In this document: positions 1 to 64,000 of the stretch, one piece after another
Layout of the letters: each line of letters begins with the position of its first letter
Numbering within the stretch: the first letter of the stretch is position 1
Source of the DNA: Symmachiella dynata
GTDB lineage: Bacteria > Planctomycetota > Planctomycetia > Planctomycetales > Planctomycetaceae
Assembly: GCF_007747995.1 (NCBI RefSeq)
Contig: NZ_CP036276.1
Span: forward strand, 6,562,001 to 6,626,000
Direction: 5' to 3'
Length of the DNA stretch: 64,000 nucleotides
Program-made: the position numbers and the translations under genes
The notes under the pieces: generated by a model
Told to the model about the DNA's origin: nothing
The model's input: only the letters and a program-made list of their open reading frames with translations
Databases searched by the model: none

Positions 1-2
1 CA

Positions 3-146
3 GATCAACTATCACCAAACGCAACAGCCAACGCCAAACAAAAATACGAAGCCGCCCTCGCCGCCCTAAAATCCCGCAACACGGAGGACGCGAAATTCTT
101 CGCCGAACAAATCAAAACAGCGGCCGAGGTATTTGCGGAGCCATAG
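3..146 (+). CDS. C-terminal end of an unidentified protein (cut by the window edge)
   Basis: The frame is open from the left edge and stops at 144-146, leaving the last 47 residues of a protein whose start lies outside. The tail is rich in Ala, Lys and Glu and looks helical, with a pattern like AKQKYEAALAALKSR followed by FAEQIKTAAEVFAEP. No motif allows a family call. It runs in the same direction as the sialidase gene, with a gap of about 47 bases, so the two could share a transcript. The coding call rests on codon usage like the neighbours and on the plausible amphipathic helix; the function is unknown. Confidence 0.55.
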   Translation, partial: DQLSPNATANAKQKYEAALAALKSRNTEDAKFFAEQIKTAAEVFAEP

Positions 147-193
147 TCTCTCCTCTCAATCAAACTTTCTGCACCCCCTGCCGAAGGGAACTC

Positions 194-1390
194 ATGCACT
201 TACGAATCCCACTCGCCACGCTCCTATTCTTGATCGCGTTTTGCACCGCCCCCGAAATGTCGCGCACCACGCTGCGGGCTGCTGATAGCGAAACGGCACA
301 AAACGCCACCACGCTCTTCGAACTGGGCGAGGGGAAAGAGAGCAAATATGGTTTTCGTATCCCCGCGCTGGCGCGGACCAACTCGGGCACTTTGCTGGCG
401 TTTGCCGAACGGCGTCTTGGTCTGCACGACCATGCTGAAAACGATATTGTGCTGCGCCGCAGTCTCGATGGCGGTCGCAGTTGGCAGCCGTTGCAAATCG
501 TCGCCGAAGCGGGAGGTGATTCGCTGAATGATCCCTGCGTTGTTGTGCTGGACAGTGGACGCATTCTCCTGCGGTACACACATTTCCCCAAGGGCGTGCA
601 TGCCCGCACGACCAAACACACCGTCATCGCCGAACCGGGTTACGGCGGGCCGAAAAATGTGCGTCTGTTTTTGACACACTCCGATGATGACGGCAAGACT
701 TGGTCGAAACCGCGCGACGTCACGCGAGACATGCGGCGTAAAACGGCGATCTCTGTCGGCAGCCCTGGCGCTGCTTTGCAATTGACCCGCGGTCCGCATC
801 AGGGGCGCATCGTGTTCCCCAATTACGAAGTCTATCACCTGGGCGGCGACAAACGAAAATCGGTGAATAGCGTTTCGTATAGCGACGATGGCGGCGCCAC
901 TTGGAAACTCTCAGAGACGATTGCCGAACCGGGGCCAAAGGGTTTCGGAAACGAAGCCCAGTTGGCCGAACTGGCCGGCGGCGGCATCCTCCTGTCGGCC
1001 CGTGACCAAGAAGGCGGGACCTTTCGGAAACTTTCGGTCAGCAGCGACGGCGGAGAAACTTGGTCACCGCACCGACTGGCCACTGATCTGCTCACCCCGC
1101 AATGCATGTCCAGCGTCATGCGCTATTCCTGGCCCAACGACCAGCAAGCGGGCGTGCTCTTGCACACCTTGCCGCACACCAAGGACAAACGCGCCAACGG
1201 CACGATCATGATCAGTCGCGACGAAGGGAAATCCTGGAAACCGGCCCGCGTAATCGTCCCGGCCGGTTTCGAATACAGCTGCCTAATCCGCTTTCCAGAC
1301 GGCGACATCGGCTGCCTGTACGAGACAGACCACTGCCGCTCAATCGATTTCCAACGCCTGAACGCACAGACAATCCTCGGCGATCAATAA
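194..1390 (+). CDS. Exported sialidase (neuraminidase) / BNR-repeat glycosidase
   Basis: A 398-residue protein with an N-terminal signal peptide (residues 1-30, hydrophobic core LLFLIAFC), predicted to act outside the cytoplasm. It has the sialidase hallmarks: an FRIP motif at 54-57 whose arginine would bind the substrate carboxylate, and five Asp boxes (S-x-D-x-G-x-T/S-W) near residues 90, 163, 230, 283 and 341, spaced as in a six-bladed propeller. A GNEAQLAEL segment near 252 could carry the catalytic glutamate and IGCLYE near 372 the tyrosine. The family releases terminal sialic acids, although many planctomycete members act on unknown glycans. Length is normal for a single-domain enzyme. 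It converges with the next gene at a 22-base gap. Confidence 0.88.
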   Translation: MHLRIPLATLLFLIAFCTAPEMSRTTLRAADSETAQNATTLFELGEGKESKYGFRIPALARTNSGTLLAFAERRLGLHDHAENDIVLRRSLDGGRSWQPLQIVAEAGGDSLNDPCVVVLDSGRILLRYTHFPKGVHARTTKHTVIAEPGYGGPKNVRLFLTHSDDDGKTWSKPRDVTRDMRRKTAISVGSPGAALQLTRGPHQGRIVFPNYEVYHLGGDKRKSVNSVSYSDDGGATWKLSETIAEPGPKGFGNEAQLAELAGGGILLSARDQEGGTFRKLSVSSDGGETWSPHRLATDLLTPQCMSSVMRYSWPNDQQAGVLLHTLPHTKDKRANGTIMISRDEGKSWKPARVIVPAGFEYSCLIRFPDGDIGCLYETDHCRSIDFQRLNAQTILGDQ

Positions 1391-1412
1391 CTCAATTGGG
1401 GGGGCGGCGAAT

Positions 1413-1778
1413 TCACCAGACCTCAGGGCTGGTTAAATCGATTTCATCCTCGCTCGGGATTCGCCAACCAGAGCGTTCCATGTGCCGAACGAATTCATCC
1501 GAGATTTGTAGATGGTGCTCAGCAACGTAGAAAGACAACGCATCCGGCCAAACGTACACCCCATCCGTATATAACCCCGTGACGTTGTGAACGATGCTAG
1601 GATCGGATTGCTCGCCCCGCCCACCGGGGGAAAACGCCACCAAATGCCCCTCAGTCAGGTACCGAACAATTTTCTCTTCGTCCTGGACGGCGTGGCTGCG
1701 GAACAGACTCTCCATGGGAATGCCATCATTGATTCCCAATCCAAACTCTCGAAAGAAGCCCTCTTTACGTAGTTTCAT
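1413..1778 (-). CDS. Conserved hypothetical protein, small acidic cytoplasmic
   Basis: A 121-residue protein without signal peptide or membrane segment. A core reading LYTDGVYVWPDALSFYV, followed by a helix ending in FVRHMERSGWRIP, recalls small actinobacterial and planctomycete hypotheticals that share a TDGVWVWP-type motif. No biochemical role is known to me. It lies 24 bases downstream of the 1803-2696 gene on the same strand, so the two are probably cotranscribed. Such small partners sometimes are immunity or accessory proteins, but nothing here proves that. The reading frame is convincing because the motif is ordered and codon use matches the neighbours. Confidence 0.6.
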   Translation of the reverse strand: MKLRKEGFFREFGLGINDGIPMESLFRSHAVQDEEKIVRYLTEGHLVAFSPGGRGEQSDPSIVHNVTGLYTDGVYVWPDALSFYVAEHHLQISDEFVRHMERSGWRIPSEDEIDLTSPEVW

Positions 1779-1802
1779 GAGGCACCCTTTGGCAACGGCC
1801 TG

Positions 1803-2696
1803 CTACACAGTGTCGTTGTCTTGCAAAGCAGATTCAAAGGCGGTCCAGAAACTGTGGTCGCGGGCGTATTGATCGGGTGGCGTTTGATTTTTGAAAGACT
1901 CAAGCGATTCGAGCGCCTTGCGGGCTTTATTCAAATAGGAATAGTCAGAACTGGCCATCGGATTGACGAAGTCCGCATCCCCCGGTTCGGAGCGACCGAG
2001 AAATCGGCCGTTGTCATCAACTCGTATGTTGGCCAGCAGAATCTCCGATGTCATTTGCAGTTCGCGCGTCATCCGCTCGGAGAAACTCAAACCAGCAGTC
2101 GCCTCTTCCCAGGCATCAGCAACCGCGCGCGGAGTGTGGCTGTCGGGAAAACGCAGCGAATACCCGATGCCCGACTGGGTCAGACCGTCGTGGTTCAAGT
2201 CGACTTGGGCCGGCGGAGGCAACAGAAGATTCAAAGCTCCTTCGTCCGACAACGCGTCTACGTTGATCGGCTGTGCCAAATGGTGAACGTGTTGAATCGT
2301 TTCCAATTGGTCGTCGCTGAGACTACTGAGAAACGCTTGCGGCGCCGCATAAGCGCCGGCATCGTGAGCCTCGACCATTAACTCGCTAAAATCCTCCAAG
2401 GTCGACTCGGCCGCATCCAAGGTGGTGTACCGCGTGTGCCCCGAGACATTCAACCACTCGTGCCAACTGTCGGTAATTTCGTCGGCAGTCACTGCGGAAC
2501 CGTCGCTCGCCTCAGCGGAGGCATAGCCGCTGCGGCCCACGGACGACAAAATATCCGTGAAGACTTGTTGCACGCCCCGCTCGGCGGCAACGCGTTGCGT
2601 GTTGGCCGTGACGAGCACCGATTCGTTGGCCTGAACTCTCATGACTCCGGCTTCCTTGCGCATGAAACTGGGCGAGCGGAATGACACTAAGCCCAT
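1803..2696 (-). CDS. Unrecognised protein with an EF-hand-like segment
   Basis: A 297-residue protein from the ATG at 2696; a GTG at 2720 gives a low-complexity Gly-rich extension and is less likely. There is no clear signal peptide or membrane segment. The body is acidic, mostly helical, and contains a DLNHDGLTQSGIGYSL segment that resembles an EF-hand calcium loop (D-x-N-x-D-G). I do not recognise the family. Helical stretches such as LSFSERMTRELQMTSEILL and a Ser/Asp-rich middle suggest a structural or regulated protein rather than a classic enzyme. It precedes the 121-residue gene by 24 bases on the same strand. The pair could be a two-gene unit of unknown purpose. Confidence 0.5.
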   Translation of the reverse strand: MGLVSFRSPSFMRKEAGVMRVQANESVLVTANTQRVAAERGVQQVFTDILSSVGRSGYASAEASDGSAVTADEITDSWHEWLNVSGHTRYTTLDAAESTLEDFSELMVEAHDAGAYAAPQAFLSSLSDDQLETIQHVHHLAQPINVDALSDEGALNLLLPPPAQVDLNHDGLTQSGIGYSLRFPDSHTPRAVADAWEEATAGLSFSERMTRELQMTSEILLANIRVDDNGRFLGRSEPGDADFVNPMASSDYSYLNKARKALESLESFKNQTPPDQYARDHSFWTAFESALQDNDTV

Positions 2697-2948
2697 TTTC
2701 GACGCCCCACCACCCCCCACTTGAGGTCCCCCAGCAACTCAAAAGTGCCGATCGTGCACAACCTACGGGTTCGACCTGTCAGGAAGCCTGTTAAACATAG
2801 GCAAGATTTGCGGGCCACACTGGGGAATCAACAGCACGGGTGGCCGCGATAGCGCCAGCTATCGGGGCGGGCAAAGCCCGCAAGAAGCCGCAATTATACC
2901 GCTGCCAACCGAACAGCTAGCGACTACCAAGTCTCGCGTTTGATTCAC

Positions 2949-2980
2949 CCTGGTTCCCAAACTGGAGCTTGGGAACCAGG
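2949..2980. repeat. Perfect 12-bp inverted repeat (hairpin)
   Basis: CCTGGTTCCCAA at 2949-2960 is the exact reverse complement of TTGGGAACCAGG at 2969-2980, with an 8-base loop. It lies 69 bases downstream of the DUF2314-ankyrin gene stop (minus strand), where it could act in transcript ending or stability. There is no T-run beside it, so it is not a classic terminator. Confidence 0.6.
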
Positions 2981-3004
2981 GTCATAGCAGCGTGGCAATT
3001 GCGA

Positions 3005-3050
3005 CTTCTTGTGCCAAACAGTACACCGATTGCGTTGTAATCGTTGCCAC
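3005..3050 (+). repeat. 46-bp imperfect direct repeat, copy 1
   Basis: Matches 3932-3977 at 38 of 46 positions with no gaps; all eight differences are transitions. The two copies flank the DUF2314-ankyrin gene. This copy ends 11 bases from the gene's stop codon. Confidence 0.65.
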
Positions 3051-3060
3051 TGACGGGCCG

Positions 3061-3885
3061 TTACACGTTGGATTGCGTATCGAGATAATCCGCTATTTCA
3101 GACCAGCCGATTCCTCGCGCCAGGTTCGAGGCTGTTCGCCCGGAGGGAGTCCTTGCGGCAATATCAGCTCCATATTTGACGAGCAGCTTCACAACTCCAA
3201 AGTTTCCTGCCAACGCGTCACAATGCAGCAGCGTAAAGCCCTCGTCGTTAACCGTACGCACAGTCTCTCGATCGGCCTGCAGTTGCTCTTCAATTACTTC
3301 CATCATGTTGACGCACATCGGATGGTCGCTAAAGCCGACCGGCTGGCTGTTTTGCTTTGACCGACCCCCAAATAAACTGGAAACAAATCCGCCGAAAGAC
3401 TTCTTCCCTCGTTCAATTTCTATTTGAGTCTCCGTCGGGTCGCCAAAATCAAGGCCCCAAGCTTTGTCATGTTGCTTGCGTTCATTGCGGCCCATCTTGG
3501 CCCGCATCGCATTGACCGTAAATCCGCCATAGGCTCGGCCATCGACTGTCATCATCCAATCGGTAAGTTGAGCGAACGGCACCTGCACCGAATCGCCTTG
3601 CCGAACCGAAGTCAGCCAGTTTGGGGAGTTGAGGAGTTCACCGGTTAGCGTCTCCCCGTCAAAACCCACCTCGCCGATCCACATTTGCTCGAAATCTGAG
3701 TGGCCATCAGTTCGTGGACCGTCGGTGAACGGCAACTTCACCATAGCCATGTCCAAACCTGGAATGATCCGTCGCCGTTCCCACGACAACTCTCTCCAGA
3801 AATACTTGAATGATCCCTGCGCAGCCTCATTCGCCTTCCGCATTGCCGGATCATCATCATCAAACATGAAAATTGGTTCGCTCAC
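3061..3885 (-). CDS. DUF2314 domain protein with C-terminal ankyrin repeats
   Basis: A 274-residue cytoplasmic protein. Residues 9-135 match the DUF2314 pattern: an N-terminal helix with MRKANEAAQGSFKYFWREL, then the signature WMMTVDGRAYGGFTV at 110-124 followed by NAMRAKM. DUF2314 has no established function. A linker with FGGFVSSLFGG leads to two ankyrin-type units: NDEGFTLLHCDALAGNFGVV at 213-232 and TPSGRTASNLARGIGWSEI at 246-264. Ankyrin repeats bind proteins, so the architecture suggests an adaptor. It has no same-strand partner within 220 bases. Both flanks carry copies of a diverged 46-base direct repeat, which hints that this cassette may have been inserted or duplicated as a unit. 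Confidence 0.75.
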   Translation of the reverse strand: MSEPIFMFDDDDPAMRKANEAAQGSFKYFWRELSWERRRIIPGLDMAMVKLPFTDGPRTDGHSDFEQMWIGEVGFDGETLTGELLNSPNWLTSVRQGDSVQVPFAQLTDWMMTVDGRAYGGFTVNAMRAKMGRNERKQHDKAWGLDFGDPTETQIEIERGKKSFGGFVSSLFGGRSKQNSQPVGFSDHPMCVNMMEVIEEQLQADRETVRTVNDEGFTLLHCDALAGNFGVVKLLVKYGADIAARTPSGRTASNLARGIGWSEIADYLDTQSNV

Positions 3886-3931
3886 GGTTAATGCTCGCTA
3901 TTGATCAAATTCGGTTATGCGAAAGTCTCAC

Positions 3932-3977
3932 CTTCTTGTGCCGAACGGCACACCGATTACGTTACAATTGCTGCCAC
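3932..3977 (+). repeat. 46-bp imperfect direct repeat, copy 2
   Basis: Second copy of the 3005-3050 repeat, 46 bases upstream of the start of the minus-strand DUF2314-ankyrin gene. Nearby, CGAAGCTCCGCTTCG (about 3993-4007) and AGCGAAGCAGAGCTTCGCGA (about 4050-4070) form small hairpins. Confidence 0.65.
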
Positions 3978-4108
3978 CCTTCACCCGATTTCTCGAAGCT
4001 CCGCTTCGAGTGATCATCTCGATAGCAAACCTTACAGTCATTCCAATCAGCGAAGCAGAGCTTCGCGAAATGGCGTTCCAAGTCGGAGCTTAAGAACCAA
4101 AAGCAACT

Positions 4109-4426
4109 TCATTTGTTACGCGAACTCAAGTAACTAAGCACTTGATACACAAATCCCCAAAGTATTCCAAAAGACAATCCCAGAGCTATCCAAAAAGCCC
4201 CGTCGTTGCTCGAACCATCGATGGATCCTATCGGTGTCATCATCAACAGAAGTTCCATCAGTGCCCCAATTGCCAGCCCAATCATGCCGCAGACCAAACA
4301 AAACACCCCGCGCCCGATCCGGTCACTCAATGAATGTTCAGCTCCTTTGGTAGGAAGCATTAAAACCACTGTCAGAGCAAAAAAGACGATTGCTAATGGA
4401 ATTGAATATTGGAAGACGCTAGACAT
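4109..4426 (-). CDS. Small membrane protein of unknown function
   Basis: A 105-residue protein starting at the ATG at 4426; the longer frame to 4489 adds a polar tail before the first hydrophobic helix and is not preferred. Three hydrophobic segments are visible: IPLAIVFFALTVVLM near residue 9, GVFCLVCGMIGLAIGALMELLLM near 40, and FWIALGLSFGILWGFVYQVL near 80. The protein is therefore probably an inner-membrane three-helix protein. No family is recognised. It follows the esterase gene on the same strand with a gap of about 65 bases and may be cotranscribed with it. Confidence 0.6.
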   Translation of the reverse strand: MSSVFQYSIPLAIVFFALTVVLMLPTKGAEHSLSDRIGRGVFCLVCGMIGLAIGALMELLLMMTPIGSIDGSSNDGAFWIALGLSFGILWGFVYQVLSYLSSRNK

Positions 4427-4492
4427 TGGGTAAGACTCCTCAATTCTAGTCGGGCCCCCCGGTGATTCCGTGGTTCGCTCGACGCGCAAAAA

Positions 4493-5476
4493 TCACTCCA
4501 TCAACCCGCGCTCCTGCAACCACTCCACAAACGCCGTCGGCCATTGGTTGATCGGATTGCCGCGGTCCTTGATGCCGTAACCGTGGCCCCCCTTTTCGCG
4601 AACAAAGGTGGTGCAGGGGACGCCCGCGTCTTTGCAGGCAGCGGCGAATTGGTGGGTGTTTTTGACCGGGACGGCGGTGTCATCTTCTGTATGCACTAAG
4701 AACGACGGTGGCGTGTTCTTTGAAACATGCAGTTCGTTGGAGTATTGGCGAATCTGCTGCGGCGTCGGGTTTTCGCCAAAGGCCGTTTTTTGATAACGGC
4801 CGCCGGTGAGTTCGTTTCGTAGTGAAACCAATGGATAGCCCAATCCAACAAAATCGGGACGGCAACTTTGCCGCTCGACTGGGTCCAAGGAGCTGCGTTG
4901 TCCCGGATCGAAATGCGTGGCCGCATACGAAGCGATTGATCCGCCGGCGGAAAAACCAAACACGCCGATCATCTGCGGATCAATGTTCCACTGCGCCGCT
5001 CGCGCCCGCGTGAGCCGAATCGCGCGCTGCACGTCAGCCGTCGCCGCGCTGATCCCATAAAAATGAGCTTTCGATTCCGCTGTCCGGTACTTGAGCACAA
5101 TGCCGGCGACGCCGTGCTGGTTCAGAAACTTCGCAAAATCAATTCCTTCCTTGTCGATCACCACCCGCGAGAATCCACCGCCGGGGCAAATCACGATCGC
5201 CGCGGTCGGTTGCTTGGCTTTCGGCAAATACACTGTGATCGTTGGCCGGTGCACCTGGGAGATGCTGCGATCGCGATACCCCTTGTCTGCGCCTCGATCG
5301 ACCACAATTTCCGCTTCGTCAATGTTCTCCGACCCGGGTGCATCCCCCGTCCACAACGGTAGCTCGATCGGTTCCGCCGCAAAAGCAGACAGCGGACCGG
5401 AAAGCACCACAAGCTGGAGCAAAAACGCTGCATACCGGCGGAATGAAAGAGTCGTTGTGGAATCGATAGGAATCAT
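4493..5476 (-). CDS. Exported alpha/beta-hydrolase esterase (BD-FAE / acetylxylan esterase-like)
   Basis: A 327-residue protein with an N-terminal signal segment (hydrophobic core FLLQLVVLSGPLSAFA, ending near residue 34). The alpha/beta-hydrolase features are ordered: an oxyanion-hole loop VIVCPGGGFS, the nucleophile elbow GVFGFSAGGS, the acid loop HTEDDTAVP and the histidine in GGHGYG near the C-terminus. The family includes acetylxylan esterases, feruloyl esterases and related carbohydrate deacylases. An exported location and planctomycete context suggest cleavage of acyl groups from polysaccharides; the substrate cannot be read from the sequence. About 400 bases separate its start from the divergent ABC block. 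Confidence 0.85.
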   Translation of the reverse strand: MIPIDSTTTLSFRRYAAFLLQLVVLSGPLSAFAAEPIELPLWTGDAPGSENIDEAEIVVDRGADKGYRDRSISQVHRPTITVYLPKAKQPTAAIVICPGGGFSRVVIDKEGIDFAKFLNQHGVAGIVLKYRTAESKAHFYGISAATADVQRAIRLTRARAAQWNIDPQMIGVFGFSAGGSIASYAATHFDPGQRSSLDPVERQSCRPDFVGLGYPLVSLRNELTGGRYQKTAFGENPTPQQIRQYSNELHVSKNTPPSFLVHTEDDTAVPVKNTHQFAAACKDAGVPCTTFVREKGGHGYGIKDRGNPINQWPTAFVEWLQERGLME

Positions 5477-5876
5477 GATCTTGGATGTCTGTGAGAGCAG
5501 GATGGTGGATTATCCACTTCGTGAGGAGCGGTTCTTAGGCCCATCATGGGACGAAAACAGGTACCGGATCAAGGGGGAGTCGGAATTTCGGATTTTTTCT
5601 CGTTGTTAAAAAAATCGCTTCCAACATTCCTCAGATCTATCGCGTAGTTATTGCAATTGAGTTGCGGATAGAGTATTTCCGTAGCAACCCGGCAATTGCC
5701 TGCTTCGACTGCTTGACTCGAACGGGATATCCGCAAAGATGAAGGCCACAGCCAACAGCGCACAGCTGCGACGGTTGTTGCAAACAACTGAAATGAAATC
5801 ACTTACGAAATGCGCCCTCCGCTAAAAACTGGCCGAGATCGTGTCCGCAGTCACTCCCGGATGATATGGAGCCGGA
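5477..5876. other. Divergent intergenic region, promoters expected
   Basis: Some 400 bases separate the esterase (minus) from the ABC ATPase (plus). It should hold promoters for both directions. It is AT-richer than its surroundings around 5590-5680, but I see no confident -35/-10 pair, riboswitch or RNA gene. Small frames in it look non-coding. Confidence 0.4.
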
Positions 5877-6551
5877 ATGTCGTTAGAACTTAAAGGGGTC
5901 CGCAAAAGCTACACCGAGCCGGACGGCACGAAACTGCCGATTTTGGACGTGGAGCATTTCGCGCTGGAAAAAGGAGAGCAGGTCGTCCTGGTCGGCGAAA
6001 GCGGCGGTGGAAAAACGACCTTGCTCAACGTGATCTCGGGCATCACCCAAGCCGATGCGGGAACCATCGCCGTCGATGGCTACGACTTGACCGGCATGAT
6101 GGAGGTCAAACGCGATCGGTTTCGCGCGGAGCGGATTGGGTTTGTCTTCCAAACGTTCAATCTGTTGGACGCCTTCACCGCTTTAGAAAACGTGATGCTG
6201 GGCATGAGCTTCGCCGGCAACACAGGCGGCAAAAAAGTCGCTCAGGAACTGTTGGAACGGGTCGGTTTGGGACATCGCCTCCATCACCGTCCCGGTACGC
6301 TTTCGGTCGGTGAACAACAACGCGTGGCCGTCGCCCGCTCGTTGGCCAACCAACCCTCGTTGTTACTGGCTGACGAACCGACCGCCAACGTCGACGTCAA
6401 AAACCAGGAGTTGGTCTTAAAGCTGATTCGCGATGCCTGCAGCGAACGAAACGTTTCGTTGTTGTTGGTCACGCACTCGCTGGACGTTGCCGGTCAATTC
6501 GAGCGGACGGAACGACTGGGAGATTTCAATAAACCGGGAGGGTCGAAATGA
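5877..6551 (+). CDS. ABC transporter ATP-binding protein, LolD/MacB type
   Basis: A 224-residue cytoplasmic ATPase. It has a Walker A GESGGGKTT (residues 40-48), a Q-loop in GFVFQTFNLLDAF, the signature LSVGEQQRVAVARSLA (unusual SVGEQ in place of LSGGQ), and Walker B LLLADEPTANVD with an H-loop in LLVTHS. Length and motifs match the LolD/MacB/FtsE group, whose permeases work as mechanotransmission devices on lipoproteins, peptides or envelope components rather than as simple pores. The stop overlaps the next start by four bases (ATGA), so ATPase and permease are translationally coupled. GGAG lies a few bases before the ATG. Together with the next genes it opens a six-gene co-directional block. 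Confidence 0.92.
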   Translation: MSLELKGVRKSYTEPDGTKLPILDVEHFALEKGEQVVLVGESGGGKTTLLNVISGITQADAGTIAVDGYDLTGMMEVKRDRFRAERIGFVFQTFNLLDAFTALENVMLGMSFAGNTGGKKVAQELLERVGLGHRLHHRPGTLSVGEQQRVAVARSLANQPSLLLADEPTANVDVKNQELVLKLIRDACSERNVSLLLVTHSLDVAGQFERTERLGDFNKPGGSK

Positions 6552-7963
6552 ACCTAGTCACGATCGCATGGAAAAGCATTCGGCAACGGGCCTTGGCATC
6601 GTCGCTCACGGCGCTGAGCGTTGCACTGGGCGTTACGTTGATGGTCACGGTGTTGGTCATGCACGGTGTCATTTTTAAAACATTCAATCAGCCCGCCACG
6701 GGGTACGACCTAATCGTCGGCGCCAAAGGCAGCTCGTTGCAATTGGTACTCAACACGATTTTCCACCTCGGCAAACCGGTCGAGAACATTCCCTACCTGT
6801 ATTACAAAGACCTCAAAGCCAACCCGCGTATCGAAGCAGCCATTCCCCTCGCGCTGGGCGATACCACCCAACAGGGGGGCTTTCGCATCATGGGCACGAT
6901 TCCGGAGTTCTTCGGCGTCGAATACATGCCGGGCAAAAAGTACGGCGTCTATAAAGGCGGCCGGTACATCTCCAAGCCGTTCGACGCTGTCATCGGTGCT
7001 TCGGTCGCCCGTGAGAACAATTGGGACATCGGCAGCACCTTCAAACCGGTCCACGGGGTCGACGACGGCTTGGGCGATGCACACGTGCATGATGAAGAAT
7101 TCACCGTCGTCGGGGTCCTAGGTCGCACCGGTACACCAAACGACAAAGGGGTCTTCGTGCACCTCGATGGGTTTTACATGATCGAAGGACATGAAAAACC
7201 GGCCGACGAAGCCGCCGCAAAGGCAGCTGCGCTGGCCAAAATGAAAGGCGAAGCCGTACCTGCCGCAACAGGCCACGATGAGTCAGAACATGGCGACGAC
7301 GGGCACGGTGATGATGCACACGACGATCACGGGCACGGTGCCGACGCGCATAGCGATGAGCCGCACGACGCACATGCCGGCCACCATCACCACAATCATG
7401 GCCCAATCCCCGATGAACAAAAAGAAGTCACGGCAGTTTTGATTCGCACCAAATCGCCGATCGTCACGCCGCAGTTGCAGGGCTTCATCAACGACCAACC
7501 TGAGGCTCAGGCGGTCAGTCCGATTCAACAGATCAGCATGTTGTTCTCGACATTCATCGACAACGTGCAGTTGATGCTGTTGGTGTTGATCACCATGATC
7601 ATCTTGGTGTCGGGTGTGGGGATTTTTGTGAGCATTTACAATTCCATGTCGGATCGCAAACGCGAGATCGCCATCATGCGAGCTCTCGGAGCGCGACGGG
7701 GAAGCGTGTTTGCCATCATTCTGGCCGAATCAATTTTGCTCTGTGTGGGCGGCGGAATTCTGGGCGTCCTGCTTGGACATGGATTGGTTTTCGCCGCAGC
7801 CCCATATGTCGAAGCCAAAAGCGGCATCGTCATGAATCCGTGGGCGTTTGAATGGTTTGAACTGATTTTGATCCCCGCACTGGTTGTACTGGCTTCCCTA
7901 GTGGGAATGGTGCCTGGGATGACAGCTTATCGCACCGATGTGGCCAAAGCACTGTCCAACTAA
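6548..7963 (+). CDS. FtsX/MacB-like ABC permease with a histidine-rich extracytoplasmic loop
   Basis: A 471-residue permease with the MacB layout: a first membrane helix at about 15-43, a large extracytoplasmic domain, then three helices near 338-365, 390-417 and 436-460 with the FtsX core motif SDRKREIAIMRALGARR between them. The extracytoplasmic domain contains a striking stretch at residues 243-284 with 14 histidines in 42 residues, mixed with Asp and Glu (for example DDHGHGADAHSD and HAGHHHHNHG). Such loops bind zinc, nickel or similar ions in metal transporters and chaperones. The family otherwise handles lipoproteins, antibiotics or peptides. The loop, and the DUF3299 genes that follow, argue for a metal-linked role; this is inference. 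The gap to the next gene is about 250 bases. Confidence 0.9.
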   Translation: MNLVTIAWKSIRQRALASSLTALSVALGVTLMVTVLVMHGVIFKTFNQPATGYDLIVGAKGSSLQLVLNTIFHLGKPVENIPYLYYKDLKANPRIEAAIPLALGDTTQQGGFRIMGTIPEFFGVEYMPGKKYGVYKGGRYISKPFDAVIGASVARENNWDIGSTFKPVHGVDDGLGDAHVHDEEFTVVGVLGRTGTPNDKGVFVHLDGFYMIEGHEKPADEAAAKAAALAKMKGEAVPAATGHDESEHGDDGHGDDAHDDHGHGADAHSDEPHDAHAGHHHHNHGPIPDEQKEVTAVLIRTKSPIVTPQLQGFINDQPEAQAVSPIQQISMLFSTFIDNVQLMLLVLITMIILVSGVGIFVSIYNSMSDRKREIAIMRALGARRGSVFAIILAESILLCVGGGILGVLLGHGLVFAAAPYVEAKSGIVMNPWAFEWFELILIPALVVLASLVGMVPGMTAYRTDVAKALSN

Positions 7964-8215
7964 CGGTTGACTCTGTCGGCGATACGTATCGCGCAAAATC
8001 CAGCGGCACGCAGGAAAAGACCTCGGCGTCAGTCAACGTTTTGACGGACGAGGGGTAGTCCTGCGCTAGTTTGATGATATGATAGTACCTGATGCGTTTC
8101 CTTGCGTTTCTTCCCTGATGCGTGAGGCCGCTCACGGTCCAGAACTGTCAAACTGTTTTATCTTGTTATTTCATTGCGTTAATCTAGGACCTGAACTGAC
8201 GACAGGGTGGCGATT

Positions 8216-8959
8216 ATGTCGACGATCGAAGCTCCGCAACATCATGAGATGGAAGAATCCACGGAAACGGCCGTTGAGACTTCAACAGCGACGCCGATAT
8301 CTCCTGAAGTAGACAAGGAATTTGACTACCGACCCGTAACGCCCTTGGCGCCGATTGCGCTGTTTTTTGGGCTTTGCTCGGCCGCCGGTTTCTTGGCATG
8401 GGAAGCCTTGGCGATCGGGGCGATGGGTTTTCTGATGGGCGCAGCCGCGCTTTGGAAAATCCGCAGCTCCGGGGGTGAGCTGGGCGGCAGCATGCTGGCA
8501 AAGATCGGCTTAACGCTTTCGTTGATTGGCGTGGTCGGTGGATCGACCTTGTTGACCTACCAATACATTGCCGAACTCCCCGAAGGTCATGAGCGAATTA
8601 GCTTCAAGTGGTTTGCCCGTCAGGCCCCCAAAGTGGCCAACGGTCAGTACCAATTGGATGAAGATATCCTGGCGTTGGACAACAAGGATATCTTCATCAA
8701 AGGCTATATGTTTCCAGGACGCAAGACGACGGATATTGACACGTTTGTGCTCGTTAAGGATTCGGGCGATTGCTGTTTTGGGGGGCAACCGAAAATCGAA
8801 GATATGATTTTGGTTGAACTGCAAAACGACATGAAAATCGATTTGCGTTCACAAACAACGCCGGTTGGAATCGGCGGAAAACTGAGGCTGGATAATCGCG
8901 TCCGTATTTCCGATGGCCTCAGACCCGTTTATACGTTGGAAGGATACCACGTGAGATGA
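8216..8959 (+). CDS. Membrane-anchored DUF3299 protein
   Basis: A 247-residue protein from the ATG at 8216, preceded by AGGGTGG; a GTG three codons earlier is less likely. After an acidic Thr/Glu-rich N-terminus come two or three membrane helices (about 42-80 and 94-116, DUF4190-like), then an extracytoplasmic DUF3299 domain. The domain shows IFIKGYMFPGRK, then FVLVKDSGDCCFGGQP with a vicinal Cys pair at 186-187, and a C-terminal segment ending in RPVYTLEGYHVR. DUF3299 has no settled function; the CC-F/G motif could bind metal or react with thiols. The stop overlaps the next start (ATGA), so the two DUF3299 genes are coupled. Confidence 0.8.
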   Translation: MSTIEAPQHHEMEESTETAVETSTATPISPEVDKEFDYRPVTPLAPIALFFGLCSAAGFLAWEALAIGAMGFLMGAAALWKIRSSGGELGGSMLAKIGLTLSLIGVVGGSTLLTYQYIAELPEGHERISFKWFARQAPKVANGQYQLDEDILALDNKDIFIKGYMFPGRKTTDIDTFVLVKDSGDCCFGGQPKIEDMILVELQNDMKIDLRSQTTPVGIGGKLRLDNRVRISDGLRPVYTLEGYHVR

Positions 8960-9843
8960 AAAGCAAACGTTGCGCTGCGCTGTCCATTGGGTTATGTATG
9001 ATGTTGGTCTCTGGTGCCGGCCTGCTCTCCGGCTGCGGCGAAAGTCACCCCGACAAACCGCTGCTCACAATCGATTCCTCGGAAATGCAATCGACGTTGG
9101 CTGAAGTCGAAGCAGAAAAACAAGCCGCCGCTGAAGCAACCTCGCCGACGGAAACCACAGCCACCGCCCCAGCCGAAGATCAAGCCGCACCCGTTGAGCG
9201 GCCCCCGGCGATCTTTGCCTCCACAAACCCTCCCACTGATCCCTCTCTGCAACTGGCTGCCGCATCCACCGCGCCGGATGCCCCTGTGGCCAACCCGACC
9301 AACGTTCGTCCCACAGCAGCGGACACGCTGCCCAACGGCATGCGGCCCGAAGAAATCACCGGTGAGGATCCGTCAACGTTGATTCCCACCGAACCGCGCG
9401 AAGTCAAACTGCTTGTCCCGGAAAAGTCCTTCCCAAAAGTGGAACCGGACGGGGCACTGCGGGTCTCTTACGATGATGTTGATCTATTGAAAATCCTTAA
9501 CATGGATCCGGTCTCGCTGGATGCTCCGGAGTTGATGCCAAAGTGGCTGAAGGACCTCGACGGCAAACGCATCCGCTTGCGGGGGTTTATGTACCCGCCA
9601 TTTTCAGATACCGAAAATTCGTCGTTTATTTTAGCTCGCGACAACGAAATCTGCTGCTTCGGCCGTAATCCCAAACCTTATGACGTGATACAAATCGTGA
9701 TGCGCAAAGGCGTCACCACGAAATACATTCAAAACCGTCCCTTTGATGTTGTCGGCACGTTTCATATTGAAATGCTGACATACGATGACAAAAAAGTCGA
9801 CGGGCTGTATTTGATCGATGACGCGATTGTCATGGATCGTTAA
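8956..9843 (+). CDS. DUF3299 lipoprotein
   Basis: A 295-residue protein with a lipoprotein signal: a hydrophobic stretch followed by LLSGC, giving Cys27 as the lipidated residue. Residues 50-150 form a long Ala/Pro/Thr-rich linker of the sort that reaches away from a membrane. The C-terminal DUF3299 domain (about 195-295) contains KRIRLRGFMYPPF, then ILARDNEICCFGRNPKPYD with the Cys pair at 233-234, and a terminal YLIDDAIVMDR. It is a diverged partner of the preceding protein: same core, different anchor. Overlapping start and stop codons imply matched production, perhaps as a complex with the ABC permease. Confidence 0.8.
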   Translation: MKSKRCAALSIGLCMMLVSGAGLLSGCGESHPDKPLLTIDSSEMQSTLAEVEAEKQAAAEATSPTETTATAPAEDQAAPVERPPAIFASTNPPTDPSLQLAAASTAPDAPVANPTNVRPTAADTLPNGMRPEEITGEDPSTLIPTEPREVKLLVPEKSFPKVEPDGALRVSYDDVDLLKILNMDPVSLDAPELMPKWLKDLDGKRIRLRGFMYPPFSDTENSSFILARDNEICCFGRNPKPYDVIQIVMRKGVTTKYIQNRPFDVVGTFHIEMLTYDDKKVDGLYLIDDAIVMDR

Positions 9844-9979
9844 TCCCACTTTCAAAACCCAACAGTGACTGACTGCGAGGCTGACAGACCATTGCCCGCG
9901 GAATGCGACTGAGGGTTTTGCAACGAAATTTCACAGAATTCACAGCTGGATCGGCCTGTACGGCCAAGGAGTACTTCAC

Positions 9980-11209
9980 ATGCGAATCGCCCGTCAGATG
10001 GTACTGTTATTGGCTTTGGGCATCGCAACGTTCGTAACGACGGCCCAGGCGACGCTGCTCGCTTGTCCGTTTTGCAGCGCCCCTTCGTTGACCTTCAGCG
10101 AACAACTCGCCACCGCCGACGCTGCGGTCCTGGTGCAATGGGTCTCCGCTAAAAAAGGGAACGCGTTCGACGACGATGGCCTGGCGCTTGAGGACACCAC
10201 CAAGCTCATTCCTGATCGCACCACCTACAAGATCACCCAAGTGCTGCGGAACACCAAAGACAAGACCCTCGAAAAAGGGCAAAAAATCGAACTGGCCCGC
10301 TTTCGTTCCGGCAAAAAGGGAGATCTGTTTCTGATCCTGGGCACGCAGGGGAACGAGCTGGAATGGGGCAGCCCGATCGAAGTCACCGAAACCAGCTTCA
10401 ACTACATTGCGCAAGCGCCGTCGCCGGAATCAGATCAACAAAAACGGTTGGCGTACTTCCTGAAGTTTCTAGAGTTCCCGGACGAGATGATTGCCAACGA
10501 CGCCTATGCGGAATTCGCCAATGCTCCCTACAAAGACATCGCGCAACTGGCCGATCAACTTCCTCGCGAAAAACTCGCCGGATGGATTACCAACGACGAC
10601 ACCCCAGCCACGCGGCTTGGCCTGTATGGTTTATTGCTCGGCCTGTGTGGCAAAGAGTCCGACGCGGAATTGATGCAGAATAAAATCACCGAAGAGACCG
10701 AACAATTCCGGTTGGGGATGGACGGCATCATCGGCGGTTATCTACTGCTCTCCGGCGAAGAGGGTTTGAAAGTGATCGAGCAGACCAAGTTCGTCAAAAA
10801 CCCCGACAAGAAAGTCCCGTTTAGCGAAACCTACGCCGCCATGCAGGCGTTGCGATTCGTCTGGAAGTATGCGGATGACCGCTTCGAGCCGGAACGTTTG
10901 CGGCAGTCGATGCGAATTCTCCTGGAGCGCCCGGAACTGGCCGATTTGGTGATCGCCGACTTGGCGCGGTGGAAAGATTGGTCGGTGCTCGAACAATTGA
11001 TGGCGCTTTACGACTCCGAGGAATACAACGTCCCCTCAGTGAAACGGGCCATCGTCCGCTACTTACTGACCTGCTCGAAAGACGATCGCCAAGGCGAAGA
11101 CATCCAACCGCCACCCCGCGCCGCCGATGCCGAAAAGGCCTTAGCCGTATTGCGGCAAAAGGACCCCCGCACCGTGAAGGAAGCGGAACGGTTCTTCATT
11201 ATCAATTAA
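9980..11209 (+). CDS. Exported CPFC-motif protein with helical repeats, paralogue A
   Basis: A 409-residue protein with a signal peptide (LLLALGIATFVTTAQA) followed directly by LLACPFCSAPSLTF, a CxxC motif at 29-32. Residues 40-150 look like a beta-rich domain (TADAAVLVQWV, TTYKITQVLRN, GDLFLILGTQG, LEWGSPIEVTE). The rest is helical and repeat-like (NDAYAEFANAPYKDI, RLGLYGLLLGLCG, ERLRQSMRILLERPELADL), similar to HEAT-type folds. No enzyme motif is seen. AAGGAG precedes the ATG by about eight bases. It is closely related to the next gene, so the pair arose by tandem duplication. The position after the DUF3299 genes suggests a shared job at the envelope, but function is unknown. Confidence 0.75.
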   Translation: MRIARQMVLLLALGIATFVTTAQATLLACPFCSAPSLTFSEQLATADAAVLVQWVSAKKGNAFDDDGLALEDTTKLIPDRTTYKITQVLRNTKDKTLEKGQKIELARFRSGKKGDLFLILGTQGNELEWGSPIEVTETSFNYIAQAPSPESDQQKRLAYFLKFLEFPDEMIANDAYAEFANAPYKDIAQLADQLPREKLAGWITNDDTPATRLGLYGLLLGLCGKESDAELMQNKITEETEQFRLGMDGIIGGYLLLSGEEGLKVIEQTKFVKNPDKKVPFSETYAAMQALRFVWKYADDRFEPERLRQSMRILLERPELADLVIADLARWKDWSVLEQLMALYDSEEYNVPSVKRAIVRYLLTCSKDDRQGEDIQPPPRAADAEKALAVLRQKDPRTVKEAERFFIIN

Positions 11210-11247
11210 GCAAACCGCAGCAACCGAATCAGCTTGCGCTGTCGGAA

Positions 11248-12501
11248 ATGGATCGACCTATGCAATCGCCAGATCCCGTTGTCTCTCGAATTCACCGGGC
11301 TGGATTTGTCTTCTGCTTGGCTGTGCTTGGTGTGTTGCTCTGCGCTGCGACCACGGTCGCTTGCCCGTTTTGTGCCCCGACCGACACACTCGCCAATCAG
11401 ATTTTTCTGGTCGATGCCACTGTGGTGGTGAAACGGGTTGCTGGCGAAGAAGGCCAAGACGGACTGCCGGGGACGACGACCGTCCGTATCGAGCGGGTGC
11501 TGCATATCTCGACGGCTTTGGCCAAGTCCTTTGTAGTTGATCAATCAGCCGACGCCAAACCGGGCGCCATGCCGCCGGTCGTTGGTGATGAGATTGTGAT
11601 CCGCCGCTACTATCCCCCCAAAGAGGGAGCCCAGTACCTGCTCCGCGGCGCCGATCCGGAAAACCTGGTCTGGGGTGACAACATGATCGAGGTGGATGAT
11701 GAAGTCATCAAGTATGTGATGGACGCCCCTCCCGTCGATGCACCCGCTACGAAACGGGGAGATTACTATTTGGCGCTGCTGGAAAACAAAAACCAGGAAA
11801 TCGCCCAAGACGCTTACGCCGAATTTGCTTCGATGCCCTACGAAGACGTGGCTTCGTTTCGGGATCGTATGCCGCGGGAAAAACTGCGCAAGTGGATTTT
11901 TGACGAACAAATCCCCGGCACGCGACTCGGACTGTACGGTTTGATGCTGGGGCTGTGCGGCGACGATACGGATGCAGCGCTGCTGGAAAAGAAAATCCGC
12001 GAACGCTCCTCCGATTTTCGCTTGGGGATCGATGGCGTGATGGGGGGCTATCTGCTGCTCACCGGTGAACGTGGACTTGATTTTCTGGAAACCGAGGTCC
12101 TCAAAAACAAAGACATCCCCAACGGCGAATTGCTGGCCGCCATGCAAGCCATGCGGTTCATGTGGACTTACGGCAACGGACGTGTGAGCAAGCAGCGATT
12201 GCGTGCGGCGATGCGACTGCTGATTGACCATCCGCAGCATATCGACATGGCGATACGCGACTTGGCCCGCTGGGACGATTGGGACGACATGGACCGCGTC
12301 GTCGGCCTGTATGGCACCAAAGACTACGACGATCTCGCCGCCCGCGTGGCGATCGTCAAATACGTCCTCGCCGCCATCAATCGCAAACCCACAGACGACG
12401 AGACCGGCCTGCAAGAAAAAGCCCGCCGACATTTAGCTGACTTGCGCAAAAAAGATCCCAAGATCGTGCAACGTGCCGAACGTTTCTTCGACATCCGTTA
12501 G
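11248..12501 (+). CDS. Exported CPFC-motif protein with helical repeats, paralogue B
   Basis: A 417-residue protein from the ATG at 11248 (a second ATG at 11260 is possible); the upstream open frame overlaps paralogue A and is not used. A signal peptide (FCLAVLGVLLCAATTVA) leads into CPFCAPTDT at 39-47. Domain order is the same as in paralogue A: a beta-rich region with IFLVDATVVVKRV and YLLRGADPENLVWGD, then a helical region with QDAYAEFASMPYEDV and TRLGLYGLMLGLCGDD. Shared signatures include PREKL, RLGLYGL, LGLCG, GGYLLL and AMRLL/SMRIL. The 38-base gap implies cotranscription with paralogue A. Function is unknown; the conserved CxxC just after the cleavage site could hold a metal or a disulfide. 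Confidence 0.75.
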   Translation: MDRPMQSPDPVVSRIHRAGFVFCLAVLGVLLCAATTVACPFCAPTDTLANQIFLVDATVVVKRVAGEEGQDGLPGTTTVRIERVLHISTALAKSFVVDQSADAKPGAMPPVVGDEIVIRRYYPPKEGAQYLLRGADPENLVWGDNMIEVDDEVIKYVMDAPPVDAPATKRGDYYLALLENKNQEIAQDAYAEFASMPYEDVASFRDRMPREKLRKWIFDEQIPGTRLGLYGLMLGLCGDDTDAALLEKKIRERSSDFRLGIDGVMGGYLLLTGERGLDFLETEVLKNKDIPNGELLAAMQAMRFMWTYGNGRVSKQRLRAAMRLLIDHPQHIDMAIRDLARWDDWDDMDRVVGLYGTKDYDDLAARVAIVKYVLAAINRKPTDDETGLQEKARRHLADLRKKDPKIVQRAERFFDIR

Positions 12502-12514
12502 TTCTAGGTTGTGG

Positions 12515-13825
12515 TTACTGCAATCGCCGCACCCCTTGCAGTGCGGCTTCGACGACCTGCCGGCCTAAATCACGTCCATAAAAACTGACGCTCGCCTCAT
12601 ATCCGCCACGGTCGTATTCCTCAGCTGAGAGAATGTAGCTGACCCATTCATCCGCCAACCCGCCGATGACGGGATGTTTGGCCCCGGTGATCAACTCCGT
12701 ATCCTTCTTGATTTCCAGTCCCAACCCCACCGCCAATTCACCCGGGACACCCACGATCACCAAATCCCCGAGACGCACAGCAACGCTGGCCGACGTGGTA
12801 GGAAACATCTTTGGCAACATCTCTTTCAAAACCTCTTCGGTTAAACCGTACTCTTTGCCACCTGTTTCTTTGAAATTAGGATGCCATGATCGTTGCGGCA
12901 AGGTAATTGTCTGCCGCACCGTTTGAAAGATGACATTCGGACGCGGGTTGATTGTCCTCCATTGCCGAAAAGCGATGACCGCGAGATCGCGACCATAAGC
13001 CTCGGCCCGCTCCCAATGACTCTCGCCGCTGCCCGACCGAGCGATCGGTGATTGGTCCCCTTCGGCGCCGTTGTAGTACATGACCGTCACATCTTGTCGG
13101 ATCAACGATTCCAACGTCCGTTGCAAGTGCCCCGGCCAACCGGCGGAGAACCACATATCCTCGCCCGACATAAACGTCGGATGCGCCGTGAAATTCACCA
13201 ACACCGCCAACGCGCGGCCGTCCGTTTGGTCGATGCGCGTTAGCGTCAATTCCGGGTCGATCTTCCCGCGTTGCTCGCGTCGATTTCGATTGAAGCCCTG
13301 CGTCCGGGTGCTCGTCGTTCCAATCGTCACGGGGACCAATTTTGCTTCTGCTGCTTGAATTGCTCGCGCAAAGTTGGCCACGGTGAATTCGAACAGTTCC
13401 GGATTGTGAATGCCGATCTGCGGAATTTGATACACGTTCAACGGGTTGATGGCGTTCATTTCGATGCTGGTATGCGAATGGCTGGGCAACAGCATCAAGC
13501 GTTCGTGCGTCCAACTGGGATCGTTTAGTTGATCCAACACCGCTTGCTTGAACGGTGGCGGGAACCCCAACATGTCGGCCGTCACGATCGCAAATTTTTT
13601 GCGACCGTCGGAGACCACCAACGCTTTGGCAAAAATACGATCGTGCACTCCCGTAGCCGGCCGATTGAGCCGCTCTCCATAACCGCCCAGCGGCGCTTTC
13701 ATCGCCAACGGCGGAGTGAGGTCAACCCGCGCCACGCCTGCATGAAGTTCCGCAGCATGAACCACAGCGGAGGACATCAGCAACATCGCGGACGTGGCGA
13801 TCAGCAAACAAATATTGCGCATCAT
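12515..13825 (-). CDS. Exported neutral ceramidase-like protein
   Basis: A 436-residue protein with a signal peptide (LLIATSAMLLMSSAVVHA). The start of the mature chain, LHAGVARVDLTPPLAMKAPLGGYG, is the typical opening of the neutral/alkaline ceramidase N-terminal domain, as are AIVTADMLGFP, LMLLPSHSHTS and VNFTAHPTFM, which supply the zinc-binding histidines in the family. True ceramidases are about 650-700 residues with a C-terminal immunoglobulin-like domain; that domain is absent. Planctomycetes carry many such shortened proteins with unproven substrates, so hydrolysis of an N-acyl bond is likely but ceramide itself is not assured. It converges with paralogue B at a 13-base gap. Confidence 0.82.
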   Translation of the reverse strand: MMRNICLLIATSAMLLMSSAVVHAAELHAGVARVDLTPPLAMKAPLGGYGERLNRPATGVHDRIFAKALVVSDGRKKFAIVTADMLGFPPPFKQAVLDQLNDPSWTHERLMLLPSHSHTSIEMNAINPLNVYQIPQIGIHNPELFEFTVANFARAIQAAEAKLVPVTIGTTSTRTQGFNRNRREQRGKIDPELTLTRIDQTDGRALAVLVNFTAHPTFMSGEDMWFSAGWPGHLQRTLESLIRQDVTVMYYNGAEGDQSPIARSGSGESHWERAEAYGRDLAVIAFRQWRTINPRPNVIFQTVRQTITLPQRSWHPNFKETGGKEYGLTEEVLKEMLPKMFPTTSASVAVRLGDLVIVGVPGELAVGLGLEIKKDTELITGAKHPVIGGLADEWVSYILSAEEYDRGGYEASVSFYGRDLGRQVVEAALQGVRRLQ

Positions 13826-14294
13826 GAATGGACCCTATCGGAAGGAGTGAAAGACCGAATCGACATCACACCATAGCATAAAGAGGATTTTTTTATGACG
13901 CCAAACACCCGCCCGGTAAAGACGATGCCCCGAATCTCCTCCATTCACAAAATCCAAACGCAGAAATCGTAGGAAAATTCCTTAGGATTCACCATCGAAA
14001 CTCGATAATGAATAGACTGAAATAGAGAATACAACGGTGTCCTCGTTCCGTGTGCGACATTCGTTATCAAGCAATAGCACGCTCGTAATACGTTAACTTC
14101 ACGGCTGCATAGTATGCTGCCCACTTTCAGGCACGCAACTGGAAAACTGTCGTGAGTCATTTTCAATTCCACCGCCGTTCGTCCTATAATCCTGCCAGCA
14201 TCCCAATGGGCAGGGTTGGGCGAGGACAGTGGATGAAGGCATAGCTCACCGCCATTCACATTTCATCGAAAACTGTTTCATCTCGCAGGCTATA
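13826..14294. other. Divergent intergenic region, no gene seen
   Basis: About 470 bases between the ceramidase-like gene and the adenylate-forming ligase. AT-rich patches occur near 13880-13900 and 13970-14050. A minus-strand frame at 13945-14259 lacks family features and is judged non-coding. Promoters in both directions are expected, but no clear pair is visible. Confidence 0.4.
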
Positions 14295-16031
14295 ATGACT
14301 GAACTCACTTACCGCGAGGGTGTCCCGCAATACACGCTCGAACATTATGAAACCGACTACGCCGACCGGCATTTACTACATGGGGTGATCCGCAAATGGG
14401 CCGTCGAAACGCCCGAGCAAATCGCGATCATCGATGCCGAGACGGGCAATCAATATACCTACCGGGAATTTGATGAAGCCATCACCGCGCTGGCCCTGCG
14501 ATTATTGAATCTCGGTTTCGGTCCGGGTGACTTTCTGGCAACGTCATTGCCGTTGTACGTCGAACACATTTTCTTAGAGTACGCCTGCTTTCAATTGGGT
14601 GTCATCCACGCGCCGCTCGACTTGCGACTCAAGGAAGAGGAAATCGTACGCTCACTGGAAATGATCCAGGCCAAGGGTTACGTCTTTCCCGGCGACACGG
14701 GTGTCGTCGACCTATCGCACCTAGGCCGCATTGTGCAGGACCAATGCCCATTCGTCGAGCATTTCATTCAGATGTCGCCGGACGGCGAAACCATCCCCGG
14801 CGCGCTGGCCTACGAAACCTTTGCCGCTCAATCCATTCCCGCCGACTCCGACGTGCATGCTCGCTATGCCGAAATCACAGCTGCGGTCAAACCGACCGAC
14901 GGCGCACAGGTGATTTATACGACCGGCTCGACCGGCCTACCCAAGCCCGCACTGCTCACGCACCGCAACATCACTTGCCAAAACATGTGTTTAGGCGGTG
15001 GTTTTAATATGTCCCAGGCGAAGCGGCAACTCGTCAATCTGCCCCCTTCGCACGTTGGGTGCCAGGCCGAACAATTGATGACCAGCTTCTTTTGCGGCAT
15101 CACAGCTGTAATTCTGTATGTGTTCGACGCCGAAAAAACACTGCGCGCCATTCAGGAATATCAGGTCGACTTGTTCGGACAGATTCCGGCGATGTTCAAC
15201 ATGCAGCGTTTGCTGCCCAACTACGACAGCTACGATTTGTCGTCTGTTCAAGCGGTGATGTTTGGCGGACAACAAGTTCCCACGCAATTCGTCGAACAGG
15301 TGTTGGCCGAGTTCCCGAGTTCCGCGACCGGTTTGGGACTTTCTGAAATGGCTGGGTTTGTCACGTATACACCGGTGACCCGCGACGTGCGTCAATTGAC
15401 TGAAACGCTGGGGTGGTGGATGCCCGTGACGCCGCTGACGATTCGCGCGCCGATGAATGAAGATGGAACGGCCGGTCCGGAATTGCCTGATGGCGAAATC
15501 GGCGAAATTTGTTTCTCTGGGCCGCAGGTCTTCCGGGAATACGTCGGCAACCCCGAAGCCTATGAACGGACCGTCACCCGCGATGGCGTCTGCTACACGG
15601 GTGATCTGGGCGCAAAGAGCGAGCACGGGCTCAAATTTTCGGGACGCTCAAAATTAGTGATCAAACCCAAGGGATACCAGATTCATCCCGCGCAGATCGA
15701 AGAACATTTCTCCCGCATGAAGGAACACGTGGCCACCTGTGGTGCGGTAGGCGCGGATCATGCGATTTTCAGCGAAGGTGTCGTGCTGTTCATCGAGCTG
15801 AAACCGGACGCCACCTTGAGCCGCGACACTTTAGAAGAACACGCGCGCGAAATCGCATCCTACATGCGACCCTCGCACTATGTGCTGATGTCGCCCGGTT
15901 CGTTTCCACTCAACCGTGTCGCCAAAAGCGATTACGTGCGATTGCGGGAAATGGCCACCGCTGAAGTCGAAAATCTACGTGCTGAGGGGGGGTGGGATTG
16001 CGTGAAACCCGAAGCATCCCACAGCACCTAA
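14295..16031 (+). CDS. AMP-forming ligase (acyl-CoA synthetase-like)
   Basis: A 578-residue class I adenylate-forming enzyme from the ATG at 14295; an upstream GTG at 14229 with a GAGG before it is a possible alternative. The P-loop IYTTGSTGLPKPALLTH lies near residue 205, GLGLSEMAGF is the A5-type motif, CYTGDLGAKSEHGLKFSGRS covers A7-A8, and NRVAKSDY holds the C-terminal catalytic lysine. The reaction would be ATP-dependent activation of a carboxylate, normally to an acyl-CoA. The substrate pocket cannot be read by eye. The next gene is a MaoC-like hydratase 62 bases downstream, so the pair may act on the same fatty-acyl or aromatic acyl chain. Confidence 0.85.
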   Translation: MTELTYREGVPQYTLEHYETDYADRHLLHGVIRKWAVETPEQIAIIDAETGNQYTYREFDEAITALALRLLNLGFGPGDFLATSLPLYVEHIFLEYACFQLGVIHAPLDLRLKEEEIVRSLEMIQAKGYVFPGDTGVVDLSHLGRIVQDQCPFVEHFIQMSPDGETIPGALAYETFAAQSIPADSDVHARYAEITAAVKPTDGAQVIYTTGSTGLPKPALLTHRNITCQNMCLGGGFNMSQAKRQLVNLPPSHVGCQAEQLMTSFFCGITAVILYVFDAEKTLRAIQEYQVDLFGQIPAMFNMQRLLPNYDSYDLSSVQAVMFGGQQVPTQFVEQVLAEFPSSATGLGLSEMAGFVTYTPVTRDVRQLTETLGWWMPVTPLTIRAPMNEDGTAGPELPDGEIGEICFSGPQVFREYVGNPEAYERTVTRDGVCYTGDLGAKSEHGLKFSGRSKLVIKPKGYQIHPAQIEEHFSRMKEHVATCGAVGADHAIFSEGVVLFIELKPDATLSRDTLEEHAREIASYMRPSHYVLMSPGSFPLNRVAKSDYVRLREMATAEVENLRAEGGWDCVKPEASHST

Positions 16032-16093
16032 ACGCCGTCCCGCCCCAAATTGGATCGGGGGAAGTTCAAAGTTCTATCAATCGAGCAACGCCA

Positions 16094-16573
16094 ATGAGCC
16101 AGCAACAACGCGTGGAAGAGATCCGCCAATTCTATGAATCCGGGTTGGTTTCTGATTGGCATACCGCAGAGCAAGAGAACATCAACCAATTCGGACGCGC
16201 CACGGGTGACGAGGATTGGCTACACACTGACCCGGAGCGGGCGGCCCGTGAGAGCCCGTTTAGTGGAACGATTGCTTTTGGTTTTTGGACAATCGCAATG
16301 CTGACTCACTTGTCACGGCAAGCGGCCGGTCAGGATTATCCCGAAGGCGCACAATTCGGCATCAACTACGGATTCGACCGTCTGCGGATGATGGCTCCGG
16401 TCCGTGTCGGCAAACGCATTCGCTGCCACATCCGGCTCTTGGATGTCACGCCCCGCGGCGATTCACGCATCCTGGTCAAAACGGAAAACACCATCGAGAT
16501 CGAGGGAGAGGAAAAACCCGCACTGGTCGCCGAATGGCTCGTTATGATGTTTTATCCAGAGCAGACCGGTTGA
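16094..16573 (+). CDS. MaoC-like (hot-dog fold) dehydratase/hydratase
   Basis: A 159-residue protein from the ATG at 16094; the longer frame overlaps the ligase and is rejected. The pattern FGRATGDEDWLHTDPERAA followed by SPFSGTIAFGFWTIAML is the MaoC/R-specific enoyl-CoA hydratase motif, where Asp and His of the hydratase site are D-x-x-x-x-H (D25 and H30 region). The C-terminal part GKRIRCHIRLLDVTPRG and VKTENTIEIEGEEKPALVAEWL matches the rest of the hot-dog domain. The family hydrates enoyl-CoA to R-3-hydroxyacyl-CoA. It sits directly after the adenylate-forming ligase on the same strand, suggesting a two-gene acyl-CoA operon. Confidence 0.85.
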   Translation: MSQQQRVEEIRQFYESGLVSDWHTAEQENINQFGRATGDEDWLHTDPERAARESPFSGTIAFGFWTIAMLTHLSRQAAGQDYPEGAQFGINYGFDRLRMMAPVRVGKRIRCHIRLLDVTPRGDSRILVKTENTIEIEGEEKPALVAEWLVMMFYPEQTG

Positions 16574-16867
16574 TTCGACACAGCCAGTTCTCCCCGTCGG
16601 GGCCTTGCCGGTCGCGATGAACGCCGCCGTTAATAAGTCGTTATCGCTGATGTCTCCCCAAGAAAATCGGCTCAAAAATCAGACGACGGTCAACTGTTCA
16701 TCGCCCTAGGCACTCGCTATGATGCGCTCTCAAATGACCAATTTCTAGGCGAGTTGGGGACTGAATGACGTGTGTCCGGCCGCTCGCAAGCACGTGAATC
16801 GCGTGAACATGCTCGCCAGAGTTTCTCGTGATCGACACGATGTTGTTGAGCATGAAAGCGTCGCTCC

Positions 16868-17941
16868 ATGGCCGTAAAATTTGTCTTGATCCTTAGTGTG
16901 ATTGCCCAATTGACGGCCGCCGGTCTGGCGTTGCGGCTGAATCAATTGTACCGCCGCCGATCCGCTTGGATTTTCATCTCCGCCGCTGCCATCGTCATGA
17001 CCATCGGCCGTGCCACGAGCCTGGTTAGCACATGGGGTGAGCGACTCGCTGATGCAGAGGCCGATGCCGCATTTTGGACCGAAAGCCTAATCGGTCTCTT
17101 GGTGTCGATTTTACTCGTGGCTGGAATCGCCCTCATTGAACCGCTGTTTGTGGAGCTCCATAAAGCCGAAGCGTTGCTCAGACGCGATAAGAAACGGCTG
17201 GAGCAGGTTGTCCGGCGAAACGAAGACGAGTTGCGCATCGCCCGGCAAATTCAGGAAAACCTATTTCCCGAGGAACCGCCCGACATCAAAGACTACGATG
17301 TCGCTGGGGCATCCAAACCGGCCGAGTGGGCCAGCGGTGATTATTTCGATTACATCCCTATGCACGACGGCAGCCACATCGTTGTCGTAGCCGACGTCAG
17401 CGGACATGGCATTGGCCCGGCGTTGTTGATGTCCGAAACGCGGGCTTTTCTCCGGTCCCTGGCTCAGACGCGCAACGACATTGGCGAAATCCTGACACTG
17501 GCCAATCATGCTGTCGCCCAGGATGTCGAAGAGGGACGCTTCGTGACCATTTTCATGGCGCGACTGGAATCGGAATCCTCATCCACGACATACACCAGTG
17601 CCGGGCATAACGCTTATCTGCTGCGAGCCAACGGCGAAGGGCAGGTCCTGAGCCCAACCGGCATCGCCTTGGGCATTGATGAAAACGCTGTGATGAACAA
17701 CTCCCAGCCCATCCAACTGGAACGCGGCGATCTCATGCTACTGGTGACCGACGGGATTTTGGAGACAACCGATGCTGAGGGCACGCTGTTCGGCGAAGAG
17801 CGTCTGTTCGAAGTAGCGCGACAAAGTCGTGACGGCTCAGCGTTTGAGGTGGTTGAATCCATCTTCAAAGCTGCTGATGACTTTTCCGCCAGCAGCACTC
17901 AAAAGGATGACAATACCGCCGTGGTTGTCAAATACCGCTGA
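16868..17941 (+). CDS. Membrane-bound PP2C-type (SpoIIE/RsbU) serine phosphatase
   Basis: A 357-residue protein. Three membrane helices fill residues 1-100 (AVKFVLILSVIAQLTAAGLAL, WIFISAAAIVMTIG, SLIGLLVSILLVAGIALI). A coiled-coil linker (EALLRRDKKRLEQVVRRNED) leads to a SpoIIE phosphatase domain from about 135: QENLFPEEPP, then metal-binding aspartates in ASGDYFDY and VADVSGHGIGPALLMS, LLVTDGILETTD, and the terminal KDDNTAVVVKY. RsbU-type enzymes dephosphorylate anti-anti-sigma (STAS) proteins and so control partner-switching pathways. No STAS or anti-sigma gene lies next to it. The N-terminal membrane part could sense an envelope signal. Confidence 0.88.
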   Translation: MAVKFVLILSVIAQLTAAGLALRLNQLYRRRSAWIFISAAAIVMTIGRATSLVSTWGERLADAEADAAFWTESLIGLLVSILLVAGIALIEPLFVELHKAEALLRRDKKRLEQVVRRNEDELRIARQIQENLFPEEPPDIKDYDVAGASKPAEWASGDYFDYIPMHDGSHIVVVADVSGHGIGPALLMSETRAFLRSLAQTRNDIGEILTLANHAVAQDVEEGRFVTIFMARLESESSSTTYTSAGHNAYLLRANGEGQVLSPTGIALGIDENAVMNNSQPIQLERGDLMLLVTDGILETTDAEGTLFGEERLFEVARQSRDGSAFEVVESIFKAADDFSASSTQKDDNTAVVVKYR

Positions 17942-18265
17942 GGCACTGCGACTCCCGAGTCAGCGTCTGATCCGGCGCAACGAGTCGCTGAGTGCTTTGC
18001 AAAAACCTGAAATTTGGGATGCGACTGGCTTTGCCAGTGCTTGGTAACCACTTCAAACACTTAAAACTGGCGCTGGTAAAGCCAGTGGCAGACACCTCTA
18101 GGGTTTCCTCCCTGACAACGCGCTGCATCCGCGAGTTTTATTGCGTTTTTTTACATCAAACCACGGGCTGCATCTTAGATGGCTCGCTGAATGTAAAATC
18201 GCCAAAATCCCTGGTCGTGCAGCGCGTCGTTTTTACAAACTCTCGATGCGCAGTCAACGCGGCGA
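17942..18265. other. Intergenic region with a palindromic repeat
   Basis: A stretch of 324 bases between the phosphatase and a small minus-strand gene. It carries one GGGTGCCACTGGC-family palindrome (18021-18098). The rest shows nothing I can name; the sequence after 18120 is moderately AT-rich and has no good coding frame. Confidence 0.45.
18021..18098. repeat. Nested palindrome, CACTGGC family (diverged copy)
   Basis: GCGACTGGCTTTGCCAGTGC at the left and CGCTGGTAAAGCCAGTGGC at the right are each hairpins, and the two halves also pair with each other. Related copies are at 25497, 39408, 40969 and 53792. It begins 80 bases after the phosphatase stop. Confidence 0.6.
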
Positions 18266-18484
18266 CTAGAGAAAGATCGTGTCATTTAAGCAGTCGTGAC
18301 GATCGTCGTTCCCCGTGGATTGCGCATCCTCATTGCGCAGATTGTCGACCGCTTCTATGACTTTCAAACGGTCGACTTCGGCGATAAGTGCCGAAACATG
18401 TTTGCGCCACAAGGGGTTGCAATACGCAGTCTCAAGGAGATGTTTGATTTCCGCCAATTCGGCGTCGGTCATGGGAGAGGTCAT
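18266..18484 (-). CDS. Small hypothetical protein
   Basis: A 72-residue acidic protein with no signal peptide. An N-terminal helix (MTDAELAEIKHLLETAY) is followed by NPLWRKHVSALIAEVDRLK and a polar Asn/Asp-rich tail. The helices suggest a small DNA-associated or adaptor-like protein, but no family is recognised. The frame is supported by amphipathic helix pattern and a start with a second methionine four codons in. It stands alone between two palindrome-rich gaps. Confidence 0.45.
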   Translation of the reverse strand: MTSPMTDAELAEIKHLLETAYCNPLWRKHVSALIAEVDRLKVIEAVDNLRNEDAQSTGNDDRHDCLNDTIFL

Positions 18485-18705
18485 CGTGATCCGGCCCGCT
18501 GGAATTTTGAGAGAGATTTGTCAGGCTCAGAGCATTGCTGCGCTCCACCTGTACAATTGAGAGGCGGGATGACCTGTGCAGTTTTTGTGCCAGGATCAAT
18601 TGAGATTGATCGCTTGCAGACGCAAGCAGCGCGTCGGGAGAGGTGAAGTGAATTTGACGGGAGCCTGTGGGAAAGGGACTGCGATTTATTCCCACCGCGC
18701 AGCAA

Positions 18706-18731
18706 GAAACGCCCGACAATGCGGGCGTTTC
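18706..18731. terminator. Hairpin with 10-bp perfect stem, likely terminator
   Basis: GAAACGCCCG at 18706-18715 pairs exactly with CGGGCGTTTC at 18722-18731 around a 6-base loop. On the minus strand it reads out through GGGCGTTTCTT, a terminator-like end. It lies about 240 bases downstream of the CCAP gene. Confidence 0.55.
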
Positions 18732-18836
18732 TCGACAATACGATTCCTCTGCGAAAACTCAATCTCTGTCGATCATCGGCGTCAATTGTGTTGCGGTTTT
18801 CGCGATCAGTTGGCTTGGCGGAGTTGGCGATGAGTT

Positions 18837-18872
18837 CCTGGGAAGGAAGGCACGATTTCCTTCCTCCCCAGG
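18837..18872. repeat. Hairpin with 14-bp near-perfect stem
   Basis: CCTGGGAAGGAAGG at 18837-18850 pairs with CCTTCCTCCCCAGG at 18859-18872 with one mismatch and an 8-base loop. It starts 98 bases downstream of the CCAP gene stop on the minus strand and may protect or end that transcript. Confidence 0.55.
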
Positions 18873-18969
18873 CATTCTACTCACGTTCGCAAAGCAGCCG
18901 ATTTGGTTTGCAGCACTCAGGATGTTCATCCCAGCCAGCAGCTTTGTATCCGATAAACCAATCAGTCAA

Positions 18970-19455
18970 CTAGGGAGCACAGCAGCCAGCAGCAGCCGGA
19001 GCACAGCAGTTGGCCGGAGCCGGGGCACAGCAGCTAGGAGCGGCTGGGGCACAGCAGGTGGCCGGTGCCGGAGCACAAGCGGCGGGGGCACAGCAAGTTG
19101 CCGGAGCCGGGGCACAGCAGGCCGGGGCACAGCAAGCGGGGGCACAGCAGCTGTTGCAGCACTTTTTCTTCTTGAACTTACGGCACATCTTTTTGAACCA
19201 ACCGCACTTTTTCTTTTTGCAGCAGCAGGTGTTGCAGCATTCAACTGGAGCACAGCAGGTCGTCGGGGCGCAGCAAGTTGTGGGAGCCGGAGCACAGCAG
19301 GCGGCCGCGGGGGCACAGCATGAAGGCGCAGGCGCACAGCACGAAGGTTCGGGGGCACAGCAACCACGTTTGTGCTTACCGAACAAGCCGGCGTCGGCTT
19401 GGCTCGTGATGGCACAACAGATCATCAATGCCGCAGTAAAGGTCATCCACTTCAT
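18970..19455 (-). CDS. Secreted CCAP-repeat cysteine-rich protein
   Basis: A 161-residue protein with a signal peptide ([22 protein letters not shown]). The mature part holds 14 CCAP units, most preceded by one to four small residues, in two blocks split by a basic core at about 75-98 ([24 protein letters not shown]). By my count about 40 of 161 residues are Cys. No enzyme fold is possible; a cross-linked surface, matrix or metal-binding role is likely. Similar CCAP proteins occur in other planctomycetes without known function. AGGAG stands ten bases before the ATG. The repeat DNA opens a long antisense frame, which is an artefact of the periodic sequence. Confidence 0.72.
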
Positions 19456-19936
19456 ATCAGAGCATCTCCTAATTTTGCTAATGCGAACGTGAGCGACACC
19501 CTCGGTTCACAGGAGGCGAATCACGCCGTTGGTTCGAGGATTCTTGTCGCCCATCAAGTCATTTTGGGTAAGACACTATTTTTTTCGGCGATCTCACGAA
19601 TCCAGGCACATCGAATATTGAGATCGGACCGTAATCGGGCGAATCCCGCTAGCGATGGGACGATTATTTCGATTGGCGCGATCTCTCCATGCACGGATAT
19701 CCTCCGGAATACGTGCAATCGGCGTGACCCTATCTCATTGAACCGCGAGCCGATTCGCTAAGCCATTCCGAGCGATTTTCGCAGCACACAATTCGCTCCC
19801 TTTTGAGCCGATTCCCACCCCACAGGTCAAACAGGCCTTGAGAGAATCAAGCTTCTAGCTACCATTAACTAGGGAGAGTGTCCGCACGAGGACAAAACTC
19901 GCCCGCTGTTTTGTATTCCTCATCGAGGTCCCTTGG
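19456..19936. other. Divergent intergenic region, promoters expected
   Basis: About 480 bases separate the CCAP gene (minus) from the terpenoid-cyclase-fold gene (plus). Its composition is even, with no strong hairpin or clear promoter pair. A plus-strand frame at 19372-19761 lacks any family signal and starts inside the CCAP gene. Confidence 0.4.
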
Positions 19937-20962
19937 ATGAACCGCGTACTTGCACTCACCCTGGCTTGGCTCGTTTTGGCATCTGGAGCCGAACTCCAGG
20001 CAGCACGCAAAACCGACCCCAAAGTCGCCGGTGCTGTCCAACGTGCCTTGGATTATCTCGCCCGCGAACAACGGCCCCAGGGTTACTGGGAAGCCCAACA
20101 CTCCCAATACCGCGTCGCCATGACCGCCCTGGCGGGAAATGCGTTGCTGTGCGAAGGCTCAACCACCACCCGGGGAAAATACTCCCGGCAGATTCAGCTA
20201 GCCGTCGACTACTTGATCGAACGCTCCCGCAAGAACGGCCTGATCGGCTACCAAAACGATTACCACTACATGTACGGTCACGGATTCTCCATGCTGTTTT
20301 TGTCGCAGGTGTTCGGCGAAGAAGAGAAAGAACAGCGCCGCGAAGAACTCAAATACGTCCTCACCAAAGCTGTCGATTTTTGCGGCAAAGCACAAACCAA
20401 ATCGGGCGGTTGGGGTTACGTCTCCGCAAAAGACGGTAACGATTTTGACGAAGGCTCAACCTGTATCACGCAGGTACAGGGATTACGGGCCTGTCGCAAT
20501 GCCGGGATTCCCGTCCCCAAGGAGATCATCGATAAAGCGGTGACCTACATCGAAAAATGCACAACCAAAGAAGGGGGCGTGCAATACTCCATTCGCGGCG
20601 GCGGAGCCCGTCCTCCGATCACTGCAGCGGCGTTGGCCTGCATGTTCAATTCCGGCGAGTACGAGTCGGAATACACGAAGCGGCTGCTGGCCTACTGCAA
20701 AAAGAACCTCACCGTCACCGGCGGCTCCTCCCGCTCCTTCGGCCATTGGCATTACGCGCACTACTATTACGCACAGGTGATGTATCGGCTGGATGGCAAC
20801 GAATGGGACAAATACATCCGCGACCTCAGCAACACCATTCTCCGCCGCCAATCGGCCGACGGCAGCTGGAAAGAGGGGCACGTGGGACCGGTCTACACCA
20901 CAGCAATCAACGCCACAATCCTACAACTCGAAAACGGCTTCCTGCCGATTTACCAGCGCTAA
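19937..20962 (+). CDS. Exported prenyltransferase/squalene-oxidase-repeat (terpenoid cyclase fold) protein
   Basis: A 341-residue protein with a signal peptide (LALTLAWLVLASGAELQA). The mature chain consists of alpha/alpha-barrel repeats: AVQRALDYLAREQRPQGYWEA, QLAVDYLIERSRKNGLIGY, KAVDFCGKAQTKSGGWGY and DLSNTILRRQSADGSWKEG carry the QxxxGxW-like pattern of the prenyltransferase/squalene cyclase repeat. No DXDD or DDTAD acid motif of a working cyclase is seen. Planctomycetes hold many exported proteins of this kind, with unknown ligands. Upstream GAGG fits the chosen ATG. It converges with the oxidoreductase gene over a 125-base gap holding a palindromic element. Confidence 0.75.
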   Translation: MNRVLALTLAWLVLASGAELQAARKTDPKVAGAVQRALDYLAREQRPQGYWEAQHSQYRVAMTALAGNALLCEGSTTTRGKYSRQIQLAVDYLIERSRKNGLIGYQNDYHYMYGHGFSMLFLSQVFGEEEKEQRREELKYVLTKAVDFCGKAQTKSGGWGYVSAKDGNDFDEGSTCITQVQGLRACRNAGIPVPKEIIDKAVTYIEKCTTKEGGVQYSIRGGGARPPITAAALACMFNSGEYESEYTKRLLAYCKKNLTVTGGSSRSFGHWHYAHYYYAQVMYRLDGNEWDKYIRDLSNTILRRQSADGSWKEGHVGPVYTTAINATILQLENGFLPIYQR

Positions 20963-20978
20963 GACTTCCAAAAAACTT

Positions 20979-21069
20979 AGCCACGGATTCACACGGATGA
21001 AACACGGATAAATGTCGTTGTCTCGCGTTTCACAAACGTGTCCTTCACTCTCCGTGCCTCCGTGGTGAA
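20979..21069. repeat. Palindromic intergenic element, CCACGGAG/CTCCGTGG type (diverged)
   Basis: Starts with TTAGCCACGGATTCACACGG and ends with CTCCGTGCCTCCGTGGTGAA. The ends are imperfect inverted repeats. The right end is nearly the same as that of the 24435-24576 element. It lies between convergent genes. Confidence 0.6.
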
Positions 21070-21087
21070 CTATTGGCGACCACACAG

Positions 21088-22521
21088 CTAGTCATCTTGC
21101 GACTCAGCCGACTGCTTGACTTCGTCCCAAAGCGGCCCGTACACCTCCTTATCAAACGGCGGGCAACCGGTCGCATACTGGCCCAGTTCGTTGTGCTTGG
21201 CGCGCATCAAATTCGTGCAATACGAAAACGTGCGGCAGACCTTCTTGCGGTTGAGACTGCCGGTCTCCTGAAGCGTTTTGACGAAATCGGGATGCGACAA
21301 CGTCGCTCGGCCAAAACCCACCAAGGCGATGCTGCCGTTGGCCACGTTGGCGGCGCCGACGTGCGGGGCGAAATCTTGCAACCAACTGTATCCGCTCCCC
21401 ACAACCGGGACCTCCCCGACCGCTTGTTGGATGCGCCGCGAAATGCGAAAATGCCGCGCAATGCCGTCCAGCGGATGTTCGGGTGAGTGATAACCATCCA
21501 CCGGCGGAAACTCCGCCGGACGGACGATGTGCGGATTCGCGTAAGGGTTGCCCATCGAAACACTGAGCAGTTGCATTCCCCATTGCTTCAGATTCTCCAC
21601 CAACTGCACCGGTTCGTCGAGCCATTCCTCGCGATGATTCTCTGGGTTGGTTCCAAAAGCGACCTGCAGCGGTAACTCGTGCGGATACGGCTCGCCGATT
21701 TTGTCCTCGGCCCGGGAACGATAGGGAATCCCGTCGTACGCGTTGAACCGCGTCGCCAAAATCAGCTCCGGCACTTCCGCCGCAATCCGCTGGGTGATAT
21801 TGCGAATCAACCGCGTCCGATTCTCAAAGCTCCCGCCATACTCGCCCGGACGATGCTTGGCCCCCAACAATTCCGACAGCAAATAGCGGTGGCATTGTTT
21901 GAGGTCGATGAAATCACAACCCACCTTGGCCGCCAACCTCGCCGCTGCCAAATATTGATCCTCGATGCGTTTCAAATCGTCATCGGTCAGCACCGGATAC
22001 GACGCATCGATGAATTTCCCCGTCGATTTATCCAGCGTGATCGGATCGAGGATCGGATCGTGGCACACAATCTTTGGTTTGCGAAAACTAAATCGTCCCG
22101 AATGTGTCAGTTGCAAACCGAGTAACAAATCGGCATCGTCACCAACCGACTCACGATGCGCTGCCCGGCAATCAGCCAGCATTTTTTCCAACCCGGCGGC
22201 GTTGTCGTCATTGATCAACAACTGCCGCGAATTCATCCGCCCGTCGTCGGCGATCGCGGTCGCCTCGCCCCAGATCAATTTCGCGCCGCCGGCACCGAAT
22301 CGCAGGTACCGTCGATAGGTCAGTTCATCGGGATGCCCATCCAACGTGCCGTCACAACCCTCCATCGGATGAATCGCAAACCGATTACCCACGCTGCGGT
22401 CACCAACCGCTACCGGCTGAAACAATGGCGCAAGGTCTTCGGTGGCGGGAATGTCATACCCCAACGTCGCCGCATCGGCGGTCACATCGCTGGGGGTCTT
22501 GTACTTAAAGAAGCGAGCCAT
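21088..22521 (-). CDS. NADH:flavin oxidoreductase, old yellow enzyme family
   Basis: A 477-residue flavoprotein. The TIM-barrel signatures of the family are in order: LFQPVAVGDRSVGNRFAIHPMEG near the N-terminus, LIWGEATAIADDGR, LGLQLTHSGRFS with substrate-binding residues, VGCDFIDLKQCHRYLLSELL followed by the Y/GGSFENRTRLI motif, and a C-terminal flavin phosphate region VVGSGYSWLQDFAPHVG. CRTFSYCTNLMR near the end is a cysteine cluster. Such enzymes reduce activated alkenes or demethylate amines. The extended N-terminal segment before residue 25 is not usual. The substrate is unknown. No neighbour on the same strand is close. Confidence 0.85.
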   Translation of the reverse strand: MARFFKYKTPSDVTADAATLGYDIPATEDLAPLFQPVAVGDRSVGNRFAIHPMEGCDGTLDGHPDELTYRRYLRFGAGGAKLIWGEATAIADDGRMNSRQLLINDDNAAGLEKMLADCRAAHRESVGDDADLLLGLQLTHSGRFSFRKPKIVCHDPILDPITLDKSTGKFIDASYPVLTDDDLKRIEDQYLAAARLAAKVGCDFIDLKQCHRYLLSELLGAKHRPGEYGGSFENRTRLIRNITQRIAAEVPELILATRFNAYDGIPYRSRAEDKIGEPYPHELPLQVAFGTNPENHREEWLDEPVQLVENLKQWGMQLLSVSMGNPYANPHIVRPAEFPPVDGYHSPEHPLDGIARHFRISRRIQQAVGEVPVVGSGYSWLQDFAPHVGAANVANGSIALVGFGRATLSHPDFVKTLQETGSLNRKKVCRTFSYCTNLMRAKHNELGQYATGCPPFDKEVYGPLWDEVKQSAESQDD

Positions 22522-22747
22522 AGAGGGATATCAATGCTAGGGAGAATGAACCGTCAGTTTTCAAACCAGTCGCTATAATACTCGCGCAACAACACATCGG
22601 CCATCCTATGCGAGCTGTTGCCCCTTTTTTCACATTGCATATTGAGTCTGTTCTACACGTTTGCAATCACAACCGATAGAATACAATTCGCACCGTGCAG
22701 ACGATTCCACGGCTTTTCGACGCGACTTGTCCAACAGGAGGCAATCC

Positions 22748-24424
22748 ATGACGGCCGCCGCTTCTCCCCCCTGGGTCGACGGACTGACGATTGGTGAGAT
22801 GCTCCGCGAAACCGCGCGGCAATCTCCTGATGCCGACGCGCTCGTCTTTCCACAACTCGACCGTCGCTGGAGTTACGCCCAACTCGACGCCGACGTCGAT
22901 CGCGTCGCCCGTGGTTTGCTGGCGCTGGGTGTCGATCTGGGAAGCCATGTCGCCGTCTGGGCGACCAATTGGCCACAATGGGTTTTACTGCAATTCGCCA
23001 CCGCACGGATCGGCGCCGTATTGGTCACGATCAACCCCGCCTACCGCGCCTTTGAACTGCAGTACGTCCTCAAACAGGCCGACATCGATACGCTGTTTTT
23101 ATTAGACAAATTTCGAGGTTCCGATTACCGCGCCATGCTGAATGAAGCGGCACCCGAACTGGCTGGCTGCGATCCGCAAAACGTGCAACTCAAAGACTTC
23201 CCCAAACTGCGGCACGTCATTGCCATCCAGGGCGAGCCAACTGTCGGCATGTCGAGTTGGGAGTCATTTCTCAAAGGGGCCGACGCGGTCTCAGACACCG
23301 AACTTTCCCAGCGAGAAAGCCATCTAAACCACGCAGACGCAATCAATATCCAATACACCTCCGGCACGACCGGTTTCCCCAAAGGGGCGACACTCACCCA
23401 CCGCAATTTGTTGCTCAATGCCTACTACATCGGCCAGTGCCAACAACTAACTGCTGCCGACCGCATTTGTATTCCTGTACCCTTTTATCACTGCTTTGGC
23501 TGCGTGCTGGGCGTGCTGGGCGCCGCTGTGCGGGGAGCGGCGATGATCATCCCGGCCGAGCATTTTGATGCCGAAGCAACGCTCGCCGCAATTGCCACCG
23601 AACGGGCGACGTCAATCTATGGCGTGCCGACGATGTTCATTGCCCAATTGGATCACCCCACACGTTCGACACTCGATTTCAGTTCCCTACGGACCGGGAT
23701 CATGGCGGGCAGTCCTTGCCCGATTGAGGTGATGCAGCGGGTTGTCGACGACTTGGGAGCCCGCGAAATTACGATCGCCTATGGACTGACCGAAGCCTCG
23801 CCGGTGATCACGCAAACCCGCACGGATGACCCCTTGGAATTACGCGTCAAAACCGTCGGCCGGCCGCTGCCTGATGTGGAGGTCAAAATCGTCGACCCGG
23901 CCACCGGCGAGGAATTGGGCGACGAACAACAGGGAGAACTCTGCGCACGCGGACACCTCGTCATGCTCGGCTATTATCAAATGCCCGATGCAACTGCGGC
24001 CGCCATCGACGATGATGGTTGGCTACACAGCGGCGACCTCGCCGTGCGGTTACCCAACGGCTATTACCGCATCACCGGCCGCATCAAGGACATGGTTTGT
24101 CGCGGCGGCGAGAATATCTATCCCCGCGAAATCGAGGAGTTCTTATACACCCACCCCGCTGTGGGAGACGTCGCCGTCGTCGGTGTGCCCGACGCAAAAT
24201 ACGTCGAAGAACTCGCTGTCTGGATCCGCCTCAAACCCGACGCAACATTGACCGAACAAGACGTACAACAATTCTGCCGCAGTAGCCTGGCGCACTATAA
24301 GGTGCCACGCTACGTCAAATTCGTCACAGAATTCCCGCAAACAGTGACCGGAAAAATCCAAAAATTCAAAATCCGCGAAACGATGATCGCCGAGTTGGGA
24401 CTCGATGAGTCTGAAACAGCGTGA
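22748..24424 (+). CDS. Long/medium-chain acyl-CoA ligase (FadD-like)
   Basis: A 558-residue AMP-forming ligase. The start at 22748 is fixed by a full AGGAGG at 22736-22741; the longer frame is not used. Motifs in order: IQYTSGTTGFPKGATLTHRN (P-loop), AYGLTEASPV, GWLHSGDLAVRLPNGYYRI, GRIKDMVCRGGENIYPREIE and the C-terminal TVTGKIQKFKIRE with the catalytic lysine. The family makes acyl-CoA from fatty or related acids with ATP. Clear similarity to FadD-type enzymes rather than to acetyl-CoA synthetases comes from the GGENIYPREIEEFLY motif. It is followed after 185 bases by an MBL-fold hydrolase, with a palindromic element between. Confidence 0.9.
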   Translation: MTAAASPPWVDGLTIGEMLRETARQSPDADALVFPQLDRRWSYAQLDADVDRVARGLLALGVDLGSHVAVWATNWPQWVLLQFATARIGAVLVTINPAYRAFELQYVLKQADIDTLFLLDKFRGSDYRAMLNEAAPELAGCDPQNVQLKDFPKLRHVIAIQGEPTVGMSSWESFLKGADAVSDTELSQRESHLNHADAINIQYTSGTTGFPKGATLTHRNLLLNAYYIGQCQQLTAADRICIPVPFYHCFGCVLGVLGAAVRGAAMIIPAEHFDAEATLAAIATERATSIYGVPTMFIAQLDHPTRSTLDFSSLRTGIMAGSPCPIEVMQRVVDDLGAREITIAYGLTEASPVITQTRTDDPLELRVKTVGRPLPDVEVKIVDPATGEELGDEQQGELCARGHLVMLGYYQMPDATAAAIDDDGWLHSGDLAVRLPNGYYRITGRIKDMVCRGGENIYPREIEEFLYTHPAVGDVAVVGVPDAKYVEELAVWIRLKPDATLTEQDVQQFCRSSLAHYKVPRYVKFVTEFPQTVTGKIQKFKIRETMIAELGLDESETA

Positions 24425-24434
24425 CTAAAAAAAA

Positions 24435-24576
24435 TCACCACGGAGGCACGGAGGACACGGAGACGGGAAGAGGCTGTAGGCTTTAGTCTGTAGACCATAG
24501 GAACGAGTGGGATCTGCCTTTCTAAGGCCTACAGTCTAGAGCCTACAGACTAGATTCCTCCGTGCCTCCGTGGTGA
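24435..24576. repeat. Palindromic element with 20-bp perfect terminal inverted repeats
   Basis: Left end TCACCACGGAGGCACGGAGG (24435-24454) and right end CCTCCGTGCCTCCGTGGTGA (24557-24576) are exact reverse complements. A second inverted pair lies inside: GGCTGTAGGCTTTAGTCTG and its near complement around CTAGAGCCTACAGACTAG. The whole 142 bases can fold into one long nested hairpin. Related elements are at 20979, 42799 and 47308. It lies 11 bases after the acyl-CoA ligase stop. Confidence 0.85.
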
Positions 24577-24609
24577 ACGATTCCACAACCAAAAACGAAT
24601 GCCCCTTCC

Positions 24610-25458
24610 ATGATCCTCGGCGACTTTCAACTCACCACAATCTCCGGCGGCGTTTTTCGTATTGATGCGGGGACGATGTTTGGTGTTGTGCCTAAGGTCC
24701 TTTGGCAACGCGTGGTCGATGTCGACGCGAATAACCTGATGACTTCAGCGACGAATTGCGTGCTGATCGAAACTGGTGAAAAGACAATCCTCATCGAAAC
24801 CGGTTATGGGTCCAAGTTTTCGGAAAAGAAGCGGCGGATCCATGGGGCTGAGCCGGGGGATCCGTTGGTTGAAAATTTGGCTGCTCACGGCATCGGCGTC
24901 GAGCAAGTCGACATGGTGATCCTTTCGCATCTGCATTTCGACCATGCCGGGGGAGCGACGCAATTGGACGATCAGGGAAATCCGCGCCCGACATTCCCCA
25001 ATGCAACCTATGTCGCCCAGCGTTTGGAGTGGGTAAACGCCACGGCAAATTTCCCCGAACTGCAAGGCGCGTATCCGCAGGACAATTTGTTACCCCTTGC
25101 CGCAGCGGGACAGTTACAGTTGATTGACGGTGACGTGGAGATCGTGCCGGGGATCCGCGCCGAGGTCAACGGCGGCCATACTGCCGGGCATCAGTCGCTG
25201 TTCATTGAAAGTGGCGGAGAAACCGCCGTGTTCATCGGCGACATCTGTCCCATGGCGGCGCACCTGCCGCCGCTGTGGTGCATGGCCTATGACGTCGACC
25301 TGCTACAAACACGCCGCGCCAAGCCGCAGCTATTGGGCCGCATCGCTGAGCACGGTTGGTGGGCGCTGTTCGATCACGACCCCGAAATCGCCGCTGCCCG
25401 TTTGCAGCGCGATGCCAAACGGGGATTCGCCGTCGCTGAAGCATTGCCGCAACTCTAA
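24610..25458 (+). CDS. Metallo-beta-lactamase-fold hydrolase
   Basis: A 282-residue cytoplasmic protein. The zinc-binding motif SHLHFDHAGG (residues 104-113) is followed by NGGHTAGHQSLFIES with the third histidine, GDICPMAAHLPP with the bridging Asp, and a late LFDHDPE histidine. The order matches the glyoxalase-II/quorum-lactonase branch of the MBL superfamily, in which two metal ions hydrolyse esters or lactones. A polar segment after the first strand (LIETGEKTILIETGYGSKFS) is typical. No secretion signal. It may form a transcription unit with the acyl-CoA ligase, though 185 bases and an element lie between. Confidence 0.85.
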   Translation: MILGDFQLTTISGGVFRIDAGTMFGVVPKVLWQRVVDVDANNLMTSATNCVLIETGEKTILIETGYGSKFSEKKRRIHGAEPGDPLVENLAAHGIGVEQVDMVILSHLHFDHAGGATQLDDQGNPRPTFPNATYVAQRLEWVNATANFPELQGAYPQDNLLPLAAAGQLQLIDGDVEIVPGIRAEVNGGHTAGHQSLFIESGGETAVFIGDICPMAAHLPPLWCMAYDVDLLQTRRAKPQLLGRIAEHGWWALFDHDPEIAAARLQRDAKRGFAVAEALPQL

Positions 25459-25496
25459 ACCATCGCAGCTAAGCGTCTCATCCGATTGACCAACAT

Positions 25497-25560
25497 GGGT
25501 GCCAGTGTTTCGCAAGTCGCGCACTTATTTGATCTCGCACTGGCGGAGCCAGTGGCACCC
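25497..25560. repeat. Nested palindrome, CACTGGC family
   Basis: Begins GGGTGCCAGTG and ends CACTGGCGGAGCCAGTGGCACCC (25538-25560), where the right part also folds on itself. It lies between the convergent MBL-fold gene and a small zinc-ribbon gene and may serve as a bidirectional end hairpin. Confidence 0.7.
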
Positions 25561-25584
25561 CAAATATCCGGGTATGAGATCGTG

Positions 25585-25785
25585 CTACGTTGTGAAAAAT
25601 CGAGTACTGCTACCGCCGTTCTCGACGATCGGTACGCGGATGGCGGTGGCGCAGCGGGGGCACCAACCGGCATAAGCGTCGCCGGCGGCGTTGGGGTAAA
25701 TCCGCTGATAGACGTTGCAGCACTTCAGGTGCACCGACAAAAAAGGGCGACCCGTGGCAGCGGATGGTTTTGGCTTTTCATCCAT
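25585..25785 (-). CDS. Small zinc-ribbon-like protein
   Basis: A 66-residue protein from the ATG at 25785; the longer frame adds an unlikely N-terminus. The core is PFLSVHLKCCNVYQRIYPN followed by YAGWCPRCATAIRVPI, giving two cysteine pairs (CC and CPRC) in an arrangement consistent with a small zinc ribbon. Proteins with this core (xPFLxVHFKCCNVYxRIY ... CPRC) are, as far as I recall, widespread in planctomycetes without assigned function. A nucleic-acid or protein-binding role is a guess. The C-terminus is a Ser/Thr/Phe tail. Confidence 0.6.
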   Translation of the reverse strand: MDEKPKPSAATGRPFLSVHLKCCNVYQRIYPNAAGDAYAGWCPRCATAIRVPIVENGGSSTRFFTT

Positions 25786-25907
25786 GTTGAGCCTGCGAGA
25801 TTCAATGAAAACGAATTGAGGAAAGTCGCACGACGGCGTGGAATTGTGCCTACGAAAAAAGCCGGACTCATCCACTCGTCCGGCTCTTCACAGTGTCTCT
25901 TGGGGGT

Positions 25908-26054
25908 TCAGTCGTCTTGAGATTCTTCGTCGATATTTCGCATTTCTTCGAGAACGACCGGATGCCATTCCATGTCCCGATCATCAGCGGAGACAAAGTT
26001 TTGCCGTGCCCACGTCCGCAAGCGAAGCTCCTCTACGAAATCGACATCCACCAT
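25908..26054 (-). CDS. Short conserved planctomycete-type protein
   Basis: A 48-residue acidic protein from the ATG at 26054; ATG 26069 would add five residues. The text VDVDFVEELRLRTWARQNFV followed by WHPVVLEEMRNIDEE is a compact amphipathic pattern that I believe recurs in small planctomycete hypotheticals. No function is known. It is cotranscribable with the zinc-ribbon gene (gap of about 120 bases, same strand). The low confidence reflects its length. Confidence 0.4.
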   Translation of the reverse strand: MVDVDFVEELRLRTWARQNFVSADDRDMEWHPVVLEEMRNIDEESQDD

Positions 26055-26383
26055 TGTAGACGAATACATCCTCAGAACCTTTCCGACTAGTGCGACTGAG
26101 TTGTGAAAGACCAACTGCCGAGCCGTGCTCGACGTGCCAAACTGCTAACTGTCGTAGCTATTATCGTACCGATTCCGCCTTCACCCACAACCCGATTCCA
26201 GGTTTTTCAATCCAATTTCTGGGGAATAATTGACCAACGATTTCGCCGATATTACCGGTTTTGTTGACCTTTTCGCCTTCAAAACCGACTTGGCGCTGCC
26301 CGACAGCCGCGTTACGCTCCGTGCCCAACCTCGAACACTGCAACACCCAACCACGGAACCGTTGCTAGTCAACGGAGATCGAT
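26055..26383. other. Intergenic region, nothing identified
   Basis: About 330 bases between a small minus-strand gene and the plus-strand 130-residue gene. Two overlapping minus-strand frames (26161-26346 and 26181-26372) lack any recognisable motif. The sequence GGAG six to seven bases before 26384 supports the start of the next gene. No hairpin or promoter is convincing. Confidence 0.35.
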
Positions 26384-26776
26384 ATGCGGACTTTTAGCGA
26401 ATTGGCTGCTTCACGGCGAGACTGGATTGATCGAATTCTCATCCCCTGGTGCAAGCAGGCCTGCCGCCGCGATTTGCTCGCCGCCCTGCAGGATTGGCCC
26501 AATATCGCTGGCAAGGTCGATGCGGATAAAACCCTCTGGTTTTGGGCCTGGAGCCGGTTTCCCGATCTCGTCCACGACGAGTTATCCGGGATTGATGAGA
26601 CAGTCAACATCGTCGTCACGCTGAACGATGGAACCACCGCCGCTGGATTCCCCGACGCCCGCGAAAGCGATCTCGGTCAACTGGTACTGTTAGCGACCAC
26701 GCCTGACGCGGCGAATCGTGTCGAACAACTGGGACCGTTCTCCATCGACGATGTCGTCTCGATCACACGCCAGTAG
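26384..26776 (+). CDS. Hypothetical cytoplasmic protein
   Basis: A 130-residue protein with no signal peptide or membrane helix. Its first half is helical and Trp-rich (DWIDRILIPWCKQACRRDLL, LWFWAWSRFPDLVHDEL); the second half is beta-like (TVNIVVTLNDGTTAAGFPD, QLVLLATT). No family is recognised. GGAG stands eight bases upstream of the ATG. It ends against the amidohydrolase gene in a convergent arrangement with a small hairpin between. Confidence 0.6.
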   Translation: MRTFSELAASRRDWIDRILIPWCKQACRRDLLAALQDWPNIAGKVDADKTLWFWAWSRFPDLVHDELSGIDETVNIVVTLNDGTTAAGFPDARESDLGQLVLLATTPDAANRVEQLGPFSIDDVVSITRQ

Positions 26777-26802
26777 CCGAAGGATTGCTCCTACCGGCTG
26801 CG
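26775..26802. terminator. Possible bidirectional terminator hairpin
   Basis: AGCCG and AGGA on the left pair with TCCT and CGGCT on the right around a TTGC loop, between convergent genes. The stem is short and has no T-run. Confidence 0.3.
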
Positions 26803-26818
26803 GGATACGTCCGCTGGA

Positions 26819-27652
26819 TTAACTCCGGAAAAAGACCCGTTCGGCCGTTTTGCGGAGAATCCATTCGCGGTCATCGGCTGTGAGGAAATTGAGCTGTTTT
26901 TCGATCAACTCGATCGATTGCAGGTACGTATGGTCGACCACTTGAAACGGACAATCGGTAGCCCACATCAACCGCTCTGGCCCATACGCATCGTACACCT
27001 GCCGAATCATCGGACCGAGATCCTTATAAGGTGGCGTTTTCTTGCCCAAGGCGTAAAACGCGGAAACCTTGACCGTCACGTTTTTGTGAACAGCCATGTC
27101 GCACAGGGCGCGCACCTCGGCTTCGCGAATTTTGCCATCGGTGCCGATGCGGCAGAGATGGTCGATGACCACCGGCGTATCGGGAAATTCCCGGCAAGTT
27201 TTGTCCAGCGAAGGTAACGCATCCGTATCGATCAGACAGCACATATTCAGATTTCGCTTCGCGCCAAAAGCGAACATCTTCCGCAGTCCCTCGTTGTCCA
27301 ACCACCGCTCGACCGGTTGGTCCTTGGGATAGATGCGAAAACCGGTCACGCCCTGTTTTTGCAGTCGGCCCATCCGGATTTCCGGATCCTGGGCGTTTTG
27401 GTCAATGACCGCGACGCCCACAAACTGATCGGGAAACCGTTCGATCGTGTCCAGCATGTAGTCGTTGTCGTAACCGTAAAACGACATTTGAATCAACACC
27501 ACGCGATTAACCCCGGCGGGCTTCATCTGCGCCTGTAACTCTTCAACCGTAAAACTGGGAGGCTGCATGTTCGCCCGCCGGAACCCGGCCGCCAACGGAT
27601 AGTGTGCGGTATCGGGTGTCCAAATATGCGAATGGGCATCGATGTAGTTCAT
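26819..27652 (-). CDS. Amidohydrolase-2 family metal-dependent hydrolase
   Basis: A 277-residue TIM-barrel enzyme. DAHSHIW at residues 5-11 supplies the HxH metal ligands, VVIDHLCR holds a further histidine, and LMWATDCPF near residue 230 carries the catalytic aspartate. These match the amidohydrolase_2 group (decarboxylases, lactonases, 2-pyrone-4,6-dicarboxylate hydrolase-like). The substrate is not readable. It is the last gene of a three-gene minus-strand unit with a sodium symporter (10-base gap) and a YhdT-like protein, so the transported solute is a good guess for its substrate or the source of it. Confidence 0.85.
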   Translation of the reverse strand: MNYIDAHSHIWTPDTAHYPLAAGFRRANMQPPSFTVEELQAQMKPAGVNRVVLIQMSFYGYDNDYMLDTIERFPDQFVGVAVIDQNAQDPEIRMGRLQKQGVTGFRIYPKDQPVERWLDNEGLRKMFAFGAKRNLNMCCLIDTDALPSLDKTCREFPDTPVVIDHLCRIGTDGKIREAEVRALCDMAVHKNVTVKVSAFYALGKKTPPYKDLGPMIRQVYDAYGPERLMWATDCPFQVVDHTYLQSIELIEKQLNFLTADDREWILRKTAERVFFRS

Positions 27653-27661
27653 AGCGGCAGC

Positions 27662-29644
27662 CTATTCTTCAGCACTCGTGTTGTGGAGATATTTTTTGCG
27701 GAAATAGCGATCAACCAACTCCGCCGGCGGTGGGGGCGTCATCAGGGTCACGACATAGACCGCAATGAACGAAACGAACAGCCCAATCACCACCGGGTCG
27801 AAATCGAAGAGTTGATAAGGGCGGACGTTCTGGAAGAAATCTTCAAACATGAAGATGCCCGCCACATACATCGACAAGTGGGCCACAAAGCCCGCCAGCA
27901 TTCCCGAGATCACCCCAGGTGCGTTGGCCCGCGGCCAATACAGGGTGAACACCATCGGCCCCAAAAAGCAGGCTGCCAGTCCGCCGCCGGTGTAAACAAT
28001 GATGTCCTGCAGATACTGCGGTGGATTCAGCGCGCCGAGCATGGCCCCCGATCCCACGACAAACGTGCAGGCATAACTCAGCAGTTTGACCGTCTTTTCC
28101 GACGCCTTGGGATTGATGTTCCGCTGATAGATGTCGCGCACCACGGCGGAGGAAATCATCAACAAAAAGCTGTCCACGGTCGACATGACAGCTGCAAAGG
28201 GTGCTGCCACCAGCAGTCCCGCCAACCACAACATTCCCACATTTTTCGTCAACAGAATCGCCATCTCGGGCATGATGCGATCGGTCGTCGAGTCCATACC
28301 GGGAAGCAAAATCCGTGCACAGCAGAAGATCACCACCAGTGGGAAATAGATGAACGAAAAATACAACGTGACTGTAAAGATCGACCGTCGCAGCGTTGTC
28401 GAACTGTTAAACGCCATCAACCGGACCATGCTACTGGGTTGTCCGGCACCGGAGATTGCCCACATAAAGAAAAACGAAATTGCCAGTGAAAGGGGCAAAA
28501 ATCCGTTTGAGTTGCTTTTGTGCGGACCGGGACCGACGACATACACGCCCCGCTTCCCAGCTCCAAATTCGTATTCGCTGACCTCAATGTCCGCCAGTTG
28601 GTATTCCACCGGTAACTGATCGGTGACGGGATCGCGTTCCAATTGGCCGCTGATACGGGCGATTTCCTCGGGTGTGGTGATCTCGACGACATCCACTTCC
28701 TGCACCTGGGTTCCCCCTGGTGGAATCGAGGTGTTTTTAGAAACGCGAAATAACCGCTCTTGCTGATCTTCACCCGGAGCCTTCAGCCAAGTTTGTGCCT
28801 GCAGTACGAAACTGTCCTGTTGTGGCTCAGAGAGTTGCAATGTCACCGTCCCAATCCGGGGAGGCGTCATTTTTGCCATTTCCTCGGTGGCATGCTGCAT
28901 GCCGCCCGCTTGCCAAATGGCCAAGGGCAGCATAATCATCACCCCGATGACCATCACGACCCCTTGCATTACATCGGTCCAGACCACCGCGTGAAATCCG
29001 CCATAGGTCGTGTAGATAATCACGGCGACCCCGAATGCGAACAAGCAAATCAGATAGCCAGGATCTACAGCAGCCAAAAACGGCACACCAGCTGTCATCG
29101 CATTCACACTGGCAGTCGCGTTGTGATAAAGTTCGACATCGCTCAACAACGTCGTCAGAATCGTCGCCCCGGCTTTGAATTGCGCCACCAGGTTGAAGGT
29201 CATGAAAAACACGATAAGCAGCGTGGCTAAAATCCCAAACGCCGCGCTGTGAAAACGATCGCGTAATACATCGGGTACCGTAATCGAACCGGAGATGCGG
29301 GCGACTTGGTTGATCCGCTTGCCCAACAACCCCATGGCACAAATCGGCACGACCATGTAACTGCCGATCCACAGCGCCAACGTCCACCCGTGGGAATAAA
29401 TCTTTGATGGAAAACCGGTGAAACTTCCCCCCGAGGCACTCGTTGCAGCAAACGTTAAGGCAAATGCCCACACGCCCAAACTACGACTCCCCAAGAAGTA
29501 TTCGCTCATAAAGCTTTTGGATTTGAGCAGTTGGTTCGACATTGCCGCCAACCCGAACACGGCCAGCGTATAGGCCAGAAACGTGTACAGGGCTGCATTG
29601 GAACCGGCTGCTAAAACCGGTGTGATATTTAGTCCGTCGCTCAT
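27662..29644 (-). CDS. Sodium:solute symporter (PanF-like) with a soluble insertion
   Basis: A 660-residue membrane protein of the SSS family. The core motifs of the fold are clear: SEYFLGSRSLGVWAFALTFA, ATSASGGSFTGFPSKIY, GGFHAVVWTDVMQGVVM and the later FAAVMSTVDSFLLMISSAVV with the sodium-site Ser/Thr/Asp. Thirteen or so hydrophobic helices are expected. Between two helices, residues about 252-380 form a hydrophilic insert (EPQQDSFVLQAQ, TPEEIARISGQLER, VEYQLADIEVSEYEF) that ordinary PanF/PutP proteins of about 480-500 residues lack. The start overlaps the stop of the upstream YhdT-like gene (ATGA). PanF moves pantothenate; the present solute is unknown. Confidence 0.88.
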   Translation of the reverse strand: MSDGLNITPVLAAGSNAALYTFLAYTLAVFGLAAMSNQLLKSKSFMSEYFLGSRSLGVWAFALTFAATSASGGSFTGFPSKIYSHGWTLALWIGSYMVVPICAMGLLGKRINQVARISGSITVPDVLRDRFHSAAFGILATLLIVFFMTFNLVAQFKAGATILTTLLSDVELYHNATASVNAMTAGVPFLAAVDPGYLICLFAFGVAVIIYTTYGGFHAVVWTDVMQGVVMVIGVMIMLPLAIWQAGGMQHATEEMAKMTPPRIGTVTLQLSEPQQDSFVLQAQTWLKAPGEDQQERLFRVSKNTSIPPGGTQVQEVDVVEITTPEEIARISGQLERDPVTDQLPVEYQLADIEVSEYEFGAGKRGVYVVGPGPHKSNSNGFLPLSLAISFFFMWAISGAGQPSSMVRLMAFNSSTTLRRSIFTVTLYFSFIYFPLVVIFCCARILLPGMDSTTDRIMPEMAILLTKNVGMLWLAGLLVAAPFAAVMSTVDSFLLMISSAVVRDIYQRNINPKASEKTVKLLSYACTFVVGSGAMLGALNPPQYLQDIIVYTGGGLAACFLGPMVFTLYWPRANAPGVISGMLAGFVAHLSMYVAGIFMFEDFFQNVRPYQLFDFDPVVIGLFVSFIAVYVVTLMTPPPPAELVDRYFRKKYLHNTSAEE

Positions 29645-30015
29645 GCGTTTGCTCCCTTTTGTTCCGCTTCCATTTCGGAGATTTCCTCAGCGAGGTCACT
29701 TCCTTCGTTTGCGACACCGAGGTCGTCGTCCTTCATGTAAAAGAAGCAGAACCAAATCGTAAACACATTCGAGAGCAGCCAAGGAACTAAGATTCCCCAG
29801 CAGACCCAGCTGGGAACACCCATGTAGGTCGAGAAGGTCTCCGGATTGAATTCCTCGTCACTCGGCGGATACCCATAGAGGTAGCAGTAGGGAACGGACC
29901 AAGCTAAGCAAGCGACCCAGACACCAAATATGATCCATGCCTCGCGGCGGGCATTGAGAAAGACCGGGTCATACGGTTGATCATCGCGAGCTGGCTCGCG
30001 GGAGACTGCATTCAT
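29641..30015 (-). CDS. YhdT-like (DUF997) membrane protein
   Basis: A 124-residue protein with two membrane helices (WIIFGVWVACLAWSVPYCYLYG and WVCWGILVPWLLSNVFTIWFCFFYM) and acidic ends. The layout and the paired placement match DUF997/YhdT, a small protein encoded next to panF in gammaproteobacteria. Its start-stop overlap with the symporter gene suggests coupled synthesis and a subunit or assembly role. The conserved aromatic segment SVPYCYLYGYPP leads into a periplasmic loop. Function has not been shown for the family. Confidence 0.8.
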   Translation of the reverse strand: MNAVSREPARDDQPYDPVFLNARREAWIIFGVWVACLAWSVPYCYLYGYPPSDEEFNPETFSTYMGVPSWVCWGILVPWLLSNVFTIWFCFFYMKDDDLGVANEGSDLAEEISEMEAEQKGANA

Positions 30016-30743
30016 AATTATTGTTGGTCCCCGGGACTCTCCTTGGTCGTAGCATCAATAGATTATCAAATGATGATTGTAATGACGCCGGCGCGTAGTT
30101 GCAAAAGGGATGAGGTTGAACTTTTTCGCCGAATGGCAGCTCGATCCTCTGCTGTGTTCATGGTTACTCCTAGCATGGCTGGCGGACGGATCGACACGAA
30201 AGGTGCATATTTTCAAGTTTTTTGTTGTCATAAGCTGTTATTGTGGTACAAACTACTGCACCTAGCGGTTGTCGGTTTTGACAATGACAGCATGATGTTG
30301 TGTCCCATGTGGCACTTCAGATACAAGGACAGTCCTGGAAAGAGGCTCTCCAAAATTGGTTGACCTCTCTCCGATTTCCAACCACGTCGCGATTTTTAAG
30401 GTGATGTCTCCATCGCCAATTGCAACGTAAATGAATTCGTTCTGCTCCTGCAAAACGAATTATTTTGCCCGGCTCGCATCGTCCTGCCATCCCGCAATGG
30501 GATTGTCCACTTTCTACCTATCTAGTCACCGCCGTTTCAGCGGTATTCCTAAAAGTAGTTTCATAACCCTCTGGCGCGTCTCACAGACACTGATCTGAAA
30601 GTTTCGAGAATAAGCGCAACCCGTTTTTGAAACTGGTTTTAGAAAAGTTCGCCGGTAATCTTCCGTAGCGTTCGACGATCATCACATCTCAGAGACAATC
30701 TCAACAAAGTTCAAGGATTGAACCTTTGGCGTAGGAGAACCGC
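30016..30743. other. Long divergent intergenic region with possible regulatory content
   Basis: About 730 bases between the YhdT-like gene (minus) and the sigma-factor gene (plus). AT-rich patches lie at 30050-30080 and 30200-30260; TCAAATGATGATTG is a small inverted motif near 30066. A minus-strand frame at 30262-30453 of 63 residues (start MQEQNEFIYVAIGDG) has mixed features and could be a gene remnant; I do not call it. The last 100 bases probably hold the sigma-gene promoter. No RNA family is recognised. Confidence 0.4.
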
Positions 30744-31742
30744 ATGAATTGCAATCTTTCACAGTTTCATGCGCCCCGTCCGGATTCAAAGTGCCTGGAA
30801 TTACTCCAGAGCACCGCACCAGCCTCGCACCCGGATTGTGCTGCGATCTACCAAAAAATTTCAGGCATCAAGATCGAATTTGTTGCCTGCGAAATGTTTT
30901 CCGTTCCCGCCGCCCAGGAAAAAATTCTAGCGCCGGCCCCACTTGCCCAGGACACGGCCCATGAACGATTCCTGAACGAATCGGTCAAGAAACCCCCGTC
31001 CGGCATCCCTCCCTATCTGGCGAGTCTCTACGAGACACCGCTACTGACTCCGGAACAGGAATTCCACCTGTTTCGGAAGATGAATTTCTATAACTTCCGG
31101 GCCGCCGAGTTGCGTGACTCCGTCGAAGCCGCACCCGCCACTGCCACTTACCGGCAACTCGATACCATCGAAGGGCTACTGCAGCAGGCACACGCGATTC
31201 GCAATCAAATTGTGCAAGCCAACCTTAGATTGGTGGTTTCGATCGCCCGCCGTTTTGTCGATGCGGCCAATTCGTTCGAAGATCTCGTCAGCGAAGGAAA
31301 CGTGCCTTTGATTCGCGCCGTCGAAATCTTTGACTACACGCGCGGCTACCGCTTCAGCACCTATGCCACTTGGGCGATTCGTAACAGTTTCGTACGGCTC
31401 ACGCCGCGCAGTCGGCGGCGTTCGGCGCGGTATCTCACCGGGACCCAAGAGTTATTCGACGAATTCTCCGACGCAGGCATCAGCCCGACCGAATACGAAC
31501 GCGAGCACCGTCAAATGACCACACTGGTCTCCAGCATGCTAGCCAGTCTCGACAACCGCGAACGTTCGATCGTCATGTCCCGTTTCGGCCTCGATGGATC
31601 GGGAACCAAAAAGAAGTTCCGCGAAATCTCCAGCCAATTGGAAATCAGCACCGAGCGGGTCCGCCAGATCGTCGCCCGCGCCTTGGCTAAACTCCGCACG
31701 ACCCTCGCCGAATCCGGCAACGACTGCTTCGATCTCCACTAG
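30744..31742 (+). CDS. Sigma-70 family RNA polymerase sigma factor (group 2-like)
   Basis: A 332-residue factor. A leader of about 100 residues with little order comes first. Region 1.2-like PPYLASLYETPLLTPEQEFHLF is followed by region 2: NLRLVVSIARRFVD, SFEDLVSEGNVPLIRAVEIFDY and RGYRFSTYATWAIRNSFVR, then region 4 with LDNRERSIVMSRFGLDG and TERVRQIVARALAKLR. Region 3 looks shortened. Housekeeping factors read NIGLMRAVEKFD at the VSEGNVPLIRAVE position, so this member is diverged. The ATG is preceded by AGGAG. It is likely an alternative factor; what it controls cannot be told. Confidence 0.88.
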   Translation: MNCNLSQFHAPRPDSKCLELLQSTAPASHPDCAAIYQKISGIKIEFVACEMFSVPAAQEKILAPAPLAQDTAHERFLNESVKKPPSGIPPYLASLYETPLLTPEQEFHLFRKMNFYNFRAAELRDSVEAAPATATYRQLDTIEGLLQQAHAIRNQIVQANLRLVVSIARRFVDAANSFEDLVSEGNVPLIRAVEIFDYTRGYRFSTYATWAIRNSFVRLTPRSRRRSARYLTGTQELFDEFSDAGISPTEYEREHRQMTTLVSSMLASLDNRERSIVMSRFGLDGSGTKKKFREISSQLEISTERVRQIVARALAKLRTTLAESGNDCFDLH

Positions 31743-31984
31743 TTGATTCGAGGTACAGGTGTGAGGAAATATAGCCTGAGTGAGTGTGCGGCTGTTGGTT
31801 ATTTTCCGATTCTGAATCGTATGCTGTGATGATTGGAGTTGGGATCATCAGTCGTCCTAGGTGAAAAAGGTGCGTCGCGACGCATCCTGCGGGCTCAGCT
31901 TGTGACCTTTCAATTCCCTAGGTACGATTCACTGCGTGCTCTATTTCCTTTCGGCTACAGGTCATTTCTTTGTTTCGCAACGCC

Positions 31985-34900
31985 ATGAACGACGATCGTC
32001 CCCACGCTGCCTCGCCGTCCTCTGCCCGCGCTGCTGCCGATTGGCGGAACCGTATCATCGTGATGGTCTTGATTATCGCGGGCTTGGCCGCAGTCAGATA
32101 TGCCATTTACGTAAGCCAACAATCTCCCAGCAACGAGAACCTCAAACGGGCCACGCTGGCGTTGTTGAATGAAGATTACAACGCCGCCGAACGTCATGCG
32201 AACCTAGTGCTGGACGATCAACCGCATTCCGGCCGGGCACTACTGATCGCCGGTGAAGCGGCCGCCAAACTCCGACGTTATGGCGATGCGGTCAATTATT
32301 ATGGGCGGATCCCAGAACAGGATCCGGCAGCCCCACTGGGACTTTCCGCCGCGGCCGACATCCTCCTCAAGAGCGGACAACTTTCCGAAGCAGCGGCGCG
32401 GCTACGTCGTTTGATTTTGATCGATCCTGCCGATCATCGCGCAGCACGGCAGATGGCCTTTGTGCTGGATGTCTCCGGGCAACGTTGGGCCGCGGAACGG
32501 TATCTCTTTCAATTGGTGCGAACCGGCAATGCCAACTTGGACGAACTGTTGCTATTAGGCGACCGCCGCACGTTGCTCACCCTACCACGTGACGAGGAAG
32601 TCGATGACTCTCGCTCCGCGGTCGATCCCTTCGTCGTACTAGCACTCGCCAAACAGGCGGTCCGCCGACAGGAGTGGGACGTTGCAGAGCCATTGCTGCT
32701 GGAATTGATCGTCAACTCTCCCAAGCTGATCGAAGCCCATGCGCAGTTGGGAATCCTGCGGCAGGAATTCTCGCCATTAGCCGCTTGGCAGGCTTGGCAA
32801 GCGGCGTTGCCCTCCGAAGCGGACCAACATCCTGATATTTGGGTCGTGCGAGGAAATCTCGCCGTACAAACCGGCAACATACAAACGGCTGCCCGTTGTT
32901 ACTACGAAGCGCTGCGCCTGGATCCGAATCATCGTCAGGCAAACTACCTGCTGGGCCAAACATTGACCTCCTTGGACCGCGCCTCCGAGGCAGCACCGTT
33001 TTTTAAACGCGCCGAACTGGTGCAACAATTGGAACAGGTATTGTTTGAGATCTACCACGCAGCCGACCGCACCGCCGATCCGGAACTGTTGCGCCGTGCG
33101 GCCGAACTCAGCACAGCGGTCGGCCGTTATTGGGAAGCGTACGAATGGGCGAACCATGCCGTGGCTGCCGGTGCCCCGTTGTCGTGGGCGACTCCTTTTT
33201 TGGAGGAGACTGAAGTCGCGTTGAATACGATTCCCCCCCGAACCCATCGCCCAGCGACACCGGTTTCTGATATCAATCTGTCGGAATACCCGTTGCCCCA
33301 GAGCGATGCGACGAACCCCACCGAGGATCGCCGCCCGTCGCTGGCCAACAGTACCGCCACGATCACTTTCGCCGATGTCACCTCAGCAGCCGGCATCCAC
33401 TTCACGTATTTCAACGGAGGGAACGCCGCTCAAGAAACGAAAAAGATGTACGAATTCACCGGCGGCGGCATCGCCGTGTTGGATTACGATAACGATGGCT
33501 GGCCCGACATCTATTTCACACAAGGCTGCACCTGGCCGCCGGTTGCCGGCCAAACCGAATATCTCGACCGCCTGTATCGCAATCGCGGCGACGGCACGTT
33601 TGAGGATGTCACCGCTGCTGCCGGGATCGTCGAAGACCGTTTTAGCCAAGGCGTCACCGCGGGCGATTACAACAACGACGGCTACACCGATCTCTACGTT
33701 GCCAACATCGGCCGCAACCGTCTCTATAAAAACAATGGCAACGGCACGTTCAGCGAGGTCGACGACTCAATCGTTACCCAGGACGAGGCCTGGACCACTA
33801 GTTGCGCAATCGCCGATTTCAACGGCGACGGCCACCCAGACATCTATGCCGTCAACTACCTCACCGCTGCGGACATCTACGACGTGGAATGCGAGTTCCC
33901 CTCCGGCTATCGCGGACTATGTCCGCCACAACGATTCGAGGGACAACAAGACCGTCTGTTCCTCGGCACCGGCGACGGGCAGTTTCGCGACGCCACCGAC
34001 GAGACTGGTATTGGTGTCCCCAACGGAAAAGGTCTGGGGCTATTGGTCGCTGATTTTACCGGGAACCAACGACTGGACATCTTCGTCGCCAATGACGGCG
34101 TCGCCAATTTCTTTTTTCGCAACACCACCCCCACCGACAGCCAGAAATTACACTTCACCGAACAAGGACTCGCCTCGGGGACTGCTTTGAATTTCGAGGG
34201 GGTTGCCGAAGCTGGTATGGGCATTGCCTGCGGAGATGTGAATGGCGACGGGCAGCTCGACTTGTTTGTCACCAACTATTATCAGGAATCCAACACGCTG
34301 TATCTGGGTCGCGGCGCCGGATTTTTTGAGGATGCTACCCGCCGCGCCGGCTTGCATATTGTGAGCTTGCCGTTTCTGGGATTCGGTACGCAGTTTCTCG
34401 ATGCCGACCTGGATGGTGACTTGGATTTAGTGATCGCCAACGGCCATGTCGACAATCCCCCCGGCGACCCCAAACCGTATCACATGCGTCCGCAACTCTT
34501 CCGTAACGACGGCGCAGGCCGGTTCCAGGAATCGGCAGCGGAAAACCTCGGCCCCTACTTTCAAGCCGCACATCTCGGTCGCGCTCTGGCTAAGATTGAT
34601 TTCGACGGCGATGGCCTGGAGGACATCCTCATCTCTCATCTCGACGCACCGGTCGTGCTGCTTAAAAACACAACCCAGCGTCCCGGCAACTCCCTCCGCC
34701 TCCGCCTCCGTGCGACCGGGTCCCCCGTCGACGCCTTGGGGGCAACCGTCATGGTGACCGCGGGTAAAAAAACTTGGCAACGACAACTCACCGCTGGCGA
34801 TGGATACCAAGCCAGCAACGAACGGCAACTCGTTTTCGGCCTGGGCCGGCACTCGACCATTGATCGCTTACAAATCCACTGGCCCTCCGGCCATGAACAA

Positions 34901-35002
34901 GTCTTCACGGACATCGCTGTTGGTCAAACATTAGAAATCACTGAAGGCGAAGCTCCCCAACCGATCGCGCGAAAACGTCCCGCGGTTGAAACGGCCAAGT
35001 GA
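31985..35002 (+). CDS. TPR and FG-GAP/ASPIC-UnbV (CRTAC1-like) giant protein
   Basis: A 1005-residue protein from the ATG at 31985 (TTG five codons earlier is an alternative). A single membrane helix (IIVMVLIIAGLAAVRYAIYV) near residue 25 anchors it. Residues about 55-400 are TPR units (LALLNEDYNAAERHANLVLD, KSGQLSEAAARLRRLILIDP). From about 450 comes a propeller with calcium loops of the form D-x-N/D-x-D-G (YDNDGWPDIYF, YNNDGYTDLYV, FNGDGHPDIYA, VNGDGQLDLFV), and the end is an ASPIC/UnbV domain (NSLRLRLRATGSPVDALGATV, WPSGHEQVF). This design is common in planctomycetes, where it is exported and of unknown function. Confidence 0.88.
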   Translation: MNDDRPHAASPSSARAAADWRNRIIVMVLIIAGLAAVRYAIYVSQQSPSNENLKRATLALLNEDYNAAERHANLVLDDQPHSGRALLIAGEAAAKLRRYGDAVNYYGRIPEQDPAAPLGLSAAADILLKSGQLSEAAARLRRLILIDPADHRAARQMAFVLDVSGQRWAAERYLFQLVRTGNANLDELLLLGDRRTLLTLPRDEEVDDSRSAVDPFVVLALAKQAVRRQEWDVAEPLLLELIVNSPKLIEAHAQLGILRQEFSPLAAWQAWQAALPSEADQHPDIWVVRGNLAVQTGNIQTAARCYYEALRLDPNHRQANYLLGQTLTSLDRASEAAPFFKRAELVQQLEQVLFEIYHAADRTADPELLRRAAELSTAVGRYWEAYEWANHAVAAGAPLSWATPFLEETEVALNTIPPRTHRPATPVSDINLSEYPLPQSDATNPTEDRRPSLANSTATITFADVTSAAGIHFTYFNGGNAAQETKKMYEFTGGGIAVLDYDNDGWPDIYFTQGCTWPPVAGQTEYLDRLYRNRGDGTFEDVTAAAGIVEDRFSQGVTAGDYNNDGYTDLYVANIGRNRLYKNNGNGTFSEVDDSIVTQDEAWTTSCAIADFNGDGHPDIYAVNYLTAADIYDVECEFPSGYRGLCPPQRFEGQQDRLFLGTGDGQFRDATDETGIGVPNGKGLGLLVADFTGNQRLDIFVANDGVANFFFRNTTPTDSQKLHFTEQGLASGTALNFEGVAEAGMGIACGDVNGDGQLDLFVTNYYQESNTLYLGRGAGFFEDATRRAGLHIVSLPFLGFGTQFLDADLDGDLDLVIANGHVDNPPGDPKPYHMRPQLFRNDGAGRFQESAAENLGPYFQAAHLGRALAKIDFDGDGLEDILISHLDAPVVLLKNTTQRPGNSLRLRLRATGSPVDALGATVMVTAGKKTWQRQLTAGDGYQASNERQLVFGLGRHSTIDRLQIHWPSGHEQVFTDIAVGQTLEITEGEAPQPIARKRPAVETAK

Positions 35003-35031
35003 TTGTTCACAGTGCGCCCCGCCGAGCGCAC

Positions 35032-35058
35032 AAAAAAACCGCTTGCAACTGCAAGCGG
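35032..35058 (-). terminator. Intrinsic terminator for the minus-strand 81-residue gene
   Basis: CCGCTTGCA and TGCAAGCGG (35039-35058) form a 9-bp perfect inverted repeat. Read on the minus strand it is followed at once by a run of seven T (35032-35038). It lies 25 bases past the stop of the 81-residue gene. Confidence 0.75.
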
Positions 35059-35083
35059 CGTTTCCACGATTGTCCCAGCGCGA

Positions 35084-35329
35084 CTACGACGGCGAGAAGC
35101 CCAAAAATATCCCGGCTACAATGGGAGCGATCGACGCGATTTGCAACAAAAACGGCCGGCCAGCTTTGTTCCAATGGATGACCAAAAAGAACAACGACAC
35201 AAACGGCAGAAACAAACAGCCCAAGCCCCACAGGATGTTTTCCGAAAACGCTTCAAACAAAAACCAAAGCCCGCCGACAATGCTGCCCAGCATGCCGAGA
35301 TAAAACAACGTCATTCCCAAGATTTCCAT
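35084..35329 (-). CDS. Small multi-helix membrane protein
   Basis: An 81-residue protein with three hydrophobic helices (GMTLFYLGMLGSIVGGLWFLF, NILWGLGCLFLPFVSLFFLVI, FLLQIASIAPIVAGIFLG) and almost no charged soluble part. The WNKAGRPFLLQI loop between helices two and three is conserved-looking. I recall similar short proteins as unassigned planctomycete and verrucomicrobial hypotheticals. An intrinsic terminator right after the stop confirms it is expressed from this strand. Confidence 0.65.
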   Translation of the reverse strand: MEILGMTLFYLGMLGSIVGGLWFLFEAFSENILWGLGCLFLPFVSLFFLVIHWNKAGRPFLLQIASIAPIVAGIFLGFSPS

Positions 35330-35839
35330 GCGATGTTCCTAATTGATTAAGAGCTGGAGAGATTTGCCTAGCGAAGCGAGAAAACGGCGCAGCATCTCCT
35401 CGCACAAGTCACGCTGAAACGTATGTCGCGGGAGCGTATCCCGCAGAGTTTTTGCGGGATTGGCACGTCACCTCACGGAGGCGAGGAACGGTTATGCGGA
35501 ATTTCCCGGCAATGCGGTATCAATTGTTGATAGCTCTCGTCAGTCCGGTGGCTGCCTGCCGCAGCCCGAAAGAATTTGGCCGAAGGCCATGTAGACCGCT
35601 GGCAATGCGGTCTTGTGAATTTGGCCGTTGGCCAAATCGGCCGAATGGATGTTTAGTTGAATTTATTGCCGGGTTGTGCGACCTCCACGATTGATTTGGG
35701 AAGCACTTGTCTTCGCGCGAAGGGGCCCCATAGGTCAGCAATCACAAATATCGATATACAACTCCTTCGAATTCCCGTATATCTAAGGATATGTCAGTAG
35801 CGAGCGCCGCCCCGAAACTTCCATTTGGATGAGGAAGAG
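35330..35839. other. Intergenic region with a palindromic repeat, no gene seen
   Basis: About 510 bases between a minus-strand and a plus-strand gene. It includes GCGGGAGCGTATCCCGC near 35430 (a hairpin) and the 35561-35652 element. The frame at 35452-35694 is made mostly of that element and is rejected. The AT-rich segment 35740-35800 may contain the promoter for the next gene. Confidence 0.45.
35561..35652. repeat. GGCCGAAGGCC-type palindromic element, copy A
   Basis: Contains TTTGGCCGAAGGCCA, GACCGCTGGCAATGCGGTC and TTTGGCCGTTGGCCAAA in series, each a small hairpin. A longer, interrupted relative lies at 36766-36990. Confidence 0.7.
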
Positions 35840-36454
35840 ATGCTGATTAAAACCAAGCGAAAACTGTTATGGATCGCGCTGATCGGCACGATGCCATTCT
35901 TAGTTTTTACGATGATTTGGGGTCTGTTCCTATTGAACTGTTTCAACCCCATGCAACTCGCTTTCATCTCAGATTTCGAGATCGAGAATAAAACGCAACA
36001 GCCTATCTGGGTCACACCGGTGGGGACATTCAACTCCGGCATCAAGGCTGTGTTACCGCAATCAATGGCGGCTTTCCCAGCGATTCCCGCATGGCATTCT
36101 CGTGACCTACCGATCGCTCCAGGTGCGCGCCGCCGTGTCTACTATGATTGGGACGACATTAACTTTTCGGAAATCGTTGTGCGTGACGCGGTCGGTACGG
36201 TCGCCGTACAGCTTGTTGATGCCCACCCGCCCACAAAAGATTACTATGCCAACAAAATGGATCTCTATGAGATATCCGACATTGGAACACTTCCGACACC
36301 AACTCCCGCTGTGACGAAAGCCGTTTCACCTCCGCCACACCAAACTCTTTTTTGGACTCTTGCCGTGTGCGGGCTGTTAGCCCCATTTCCCTTAATCTGG
36401 ATCCGGCGACAGTTTCGACGCTTGCCAAAAATGCACGCGTCACCAATCAGTTGA
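35840..36454 (+). CDS. Unrecognised membrane-anchored protein
   Basis: A 204-residue protein from the ATG at 35840, with GAGG five bases before it (a TTG at 35825 is an alternative). One helix near the N-terminus (LLWIALIGTMPFLVFTMIWGLFLL) and one near the C-terminus (LFWTLAVCGLLAPFPLIWI) enclose an extracytoplasmic domain with beta-like strands (FEIENKTQQPIWVTPVGTF, RRRVYYDWDDINFSEIVV). The C-terminal tail is basic. I do not recognise the domain. It ends 25 bases before the CsrA-like gene and is probably cotranscribed with it. Confidence 0.6.
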   Translation: MLIKTKRKLLWIALIGTMPFLVFTMIWGLFLLNCFNPMQLAFISDFEIENKTQQPIWVTPVGTFNSGIKAVLPQSMAAFPAIPAWHSRDLPIAPGARRRVYYDWDDINFSEIVVRDAVGTVAVQLVDAHPPTKDYYANKMDLYEISDIGTLPTPTPAVTKAVSPPPHQTLFWTLAVCGLLAPFPLIWIRRQFRRLPKMHASPIS

Positions 36455-36479
36455 AACTGCGGCGTCGGGAGAACTGTCG

Positions 36480-36749
36480 ATGTTAGTGCTTACCCGCGAG
36501 GTGGGGCAAAAGGTGATGTTCAATGGCGACATCGCGGCAACGGTGTCGGTCATCGGACGCGACTTTTGCGACGTAAACATTAGTCATCGCGATGGTCGCC
36601 CGATTAGCAACGTGACTCTTCGTATTGGGATGAGCCGCCAGGAATTGGCGCACGGCGTGTGGGGTCACCTTGTCAGACTGACAGCTCAGGAAAAGGCTCA
36701 TTTCGCTTTTGAAATTCCTGAAGGAGTCACGTTCGCACGCGAAGCATAG
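36480..36749 (+). CDS. CsrA-like RNA-binding protein with extra sequence
   Basis: An 89-residue protein that opens MLVLTREVGQKVMF, a good match to the CsrA start M-L-x-L-T-R-x-x-G-E/Q. CsrA proteins are about 60-70 residues and follow with a strand like VTVTVLGVKG, then GIxAPxxVxVHREE. Here the VIGRDFCDVNISHRDGR part fits the next strand, and the C-terminal FAFEIPEGVTFAREA fits the last strand with the RNA-binding Arg (R87), leaving about 30 extra residues between. A different split is possible. GGGAGAA stands eight bases before the ATG. CsrA blocks or stabilises mRNAs by binding GGA motifs; whether this one does so is unknown. Confidence 0.7.
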   Translation: MLVLTREVGQKVMFNGDIAATVSVIGRDFCDVNISHRDGRPISNVTLRIGMSRQELAHGVWGHLVRLTAQEKAHFAFEIPEGVTFAREA

Positions 36750-37556
36750 GGCCGGACGATCAGATGCAGCCCGGAATAATTTGGCCAAAGGCCTCTTTCC
36801 ACCTTAGCCTCGGCAACGCCCCAGGTGGAAGAATCAATGGTCCCCGTTTGGCCGAAGGCCATGTTCAACGCTGGCAATCCGGTCTGATGAATTTGGCCGG
36901 TGGCCAAATAAATGTTTGGTTGGGATCGCATTCCTGGGACGATGCCCCAGGCTAGGGTGTCGAATGGCCGTTGGCCATTCTTTGCATGGAACGCCTGATG
37001 TGCTAAACGACGTGCCTCACACATTATCAAATGACATGTTCATTCCCCGATACATCCGCCGCAACGGAACTGGTTCGACGACCTAAATACTCGCCCATCA
37101 ACATACAACACGGCGATGTTCCGGTGCGGAAAATCATCGGCTGCGGCGGCGCGATCTGGGCGAGGGATTATCGCTATCAGTGAGCGTCACAGTGACACCG
37201 GTAGACGCGCAAATCAACGCGTAACAACCATGAAGAACAGGCGAATCGACGACGCGCTATGTGCAGAGAAGATTGGCTCGTAAACCGCCGCTGTTGGTCG
37301 CCATGGGGCGTGGACAGCGAAAAACGATGGTTTTTCCCTGTTTTCTGCGGGAAAAAGGCGGAAATTCGTGTGAGTGTACATTGACAACTTGCTTGCACGA
37401 GACTTAACTACTACACCAATGACGCTTGATATTGCGGGCGCAACGGCGAATTGGCCTTGGATGGGCGAGTGGAATTCGTTGCCGTGAAATCAAGACAAAT
37501 GAGATTACCCACCAGTGTTGCGGTATCCGCTTGACCCCGATGGAATAGGAGCAAAC
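36750..37556. other. Long intergenic region with composite repeats
   Basis: About 800 bases between the CsrA-like and HU-like genes. Its first third is a composite of short palindromes (36766-36990). The rest contains TTTTTCCC and GGGAAAAA (37331-37356), an 8-bp stem around a 10-base loop, and a good -35-like TTGACA at 37381-37386 without a matching -10. Frames on both strands are repeats or spurious. A small RNA cannot be excluded. Confidence 0.45.
36766..36990. repeat. Composite palindromic element, GGCCGAAGGCC and CCCCAGGC modules
   Basis: A mosaic of short inverted units: TTTGGCCAAAGGCC, TTCCACCT paired with AGGTGGAA, TTTGGCCGAAGGCCA, TTTGGCCGGTGGCCAAA, and CCTGGGACGATGCCCCAGG. Copy A at 35561 shares the outer parts without the inner module, as if the module was inserted or lost as a block. 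It follows the CsrA-like gene stop by 16 bases. Confidence 0.65.
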
Positions 37557-37880
37557 ATGGCGAAGAAAGCAGCAACCCTGAAGCCGTTGACCAAGACCGA
37601 GATCCTCGCTTCCTTGGCAGAATCAACCGGCTTGACGAAGAAGGAAGTCGGCAGCGTTCTTGAGGAACTTGGCAGTCTGATCGGTTCGAGCCTTGGCAAA
37701 AAAGGCCCGGGCGTGTTCAACGTTCCCGGCTTGATGAAGGTCAAGGTTGTCCGCAAACCGGCCACCAAAGAACGCGAAGGCATCAACCCCTTCACCAAAG
37801 AACCACAAATCTTCAAAGCCAAACCAGCACGCAACGTCGTCAAGATTTTGCCGCTCAAGGGATTGAAGGACATGGTCTAA
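37557..37880 (+). CDS. HU-family-like DNA-binding protein
   Basis: A 107-residue basic protein with AGGAG before the ATG. Residues 12-30 (LTKTEILASLAESTGLTKK) form the helix-turn start of HU/IHF proteins, followed by EVGSVLEELGSLIGSSLGKKG and a beta-arm segment VFNVPGLMKVKVVRKPATK with INPFTKEPQIFKAKP. In HU the arm carries R/K-rich DNA contacts and a Pro at its tip; the P-rich tip NPFTKEP matches the family motif NPxTG. HU proteins bend and compact DNA as dimers. Some planctomycete members are lineage-specific; this one keeps the fold and spacing. Confidence 0.8.
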   Translation: MAKKAATLKPLTKTEILASLAESTGLTKKEVGSVLEELGSLIGSSLGKKGPGVFNVPGLMKVKVVRKPATKEREGINPFTKEPQIFKAKPARNVVKILPLKGLKDMV

Positions 37881-37990
37881 GCGACCGTTTGGCAACGTGC
37901 CAAACTACGGAATCAACCTGAAAGCCCATTCCGCAACGCGGTATGGGTTTTCTCTTTGGACTGCTGCAATCGACCGAACAGGAACGACTC

Positions 37991-39376
37991 ATGCCCAAGC
38001 CGCTGGTGGTCATTAATGTCGTCGGACTGACGCATGAACACCTCGGTCCGCACACTCCCAACATCACAGCGCTCGCTGCCGAGGGATTTGCCCAACCCAT
38101 GGGGACGGTCCTCCCCGCCGTCACGTGTTCCGCGCAAACCACGTTGCTCACCGGGCTATTGCCCCGCGAGCATGGGATTGTCGGCAACGGCTGGTATTTT
38201 CGCGACCTCTCCGAAGTCTGGTTGTGGCGGCAGTCGAATCGTTTGGTGCATGGTGAGCGGATCTACGAAGCAGGCCTCCGCCGCGATCCCGCCTATTCGA
38301 CCGCCATCATGTTTTGGTGGTACAACATGTACGCGCGGGCCAATTGGTCCATGACGCCCCGTCCCAGTTATCCGGCGGATGGCCGCAAGGTCTTCGACTC
38401 GTATAGCCAGCCGCCGGAGTTGCGCGACCGTCTGCAAGAAAAGTTCGGCGTGTTTCCCCTGTTGCGTTTTTGGGGAGCGGGGGCCGACATCACCAGTTCG
38501 CGCTGGATCGCCGAGGCCTCCGTCGAGGTGATGACCACACACAGCCCATCACTCACGTTAGTTTATCTACCGCATCTGGATTACAACCTGCAGCGACTGG
38601 GACCGGACGACCCCGCTATCGCTGAAGATTTGAAACTGGTGGATGCCGAAGCGGGCAAGGTGATCGACGCGGCCCGCGCCCGCGGCGCGGAGGTCGTGGT
38701 CCTTTCGGAATATGCGATTACATCAGCACAAAAACCGGTCCATATCAATCGCGTCCTGCGCGATTCGGGGTATCTGCAAATTCGCATGGAGCCGCTTGGC
38801 TGGGAAACGTTGGACTGCGGAGCCTCCCGCGCGTTTGCCGTCGCCGATCATCAAATCGCACACGTCTATGTGGAGCGTCCCGAAGATATTCCCACCGTCA
38901 AAAGTCTGCTGCGCACGACCGACGGCATTGAACTGGTACTGGACCGGGAGGAGCAAGCAGAGTTCGGCATCGACAACGCTCGGTCGGGAGAGTTGGTAGC
39001 CGTCGCTGCGCCGCAGGCATGGTTCACCTACTACTTTTGGCTGGATGACGAGTTGGCACCTGACTACGCGCGAACGGTCGACATTCACCGCAAACCAGGC
39101 TACGACCCGGTGGAACTGTTTCTCGATCCGAAACTGCTTGCGCCCAAATTGCGCATCGCCTCCCGGCTACTCAAGAAAATGCTCGGCTTCCGTTACTACA
39201 TGGATGTCGTCGGACTGGATGCAAGCATCGTCCGCGGCACGCATGGCCGACTCCCCACGCCTGGACGCGAAGCTGCCGAAGCTCCCGTCTTTATCAGTTC
39301 GTCCAAAGCAATTGAACGCAGCGATATCCCCATGACAGCTGTGAAGCAGATGCTGCTCGACCTGCAATTCAAATAG
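37991..39376 (+). CDS. Type I phosphodiesterase / nucleotide-pyrophosphatase-like protein
   Basis: A 461-residue protein from the ATG at 37991. It resembles the alkaline-phosphatase superfamily: VVINVVGLTHEHLG holds the first metal residues, AVTCSAQTTLLTGLLPREHG has the nucleophile Thr in the family motif, VVVLSEYAITS and VADHQIAHVYV carry further metal-binding Asp/His, and RSGELVAVAAPQAWFTYYF lies near the end. There is no obvious signal peptide. The family cleaves phosphodiester bonds of nucleotides, lipids or sugar-phosphate donors. The substrate is not evident. GGCTACGAC and other parts are conserved with cyanobacterial and planctomycete homologues by my memory only. Confidence 0.78.
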   Translation: MPKPLVVINVVGLTHEHLGPHTPNITALAAEGFAQPMGTVLPAVTCSAQTTLLTGLLPREHGIVGNGWYFRDLSEVWLWRQSNRLVHGERIYEAGLRRDPAYSTAIMFWWYNMYARANWSMTPRPSYPADGRKVFDSYSQPPELRDRLQEKFGVFPLLRFWGAGADITSSRWIAEASVEVMTTHSPSLTLVYLPHLDYNLQRLGPDDPAIAEDLKLVDAEAGKVIDAARARGAEVVVLSEYAITSAQKPVHINRVLRDSGYLQIRMEPLGWETLDCGASRAFAVADHQIAHVYVERPEDIPTVKSLLRTTDGIELVLDREEQAEFGIDNARSGELVAVAAPQAWFTYYFWLDDELAPDYARTVDIHRKPGYDPVELFLDPKLLAPKLRIASRLLKKMLGFRYYMDVVGLDASIVRGTHGRLPTPGREAAEAPVFISSSKAIERSDIPMTAVKQMLLDLQFK

Positions 39377-39407
39377 TGCTCTGTTGAAAGTGAAACAATA
39401 ACGCGCC

Positions 39408-39438
39408 GGGTGCCACTGGCAGCTTGCCCGCCAGTGCG
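39408..39438. repeat. CACTGGC-family palindrome (short copy)
   Basis: GGGTGCCACTGGC, AGCTTGCCC and GCCAGTGCG form a stem between the convergent phosphodiesterase-like and sulfatase genes. Confidence 0.6.
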
Positions 39439-39482
39439 TTACAGAGGCAATTTCCCAAGCAAACCGGCCGTTCAGAGCAGCA

Positions 39483-40868
39483 TCACTCGTAGTTGTACTT
39501 CACCACCCAGGGGTCCTTGGTCTGCTCCTGAAACGTCCGCAGCTTCGCCTGCAACTCTCGCAGCTCATCCGCATAAGCGGGATTGTCCGCGAGGTTCTCG
39601 ATCTCTTTGGGATCTTCAGCGATGTTGTACAGCTCGTGACGTGGGCGATGCAGATAGGCATCGACGCTCCGACTGCCATAATAGGAATCCTGCCGCTTGA
39701 GCACGCCTTGCCACGTCAGCGAGTCATGCAGATCCGAAGCGAACGGAAACGGCAACTGGTGCGCCAGATTCAACACGTACTTAAACTTTTCGGTGCGAAT
39801 CACCCGCATCGGATAGTACATCGTGATCTCGTGAAACGTGTGCGACCCGAACACCTGATCCCACCCCTCAGGTTGTTCCTCCTCCAACACGGGTAAGAAC
39901 GAGCGGCCATGCAATGGGTAATCTGGCCCAGCTGCTCCGGTGAATTCGAGAATCGTTGGCACCAGATCGACCCAACTCACCATCGCCTCGGTCCGCACGC
40001 CGTGCCGTTTCTGATCGGGAGACCGCACGACCAAGGGTAGATTCATTCCTGGGTCATACAGATTCGTCTTAGCTCCGGGGAAAGGGATGCCGTTATCGCT
40101 CAGATAAATCACGAGAGTATCGTCCGCGTGCCCCGTGTTCTCTAAAGCCTGCATCAACCGCCCCAGACCTTGATCGGCGCGATTGACCGCTTGGTAGTAC
40201 TCGGCCAACTCCGCGCGCGACTCCGGGCTGTCGGGCAGATAGTGCGGCACGATGACGTCGTCGGGGGAGACCTTGTTTTCCTTCACGCCAGGATACTGCC
40301 GGTTGTTTGCAAAACCGACGCGGGCACGGTGTGGATCCGCTGTGCAGAAGTAAAGGAAAAACGGCTGGTCATCTTTTTCACGGATGAACTTCTCCGCATT
40401 TTCCGCCATCTGCACGGTGCTCCGCGCGCCGCCGTTGAGTCCTTTGTTGGCATACGTCTCGAAGTGATACGTCGCTTCGGGCTGCACGTGGTACTTGCCG
40501 ATTGAGCAAGTGCGATACCCCGCCTTGGCCAACAGGACCGGCAGGCTTTTCACGAATTTCAACGTATGGAAATTGTGGTAGCTATGTTGATGCCCGTATT
40601 GCCCGTTGGCGTGATTGTGCAATCCACTGAGAATCACCGACCGGCTGGCGCTGCAACTGGCGGTCGTGCAAAATGCCCGAGTGAACAATGTCCCCTCAGC
40701 GGCCAGAGCATCAAGATGTGGGGTGGCAATTTTATCGTTGCCATAACAACCCGCATCCAATCCTTGATCGTCTACGACCATCATCACCACGTTACGTAGC
40801 GGTGCAGCGACAGCGGTCGAACAGCTCAGCACAATCGTGATTGCAACCGCGGCGATCAATCGAAGCAT
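39483..40868 (-). CDS. Exported sulfatase (arylsulfatase family)
   Basis: A 461-residue protein starting at the ATG at 40868 (GGAAAGG just upstream); the longer frame runs through a palindromic repeat and is rejected. After the signal peptide (LIAAVAITIVLSCSTAVAA) comes VVMMVVDDQGLD with metal-binding aspartates, then TTASCSASRSVILSG with the C-x-A-S-R motif, where the Cys is converted to formylglycine. GKYHVQPE, LYFCTADPHRARVGF and VIYLSDNGIPFPG continue the S1 sulfatase order. The family removes sulfate from sulfated polysaccharides or glycosaminoglycans. Formylglycine-generating enzyme is not encoded nearby. Confidence 0.92.
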   Translation of the reverse strand: MLRLIAAVAITIVLSCSTAVAAPLRNVVMMVVDDQGLDAGCYGNDKIATPHLDALAAEGTLFTRAFCTTASCSASRSVILSGLHNHANGQYGHQHSYHNFHTLKFVKSLPVLLAKAGYRTCSIGKYHVQPEATYHFETYANKGLNGGARSTVQMAENAEKFIREKDDQPFFLYFCTADPHRARVGFANNRQYPGVKENKVSPDDVIVPHYLPDSPESRAELAEYYQAVNRADQGLGRLMQALENTGHADDTLVIYLSDNGIPFPGAKTNLYDPGMNLPLVVRSPDQKRHGVRTEAMVSWVDLVPTILEFTGAAGPDYPLHGRSFLPVLEEEQPEGWDQVFGSHTFHEITMYYPMRVIRTEKFKYVLNLAHQLPFPFASDLHDSLTWQGVLKRQDSYYGSRSVDAYLHRPRHELYNIAEDPKEIENLADNPAYADELRELQAKLRTFQEQTKDPWVVKYNYE

Positions 40869-40968
40869 GAACGGGCCTTTCCAAAAACCTGACGGCAATA
40901 ATTGCTCGCATTGAATGGCGGTAAGTTTCCTACTGAGTCGAATGCGATCACAGTTTGTCCCCCAAAAT

Positions 40969-41046
<78 letters not shown>

Positions 41047-41094
41047 GATTACCGGGCAATTTCTAGTTTTTCGAACGATTGTTAGCCGTTCGGC

Positions 41095-42747
41095 TTAAGC
41101 GTTCAAACGTGCTGAAATCTCGGCGACAACGTCGGCCAATGGAATTCGAGATTGTTCCAACGAATCGCGATCCCGCAGTGTCACGGTGTTGTCCTCGGCC
41201 GTTTGGCCGTCCACGGTGATGCACCACGGTGTGCCGATTTCGTCTTGCCGTCGATACCGCCGGCCGATGGCCGCCTGTTGGTCGAACGTGCAGGCGATGC
41301 CGGCTTGTTTCAGATCGCGATACAGCGCAGCAGCCGTTTCGGGCATGCCGTCTTTTTTGATCAACGGAAAGACGGCGACCTTAATTGGGGCCAATTGCGG
41401 ATGAAATTTCATATACACCCGCGTTTGCATCTTGCCCTTTTCGTCCGGCTGCTCGTCCTCTTGATACGCTTCGCAGAGAAACGCCAAGGTCGCTCGGTCC
41501 GCACCGGCGGCCGGTTCGATGACGTGCGGGACAAATCGCTCACGGGCCTGATCGTCGAAGTACCGCAGGTCCTTGCCGCTGCCGCGATATTTCGGTTGGC
41601 CATGCTCATTTTGTTCGACAACCAACTCTTGGTTTTCATCGAGCACCAACTTGCCTTCCATGTGAGAACGCAAGTCAAAATCGGCGCGGTGTGCGACGCC
41701 CTCCAGTTCGCCATATTCGCCATCGCTGAGGAACGGATAGGCATATTCGATATCCGCAGTCCCCACCGCATAGTGCGCCAACTCTTCGGGCGTGTGATCC
41801 CGCAAGATCAGACGATCCCCCGCCAGGCCGTATTTCACATACCACTCGTACCGTCGGTCGCGCCAATATTCGTACCATTTGCGTGAATCATCCGGATGGC
41901 AGAAAAACTCCATTTCCATCTGTTCAAATTCCCGCGAGCGGAACGTGTAATTCCGCGGCGTGATTTCGTTGCGGAAACTCTTGCCAATCTGGGCAATGCC
42001 GAAGGGCACCTTGACCCGGCCGCTATCGACCACGTTTTTGAAGTTCATAAAGATGCCCTGCGCCGTCTCGGGCCGCAAAAAGGCGGTGCCTTCTTCACCC
42101 GCCATTGCGCCGACGGTCGTCTTGAACATCAGATTGAATTCGCGGGGGGGCGTCAATTCACCACGACATTTTGGGCAACCGGCCGCCGGTCCCCCCAGAG
42201 GCGCTTCGTGCAAATACTCATCCAGGCTCATCGTCACCTGTTCGCACTCAATATCGTCGCCAAATTCCTTTTTATATTGACCCACCGCTTGATCGAGCCG
42301 TTTCGACTGAGTTTTGGACAACCCGGTGCCTGTTTCCGCATCGACGATAAACGTTTCACAAGCGACCGGTTTTTTATCACCAGTGACTCGCCGAACCGCC
42401 ACCGTCACATGATCCACGCGAAAACGGCTTTTGCATTCTTTGCAGTCGACCATGAAGTCGTGAAATAGATCGTAATGCCCCGAGACCTTCCAGACCTGCG
42501 GATGCATGATGATCGAGCAATCCAAGCCGGTCATCGAAAACGACGACGGGGCCCCCTCCAGCACGCTCAATTCGTCGTGCCGCGTAATCATATCCTTCCA
42601 CCACGCCTCTTTGACGTTGCGTTTCAATTCCACGCCGAGCGGACCGTAATCCCAAAAACCGTTCAGCCCACCATAGATCTCCGAAGACTGAAAAATAAAA
42701 CCCCGCCGCTTACAGAGGGCGACAATCTTGTCCATTTCCTTGGCCAT
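41095..42747 (-). CDS. glyS: Glycyl-tRNA synthetase (single-chain type)
   Basis: A 550-residue class II synthetase. The start at 42747 fits the family; the upstream part of the frame is leader. The N-terminal KIVALCKRRGFIFQSSEIYG and GFWDYGPLGVELKRNVKEAWW match class II GlyRS alpha2 enzymes. A zinc site appears in CKECKSRFRVDHVTV with CPKCRGELTPP. Motif 2 is in IAQIGKSFRNEITPRNYTFRSREFEQME and motif 3 near the end. It charges tRNA-Gly using glycine and ATP. The single-chain form is the archaeal/eukaryote-like type, found in some bacteria instead of GlyQ-GlyS. A palindromic element lies just upstream. Confidence 0.92.
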   Translation of the reverse strand: MAKEMDKIVALCKRRGFIFQSSEIYGGLNGFWDYGPLGVELKRNVKEAWWKDMITRHDELSVLEGAPSSFSMTGLDCSIIMHPQVWKVSGHYDLFHDFMVDCKECKSRFRVDHVTVAVRRVTGDKKPVACETFIVDAETGTGLSKTQSKRLDQAVGQYKKEFGDDIECEQVTMSLDEYLHEAPLGGPAAGCPKCRGELTPPREFNLMFKTTVGAMAGEEGTAFLRPETAQGIFMNFKNVVDSGRVKVPFGIAQIGKSFRNEITPRNYTFRSREFEQMEMEFFCHPDDSRKWYEYWRDRRYEWYVKYGLAGDRLILRDHTPEELAHYAVGTADIEYAYPFLSDGEYGELEGVAHRADFDLRSHMEGKLVLDENQELVVEQNEHGQPKYRGSGKDLRYFDDQARERFVPHVIEPAAGADRATLAFLCEAYQEDEQPDEKGKMQTRVYMKFHPQLAPIKVAVFPLIKKDGMPETAAALYRDLKQAGIACTFDQQAAIGRRYRRQDEIGTPWCITVDGQTAEDNTVTLRDRDSLEQSRIPLADVVAEISARLNA

Positions 42748-42798
42748 GCTGATCTTTCTGTCTCGAAATCGTTTGCTACGCTGATGTACGGCAGTGGT

Positions 42799-42924
42799 CC
42801 ACCACGGAGGCACGAAGCTACAAATAGGCTGTAGACTTTAGACCCTAGGCTTTAGGAAAAGCATAAAATGCCAACCCTAAAGCCTACAGCCTAAGGCCTA
42901 TAGTCTAGTTTGCTCCGTGGTGAA
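42799..42924. repeat. Palindromic element, CACCACGGAG family
   Basis: Opens TCCACCACGGAGGCACG and closes GCTCCGTGGTGAA, with an inner pair TAGGCTGTAGACTTTAGAC and CTAAAGCCTACAGCC. It has the same plan as the 24435-24576 element but is more diverged. It is 51 bases upstream of glyS. Confidence 0.75.
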
Positions 42925-43000
42925 TTTTGTTTGTTTAAACGGCCCCAGCCCACATTCTAGTGCGGTCGGGCGGATTCACAAGCACTCGTTGGCGGGTGGA

Positions 43001-44986
43001 TTAATTCGCTGGTTTCAAACCGGAGGGCAGATGCCACAGCGAGTTGAAAACGTCGGCGAATACGGTCTCTTCCTGGTATTGGTCGCCCTCTTCGTCCCGC
43101 GTGAATTTTTGCACGGCAATATCTCCCAATCGCGGAAACAACCAAGAATTGGAAGATTTGAAATCCTTTTCGTGCATCGTGTGGCCGGAATTGATGACAA
43201 CGTAGCGCCGCGGGTTCAACGGGTTGGGATAGACCAACGACAGCCCGTGCAGGTTCGGGTCATAGTCGACACCCTCGACCGTAATTTTGTCCTCAGTCCA
43301 TTGAACCGGTAGTTTGGCAAGCACTTTTGCCAATAGGGAATTCGAACCGGGATCGCCAAAGAGCACCAGGTTTTTGTTCGCGATCATCTCCTCGGTGACC
43401 TGTGTGTCGTCGACGATGAGCACTTTGCCCCGCAGCCATTTGTCGAACTCCGCTGAAAACCGGTCCAGCGTCCAGGTGGCCCAATCATGATTCGCTTGCG
43501 ACCATGGCTTGCCGGTACCCCGCACGCAGACAAACGGTTCCATAAAGGCGTCATCAATCGGGCCTTGCAGATCGTGGCGTTTGTGCAGATCAGGATTTTC
43601 CGCAAACCTTGCCGCTTGGTCCGCGGTCAGTTTTCGCCATTGCCCCTCCTCGAGAACCAGCGTCGCCCAAACCACTTCGTCGGTTTGCGGCGGCTCGAAG
43701 CTGATGGAACTGCCGTCGATGATCAGATTCGGCGAAATACGGGGATCAACTCGCAGCGCGCTGACGTTGGTCGTGGTGACCTTCAACGTGTCGTCGGCAA
43801 CGATTTCGGAGGTCACAGTCGCCGGTTGATAAACCAGCGGCATCTCCTCAATCGTCAGCCATTCGCAACGATTGTATTTCAGCGAATAAGTAATGAAGCG
43901 GATCTCCTTTTGTCCCGGCAGTGCAGGGCGGCCTGTTTGGGAATGCAGGCGATGAAACTCCATGAACTTCTTCAGGCTCTCCGGATCAAACTTGTGCCCC
44001 ATCCCCGGGCCGATCAATTGCGCGATGTTCACCCCATACTTCTTGGCGGCTGCCACGCACATTGTGCTGGCGAGCAACTGCGCGTCCTTTTCGCCGCCAT
44101 AGGTGATCACCGGCACATTGTCGGCATTGAGCGCATAGTCGACGGCATCATAAATGTGCAGCAGATAATGTTGATGGGGTGGCCGGAGTTCGGTTTGTTT
44201 TTGGTACGTATAGAAATCCACAAACCCCGCACCCGCTCCCACGGAGGACCACAGCGACGGATGATGCAGGCCCAAATGCCATGCGCCCGCTCCCCCCATC
44301 GAAAACCCCCACAACGTGATGCGGTTGTCGTCGATGTTGTAGCGGCTTTTCACGTCGGCGATCGCCTCGAACACATCAGTCTCACCCGCCCAGCGATAGG
44401 CGTTGTTGGTTCGCCCATAGACGTCGAGTTGAATCCAATCCTGCCCACTCTCCGGCGGACGGTTGTCGTGTTGCTTGATGAATGAGACCTCATTCATCCG
44501 GCCATTGCGGCCGTGCAATTTGACGTACAGCGGCCATGCTTTGTTCGATCCGGGGGTATAATTCTGCGGCATTGACAAAGCATACGGTTGGACCGACTCG
44601 TCCACACGCGAAACATAACCCCGCGCCGTCGTGCCGATTTTGGTCATCCAAGGCGATTTGCCTGCTGCCAGTTCACGGACCCGCTGTTGGCCTAACTCGA
44701 GCACCGCCAACGTCTGTTTGGCGTAGTTCTCACGATAAAACTCACTGTGCCGCGCGATCCAGTCCGCCGCCTTAGAATAAATTTGCACATCAGCCATCAA
44801 TTGCGGACCAATTTTTTGCGCATCGAGTTCAGCAATGCTCTTGTCCAATGCCGCCCGTTGTTCGCGGATCTTGGCGAGATCCTCATCCGATGCGGACTGT
44901 GCGAAAAGCGGAGACGCCGCTGCGACAACTAATAACAAAGCGATTAGCAGCCCGCGGACCGAACGTATTTTATAATGGTTCATCAT
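43001..44986 (-). CDS. Large exported prolyl-oligopeptidase/esterase-like hydrolase
   Basis: A 661-residue protein from the ATG at 44986 (an ATG one codon later is equal). Signal peptide: LLIALLLVVAAASPLFAQS. An N-terminal helical part (EDLAKIREQRAALDKSIAEL) leads to an alpha/beta-hydrolase region with LYVKLHGRNGR, the nucleophile elbow ITLWGFSMGGAGAWH, VITYGGEKDAQLLA with the acid, and GPGMGHKF with the histidine. The C-terminal part (PLVYQPATVTSEIVADDTLKV to VINSGHTMHEKDF) is a beta-rich accessory domain. It may hydrolyse peptides or acyl groups on glycans. No same-strand partner is within 250 bases. Confidence 0.8.
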   Translation of the reverse strand: MMNHYKIRSVRGLLIALLLVVAAASPLFAQSASDEDLAKIREQRAALDKSIAELDAQKIGPQLMADVQIYSKAADWIARHSEFYRENYAKQTLAVLELGQQRVRELAAGKSPWMTKIGTTARGYVSRVDESVQPYALSMPQNYTPGSNKAWPLYVKLHGRNGRMNEVSFIKQHDNRPPESGQDWIQLDVYGRTNNAYRWAGETDVFEAIADVKSRYNIDDNRITLWGFSMGGAGAWHLGLHHPSLWSSVGAGAGFVDFYTYQKQTELRPPHQHYLLHIYDAVDYALNADNVPVITYGGEKDAQLLASTMCVAAAKKYGVNIAQLIGPGMGHKFDPESLKKFMEFHRLHSQTGRPALPGQKEIRFITYSLKYNRCEWLTIEEMPLVYQPATVTSEIVADDTLKVTTTNVSALRVDPRISPNLIIDGSSISFEPPQTDEVVWATLVLEEGQWRKLTADQAARFAENPDLHKRHDLQGPIDDAFMEPFVCVRGTGKPWSQANHDWATWTLDRFSAEFDKWLRGKVLIVDDTQVTEEMIANKNLVLFGDPGSNSLLAKVLAKLPVQWTEDKITVEGVDYDPNLHGLSLVYPNPLNPRRYVVINSGHTMHEKDFKSSNSWLFPRLGDIAVQKFTRDEEGDQYQEETVFADVFNSLWHLPSGLKPAN

Positions 44987-45033
44987 GTTTGTTTTCGTCA
45001 AATTCCCAGGTGATCAATTAAACAGCCATTCCA

Positions 45034-45273
45034 CTAAGAGCCGGATCCCTCCGCTTCAAACCCGGCCTGCTTATGCGCGCCGTCACAAAACGGCCGGTTC
45101 GCCGTCTGTCCGCAACGGCAGAGTACAAAATCAGCGCGGTTGCCGACGTCGATTTCGTTTCCTTGTGAATCAACCAGCTTGACCGGTCCACTGACCAGAT
45201 ACGGTCCGCGATCGCGAACCTTGATGGTGACCGATTCCGGCATCGACTTGTTCTCTTCGCCGAGATTACTCAT
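45034..45273 (-). CDS. CDGSH iron-sulfur domain protein
   Basis: A 79-residue protein from the ATG at 45273. RNRADFVLCRCGQT-like text NRADFVLCRCGQTANRPFCD ends in CDGAHKQAGF: C-x-C-x2-T-x3-P-x-C-D-G-x-H, the signature of a 2Fe-2S CDGSH cluster with one histidine ligand. CDGSH proteins are redox or cluster-transfer proteins. The N-terminal part (VTIKVRDRGPYLVSGPVKLV) is beta-like. Its start overlaps the stop of the upstream 58-residue gene by eight bases, so the two are translated as a unit. Confidence 0.85.
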   Translation of the reverse strand: MSNLGEENKSMPESVTIKVRDRGPYLVSGPVKLVDSQGNEIDVGNRADFVLCRCGQTANRPFCDGAHKQAGFEAEGSGS

Positions 45274-45442
45274 CTTGGATGTCTTCAATCCGTTTTCGGC
45301 AAGCATCGATCTCCCGTTCCACGCGAGCGACCTCATCCGGTTCATCCGTCTGTTTTCGTGCAGATGTCAGGACCTGTTGTAGCTTGGACAATTTTTTACG
45401 CTCGACGTCCAACTGTTTCTTCTGCTTCTTATTCAAAGCCAT
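45266..45442 (-). CDS. Small coiled-coil protein coupled to the CDGSH gene
   Basis: A 58-residue protein. The start ATG is at 45442 and the TAA at 45266-45268. It begins MALNKKQKKQLDVERKKLSK and continues with a long Lys/Glu/Arg-rich helix ending IDACRKRIEDIQDE; heptad patterning suggests a coiled coil. Similar short basic proteins of the form MxLNKKQKKQL occur in planctomycetes by my recollection; function is unknown. The stop overlaps the CDGSH start, so it is probably a partner. AAGG precedes the ATG. Confidence 0.6.
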   Translation of the reverse strand: MALNKKQKKQLDVERKKLSKLQQVLTSARKQTDEPDEVARVEREIDACRKRIEDIQDE

Positions 45443-45667
45443 CGGTGATGCCTTCTTGGCAAAATTGTGATCAAAACGAACACCCTGTTTTTTGACGTGC
45501 TGCTTTGAGCAGTTCGGTTCACAACACGTTGCTTCAATTCTAACACCACAGACGACTTAGCTCCACACCCCCGCTCCAAGAGCTAAGGGCGGCCCGTTCG
45601 CATTTTCAACCGGCCATTGGTATCGTCGTAAAAAACATCCCCCCGTTGACGTTCGGGAGAAACCACC

Positions 45668-47281
45668 ATGCTTGTCGGCTATGTCAGCAACGAACGCTAT
45701 GTCGCACTGTGCGACGTCGCATTGGAATTCGCCAACGATTCGATCACCCTGCAGGCTCGCTCCTCCGCCACCGGAGCCATCCATGCCGACATCCCGCCGG
45801 GAACCTACCAGGTCGCCCTCCAGCATCCCGGCTACGGGTCGAAGCGGGTCACGATGACTGTCAATCCAGACCAACCGTATCATTTCCGGTTGCTCACAGA
45901 TTGTCTGTTGGGCTACATGTGGCCCAAAGCGGCCGCTGCCGGGGAAACCTCGGAATTTCGTGTCCATGCGGTCGAAGAGTACCGCCTGGAACTGTGGCGG
46001 TACGGAGCGGAGAAACAATTCATCCGCCGCATTGGCACCTTCGATGAACATGGTCCGCGGGCCACGATGCAGATTACCCCCGACGGCGACTACACACAAA
46101 CCGGTGTCCAGTGGAACGACCAGGGCTACAATCGCGTCGCCCAAGGCCAACACCTCAAGGCTCCCGATCATAGCGGACTGTACTACTTGCACGCCCGCAC
46201 GAAATCAGGCGACTTTTTTTCCTTCCCATGGGTCGTCTCCCCGGCGAAACCAAAATCCGCTGTCGCTGTGTTAGCCAGTGACTTGAACTGGAACGCCTAC
46301 AACAGTTTCGGCGGCCGCAGCAATTACATCATGCCGGACGAATTTCCCGCCGTGCCGATCGTCAATTCCCGCCAAGAATTGGAACGGTATACCCGCGCGG
46401 ACCATTTCAATTATGGCAGCGAAACGTATCAACCGTTGTCGCTGGATCGCCCCGAACCGTACAACCACATCGACGAACGGGAACAACTCGCCGATCCGGT
46501 CGAAAGCCGCCAAGGCTGCCATCTCGCGCCGACGGAATGGCGGTTTTTAGGGTGGATGGAACAGCAGGGACTCGATTACGACCTGTACAGCGAAAGCCAA
46601 TTTCATTTCGATCGCTTCAACCTAGATGACTACCGCACGTTAATCATCACCACGCATCCGGAGTATTGGACGCGGCACATGTACACCACGCTCAAAACCT
46701 GGGTCTACGAGCGGGGCGGGCGGCTGATTTATCTCGGTGGCAACGGTCTGAATTGCGAGGTGGAGTTCCAGGGGGACGACCATCGCGTTGTGCATCACAA
46801 CGGCGTTTGGCATCACCCGCCCATACTCGTCGAGCATTTCGGCACCCCGGAGATGCCCTACGAAAGTCGCATGCACGCGCGACTGGAATCCGAGGCGAAC
46901 CTGCTGGGTGTCGTATTCACCTTCGACGGTGCCATGGGAGCAGCCCCCTATCGCGTCGTCGACGAGACGCATTGGTGCTTTGCGGGGACGGGCCTAAAAA
47001 ACGGGGACACCTTCGGCCACGAAAGTCAAAACCGCCGCGTTCCCGGCGGAGCGTCAGGGCACGAAACCGACAAGGTCTCCCCCAGTTCGCCGAAGAATTT
47101 GAAGATCCTCGCTCAAGGGACCAACCCAGGTGCCGGCGGGGCGCACATGATTCATTATGAAACTCCGACCCACGGTGAGGTCTTTTCAGTCGGCAGCATC
47201 ACTTGGCCGGCGAGCCTGCTGATGGACGAACAGGTCTCCACCATCACCGCCAACGTCATCCGCCGCTTCGCACAGGCGTAA
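45668..47281 (+). CDS. N,N-dimethylformamidase large-subunit-like protein
   Basis: A 537-residue cytoplasmic protein. The first 80 residues form a beta-sandwich (LVGYVSNERYVALCDVALEF, GTYQVALQHPGYGSKRVTMT). The body resembles the DmfA2-type large subunit of N,N-dimethylformamidase: GLYYLHARTKSGDFFSFPWVV, YNSFGGRSNYIMPDE, FRTLI-like DYRTLIITTHPEYWTRHMY and ERGGRLIYLGGNGLNCEVEF, where the latter is the conserved GGNG core of the family. The natural substrate in planctomycetes is unknown; amide hydrolysis is plausible. The small subunit is not encoded nearby. It converges with a minus-strand gene over 214 bases that hold a palindrome. Confidence 0.72.
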   Translation: MLVGYVSNERYVALCDVALEFANDSITLQARSSATGAIHADIPPGTYQVALQHPGYGSKRVTMTVNPDQPYHFRLLTDCLLGYMWPKAAAAGETSEFRVHAVEEYRLELWRYGAEKQFIRRIGTFDEHGPRATMQITPDGDYTQTGVQWNDQGYNRVAQGQHLKAPDHSGLYYLHARTKSGDFFSFPWVVSPAKPKSAVAVLASDLNWNAYNSFGGRSNYIMPDEFPAVPIVNSRQELERYTRADHFNYGSETYQPLSLDRPEPYNHIDEREQLADPVESRQGCHLAPTEWRFLGWMEQQGLDYDLYSESQFHFDRFNLDDYRTLIITTHPEYWTRHMYTTLKTWVYERGGRLIYLGGNGLNCEVEFQGDDHRVVHHNGVWHHPPILVEHFGTPEMPYESRMHARLESEANLLGVVFTFDGAMGAAPYRVVDETHWCFAGTGLKNGDTFGHESQNRRVPGGASGHETDKVSPSSPKNLKILAQGTNPGAGGAHMIHYETPTHGEVFSVGSITWPASLLMDEQVSTITANVIRRFAQA

Positions 47282-47307
47282 GTCTTTGCTGCCGGTGTAA
47301 TATAAAA

Positions 47308-47469
47308 TTAGCCACAGATTGAACACAGATCAAACACAGATTTTGTGAGCCGTTCATCCAAGGTAAGGTTGCCCCCTCATTTGGATCAACGCGCGTCGCC
47401 CCCCTAAAAAATAACGGGACGCACACCCACTTTTTCTCTGCGTTCTATCCGTGTTCCATCTGTGGCTAA
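47308..47469. repeat. Palindromic element with 23-bp near-perfect ends
   Basis: TTAGCCACAGATTGAACACA at 47308 and TTCCATCTGTGGCTAA ending at 47469 pair with two mismatches over 23 bases, 162 bases apart. It shares the AGCCACRGATT/CTGTGGCTAA theme with 20979-21069. It lies between convergent genes. Confidence 0.75.
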
Positions 47470-47494
47470 GAATTCAAACAGCTAACGGTGGCCA

Positions 47495-47875
47495 TTAGTG
47501 CCAAGTGCCGTCTTTGCCGAGTTGAATCTTGTACTTCGCGGCCGGGTCGCCCAGGTCGAGTTTGTCTCCCACTTCCCATGCCGGTCCGGTGGAATAGGAA
47601 TTGACTCCCCGCGGCGGGTAATGGATGCGGTCCAGATTGACGTGCGGACGGTACCCATATTCGTACCAGGCTCGCTGGTCCAGCCAATAGGAATCCAAAT
47701 CTTGTTGCTTAACAATGGCTCCCAGGTCGCGCCGTCCCAGAATATTTTCTTTACCGGTGACGTTTTGAGCATCGCCGAAAGCGCCGGTGACGTCTTGCGC
47801 ATCGGCGGTCGCAGCCAACGGCGCGACGGCCAAAATGCCGGCAATCACCCATTTGATTTGCAGAATATTTCGCAT
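47495..47875 (-). CDS. Small exported hypothetical protein
   Basis: A 126-residue protein with a signal peptide (IKWVIAGILAVAPLAATADA) and GGAG before the ATG. The mature part is polar with DVTGAFGDAQNVTG repeats and aromatic-rich DSYWLDQRAWYEYGYRPHVN. No cysteine, no known motif. It is 69 bases downstream of the PDZ gene on the same strand and may be its partner in the envelope. Confidence 0.6.
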   Translation of the reverse strand: MRNILQIKWVIAGILAVAPLAATADAQDVTGAFGDAQNVTGKENILGRRDLGAIVKQQDLDSYWLDQRAWYEYGYRPHVNLDRIHYPPRGVNSYSTGPAWEVGDKLDLGDPAAKYKIQLGKDGTWH

Positions 47876-47944
47876 TGAACTTCTCCGAAAAGGTGTCTTT
47901 TTCAGTTGAGTTGATTTTGCTTATCAGAAACTCGAAAGCAGGCG

Positions 47945-48535
47945 TTATTTTTTCAACGCTTTGACTTCCGCCCGCAATTCTTGAACTTCCTTCAAAACAG
48001 CCTGCATGGTGATTTCCAGGCGTTGATTCTGTTCCATCAACCGCCGGAACATTTCGGCGTTCATGTCTTTGGCACTGACGCCGGCGAATTTGGCGGAGTT
48101 CGGATCGCGCGGGTCGCGGCGCATCATCTCGTGGATATAACTTTCGTGAAACTCCCGCAAGCTCCCCACGATGGCGGCCAGCTGCACTTCGTTGTCCCCA
48201 CGCATCACCGTAATCGTCAACGCGGAACCCGGTTTGGATTTTTCAACAGCTTCGATCAGCATTTTGGGTGATGTCAATTTTTCATCGCCCACACTGACAA
48301 TTTTATCGCCAACGCGAACCCCCGCACCCGCAGCCGGACCACCCGGAAAGACCTTCTTGACCAGGGCTCCCCCTTCAGCTTTCTCATCCAGCACCACACC
48401 GATCCAACCAGCGCTGGGCGCTGCTGCAGGTTTCGACCCCTTGTCGGCCGCGACACCCGTTGAACTTTGCCCCAAAGCCAGTCCCAAGAGCACCAGCAAG
48501 GTTGCGGCACCACCCCATTTGAGCATTGACATCAT
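47945..48535 (-). CDS. Exported PDZ-domain protein
   Basis: A 196-residue protein with a signal peptide (LVLLGLALGQSSTGVA). Residues 43-120 form a PDZ domain: AGWIGVVLDEKAEGGALVKK, GPAAGAGVRVGDKIVSVGDE and KPGSALTITVMRGDNEVQ. The end is a coiled-coil-like helix (QRLEITMQAVLKEVQELRAE). There is no protease domain, so it is an adaptor that binds C-termini of other envelope proteins. AGGAG stands five bases before the ATG. Confidence 0.82.
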   Translation of the reverse strand: MMSMLKWGGAATLLVLLGLALGQSSTGVAADKGSKPAAAPSAGWIGVVLDEKAEGGALVKKVFPGGPAAGAGVRVGDKIVSVGDEKLTSPKMLIEAVEKSKPGSALTITVMRGDNEVQLAAIVGSLREFHESYIHEMMRRDPRDPNSAKFAGVSAKDMNAEMFRRLMEQNQRLEITMQAVLKEVQELRAEVKALKK

Positions 48536-48762
48536 TGACTCCTAACCTCGATTAGTAAGCTTTAACCTGGTTTTCATGAACAAAAAGACCTGTTTCGCCC
48601 CGATTCTCCACCAGCAGTGAAGTCAATATACGTCAAAAACGTGGTCTGGGCGATGTTTGAAATTGTATCCTACTTTACGGCGTTTTGCAGCAGTTTTCTT
48701 TGATTCTTCCAATGCGCAGCCGACTGCAGGCCCGTCTGGAAAGTCTCTGCAGGCGCATGGGC

Positions 48763-50388
48763 TCAATGCGATTTCCAGAACGAGGGCACAAAGAGGACCA
48801 GAATTGCGAACAATTCCAACCGTCCCAACAACATACAAACGGTCAACAGTAATTTTCCCGCCCCGGAAAACGCCGCATAATTTTCGGTGGGACCGACCAC
48901 CCCGACACCGGGACCGATGTTGTTCAGCGTAGCGGCAACGGCGCTGGCACAATCCAACAATTTCTCCGCTCTATGTGGTCGATGTTCATCTGCCATTTCC
49001 TCGACGGTCAATGTCGTATCGCGCCATTGGTCGTCCGTTTCGATCGCCGCCAGCAACATCCAACTGCCGATGTAAATGGTGAGAATCAAACAGAAATAAA
49101 CCAAAACATCATGCCGCAACGAATTGTCCAACGTGACCCCCGCAATTCGTAATGGCCGCACCACATTCGGACGAAACGCCTGCTCGATCTCCAACCGCAT
49201 GATCTTCGCAAACAATACAAAACGAATCACTTTCAGCCCGCCCCCGGTCGAACCGGCGCAGCCTCCCACAAACATCAACAACAAAAGCAGGCCCTTGGAA
49301 AATTCGCTCCACCGATCGAAGTCATCCGTACCAAACCCGGTGGTTGTCATGATACTGACGACTTGAAAACTTGCGTTACGAAATGCATCGAGCACACTTT
49401 GATAATGCTCGATCCAAAGCAAATCCATGGTCAATATTATCGTGGCGACAAAAATGATCGTCAGATAGGCGCGAAATTCCACGTCGCTAAAGAGAGGCTT
49501 AAATCGCCCCCACCACCCCTCGCCGTACAACGGATTCCGACGGTGTAAGGTGACGAGATAAAACAACGTAAAGTTGGTCCCGGCGGCAATCATAAAAACG
49601 ATGATCGTGTATTCAATCAGCGGACTATTGAACCCGCCGACACTCCCATTGAGCGTACTAAACCCGCCGGTGGCCATCGTGGCAAACGTATGGCACAGCG
49701 AGTTATAAATGTCCATTTTTTGAACACCGGACATTCCTTCCAACTGCAGGATGCCGACCAAGATGGCGCTGAGAACGACGTAGATCACCCACATCACGAT
49801 CGCCTGTTCGCGGACGCGGGGCCGAACCGATTCAGAAATCGGTCCAGGGACCTCCCGCCGCATCAGCGCCTTACCCGCTGCTCCCAGTTGGCCCAGGATG
49901 GCGACGAACAGCACGATGATGCCCATCCCCCCCAACCAATTCGTAAAGCACCGCCAAAACATGATGCAGCGCGGAATCTCCGCAGGGTCTTCCAATTCCG
50001 TCAGCACTGAGGCTCCGGTCGTCGTAAATCCCGAAACCGACTCGAAGACCGCATCAGGGATCGACATCGGCGTCTCGGCATCCCGCATGGTGCCGGAGAA
50101 TAAGTAAGGCAACGCGCCCAGCAATCCAGCCAAGATCCAGCCCAGCCCCACGATCGCCAGGGCCTCTTTGCGTAGAATCGTGCCGTGTTCTTTCCGCCCT
50201 AGGAACGAGAGTGTGCCCCCCACTCCCAAACTGACGGCAATCGCCGAAATCAGTCCCCAAAAACCACGGTACTCAAACTCCGTCGTCTGGCCAAACTCGG
50301 GAAAAGCCCAGGGCAAGCTGAAGACCATCGACCCGCCGACCAACATCGCCAACAAGCCCAGCATGCGACACAGAAGCAGCCAATTCAT
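48763..50388 (-). CDS. trkH: TrkH-type potassium uptake membrane subunit
   Basis: A 541-residue membrane protein from the ATG at 50388. It has the four P-loop/M-segment pattern of Trk/Ktr proteins: [18 protein letters not shown] (first filter), [20 protein letters not shown] (second), [19 protein letters not shown] (third) and [19 protein letters not shown] (fourth). Ten or so hydrophobic helices occur, and [16 protein letters not shown] is the typical segment after the first filter. It moves K+ together with a TrkA-type regulator; none lies in the window. A run of ALPYLFSG is also conserved. Confidence 0.9.
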
Positions 50389-50640
50389 AGAAGTTGATCT
50401 GTCGTAAACTGAGTAGTTGAAATACCGAAAGGCCGTCCGCAAGCAGGCAACCGTTTCCGCCTAAGCCGCAAAGCGCAATAGTTTAACCGGTCGCCAAGCA
50501 TCACAACAGCCTCGCTCACAAGCAGAGCCAGCAGGCCACGAATCCACGCTGAATTCGCAGTTGTTGCTGCATTTTCAGCGATTGATTTCGTATGATTCGC
50601 AGAAAAGTGGCCGATCCGTCGAAAATGAAAGCAAACCGTT

Positions 50641-51210
50641 ATGTCTCCCTCAGCCCTATTATCCGCCGAGCAATTTGCCGATCGCAAGTTCGATTTTCCC
50701 GAAGGAGGACGCTGGACGGAGTTGCACGCCGGCGAAGTCGTCACGTTGTCCCCTCCCGATGAACTGCATGGCAACGTGGTGCTCAATTTCACCAAGGCAC
50801 TCGCCACACATGCCCAACAAGTCCAAGACGGCTATGCCTGTTTCGAATTGGGCCTGATCGTGGCCCGTGCTCCCGATACCGTCTACTGCCCGGCAATCAG
50901 TTACTTTCAATCAGGCGAGCGCTTCGCTGAATTGGAGAATCTCGTCACCGAGACCCTTCCTGCATTGGTCGTGGAAATCGCCTCCACAAACGATCGTCGA
51001 CGCAATATGGCTGCGCGGATTGAAAACTATCTGAACTGGGGCATCGGCCACGTCTGGTTGGTCGATACCGATAGCCAAGAAATCCACCTTTTTCAACCCG
51101 GCATTTCCCCCATCAAACTCAGCAGCGACGAAGTGCTACACGGCGGAACGGTCCTCAGCCAATTCCGCAGTCGCGTCGAAGACCTCTTCGCCAAACCCGC
51201 ATGGTATTGA
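50641..51210 (+). CDS. Uma2-family (DUF820) restriction-fold protein
   Basis: A 189-residue cytoplasmic protein. ISYFQSGERFAELENL, LPALVVEIASTNDRRRNMAA and IENYLNWGIGHVWLVDTDSQ follow the DUF820/Uma2 pattern: PD-(D/E)xK fold with the E of VVEI and a strand ending VWLVD. Members are small nuclease-like proteins, abundant in cyanobacteria and planctomycetes, function unproven. No toxin or partner sits beside it. A short palindrome follows its stop. Confidence 0.8.
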   Translation: MSPSALLSAEQFADRKFDFPEGGRWTELHAGEVVTLSPPDELHGNVVLNFTKALATHAQQVQDGYACFELGLIVARAPDTVYCPAISYFQSGERFAELENLVTETLPALVVEIASTNDRRRNMAARIENYLNWGIGHVWLVDTDSQEIHLFQPGISPIKLSSDEVLHGGTVLSQFRSRVEDLFAKPAWY

Positions 51211-51223
51211 GAAGAAGCCGTAG

Positions 51224-51241
51224 GGCAGGCTCCCGCCTGCC
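51224..51241. repeat. Short palindrome GGCAGGC...GCCTGCC
   Basis: GGCAGGC (51224-51230) and GCCTGCC (51235-51241) form a stem around TCCC between convergent genes. Confidence 0.5.
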
Positions 51242-51277
51242 ACCGCTCAACATTTCGATCGCAATTGCAAGCAAACA

Positions 51278-52438
51278 TCACACACAACGTCCACGCGCAT
51301 CCACCGGCCAAATCTCAACCAGCGTGTCGCCCCGCACACAATGATAATGGTCAAAGAGATTCACTGTCGGATCACAATGCGACGTGACACACAACACTTG
51401 GTCCCCCACGGTCGCCCGGTACGCTGCATCGGCATACAGCAGGTGGCCATGTTCGTCACCGCGAAATTCGTATTCCGTATCCAGCGGCGCGCCGGCGGCG
51501 ATCGCCGGTTTCGGACCACGGGGGAAGAAGCATTTGTAACCCGCGTCGACCGTGGCCAATCCAGGGTGATTGGCGCTGACGATGGTCGCCAGCACAAACA
51601 GGCTAGTCTCGAATTGTAAACGTTCCTCCGGCGAAGCCGCGACCGCGTTGTAGTCGGAGTCCATGAACAAATACGACCCGCATTGCAGTTCGTTGAACAC
51701 ATCCAACGACGCATCGAACTCAAACGTCCCCGTGCCGCTGCCTGTCACAATCCGCGGTGTGAGGTCAGCGGCATCCAGTGCGTCGCACACGACACGCAAC
51801 TCAGCATTCGTCGCCAGCGCCGCCGCCCGCCGCTCGTCGTATTCGATAATGTGCTGTAGTTGCCCCGCATAAGCATGCACGCCGTGATACTCCACGCCGT
51901 CGGTCTCGCGAATCAATCGCGCCAACTCAATCGCCGATGCGGGACTGGCAACCCCCATACGGTGAATGCCCAAGTCGATTGCGACCAACACTTTTAAGAC
52001 CTGCCCAGCAGATTGTGCTGCCGCAGCGAGATCCCGTACGTTTTGCGGTTGATCGGCCACCACCAGCAAGTCGTCCGCCTGCGCGTTGATCGCCAACAGC
52101 CGTTGAATTTTCCTCGGCGCGACGAGCGGCGATGTGATCAGTACATTTCCGATCCCCGCACCAACCATGACTTCGGCCTCGCCCAACGTCGTACAACAAA
52201 CGCCAACGGCTCCGGCAGCAATTTGCCGCCGCGCAATTTCGACCGACTTGTGCGTCTTTGTATGAGGCCGCAATGCATGGGACCGCCCGGCAGCGAAATC
52301 CGCGAGTTTTTGCAGATTGCGTTCAAAGACATCCAGATCCAACAGCAAGATCGGAGTCTCCAGCAATTCGCGCGAACCGGCTTGCCCGATCAAATCGGCG
52401 TTGGGTAAATCAGCACTGGTCAAATTGGGCATGGGCAT
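51278..52438 (-). CDS. PLP-dependent D-threonine-aldolase-like enzyme
   Basis: A 386-residue alanine-racemase-fold enzyme. TPILLLDLDVFERNLQ and SHALRPHTKTHKSVEIARRQ hold the PLP lysine (K61 in the KTHK motif), the barrel continues with VDLGIHRMGV-type AIDLGIHRMG, and the C-terminal beta domain ends with CVTSHCDPTVNLFDHYHCVR, where HCDP supplies the metal in the D-threonine aldolase/DSD1 group. It cleaves or dehydrates D-3-hydroxy amino acids. No same-operon marker defines the substrate; the next gene upstream is an acyl-CoA dehydrogenase. Confidence 0.85.
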   Translation of the reverse strand: MPMPNLTSADLPNADLIGQAGSRELLETPILLLDLDVFERNLQKLADFAAGRSHALRPHTKTHKSVEIARRQIAAGAVGVCCTTLGEAEVMVGAGIGNVLITSPLVAPRKIQRLLAINAQADDLLVVADQPQNVRDLAAAAQSAGQVLKVLVAIDLGIHRMGVASPASAIELARLIRETDGVEYHGVHAYAGQLQHIIEYDERRAAALATNAELRVVCDALDAADLTPRIVTGSGTGTFEFDASLDVFNELQCGSYLFMDSDYNAVAASPEERLQFETSLFVLATIVSANHPGLATVDAGYKCFFPRGPKPAIAAGAPLDTEYEFRGDEHGHLLYADAAYRATVGDQVLCVTSHCDPTVNLFDHYHCVRGDTLVEIWPVDARGRCV

Positions 52439-52522
52439 AGGGCCTATCGGGATTCAAAGACGATGTGAGTAGCGCACCCAAGATAGCGGGCAGACCTCGT
52501 CGGAATCAACGACCAGCCGCCG

Positions 52523-53782
52523 CTATTGATAAAACCCACGCCCCGCCGCCGCCAACGCTTCGATCTGCCGTCCCGCCACATACCGCGGCCCTAACCGCCG
52601 CAGCGGACGCAGCATTTCCAGAATCGTCGCCATGCCCACACCATCGGCCCAACGCAATAATCCGCCGGTCGCTTCGGGAAATCCAATGCCGTGAATCAAT
52701 GCCTCGTCGATATCGTGCGGACTGGCAACCAGCCCTGCTTCCAAAACCAACTCCGCCTCGGTCAGCATCGGCAGAATCAGCCGCGCAGTCAATTCGTCGC
52801 GGGAGAACGCGCGTCGTTCGCGGCGCCGTTCATGAATCAACTGTTCTGCAGAATGTGAAAGGGTCCCACCGCCCACATTCCCGTCGTATTGAAAAAAGCC
52901 ACTGCCTGTCTTTTGGCCAAACTGTCCGGACTGAAACAGCATCAACAACAGTTCCGATGTCACAACCCGTTCAGGAAATGCGTCGTAAATCGTGGTCCCG
53001 GCTCGCAAGGCAACGTCGATGCCAATCGCATCAATCGCTGTGAGCGGTCCGACCGGCATGCCGAACCCGGACGCGACGGATTCAATCGCACCGACCTCCG
53101 CCCCTTCTAATAACAACTCCAACGCTTCATTCAAGTACGGCGTCAGCAGCCGATTCACGACAAAACCCGGACTGTCACCCACCACCACCGGACGTTTACC
53201 AATCGCGCGAGCATAGTTGATCGCGACGGCAATGGTTTCATCGCTCGTCTGTTCGCCACGCACAATTTCCAACAACATCCGCTCCGCCACCGGATGACAA
53301 AAGTGCAGTCCCACGAAATTCTGTGGTCGTGCTAATTTCGCCGCTATCTCGGTCACGGGAATACTGGAGGTATTGGAGGCAAAGATCGTCTGCTCATGAG
53401 CCAGCGGCTCGAGTTTTTTAAAGACACGACGTTTGACCGGCAGCCGTTCGATAACCGCTTCAATCACCAAATCCGCCGCCGCCAACTCTTCCGCTGCTTG
53501 GCTGCCGCGAATCAAATCCGGGTTCACTTGCGTTTGAAGATCAGCAACACCATGGGCGAGCGCATCCTCCGAGGTATCCGAGAGTGTCACTGCGATTCCG
53601 TGCTGCGCATTGGCCATGGCAATGCCGCGCCCCATCACTCCCGCCCCGATGACTGCGGCAGTGTTGATCGCGCGCGTTCCTGCTGCATTCGTACCGCGAT
53701 GTTCCGCCAGTCGTGTAATCCAGGAAGGCGATTCCGCAGTGCTGAGAAATTCGATGGGCATGGCGTTGTCGCTTTTTATCAT
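52523..53782 (-). CDS. 3-hydroxyacyl-CoA dehydrogenase (single function)
   Basis: A 419-residue enzyme from the ATG at 53782 (53761 is an alternative). The N-terminal Rossmann fold has AAVIGAGVMGRGIAMANAQHG; ASNTSSIPVTEIAAKL and RPQNFVGLHFCHPV-like text RPQNFVGLHFCHPVAERM form the substrate and catalytic region with the His; GDSPGFVVNRLLTPYLNEAL is the C-terminal domain start. It oxidises S-3-hydroxyacyl-CoA with NAD. The FadB enoyl-CoA hydratase half is absent. It follows the ketosynthase pair on the same strand with a palindromic element between, so it may share in chain modification. Confidence 0.88.
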   Translation of the reverse strand: MIKSDNAMPIEFLSTAESPSWITRLAEHRGTNAAGTRAINTAAVIGAGVMGRGIAMANAQHGIAVTLSDTSEDALAHGVADLQTQVNPDLIRGSQAAEELAAADLVIEAVIERLPVKRRVFKKLEPLAHEQTIFASNTSSIPVTEIAAKLARPQNFVGLHFCHPVAERMLLEIVRGEQTSDETIAVAINYARAIGKRPVVVGDSPGFVVNRLLTPYLNEALELLLEGAEVGAIESVASGFGMPVGPLTAIDAIGIDVALRAGTTIYDAFPERVVTSELLLMLFQSGQFGQKTGSGFFQYDGNVGGGTLSHSAEQLIHERRRERRAFSRDELTARLILPMLTEAELVLEAGLVASPHDIDEALIHGIGFPEATGGLLRWADGVGMATILEMLRPLRRLGPRYVAGRQIEALAAAGRGFYQ

Positions 53783-53791
53783 CCGAATTCT

Positions 53792-53897
53792 GGGTGACAC
53801 TGGCGACTCGTCCGCCAGTGCAAACTAAGTTTGACGTGGATTACACCGAAATGCTTATTGGTAAATCGCACTGGCGGGCAAGCCAGCAGTGGCACCC
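53792..53897. repeat. CACTGGC-family palindrome
   Basis: GGGTGACACTGGCGACTCG on the left and CTGGCGGGCAAGCCAGCAG followed by TGGCACCC on the right. The ends are imperfect inverted repeats. It lies between the ketosynthase stop and the dehydrogenase start. Confidence 0.65.
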
Positions 53898-53917
53898 GTT
53901 CAACAGCAGCTTGATCG

Positions 53918-55231
53918 TTAAGCAGCCCAGCGGACGGTGGCGGTGGATGAGGCTTCGTCGAAGCGTGAGAGCACCAGGGCCGCGTTTTGGCCGCCAAATC
54001 CGATGCTGTTGCTCAACACGTGTCGGCAATCGATTTCACGAGCGATGTTGGGGATATAATCCAAATCGCATTCCGGATCAGGTGTCGAATAGTTGATCGT
54101 CGGGGGGGCGACACCATGTTTGATTGCCAACAAACAGACCGCTGCCTCGATCGCGCCGCACGCGGTGGTCGCGTGTCCTAGCATGCTTTTTGTGCTGGAA
54201 ATCGGCACCGAATGCGCCTGACGGCCAAAGGCCCGTTTGACCGCTAATGTTTCGATCTTGTCGTTCAGAACCGTGCCGGTCCCGTGCGCGTTGATGTAAT
54301 TGATGTCCTCGACATTCAGTTCCGCTTCGTACAACGCCCGTCCAATCGCTGTCGCAATGCCGCGACCATCGGGATGGGTATCGGTCACACGGTAAGCGTC
54401 TTGCGAGGACCCATAACCGTCGACCTCTCCCCAAATCTCTGCTCCGCGCCGCCGCGCGTGTTCCAATTCTTCCAGGACGAAGACGGCTGACCCTTCGCCG
54501 ATCACGAAACCATCCCGCTCCCGATCAAAGGGACGGACGGCTGTTGCCGGATCGTCGTTCCGGGTACTCAACGCAGAGAGCCGTTGAAAACCGGTTACGC
54601 CAAACGGATGTATCGTGCTGTGCGACCCACCGGCCAACATCACATCTGCATCGTCCCGACGAATCAACCGGGCCGCTTCACCGATGGCTTGCGTACTGGA
54701 GACGCAAGCGGCGATGCAATTGAAATTGGGGCCTTGCGCGTCGAACAACGATGCCAGATGACTCGCCGGCAAGTTCGGTTCATATTCACATTCTGCATGG
54801 GGATCAAAAATCCGCAGCGCCGTGCTATTGAATTCGCTGGTTGTATCTCCGCCAACCGTGGCTCCACTGATCGACTGTGTGAACCGGTCAAAATCCGCAA
54901 AGGCCTCGCCGCAACCTAAATAGACCCCCATGCGCACCGGATCAATCCGGGATGTCTCCAGCGACGCAGACCGTCCTGCTTTGAGACCGGCACCAATAGC
55001 GAATGTCGTCTGTCGCGGACAATGTTCCCATTGCCGTGGGTTTTCGCCGACATCCCACAAATCCCAATCACGAACTTCGGCCGCAATCCGCACGGGAAAA
55101 TTATCAGCATCGAACAACGTCAACGGCCCAATCCCCGATCGGCCGGCCGTTAATCCCTGCCACAATTCCTCCGTGGTCGCCCCCAGAGGGGTCACGCAAC
55201 CAACACCGGTGATCACAACGCGTCGTTTCAT
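53918..55231 (-). CDS. Beta-ketoacyl synthase, catalytic (KS-alpha / FabF-like)
   Basis: A 437-residue FabF-type condensing enzyme from the ATG at 55231 (55237 also possible). The catalytic set is complete: Cys176 in NCIAACVSSTQAIGEA, His316 in NAHGTGTVLND and His353 in TKSMLGHATTACGAIEA. The N-terminus MKRRVVITGVGCVTPLG is typical. It condenses malonyl-ACP with an acyl primer. A catalytically dead relative is encoded just upstream on the same strand; together they match the KS-alpha/KS-beta layout. No acyl carrier protein is in the window. Confidence 0.9.
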   Translation of the reverse strand: MKRRVVITGVGCVTPLGATTEELWQGLTAGRSGIGPLTLFDADNFPVRIAAEVRDWDLWDVGENPRQWEHCPRQTTFAIGAGLKAGRSASLETSRIDPVRMGVYLGCGEAFADFDRFTQSISGATVGGDTTSEFNSTALRIFDPHAECEYEPNLPASHLASLFDAQGPNFNCIAACVSSTQAIGEAARLIRRDDADVMLAGGSHSTIHPFGVTGFQRLSALSTRNDDPATAVRPFDRERDGFVIGEGSAVFVLEELEHARRRGAEIWGEVDGYGSSQDAYRVTDTHPDGRGIATAIGRALYEAELNVEDINYINAHGTGTVLNDKIETLAVKRAFGRQAHSVPISSTKSMLGHATTACGAIEAAVCLLAIKHGVAPPTINYSTPDPECDLDYIPNIAREIDCRHVLSNSIGFGGQNAALVLSRFDEASSTATVRWAA

Positions 55232-55268
55232 GCCCATGCTTCCATTCCTGGACCCGCAATCCATTTCT

Positions 55269-55339
55269 CCCTTTCCCACCAGGAAAGGGCCGCTTCGATT
55301 CTGACCCCCTCTCCCTCTGGGAGAGGGCCGGGGTGAGGG
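55269..55339. repeat. Double hairpin, CCCTCTCCC type
   Basis: CCCTTTCC/GGAAAGGG (55269-55289) and CCCTCTCCC/GGGAGAGGG (55307-55327) lie side by side, followed by CCGGGGTGAGGG. The second is a known widespread bacterial type of dispersed hairpin. It lies between the two ketosynthases. Confidence 0.7.
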
Positions 55340-55377
55340 CCGCACAACAACTGACTTCCCCACCCACTAAAAAAACT

Positions 55378-56691
55378 TCAATCACAAGCCCCCACCGCCA
55401 AACAACTCGCTTGACCCTGGGCGACGATGCTTAGATTCACAAAACTTTCCCCCGCCTCACAATCGGTCGAACGGACCGGCGCGACCGGACATTGCGGGTC
55501 GGGTTCTTCATAATTCAACACCGGAAACAGTCGCCCTTTTTTGAGCGCCAACAAACTGGCCACCAACTCCAAAGCGCCGCTACCGGCACCGGCATTGCCC
55601 GTGTTGCTCTTGGCAGCCACGACCGGTAACTTCGATGTCCGATCGCCGAACACCGTGCGAATCGCCGTGGCTTCTTCAATATCCGAGCGATGTGTGCTCA
55701 ACCCGTGTGCGTGCACATGGCCGATGTTGTCCGGCGATAGATGCGCTTTTCGCAGTGCAGCACCAATTGCGTTGGCCAAAGCCTTATCCCGCTGCGCCAC
55801 CCGGCCCGGACTGACCACACAGGACGAACCGACACCCAGGATCTCGCCAAATATCGTGGCGCCGCGATCCAGAGCAGTATGATATTCCTCCAACACCAAC
55901 GCCGCCGCCCCTTCGGCAATGACCGCTCCCTGCCGAGCGCGATCAAACGGCCGGCAGACGGCATCGGGATGTTGTGTGTCGAGTGCGACTTGCCCTTCGA
56001 GTTCCGCATGCAATCGATTGAACGGCAGAATCGTCGTGCCGGTGGCGCCGCTGACCATCGCATCGGCAGCGCCTTCTTGAATCGCATAACACGCCTCAGC
56101 TACCGACAGGTTTGCCGCTGCTTCGCGCTGCGTGATTGAATTGTTCGGACCGCGCAGATCGTTGTAGATCGCCATGTAACAAGCAGGCATGTTCGGCAAA
56201 CATTTCAGTAACCACAACGGCGCAATCTGATCAAGCCCTTCGCGCCCCCACCGCTGAAAATCAAAGCCCGCCGCATCGCTGCACGCACGGACGCCCGCTT
56301 CGAAGTCCTGCGGCATCATCGAGACGTTGCCCGCACCAAAACAAACCCCAACACGCTCCGGCTCATAACCCACGCCCAGCAACTCGCTGTTATTGAGCGC
56401 CTGTTGCGCGGCTGCGACTCCCATCTGGGTTTCGCGGTTCATCAGTTTGAGCGCTTTGCGGATGGTCTTTTTGAGGCCCTTTTCCAGCGGACCAAAATCA
56501 TCGATCGCCCCTGTGAAATCTCGGGCGACCCCGGCACACATGGGGACCTGCGGCGAGGGTTCTTCAGCGACAATGCCGCTACGGCCATCGACGAGCGCTT
56601 GCCAGAATTCGTCCACCGAATTACCAAGCGGACTGACAACTCCCACGCCAGTCACCACGACGCGTCGTTTCGTATCAAAGGCGGAAATCAC
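55378..56691 (-). CDS. Beta-ketoacyl synthase-like protein without catalytic Cys (KS-beta-like)
   Basis: A 437-residue protein with the same fold and length as its downstream partner, starting with KRRVVVTGVGVVSPLG. At the catalytic Cys position it has Glu190 (GPNNSITQREAAANLSVAEA aligned with FabF). The first histidine is kept (H329 in HVHAHGLSTH), but the second is Asn366 (AAKSNTGNAGAGSGALEL). It cannot carry out condensation in the normal way. In type II polyketide systems such partners (chain-length factors, KS-beta) form heterodimers with KS-alpha and set chain length. It is encoded first in the operon and the gap is about 146 bases. Confidence 0.88.
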   Translation of the reverse strand: MISAFDTKRRVVVTGVGVVSPLGNSVDEFWQALVDGRSGIVAEEPSPQVPMCAGVARDFTGAIDDFGPLEKGLKKTIRKALKLMNRETQMGVAAAQQALNNSELLGVGYEPERVGVCFGAGNVSMMPQDFEAGVRACSDAAGFDFQRWGREGLDQIAPLWLLKCLPNMPACYMAIYNDLRGPNNSITQREAAANLSVAEACYAIQEGAADAMVSGATGTTILPFNRLHAELEGQVALDTQHPDAVCRPFDRARQGAVIAEGAAALVLEEYHTALDRGATIFGEILGVGSSCVVSPGRVAQRDKALANAIGAALRKAHLSPDNIGHVHAHGLSTHRSDIEEATAIRTVFGDRTSKLPVVAAKSNTGNAGAGSGALELVASLLALKKGRLFPVLNYEEPDPQCPVAPVRSTDCEAGESFVNLSIVAQGQASCLAVGACD

Positions 56692-56935
56692 GTATGCATC
56701 CTTGCATGAATTGCCGCGAAATGGGAAAGGGAAATCCCGTTACTTTCGAGAGGCGGAAGAATACGGAAATGCCCCTTTTCTGTCGAGGCGAGTTTTGAGT
56801 TGATCGCTGCCCGTTTTGAGATATTTTGAACCGCCCCACACCGCCGTCCGTTGGCTATTTGGCGGCGGCGGTCCAACGTGGTACAGTCGCAAAAAGTTAT
56901 CTCATTTCTCATTCACTTCACGACAGCACGAAACC

Positions 56936-57532
56936 ATGAACTCCTACCGGGCGTGTCATTGTTGCGGACTGATTCATAGCTTGCCGGATTTGGTTGCCGG
57001 GCAAGTCGCCGCCTGCACGCGCTGTCGCGCCACCATCTGCCGTGCGGGAAACGAGCGACGCTCAGCGCAGCGTACCGCAGCTGCTGCCTTGGGCGCGTTC
57101 GTGCTGTTTTGGCCGGCGATCTTTCTACCAATTTTGGAAATCGAAAAACTCGGCCATCATCACGAATCGAGCCTGATCGGCGGCATCATCGAATTGTTCG
57201 CGCACGGCAATTTCTTCGTCGGTGGAATCGTGTTGTTGTTCTCTGTGATCTTTCCACTGACCAAAATTGTCATGCTGCTCGAATTGAGCTTGCTGGAATC
57301 ACTGCAGCGCAAACACAAGGCGGTCACCTACCGCATTATGGAGACGGCTGGTAAGTGGAGCATGATGGACGTGTTGTTGTTGGCATTTCTAGTGATGTTG
57401 GTCAAATTGGGCAGCCTCGTCGAATTTCATTTCGGTCCCGCCGTGTTTGCGTTCGTCGCTTGCGTTGCCATGAGCATGCTGGCCTCCTTATCCTTCGATC
57501 CACATGAAATCTGGGAGGTCAGCGATGAGTGA
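56936..57532 (+). CDS. pqiA: PqiA-like membrane protein (single domain)
   Basis: A 198-residue protein from the ATG at 56936. The N-terminus holds two zinc-ribbon pairs (CHCCGLIHSLPDL and CTRCRATIC), then membrane helices such as AAALGAFVLFWPAIFLPIL, GNFFVGGIVLLFSVIFPLTKIVML and DVLLLAFLVMLVKL, with METAGKWSMMDV conserved. E. coli PqiA has two such units; this is one. PqiA works with PqiB, an MCE protein, in lipid transport between membranes. The stop overlaps the PqiB start by eight bases. Confidence 0.85.
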   Translation: MNSYRACHCCGLIHSLPDLVAGQVAACTRCRATICRAGNERRSAQRTAAAALGAFVLFWPAIFLPILEIEKLGHHHESSLIGGIIELFAHGNFFVGGIVLLFSVIFPLTKIVMLLELSLLESLQRKHKAVTYRIMETAGKWSMMDVLLLAFLVMLVKLGSLVEFHFGPAVFAFVACVAMSMLASLSFDPHEIWEVSDE

Positions 57533-59348
57533 ACAGCCCGCAGACACCAATCCGTCCTCTGCTCCGGAAAAATTTCCTCAAGCAGAAATTCGCGACGCCG
57601 CCCATTCCTGGTGGCGCCGCGCCGCTGCCGGACATCTGTGGTGGCTAACCGCTGCTTGCCTGATCTTGGCCATCTATTTGATTGTCGCCACCGTTCGCGC
57701 GCGGGGACCGGAGATTGCGATTCATTTTCAACAAGGACACGGCATTAAACCGGGGGACCTGTTGCGACATCGCGGCATTGCCATCGGCGAAGTGACTTCC
57801 GTTGAATTAGACAAGGAGCTGTCCGGTATTACCGTCCGCGTTGCGATGGAGCCCCGCGCCATCGGCCTAGCCCGCGCTGGAAGCCGTTTCTGGATCGTCC
57901 GGCCCCGCATCAGCTTGGGACGCGTGAGTGGCTTGGAAACGGTTGTCGGAGCCAAATATATCGGCGTCCTGCCCGGTCCACCCGATGCAGAAAAACAAGT
58001 CGAATTCACTGGCGCCGAGTCGCCGCTAATGATGCTGGACACCGAAGTCGTCGACATCACGATTCGCTTTCGACAGGGATACGGACTCTCCGTCGGTGAT
58101 CCGATCAAGTACCGCGGCATCGAGGTCGGCGAGGTGACCGCTGTTGAACTCAACGAGGATCAAAACGGTGTGGATGTGGCGGTGCGACTCTTGGCCAACG
58201 CCAGCCGTTTGGCGCGCGTCGGCAGCCAATTTTGGGTCGCCCGCCCCGACATCGACCTGACCGGCATCCGCGGCTTGGAGACGGTCGTCAGCGGCCGGTA
58301 TATCGCTGTGCTCCCTGGACCGGAAGAAACGGAACCGTTGACAGTCTTCCACGGCTTGGATTCCGCCCCTCCTTCCAGCGAACGGGAACCGGGTGGATTG
58401 GAAATCGTCCTTTACACCCCACATCGCGGCGGCCTGCAACGCGGGGTGCCGGTGATGTACCGCGGCATCCGCATCGGACACGTAATGACTGCCGGCCTCT
58501 CCAGCGATGCAACCACCGTCGAAGCCCGCGCCTATATCCAACCCGCCTATCGCGAACTGGTGCATGAAAAAACCGTCTTCTGGAATCAAACCGGCATCGA
58601 TTTCCATTTCGGCGTCACCGGTGTCGACTTCAAAGCCGATTCGCTCTCCAGCGTCGCCCTCGGCGCGGTGGCGATGGCCACGCCCGATTCCCCGGGCCAG
58701 CGCGTCACCACCGGGCATCGGTTTTTCTACCATGCCGAGGCAAAGGACGAATGGCTGACATGGCAACCCAGCATCCCGGTCGGCTCCGCCTTGCTCCCCG
58801 AAGGCATGTCCCTGCCTCAACCATTGCGGGCAACGTTACTATGGCAGGAGCGGACTTTGGGAATCAAACGTGACCAAGAAAAGCTTGGCTGGGTGCTACC
58901 ATTGGCCGACAATCGACTCATCGGACCGACGGATCTTCTCACCCCCACTGCCGATGCCGTCGAGAAACAAGCCATACTAGAGGTCGCCGGCCAAAAGTTA
59001 ACGATCACCGCTGACACAACCCGCAGCCACGGTGCACTGGCGGAAATCGCTGTCGACAAATCATTCCCCACCGCCTGGCCAATCGACCGCCTTCGCGCCC
59101 CTACGGCCATCGAAGAATGCCTGATCGTCGGGGCGACTCAGGAAGACCGCATTCCCCTCCCTGCAGCGCGGCTGGAGGCAGAGGAAGGAAATTGGAAAAT
59201 CGATCCCTCGCTCCCCATCGATCCTGACTGGCACGGAGCCAGTGTCTTGGCCGTCAGCGACGGAAAACTGATCGGTGTCTTAACAATCAATCAAGCCAGC
59301 GCCCAAGTCACACCACTGACTGAAAAGTTGGTCTTCAATGACCCGTAG
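57525..59348 (+). CDS. pqiB: PqiB-like MCE protein with three MCE domains and an extra C-terminal domain
   Basis: A 607-residue protein from the ATG at 57525. One membrane helix (WLTAACLILAIYLIVATV) is followed by three MCE/MlaD domains at about 62-152, 176-266 and 293-385, each with a YRGI/RHRG core and a ETVVGAKYIGVLPG or ETVVSGRYIAVLPG end. MCE rings form tunnels for lipids. After residue 400 comes about 200 residues not seen in ordinary PqiB: HWKAGW-like parts do not recur, but DWHGASVLAVSDGKLIGVLT at 568-587 recalls the GNSGG-PVxDxxGxVIGV motif of trypsin-like folds, here without a proper active site. It may shape an exit or bind a partner. Confidence 0.85.
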   Translation: MSEQPADTNPSSAPEKFPQAEIRDAAHSWWRRAAAGHLWWLTAACLILAIYLIVATVRARGPEIAIHFQQGHGIKPGDLLRHRGIAIGEVTSVELDKELSGITVRVAMEPRAIGLARAGSRFWIVRPRISLGRVSGLETVVGAKYIGVLPGPPDAEKQVEFTGAESPLMMLDTEVVDITIRFRQGYGLSVGDPIKYRGIEVGEVTAVELNEDQNGVDVAVRLLANASRLARVGSQFWVARPDIDLTGIRGLETVVSGRYIAVLPGPEETEPLTVFHGLDSAPPSSEREPGGLEIVLYTPHRGGLQRGVPVMYRGIRIGHVMTAGLSSDATTVEARAYIQPAYRELVHEKTVFWNQTGIDFHFGVTGVDFKADSLSSVALGAVAMATPDSPGQRVTTGHRFFYHAEAKDEWLTWQPSIPVGSALLPEGMSLPQPLRATLLWQERTLGIKRDQEKLGWVLPLADNRLIGPTDLLTPTADAVEKQAILEVAGQKLTITADTTRSHGALAEIAVDKSFPTAWPIDRLRAPTAIEECLIVGATQEDRIPLPAARLEAEEGNWKIDPSLPIDPDWHGASVLAVSDGKLIGVLTINQASAQVTPLTEKLVFNDP

Positions 59349-59367
59349 TCAGTGGCTAGTTAAACCA

Positions 59368-60690
59368 TCAATCGCGCAGATGAAACAACCGGCGGAGCGC
59401 GTCCATCAGACCGTGCGGGGTGCCTTCGCGGGCTTCTTCTTTGAGTGCTTCCAGCGGCGGGTGCAGGAGTTTATTCACCAGCCGGTTGACCCATTGCTCC
59501 ACGATTTTGCGTTCGCGGTCGTCCATGTCGCCCAACCGGCCGAATAGCCAGGCGAGTTCTTCGTCGGTCACATCCCGCCATTTTTCGCGCAGGTTGCGGA
59601 TGATCGGTCCAGTCGCACGGTGGTAGACCGCATGCATGAACTCGTCGGTCTCTTCATCGATGATTTTCTGTGCTGCGGCAATCTCTTTTTGGCGGACTTT
59701 GCGATTGCGTTCGCAGGTCTCTTCCAGATCATCGATACAATATAAAAACACGTTGTCATCGATGTCGCCCACGGACGATTCAAAATCGCGTGGCGCGCCC
59801 AGGTCGAGAATGAAGACCTGTTTGTATTCGCTCTGCTGGCGAACAGCGGCAAACCGCTCGCGGGTTACGATGGGACGATCCGCGCCGGTAGTGCTAACGA
59901 TAATATCCGCCGTCGCCATCAACCGGTCGAGTTGGTCATACTCCACGTACGTGCCACCCCACTCATCGGCCAACTCCCTTGCGCGATCGACGCTGCGATT
60001 CACCACCACCAGTTCGCGAACCCCTTCCTCCTTGAGATACCGCAAGGTTTCGATCGCCATTTCCCCCGCCCCGATCACCAACACCTGTTTGTCGTCGAAA
60101 CGGTCGAAGATGCTTTTGCCGAAATCCCCCACAGCCACGCTGGCAATCGAGATCCGTCCTTCTGCCAAACCGGTTTCGGTGCGGATGCGTTTGCCGACCT
60201 TTAAGGCCCGCTCGAACATCGCGTTGGCCATTGGCCCTGATGCCTGATTGACACGTGCGGTGGCGTAGGCTTCGCGAACTTGGCTGACGATTTGTGGCTC
60301 CCCCACCACCATGCTGTCGACACCCGAAGCGACGGAGAACAAATGCCGCACCGCATCGGCCCCGGTCCGTTCCAGCAGATTGTCGAAGAACTCGTCGACT
60401 GGAATGGCATGAAAATCGGCAAAGAAACCGGCCAGTTGTTGGTGGGTGGGAATATTCTCTTTGGACTCTTGGGCGGTATAGAGCTCGACGCGGTTGCAAG
60501 TCGACAGCACGACGAATTCCGAATCCGGAAATTGGGAACGCAGATGGTCGTAAGCGCGGACCTTCTCCTCCTCCGAGATGGCGAGCTTCTCGCGCAACGT
60601 CAGATCCGACCCTTGGTGGCTACAGTAGACAACTTGCAGGTTCAACGCCGGCTCCAGAATTTCATCGTAAGTGTCGGCCGCGCCGAACAC
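59368..60690 (-). CDS. hemA: Glutamyl-tRNA reductase
   Basis: A 440-residue enzyme. FVVLSTCNRVELYT carries the catalytic Cys65; VGEPQIVSQVREAYATAR and KVGKRIRTETGLAEGRISIA are the conserved linker and substrate region; VLVIGAGEMAIETLRYL is the NADPH site. The end is a dimerisation helix domain. It makes glutamate-1-semialdehyde, the first step of the C5 haem path. It lies 42 bases downstream of the CcsA/HemX-like gene, which is the usual hemX-hemA order. Confidence 0.93.
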   Translation of the reverse strand: MFGAADTYDEILEPALNLQVVYCSHQGSDLTLREKLAISEEEKVRAYDHLRSQFPDSEFVVLSTCNRVELYTAQESKENIPTHQQLAGFFADFHAIPVDEFFDNLLERTGADAVRHLFSVASGVDSMVVGEPQIVSQVREAYATARVNQASGPMANAMFERALKVGKRIRTETGLAEGRISIASVAVGDFGKSIFDRFDDKQVLVIGAGEMAIETLRYLKEEGVRELVVVNRSVDRARELADEWGGTYVEYDQLDRLMATADIIVSTTGADRPIVTRERFAAVRQQSEYKQVFILDLGAPRDFESSVGDIDDNVFLYCIDDLEETCERNRKVRQKEIAAAQKIIDEETDEFMHAVYHRATGPIIRNLREKWRDVTDEELAWLFGRLGDMDDRERKIVEQWVNRLVNKLLHPPLEALKEEAREGTPHGLMDALRRLFHLRD

Positions 60691-60731
60691 GCCTTGGGTT
60701 CGCGTGAGTTTAATCGCATCATTTGTTGCAG

Positions 60732-61562
60732 CTAGCTATGCCAACTGTCCATATTCAAGACCTGCAAGCCCACGATCGTGAGTAGCAAAAATCCGCAGCC
60801 CCAGATCGTCATCCATGCGACCTGTTTTCCCGCCGCTGGTTTGGCACGCAGCAACCAGCCAAACAGCACGGCCATCACCAACCAAACCACGCCGTAGCCG
60901 ATAATCACCGGATCGAGAAACTGCACCGGTTCAGGCGTCCTTTTGGAATACAGCCCCAATCCGACACCTGTCAGCATGCCAGCGGTCAGCAGCGGAAAGC
61001 TCAGCATGACGCACAGACGATTCCATCGCGCTAGCCGCGCTAAACTGGGCATGCTCAACCCGGTCGTCTGACCATGTTTGCGTTTGAGACGTCGATGCTG
61101 CACCAGATACATCATGCCAATCACAAAACCGATGGTCACCCCGCCGATTCCTATAACAAGTAATCCGGCATGCACCATCTTCAGGTTTTGTTGCGACGCC
61201 AATAACGGTTTGGGAGCATCCCCGACCAGATACGTTGCAGCCACAACCAATAACACCACCGGCAGGATAAAGACGCCCCATGCCGATGTCTCATCCAAAA
61301 ACGTGAAGACCAAGTAGAAAAGCACCATCAACCAGGCCAGCACCAGCATCCAATCTTGTTGCGATCCAACCAACGGCGGCAGGTTAGTCGCCCGGCTCCT
61401 CACGAGAAGATAGATCGTATGCGCGCACAAACCGGCAGCAGCAAAAAGCAACACGAACAACCGGTTCGCTTTACTGCGGCCCCATAGTCGTGTGGCTTCT
61501 AGCACAAACGCCACCAGATAACTGGCGAGGAAACAGTAGATGCCGACATTCGCAAAATTCAT
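60732..61562 (-). CDS. CcsA/HemX-like cytochrome assembly membrane protein
   Basis: A 276-residue protein from the ATG at 61562 (a TTG upstream gives the longer frame). Eight or so membrane helices, among them VGIYCFLASYLVAFVLEA, WMLVLAWLMVLFYLVFTF, LPVVLLVVAATYLV and KMVHAGLLVIGIGGVTIGFV. The tryptophan-rich WGxxF/P loop of true CcsA is weak, but the family layout and the position before hemA fit HemX, which tunes GluTR in Bacillus and aids haem use. Conserved histidines H53 (LCAHTIYLL) and H141-like (KMVHAG) may bind haem. Confidence 0.75.
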   Translation of the reverse strand: MNFANVGIYCFLASYLVAFVLEATRLWGRSKANRLFVLLFAAAGLCAHTIYLLVRSRATNLPPLVGSQQDWMLVLAWLMVLFYLVFTFLDETSAWGVFILPVVLLVVAATYLVGDAPKPLLASQQNLKMVHAGLLVIGIGGVTIGFVIGMMYLVQHRRLKRKHGQTTGLSMPSLARLARWNRLCVMLSFPLLTAGMLTGVGLGLYSKRTPEPVQFLDPVIIGYGVVWLVMAVLFGWLLRAKPAAGKQVAWMTIWGCGFLLLTIVGLQVLNMDSWHS

Positions 61563-61855
61563 AATGTCCGATATCAAATCGTTGAACCGGTTTCGTGTGG
61601 GACCGTAATCGTCGACCCCGTTTCTGTTTGCACTCGACTGACCAGCTGCTCATTCCAAACTGCGCTCTTTAGGCGAGTTATGCCTCACAATTCACGCGAG
61701 GGAAGGTCACCGGGGGTAAACCCTGTGAAAATCGAATTGATTCTTCACATTTATTGATTATACGATAACGCCCATGGCTGAAACAACTTGGCGATCCGAG
61801 ACGACGCGGAAAACCATCCGATAGGGAGACATCCGCTTCCCGGCGGGATAAGGCG

Positions 61856-62152
61856 ATGGAACACGACCTCGCGATTATATTCGCAGCCACAATCATTCTC
61901 TCATTGCTACGATTGTTGCCCGAATTCCGCATCTGGATCACACCAGTCGTCATTCGCTGTTCCGGCGAAACTCTCAAAGGGCACGAGCGGTCAGTGGAGT
62001 ACTACTTCCGCACGGTACTGGATTACCCAGGAACCTTGACGGTCACCGGGCGGCACACACAAAGCGGACGGCTCAAATTGCGGTTTCGCGGAAAGATTTC
62101 CGATAGCGACCGCCAACTCGTCTCAGCCTTTCTGACCGCAATCACCTACTGA
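61856..62152 (+). CDS. Small membrane-anchored protein (DUF3634-like)
   Basis: A 98-residue protein with one N-terminal helix (LAIIFAATIILSLLRLL) and AAGG just before the ATG. The rest is a beta-rich domain: WITPVVIRCSGETLKGH, GTLTVTGRHTQSGRLKLRF and GKISDSDRQLVSAFL. The overall pattern recalls DUF3634, a small unassigned family, but the match is loose. It converges with the next minus-strand gene. Confidence 0.5.
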   Translation: MEHDLAIIFAATIILSLLRLLPEFRIWITPVVIRCSGETLKGHERSVEYYFRTVLDYPGTLTVTGRHTQSGRLKLRFRGKISDSDRQLVSAFLTAITY

Positions 62153-62172
62153 CCGCCTTGCTAGCGCGGTCA
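62150..62172. terminator. Weak hairpin between convergent genes
   Basis: TGACCGC at 62150-62156 pairs with GCGGTCA at 62166-62172 around a 9-base loop, in the 41-base gap between convergent genes. It overlaps the end of the small membrane gene. Confidence 0.4.
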
Positions 62173-62193
62173 GGTCTTCTCGAAAACGCCAGC

Positions 62194-62928
62194 CTAGCTC
62201 CGTCCCTCATAGGCGAGTCCGTCGATGAATTTTCGAGCGGCGATGTAGTCGGCGCTCGGCATGCTGGAAACTTGTTGCTTGAGCGTTTCTCGCATGGAAG
62301 CCGTCGTCGACTTAATCTCATCGCTCGTCTGCGATCCCACGGCGCCACCTGTCAACGTGAGATGTTCAAAGAGGTCGTCAAGTTTGGCGCGGTCTGCTTC
62401 AAAATCGGGCGTCTGCAAAACTTCTGGCCAGAGAATCTTACCGGTGACTGAATCAAAATCGTCAGGACCGAGCCCCTGATACCGGGGACCGGAATTGGAG
62501 CTTTCGAGGTTCGAACGGTTCTTCGCGCGCCGTTCCGCATCGCGTTGATATTCCTCTTCCTTTTGCTGACGATACCGGTCCTTCATTGCCCAATAGGTAT
62601 CGGCCGCCTTTTTATTGTTTTCGATATTCTTGGTGCGGGCCTCTTCGCGCGTCAATTGTGCTTGCGCGTTGTCTTTGTTCGCTTGGCCTTGGGCGCGAAT
62701 CACTTGCGACATTCCCTCACCATAGCCGCCGGCAACAGTACTGGCGCCGGAATTCCAACCCCAGCCTCCATATCCGTAACCGCCATAACCGTAACCGTAG
62801 GGCCGATACCACCGCGCACCTCTACCGACCCGCACTCGATATTGGGCTTCCGCGGAGTTTTCACTCCAGAGCATGGCAACGCTCGCAACACTGGTCGCGA
62901 GCAGCAAAACGAATGAGGTACTTTTCAT
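62194..62928 (-). CDS. Exported Gly/Tyr-rich coiled-coil protein
   Basis: A 244-residue protein starting at 62928, with GGGAGAGG upstream. Signal peptide: FVLLLATSVASVAMLWSENS. A Gly/Tyr block follows (RPYGYGYGGYGYGG), then a long charged helix (NKDNAQAQLTREEARTKNIE, RQQKEEEYQRDAERRAKNRS) and a C-terminal region with GKILWPEVLQTPDFEADRAK. No cysteine. The helix suggests a coiled-coil surface or matrix protein; planctomycetes encode many such proteins. Confidence 0.65.
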   Translation of the reverse strand: MKSTSFVLLLATSVASVAMLWSENSAEAQYRVRVGRGARWYRPYGYGYGGYGYGGWGWNSGASTVAGGYGEGMSQVIRAQGQANKDNAQAQLTREEARTKNIENNKKAADTYWAMKDRYRQQKEEEYQRDAERRAKNRSNLESSNSGPRYQGLGPDDFDSVTGKILWPEVLQTPDFEADRAKLDDLFEHLTLTGGAVGSQTSDEIKSTTASMRETLKQQVSSMPSADYIAARKFIDGLAYEGRS

Positions 62929-63211
62929 TGGGCCTCTCCCAGAGCGATACGGTCCGAATTCTGTTTTCGAAATCCGCTGGCGAAGTCCCCGGCGAATGGA
63001 AAAAACAGGTTTCCTCCGACGCATCCCTGATTGTGAAAATCAGTAGATCGCCGTCAACTTAATTTTTCACAACACTGAAATACGTGAAAACAATACTGTA
63101 AATTGGCGCGTCGCTGAGTAGAATAAACACACACCGTTTACGTATACATATTATGGAACTTTGGCGGCCAAGGCAATCACCTTACTTCGGATTTGGCAAG
63201 CGGAGCGAATA

Positions 63212-64000
63212 ATGAGACGATTTTTGATGTTTGGCGTCGTGGCGATCCAATTGGCAGCCTGCAGCGTCTCGCACGCGGAAGAAGCCAGTATTGCCGACTT
63301 GTTACGCGATCTGAAATCACCAGAGCCCTCCGTGCGTGCGGCTGCGGCCATCGAACTCGGCCAAAGGCCCAACGTTCCGCCGGAAGTCGTTTTGCCCCTA
63401 GCGGCTGTGCTGCGGGATAAGGACCGCACGGTGGTCGAAGAAGCCCTGATTGCCATCCAACGCATCGGCCCCGAAGCGCGGGCCGCTGTTCCCACGCTCA
63501 TTAGTCTCCTCAACAAGGAAGATCCCGCCCTCAATCACGAAACCCTGCACGCCTTGGCGGCCATCGGACCGGCGGCGACAAAAGCGATACCGGGGATCCA
63601 AAAATTCCTGGATAGCCCCAACAAACGCTTGAAAATTGTCGCCTCCATCGCACTGTGGCGGATCAATCCCGAAGACACAGAACCGCTGCAAGCGATTCTT
63701 CCCGATGCCATCGCCGCATTGGGTTCGGGGGACGAACACCTATCCCGCCAAGCGGTGCGACTGTTATCAACCATGGGACCAGTCGCTGTTGCCGAACTGG
63801 TCAAAGCTGTGGAAGCGGGAGACCCCGCCGTCTGCTGGCGGGCGAGTGATGCGCTGGCCAACATCGGACCAGATGCCCAAAGCGGCGTGCCCGCTTTAGC
63901 AAAACTGGCTGCGGCTGAAGATGAACGAGCCTGTTGGCACGCCATTCGCGCCATCGGCGAAATCGGTGTCGCTTCGCCCGTGGCTGTAGAAAGCTTGACG
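63212..64000 (+). CDS. Exported HEAT-repeat protein (cut by the window edge)
   Basis: The frame starts at the ATG at 63212 (GGAG seven bases upstream) and is open to the right edge, giving 263 residues so far. A signal peptide (FGVVAIQLAACSVSHA) is followed by HEAT units: SVRAAAAIELGQRPNVPPEV, TVVEEALIAIQRIGPEARAA, NHETLHALAAIGPAATKAI, RQAVRLLSTMGPVAVAELV and WRASDALANIGPDAQSGV. HEAT solenoids bind proteins or peptides. A signal peptide could also be read as a lipoprotein (LAAC near residue 17). What follows the repeats lies outside. Confidence 0.8.
   Translation, partial: MRRFLMFGVVAIQLAACSVSHAEEASIADLLRDLKSPEPSVRAAAAIELGQRPNVPPEVVLPLAAVLRDKDRTVVEEALIAIQRIGPEARAAVPTLISLLNKEDPALNHETLHALAAIGPAATKAIPGIQKFLDSPNKRLKIVASIALWRINPEDTEPLQAILPDAIAALGSGDEHLSRQAVRLLSTMGPVAVAELVKAVEAGDPAVCWRASDALANIGPDAQSGVPALAKLAAAEDERACWHAIRAIGEIGVASPVAVESLT

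Follow-up and report, generated by a model that had tools for sequence, protein, structure and literature searches.

We propose that the CCAP protein encoded at 18970–19455 is probably secreted and serves as a structural component of the planctomycete envelope, where disulfides would hold it in place. It lies in a 64,000-nucleotide stretch of the Symmachiella dynata genome, referred to here as the window. The first-pass annotation of this DNA had offered two readings, a cross-linked coat component and a metal sponge. The coat is the better backed, by the export signal, the conservation of cysteines, a VKOR gene in the genome, the Cys-Ala-Pro tails of YTV wall proteins, and a report on the Planctomyces envelope (PMC3035269). 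The gene, its flanking signals, and the parts of its product are arranged as follows.

18970..19455, minus strand: CDS of the CCAP protein, 161 aa, with an ATG start; a same-genus orthologue is 96% identical
19466..19470, minus strand: ribosome-binding site AGGAG, read from the sequence
19390..19455, minus strand: signal peptide, residues 1–22, by inspection; putative cleavage between ADA and GLFG; AlphaFold (AF2) helix at 5–19
19246..19362, minus strand: N-terminal arm, residues 32–70, six CCAP units, from sequence composition
19156..19227, minus strand: basic Lys-rich cysteine core, residues 77–100, with a predicted helix at 87–94
18973..19149, minus strand: C-terminal arm, residues 103–161, eight CCAP units and one CAP, from sequence composition
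18837..18872, minus strand: hairpin 1, 3′ of the stop codon, −28.1 kcal/mol, without a U-tract; the same-genus relative has two changes in the stem
18702..18736, minus strand: hairpin 2, −21.9 kcal/mol; the same-genus relative retains the stem

Judged from its sequence, 18970–19455 is a real gene, with an AGGAG site, a signal peptide, and an orthologue of equal protein length that keeps all 40 cysteines. That orthologue (G001) differs from the window gene at 27 nucleotides, 20 of them at third positions, with 19 codons changed silently and 7 by replacement. These counts were considered as proof of the coding strand and rejected, since an antisense frame with coinciding third positions gives the same 19/7. 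A long antisense ORF runs from 19010 to 19492 on the plus strand. Since 39 of 63 ORFs examined in the family likewise have one antisense frame open throughout, the repeats themselves probably give rise to it. Entry to the 63-ORF set required three CC.P units, and no row was dropped. It takes in five members from the organism's own genome; L085, which looks like a non-member; and L076 (4001–4435), a homologue from a metagenome-assembled genome whose second half looks frame-shifted, through assembly error or decay. The minus strand is taken as coding because the ribosome site, the export site, and an AGLF-like start recur in homologous ORFs of other genera. GGAG, AGGA, or GAGG lies upstream of 60 of the 63, a figure biased upward because the choice of starts favored such sites. 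A skeptic could hold that the ORF is no gene, only a repeat with chance open frames, and could cite the equally open antisense frame with its identical 19/7 pattern. Against this stand the recurrence of ribosome site, signal peptide, and core across genera and the orthologue of identical length, and we regard such an explanation as barely credible.

Both downstream hairpins are predicted to fold strongly as RNA (z −5.3 and −6.0). They had been read as a sign of a stable transcript, but that reading gains little here: the terminator scan found two U-tailed terminators, both on the plus strand, and none on the strand of the CCAP gene. The gene is adjoined by a divergently transcribed squalene-cyclase-like gene (19937–20962) and followed downstream by a small ORF (18266–18484), both common to the genus; outside the genus the neighborhood differs. 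Synteny was therefore rejected as a clue to function, because neighbors are common only within the genus and the genes that do recur have no evident link. Of the 37 stretches compared, some of which represent the same genome twice, nine contain a SpoIIE-type phosphatase gene and six an Hpt-type gene. In L074, L077, L081, L086, L093, L095, L100, L103, and the window (16868–17941), no more than 5 kb separates the SpoIIE-type gene from the CCAP gene, and both of the phosphatases scanned contain a GAF domain. A protein of about 300 aa without a Pfam match is encoded nearby in nine stretches, partly other than these, and the six stretches with an Hpt-type gene are different again. Among ten neighbor genes scanned beside CCAP homologues, none was a known wall gene. 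Elsewhere in the window, the phosphatase gene is separated from the CCAP region by a segment with an inverted repeat, ctggctttgccagtg ... actggcgctggtaaagccagt (18020–18095), and adjacent paralogues about 40% alike occupy 9980–11209 and 11275–12501, each with ACPFC after a signal-like start.

The protein itself is as the first-pass annotation described it: about a quarter cysteine, with 14 CCAP units on both sides of a Lys-rich core. There are exactly 14 units, six before the core and eight after it, plus one CAP without the first Cys, and the 161 residues include 40 Cys (24.8%), 40 Ala, 22 Pro, and 14 Lys; the arms contain hardly any Lys or Arg. In 20,000 shuffles of the mature part, the number of CCAP units averaged 0.41 and never exceeded 4. 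The signal peptide proposed earlier was likewise supported, by the ADA–GLFG site and by AxA[GA] in 50 of the 63 family ORFs; 49 of the 63 have an AGLF-like mature start, and the window protein reads ADAGLFG. By inspection, LMIC at residues 10–13 does not look like a canonical lipobox, and the protein has an AxA site instead. Ala and Pro codons differ between the CCAP units, and the array is therefore no fresh duplication. The Cys pair is TGC-TGT in 13 of the 14 units, and this uniformity could be the trace of an older duplication. The 63 family ORFs contain 850 CC dipeptides, of which 773 have TGC as their first codon and 426 have TGT as their second. Free variation of the repeat number with frameshifts, which had been named as a pattern that would speak against the protein, was not what we found: the two nearest relatives both have a CCxP number of 14, and homologues in which it differs are still open frames, with L076 as the one copy that looks frame-shifted.

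The core is the only mature part for which AlphaFold predicts a helix; helices were placed only at residues 5–19 and 87–94, with a mean pLDDT of 49 and a pTM of 0.16. The best helical moment of the window core is 0.85, against a shuffle mean of 0.49, with 0.0008 of shuffles as high. In the family the core is rich in K or R, with L, F, W, or M between, and a motif for it, written after inspection, occurs in 41 of the 63 ORFs and in 1.4% of shuffles. Several members (e.g., L016, L071, and L073) carry the core twice, each copy between CCAP blocks. So amphipathic a core could belong to a precursor from which a cationic, membrane-active peptide is freed from its Cys-rich arms. However, most of the protein consists of the arms, whose cysteines are its best-kept residues, and no protease gene was found among seven window proteins scanned, which makes a peptide precursor very unlikely. 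Between the window protein and its homologue in G002, the third member of the genus, all 38 aligned cysteines are kept, versus 25 of 41 other residues, in an alignment that itself favors Cys columns.

The window protein belongs to a family with a recurring plan, as read from its members: a signal peptide, CCxP arrays often spaced 7 apart, and a basic amphipathic core. The window protein has each of these elements, with an AGLF-like start after the signal peptide and at least three CC.P units. Successive CC.P units in the family are 7 residues apart in 212 of 545 cases, 8 in 93, and 5 in 53. No named family was found for the window protein in Pfam (0 matches at E ≤ 0.1), NCBIfam, or a PDB sequence search, and in a literature search that left most subscription journals out of reach none of the papers listed was recognized as describing it. 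Among viral contigs, 17 stretches fit a pattern and were rejected, none being a relative.

The family is widespread among the organism's relatives. With a single sequence as query, 20 of 40 genomes gave a match, and a profile built from 17 homologues matched 61 of 148 genomes of the class, the organism's own being included in both counts. By taxonomic family, the profile matched all 37 genomes drawn from f1, the organism's own; 13 of 16 in f5; 5 of 6 in f11; and 1 of 37 in f2, where the match has an internal stop. The 32 genomes of f3 gave no match, and the 20 genomes of the remaining families gave five. Among the 25 nearest f1 genomes the CCAP family was found in 23; seven had no single-sequence match, the profile recovered five of these but neither G018 nor G024. 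Of 294 genomes drawn from the phylum, 20 belonging to the class matched, and the roughly 273 outside it (the class size being read from listing order) gave one weak match with an internal stop. Weak profile matches coincide with YTV genes in G055, G071, G109, G123, and G048, and a single weak match is therefore not trustworthy alone. These genome searches covered the organism's own phylum. A wider scan, in which each of 84,980 species was represented by a single genome, gave at least 20 loci. Among the matches listed, 18 carry planctomycete titles (Rhodopirellula sp. JC639 and Planctomyces sp. NAT128 are examples); two others lie on one contig titled only "bacterium". Six g37 genomes (G055, G071, G090, G109, G123, and G127) carry a pair of short CCAP genes separated by about 51 kb, and in six g35 genomes (G037, G050, G053, G073, G104, and G111) the two short genes are about 10 kb apart.

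This distribution bears on whether the CCAP protein might be a disulfide-linked part of an extracellular fiber, stalk, or holdfast, lying outside the wall and serving attachment. Some planctomycetes do build such structures: P. limnophilus makes stalks (PMC3035269) and R. baltica a holdfast substance (PMC2754498). The cationic core could also stick to surfaces. Yet the family's presence in all 37 own-family genomes of one draw and in 23 of the 25 nearest is wider than expected for stalks, and beyond the Sec-type signal no secretion route was identified. We therefore consider an attachment role fairly unlikely and retain an envelope component as the preferred reading.

The organism's own genome encodes four further CCAP-family members. 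Two, of about 425–442 aa, have a HEAT-like domain below the Pfam cut-off; in a third, of 270 aa, the HEAT repeats pass that cut-off; and the fourth, of 160 aa, carries a Pro-Ala-Glu tail. The three HEAT-type paralogues (L009, L011, and L107; G000:C1 4274887, 1307905, and 888736, i.e., near 4.275, 1.308, and 0.889 Mb) are CC-rich. They resemble the window protein in their signal peptide and AGLFG or AGWF start and, in the two longer ones, in their CCAP arrays; they differ from it in their length (270–442 aa), their HEAT-like repeats, and a Pro-Ala tail. The two long paralogues end in SHRGL[GS]NLFGL, which resembles the GLFG mature start.

A candidate oxidant for the cysteines is encoded elsewhere in the genome: a VKOR–Thioredoxin_4 fusion, above the Pfam cut-offs, with a DsbA-like thioredoxin carrying CPHC. 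VKOR occurs in 29 of the 61 genomes with the CCAP family (one of the 29 lying below the curated cut-off) versus 6 of the 87 without it (Fisher 2e-8, kinship ignored). No VKOR match was found in the other 32 CCAP genomes, and VKOR therefore cannot be the sole oxidant. The same gene weighs against the metal-sponge reading, in which an exported, metallothionein-like protein would bind metal as thiolates through its CC pairs. Closely spaced pairs at 25% Cys, in a protein for which AF2 gives no confident fold, are what that reading would draw on. Known metallothioneins are cytosolic, whereas the CCAP protein bears an export signal. Pfam contains metallothionein models, and none matched, as the protein has no Pfam-A match at E ≤ 0.1; nor was any metal-resistance gene found among the seven window proteins scanned. 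Beyond its cysteine content nothing positive speaks for a metal sponge, and we rate this half of the earlier proposal the less likely one and, in absolute terms, unlikely.

The envelope in which the CCAP protein would be held is partly described. The Planctomyces envelope is described as proteinaceous, with much proline and cysteine, and as stabilized by disulfides (PMC3035269). Cysteine-rich YTV proteins, the genes for which are confined to Planctomycetales, occur in wall preparations (PMC8567305); they have been called major wall constituents (PMC5287468), and a YTV protein is among the essential genes (PMC10632474). In Tuwongella, however, only the SDS-soluble fraction yielded the two top-scoring YTV proteins (PMC8567305), and some planctomycetes are now reported to have peptidoglycan (PMC5287468); the wall may therefore not be all protein.

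The organism's own genome encodes two YTV proteins (PF07639), above the Pfam cut-off at E 3.6e-59 and 1.6e-37, with about 17% and 11% Cys. The first has SCCAPS near its mature start, CCPADPGCCAPSDCAAPQTCCESK at its C-terminal end, and CCPADPGCCAPSDCAAPQTCC as its end; the second and the 160-aa CCAP paralogue have similar Pro-Ala-Glu tails. The tail motif was examined in the 30 top YTV matches. All are f1 proteins, nine of them from a single genus; the last 60 residues were taken as the tail, and the pattern was chosen after the first proteins had been seen. The tails held 27 Cys-Ala-Pro motifs in 1800 residues, against 9 in 9600 residues of the middle; 15 of the 30 tails have the motif, and Cys makes up 16% of the f1 tails. 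The comparison across families used f1, f2, and f5, with one YTV protein per genome, and these families also differ by descent. In f2, Cys-Ala-Pro occurs in 0 of 14 tails (0 in 840 residues) and tail Cys falls to 8%; in f5, it occurs in 2 of 6, with 18% Cys. The tail pattern may thus go with a shared cross-linking partner, although four of the six f5 tails fail to follow it. The f2 proteins (L146–L159), whose tails are Cys-poor, fall into a shorter type ending in CLTC or similar and a longer type of about 740–820 aa, several of which end in DACDAKHPFF.

The two kinds of protein share further traits. YTV proteins, like the CCAP protein, have a signal peptide (that of the CCAP protein being assigned by inspection and comparison of homologues) and are cysteine-rich; several have an AGLFCG mature start, and half of the own-family ones have the Cys-Ala-Pro tail. 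Both are specific to planctomycetes, as PMC8567305 states for YTV proteins. The CCAP protein, in contrast, is about one-third the length, consists almost wholly of CCAP arrays, and has a narrower distribution. No PF07639 match was found in the window protein (Pfam E ≤ 0.1) or in the 17 homologues, and the Cys-Ala-Pro resemblance may reflect convergence or kinship. Relatives of the first YTV protein occur in 146 of the 148 class genomes versus 61 for the CCAP family. Since f2 and f3 have YTV proteins and are nearly without the CCAP family, a YTV wall can exist without the CCAP protein, which would therefore be an added or alternative envelope component in some lineages.

Two other systems offer comparisons. 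The high-sulfur keratin-associated proteins of hair (Keratin_B2_2, PF13885) have CC-x-P repeats and very high Cys contents, and they serve as a cross-linking matrix. The CCAP protein differs in being bacterial and in having a signal peptide and a basic helix. The high-sulfur keratin model matched 1 of the 17 homologues, at E 0.026, and not the window protein, and we read the likeness as probable convergence. We know of no CCAP arrays in the chlamydial proteins OmcA and OmcB, which are likewise Cys-rich, come from the same superphylum, and differ from the window protein in that the latter has no Pfam match. PMC2811131 describes OmcA and OmcB as cysteine-rich proteins of the envelope that are believed to belong to a complex giving structure.

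Together, these considerations suggest how a disulfide-linked envelope component could be assembled. The Sec pathway would export the CCAP protein, and the signal peptide would be cut off before GLFG. Outside the inner membrane, the CC pairs would be oxidized to interchain disulfides, in this species probably by the VKOR–thioredoxin enzyme. The Pro after each Cys pair would hold the arms extended, so that they bond with neighbors rather than fold. The protein would thereby join a detergent-resistant, proline- and cysteine-rich envelope layer alongside YTV proteins. The basic amphipathic helix would dock this network on an anionic surface, either the outer membrane or a polysaccharide.

A bolder extension of this scheme, which we offer tentatively and as an analogy, is a "bacterial hair". 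YTV proteins would be the long elements and CCAP proteins the high-sulfur matrix; the two would be joined through matching Cys-Ala-Pro modules, much as keratin is linked to its associated proteins in hair, and the helix would pin the mesh to the outer membrane. The lack of the motif from YTV tails in f2, where the CCAP family is nearly absent, is as this extension predicts. Were it true, the CCAP array would act as a transferable cross-linking unit: a short tail in YTV proteins, an arm in the HEAT paralogues, and nearly all of the CCAP protein itself. More broadly, the CCAP family is extreme in its proline and cysteine content and short enough to express and test. It thus makes the composition of the envelope layer directly testable.
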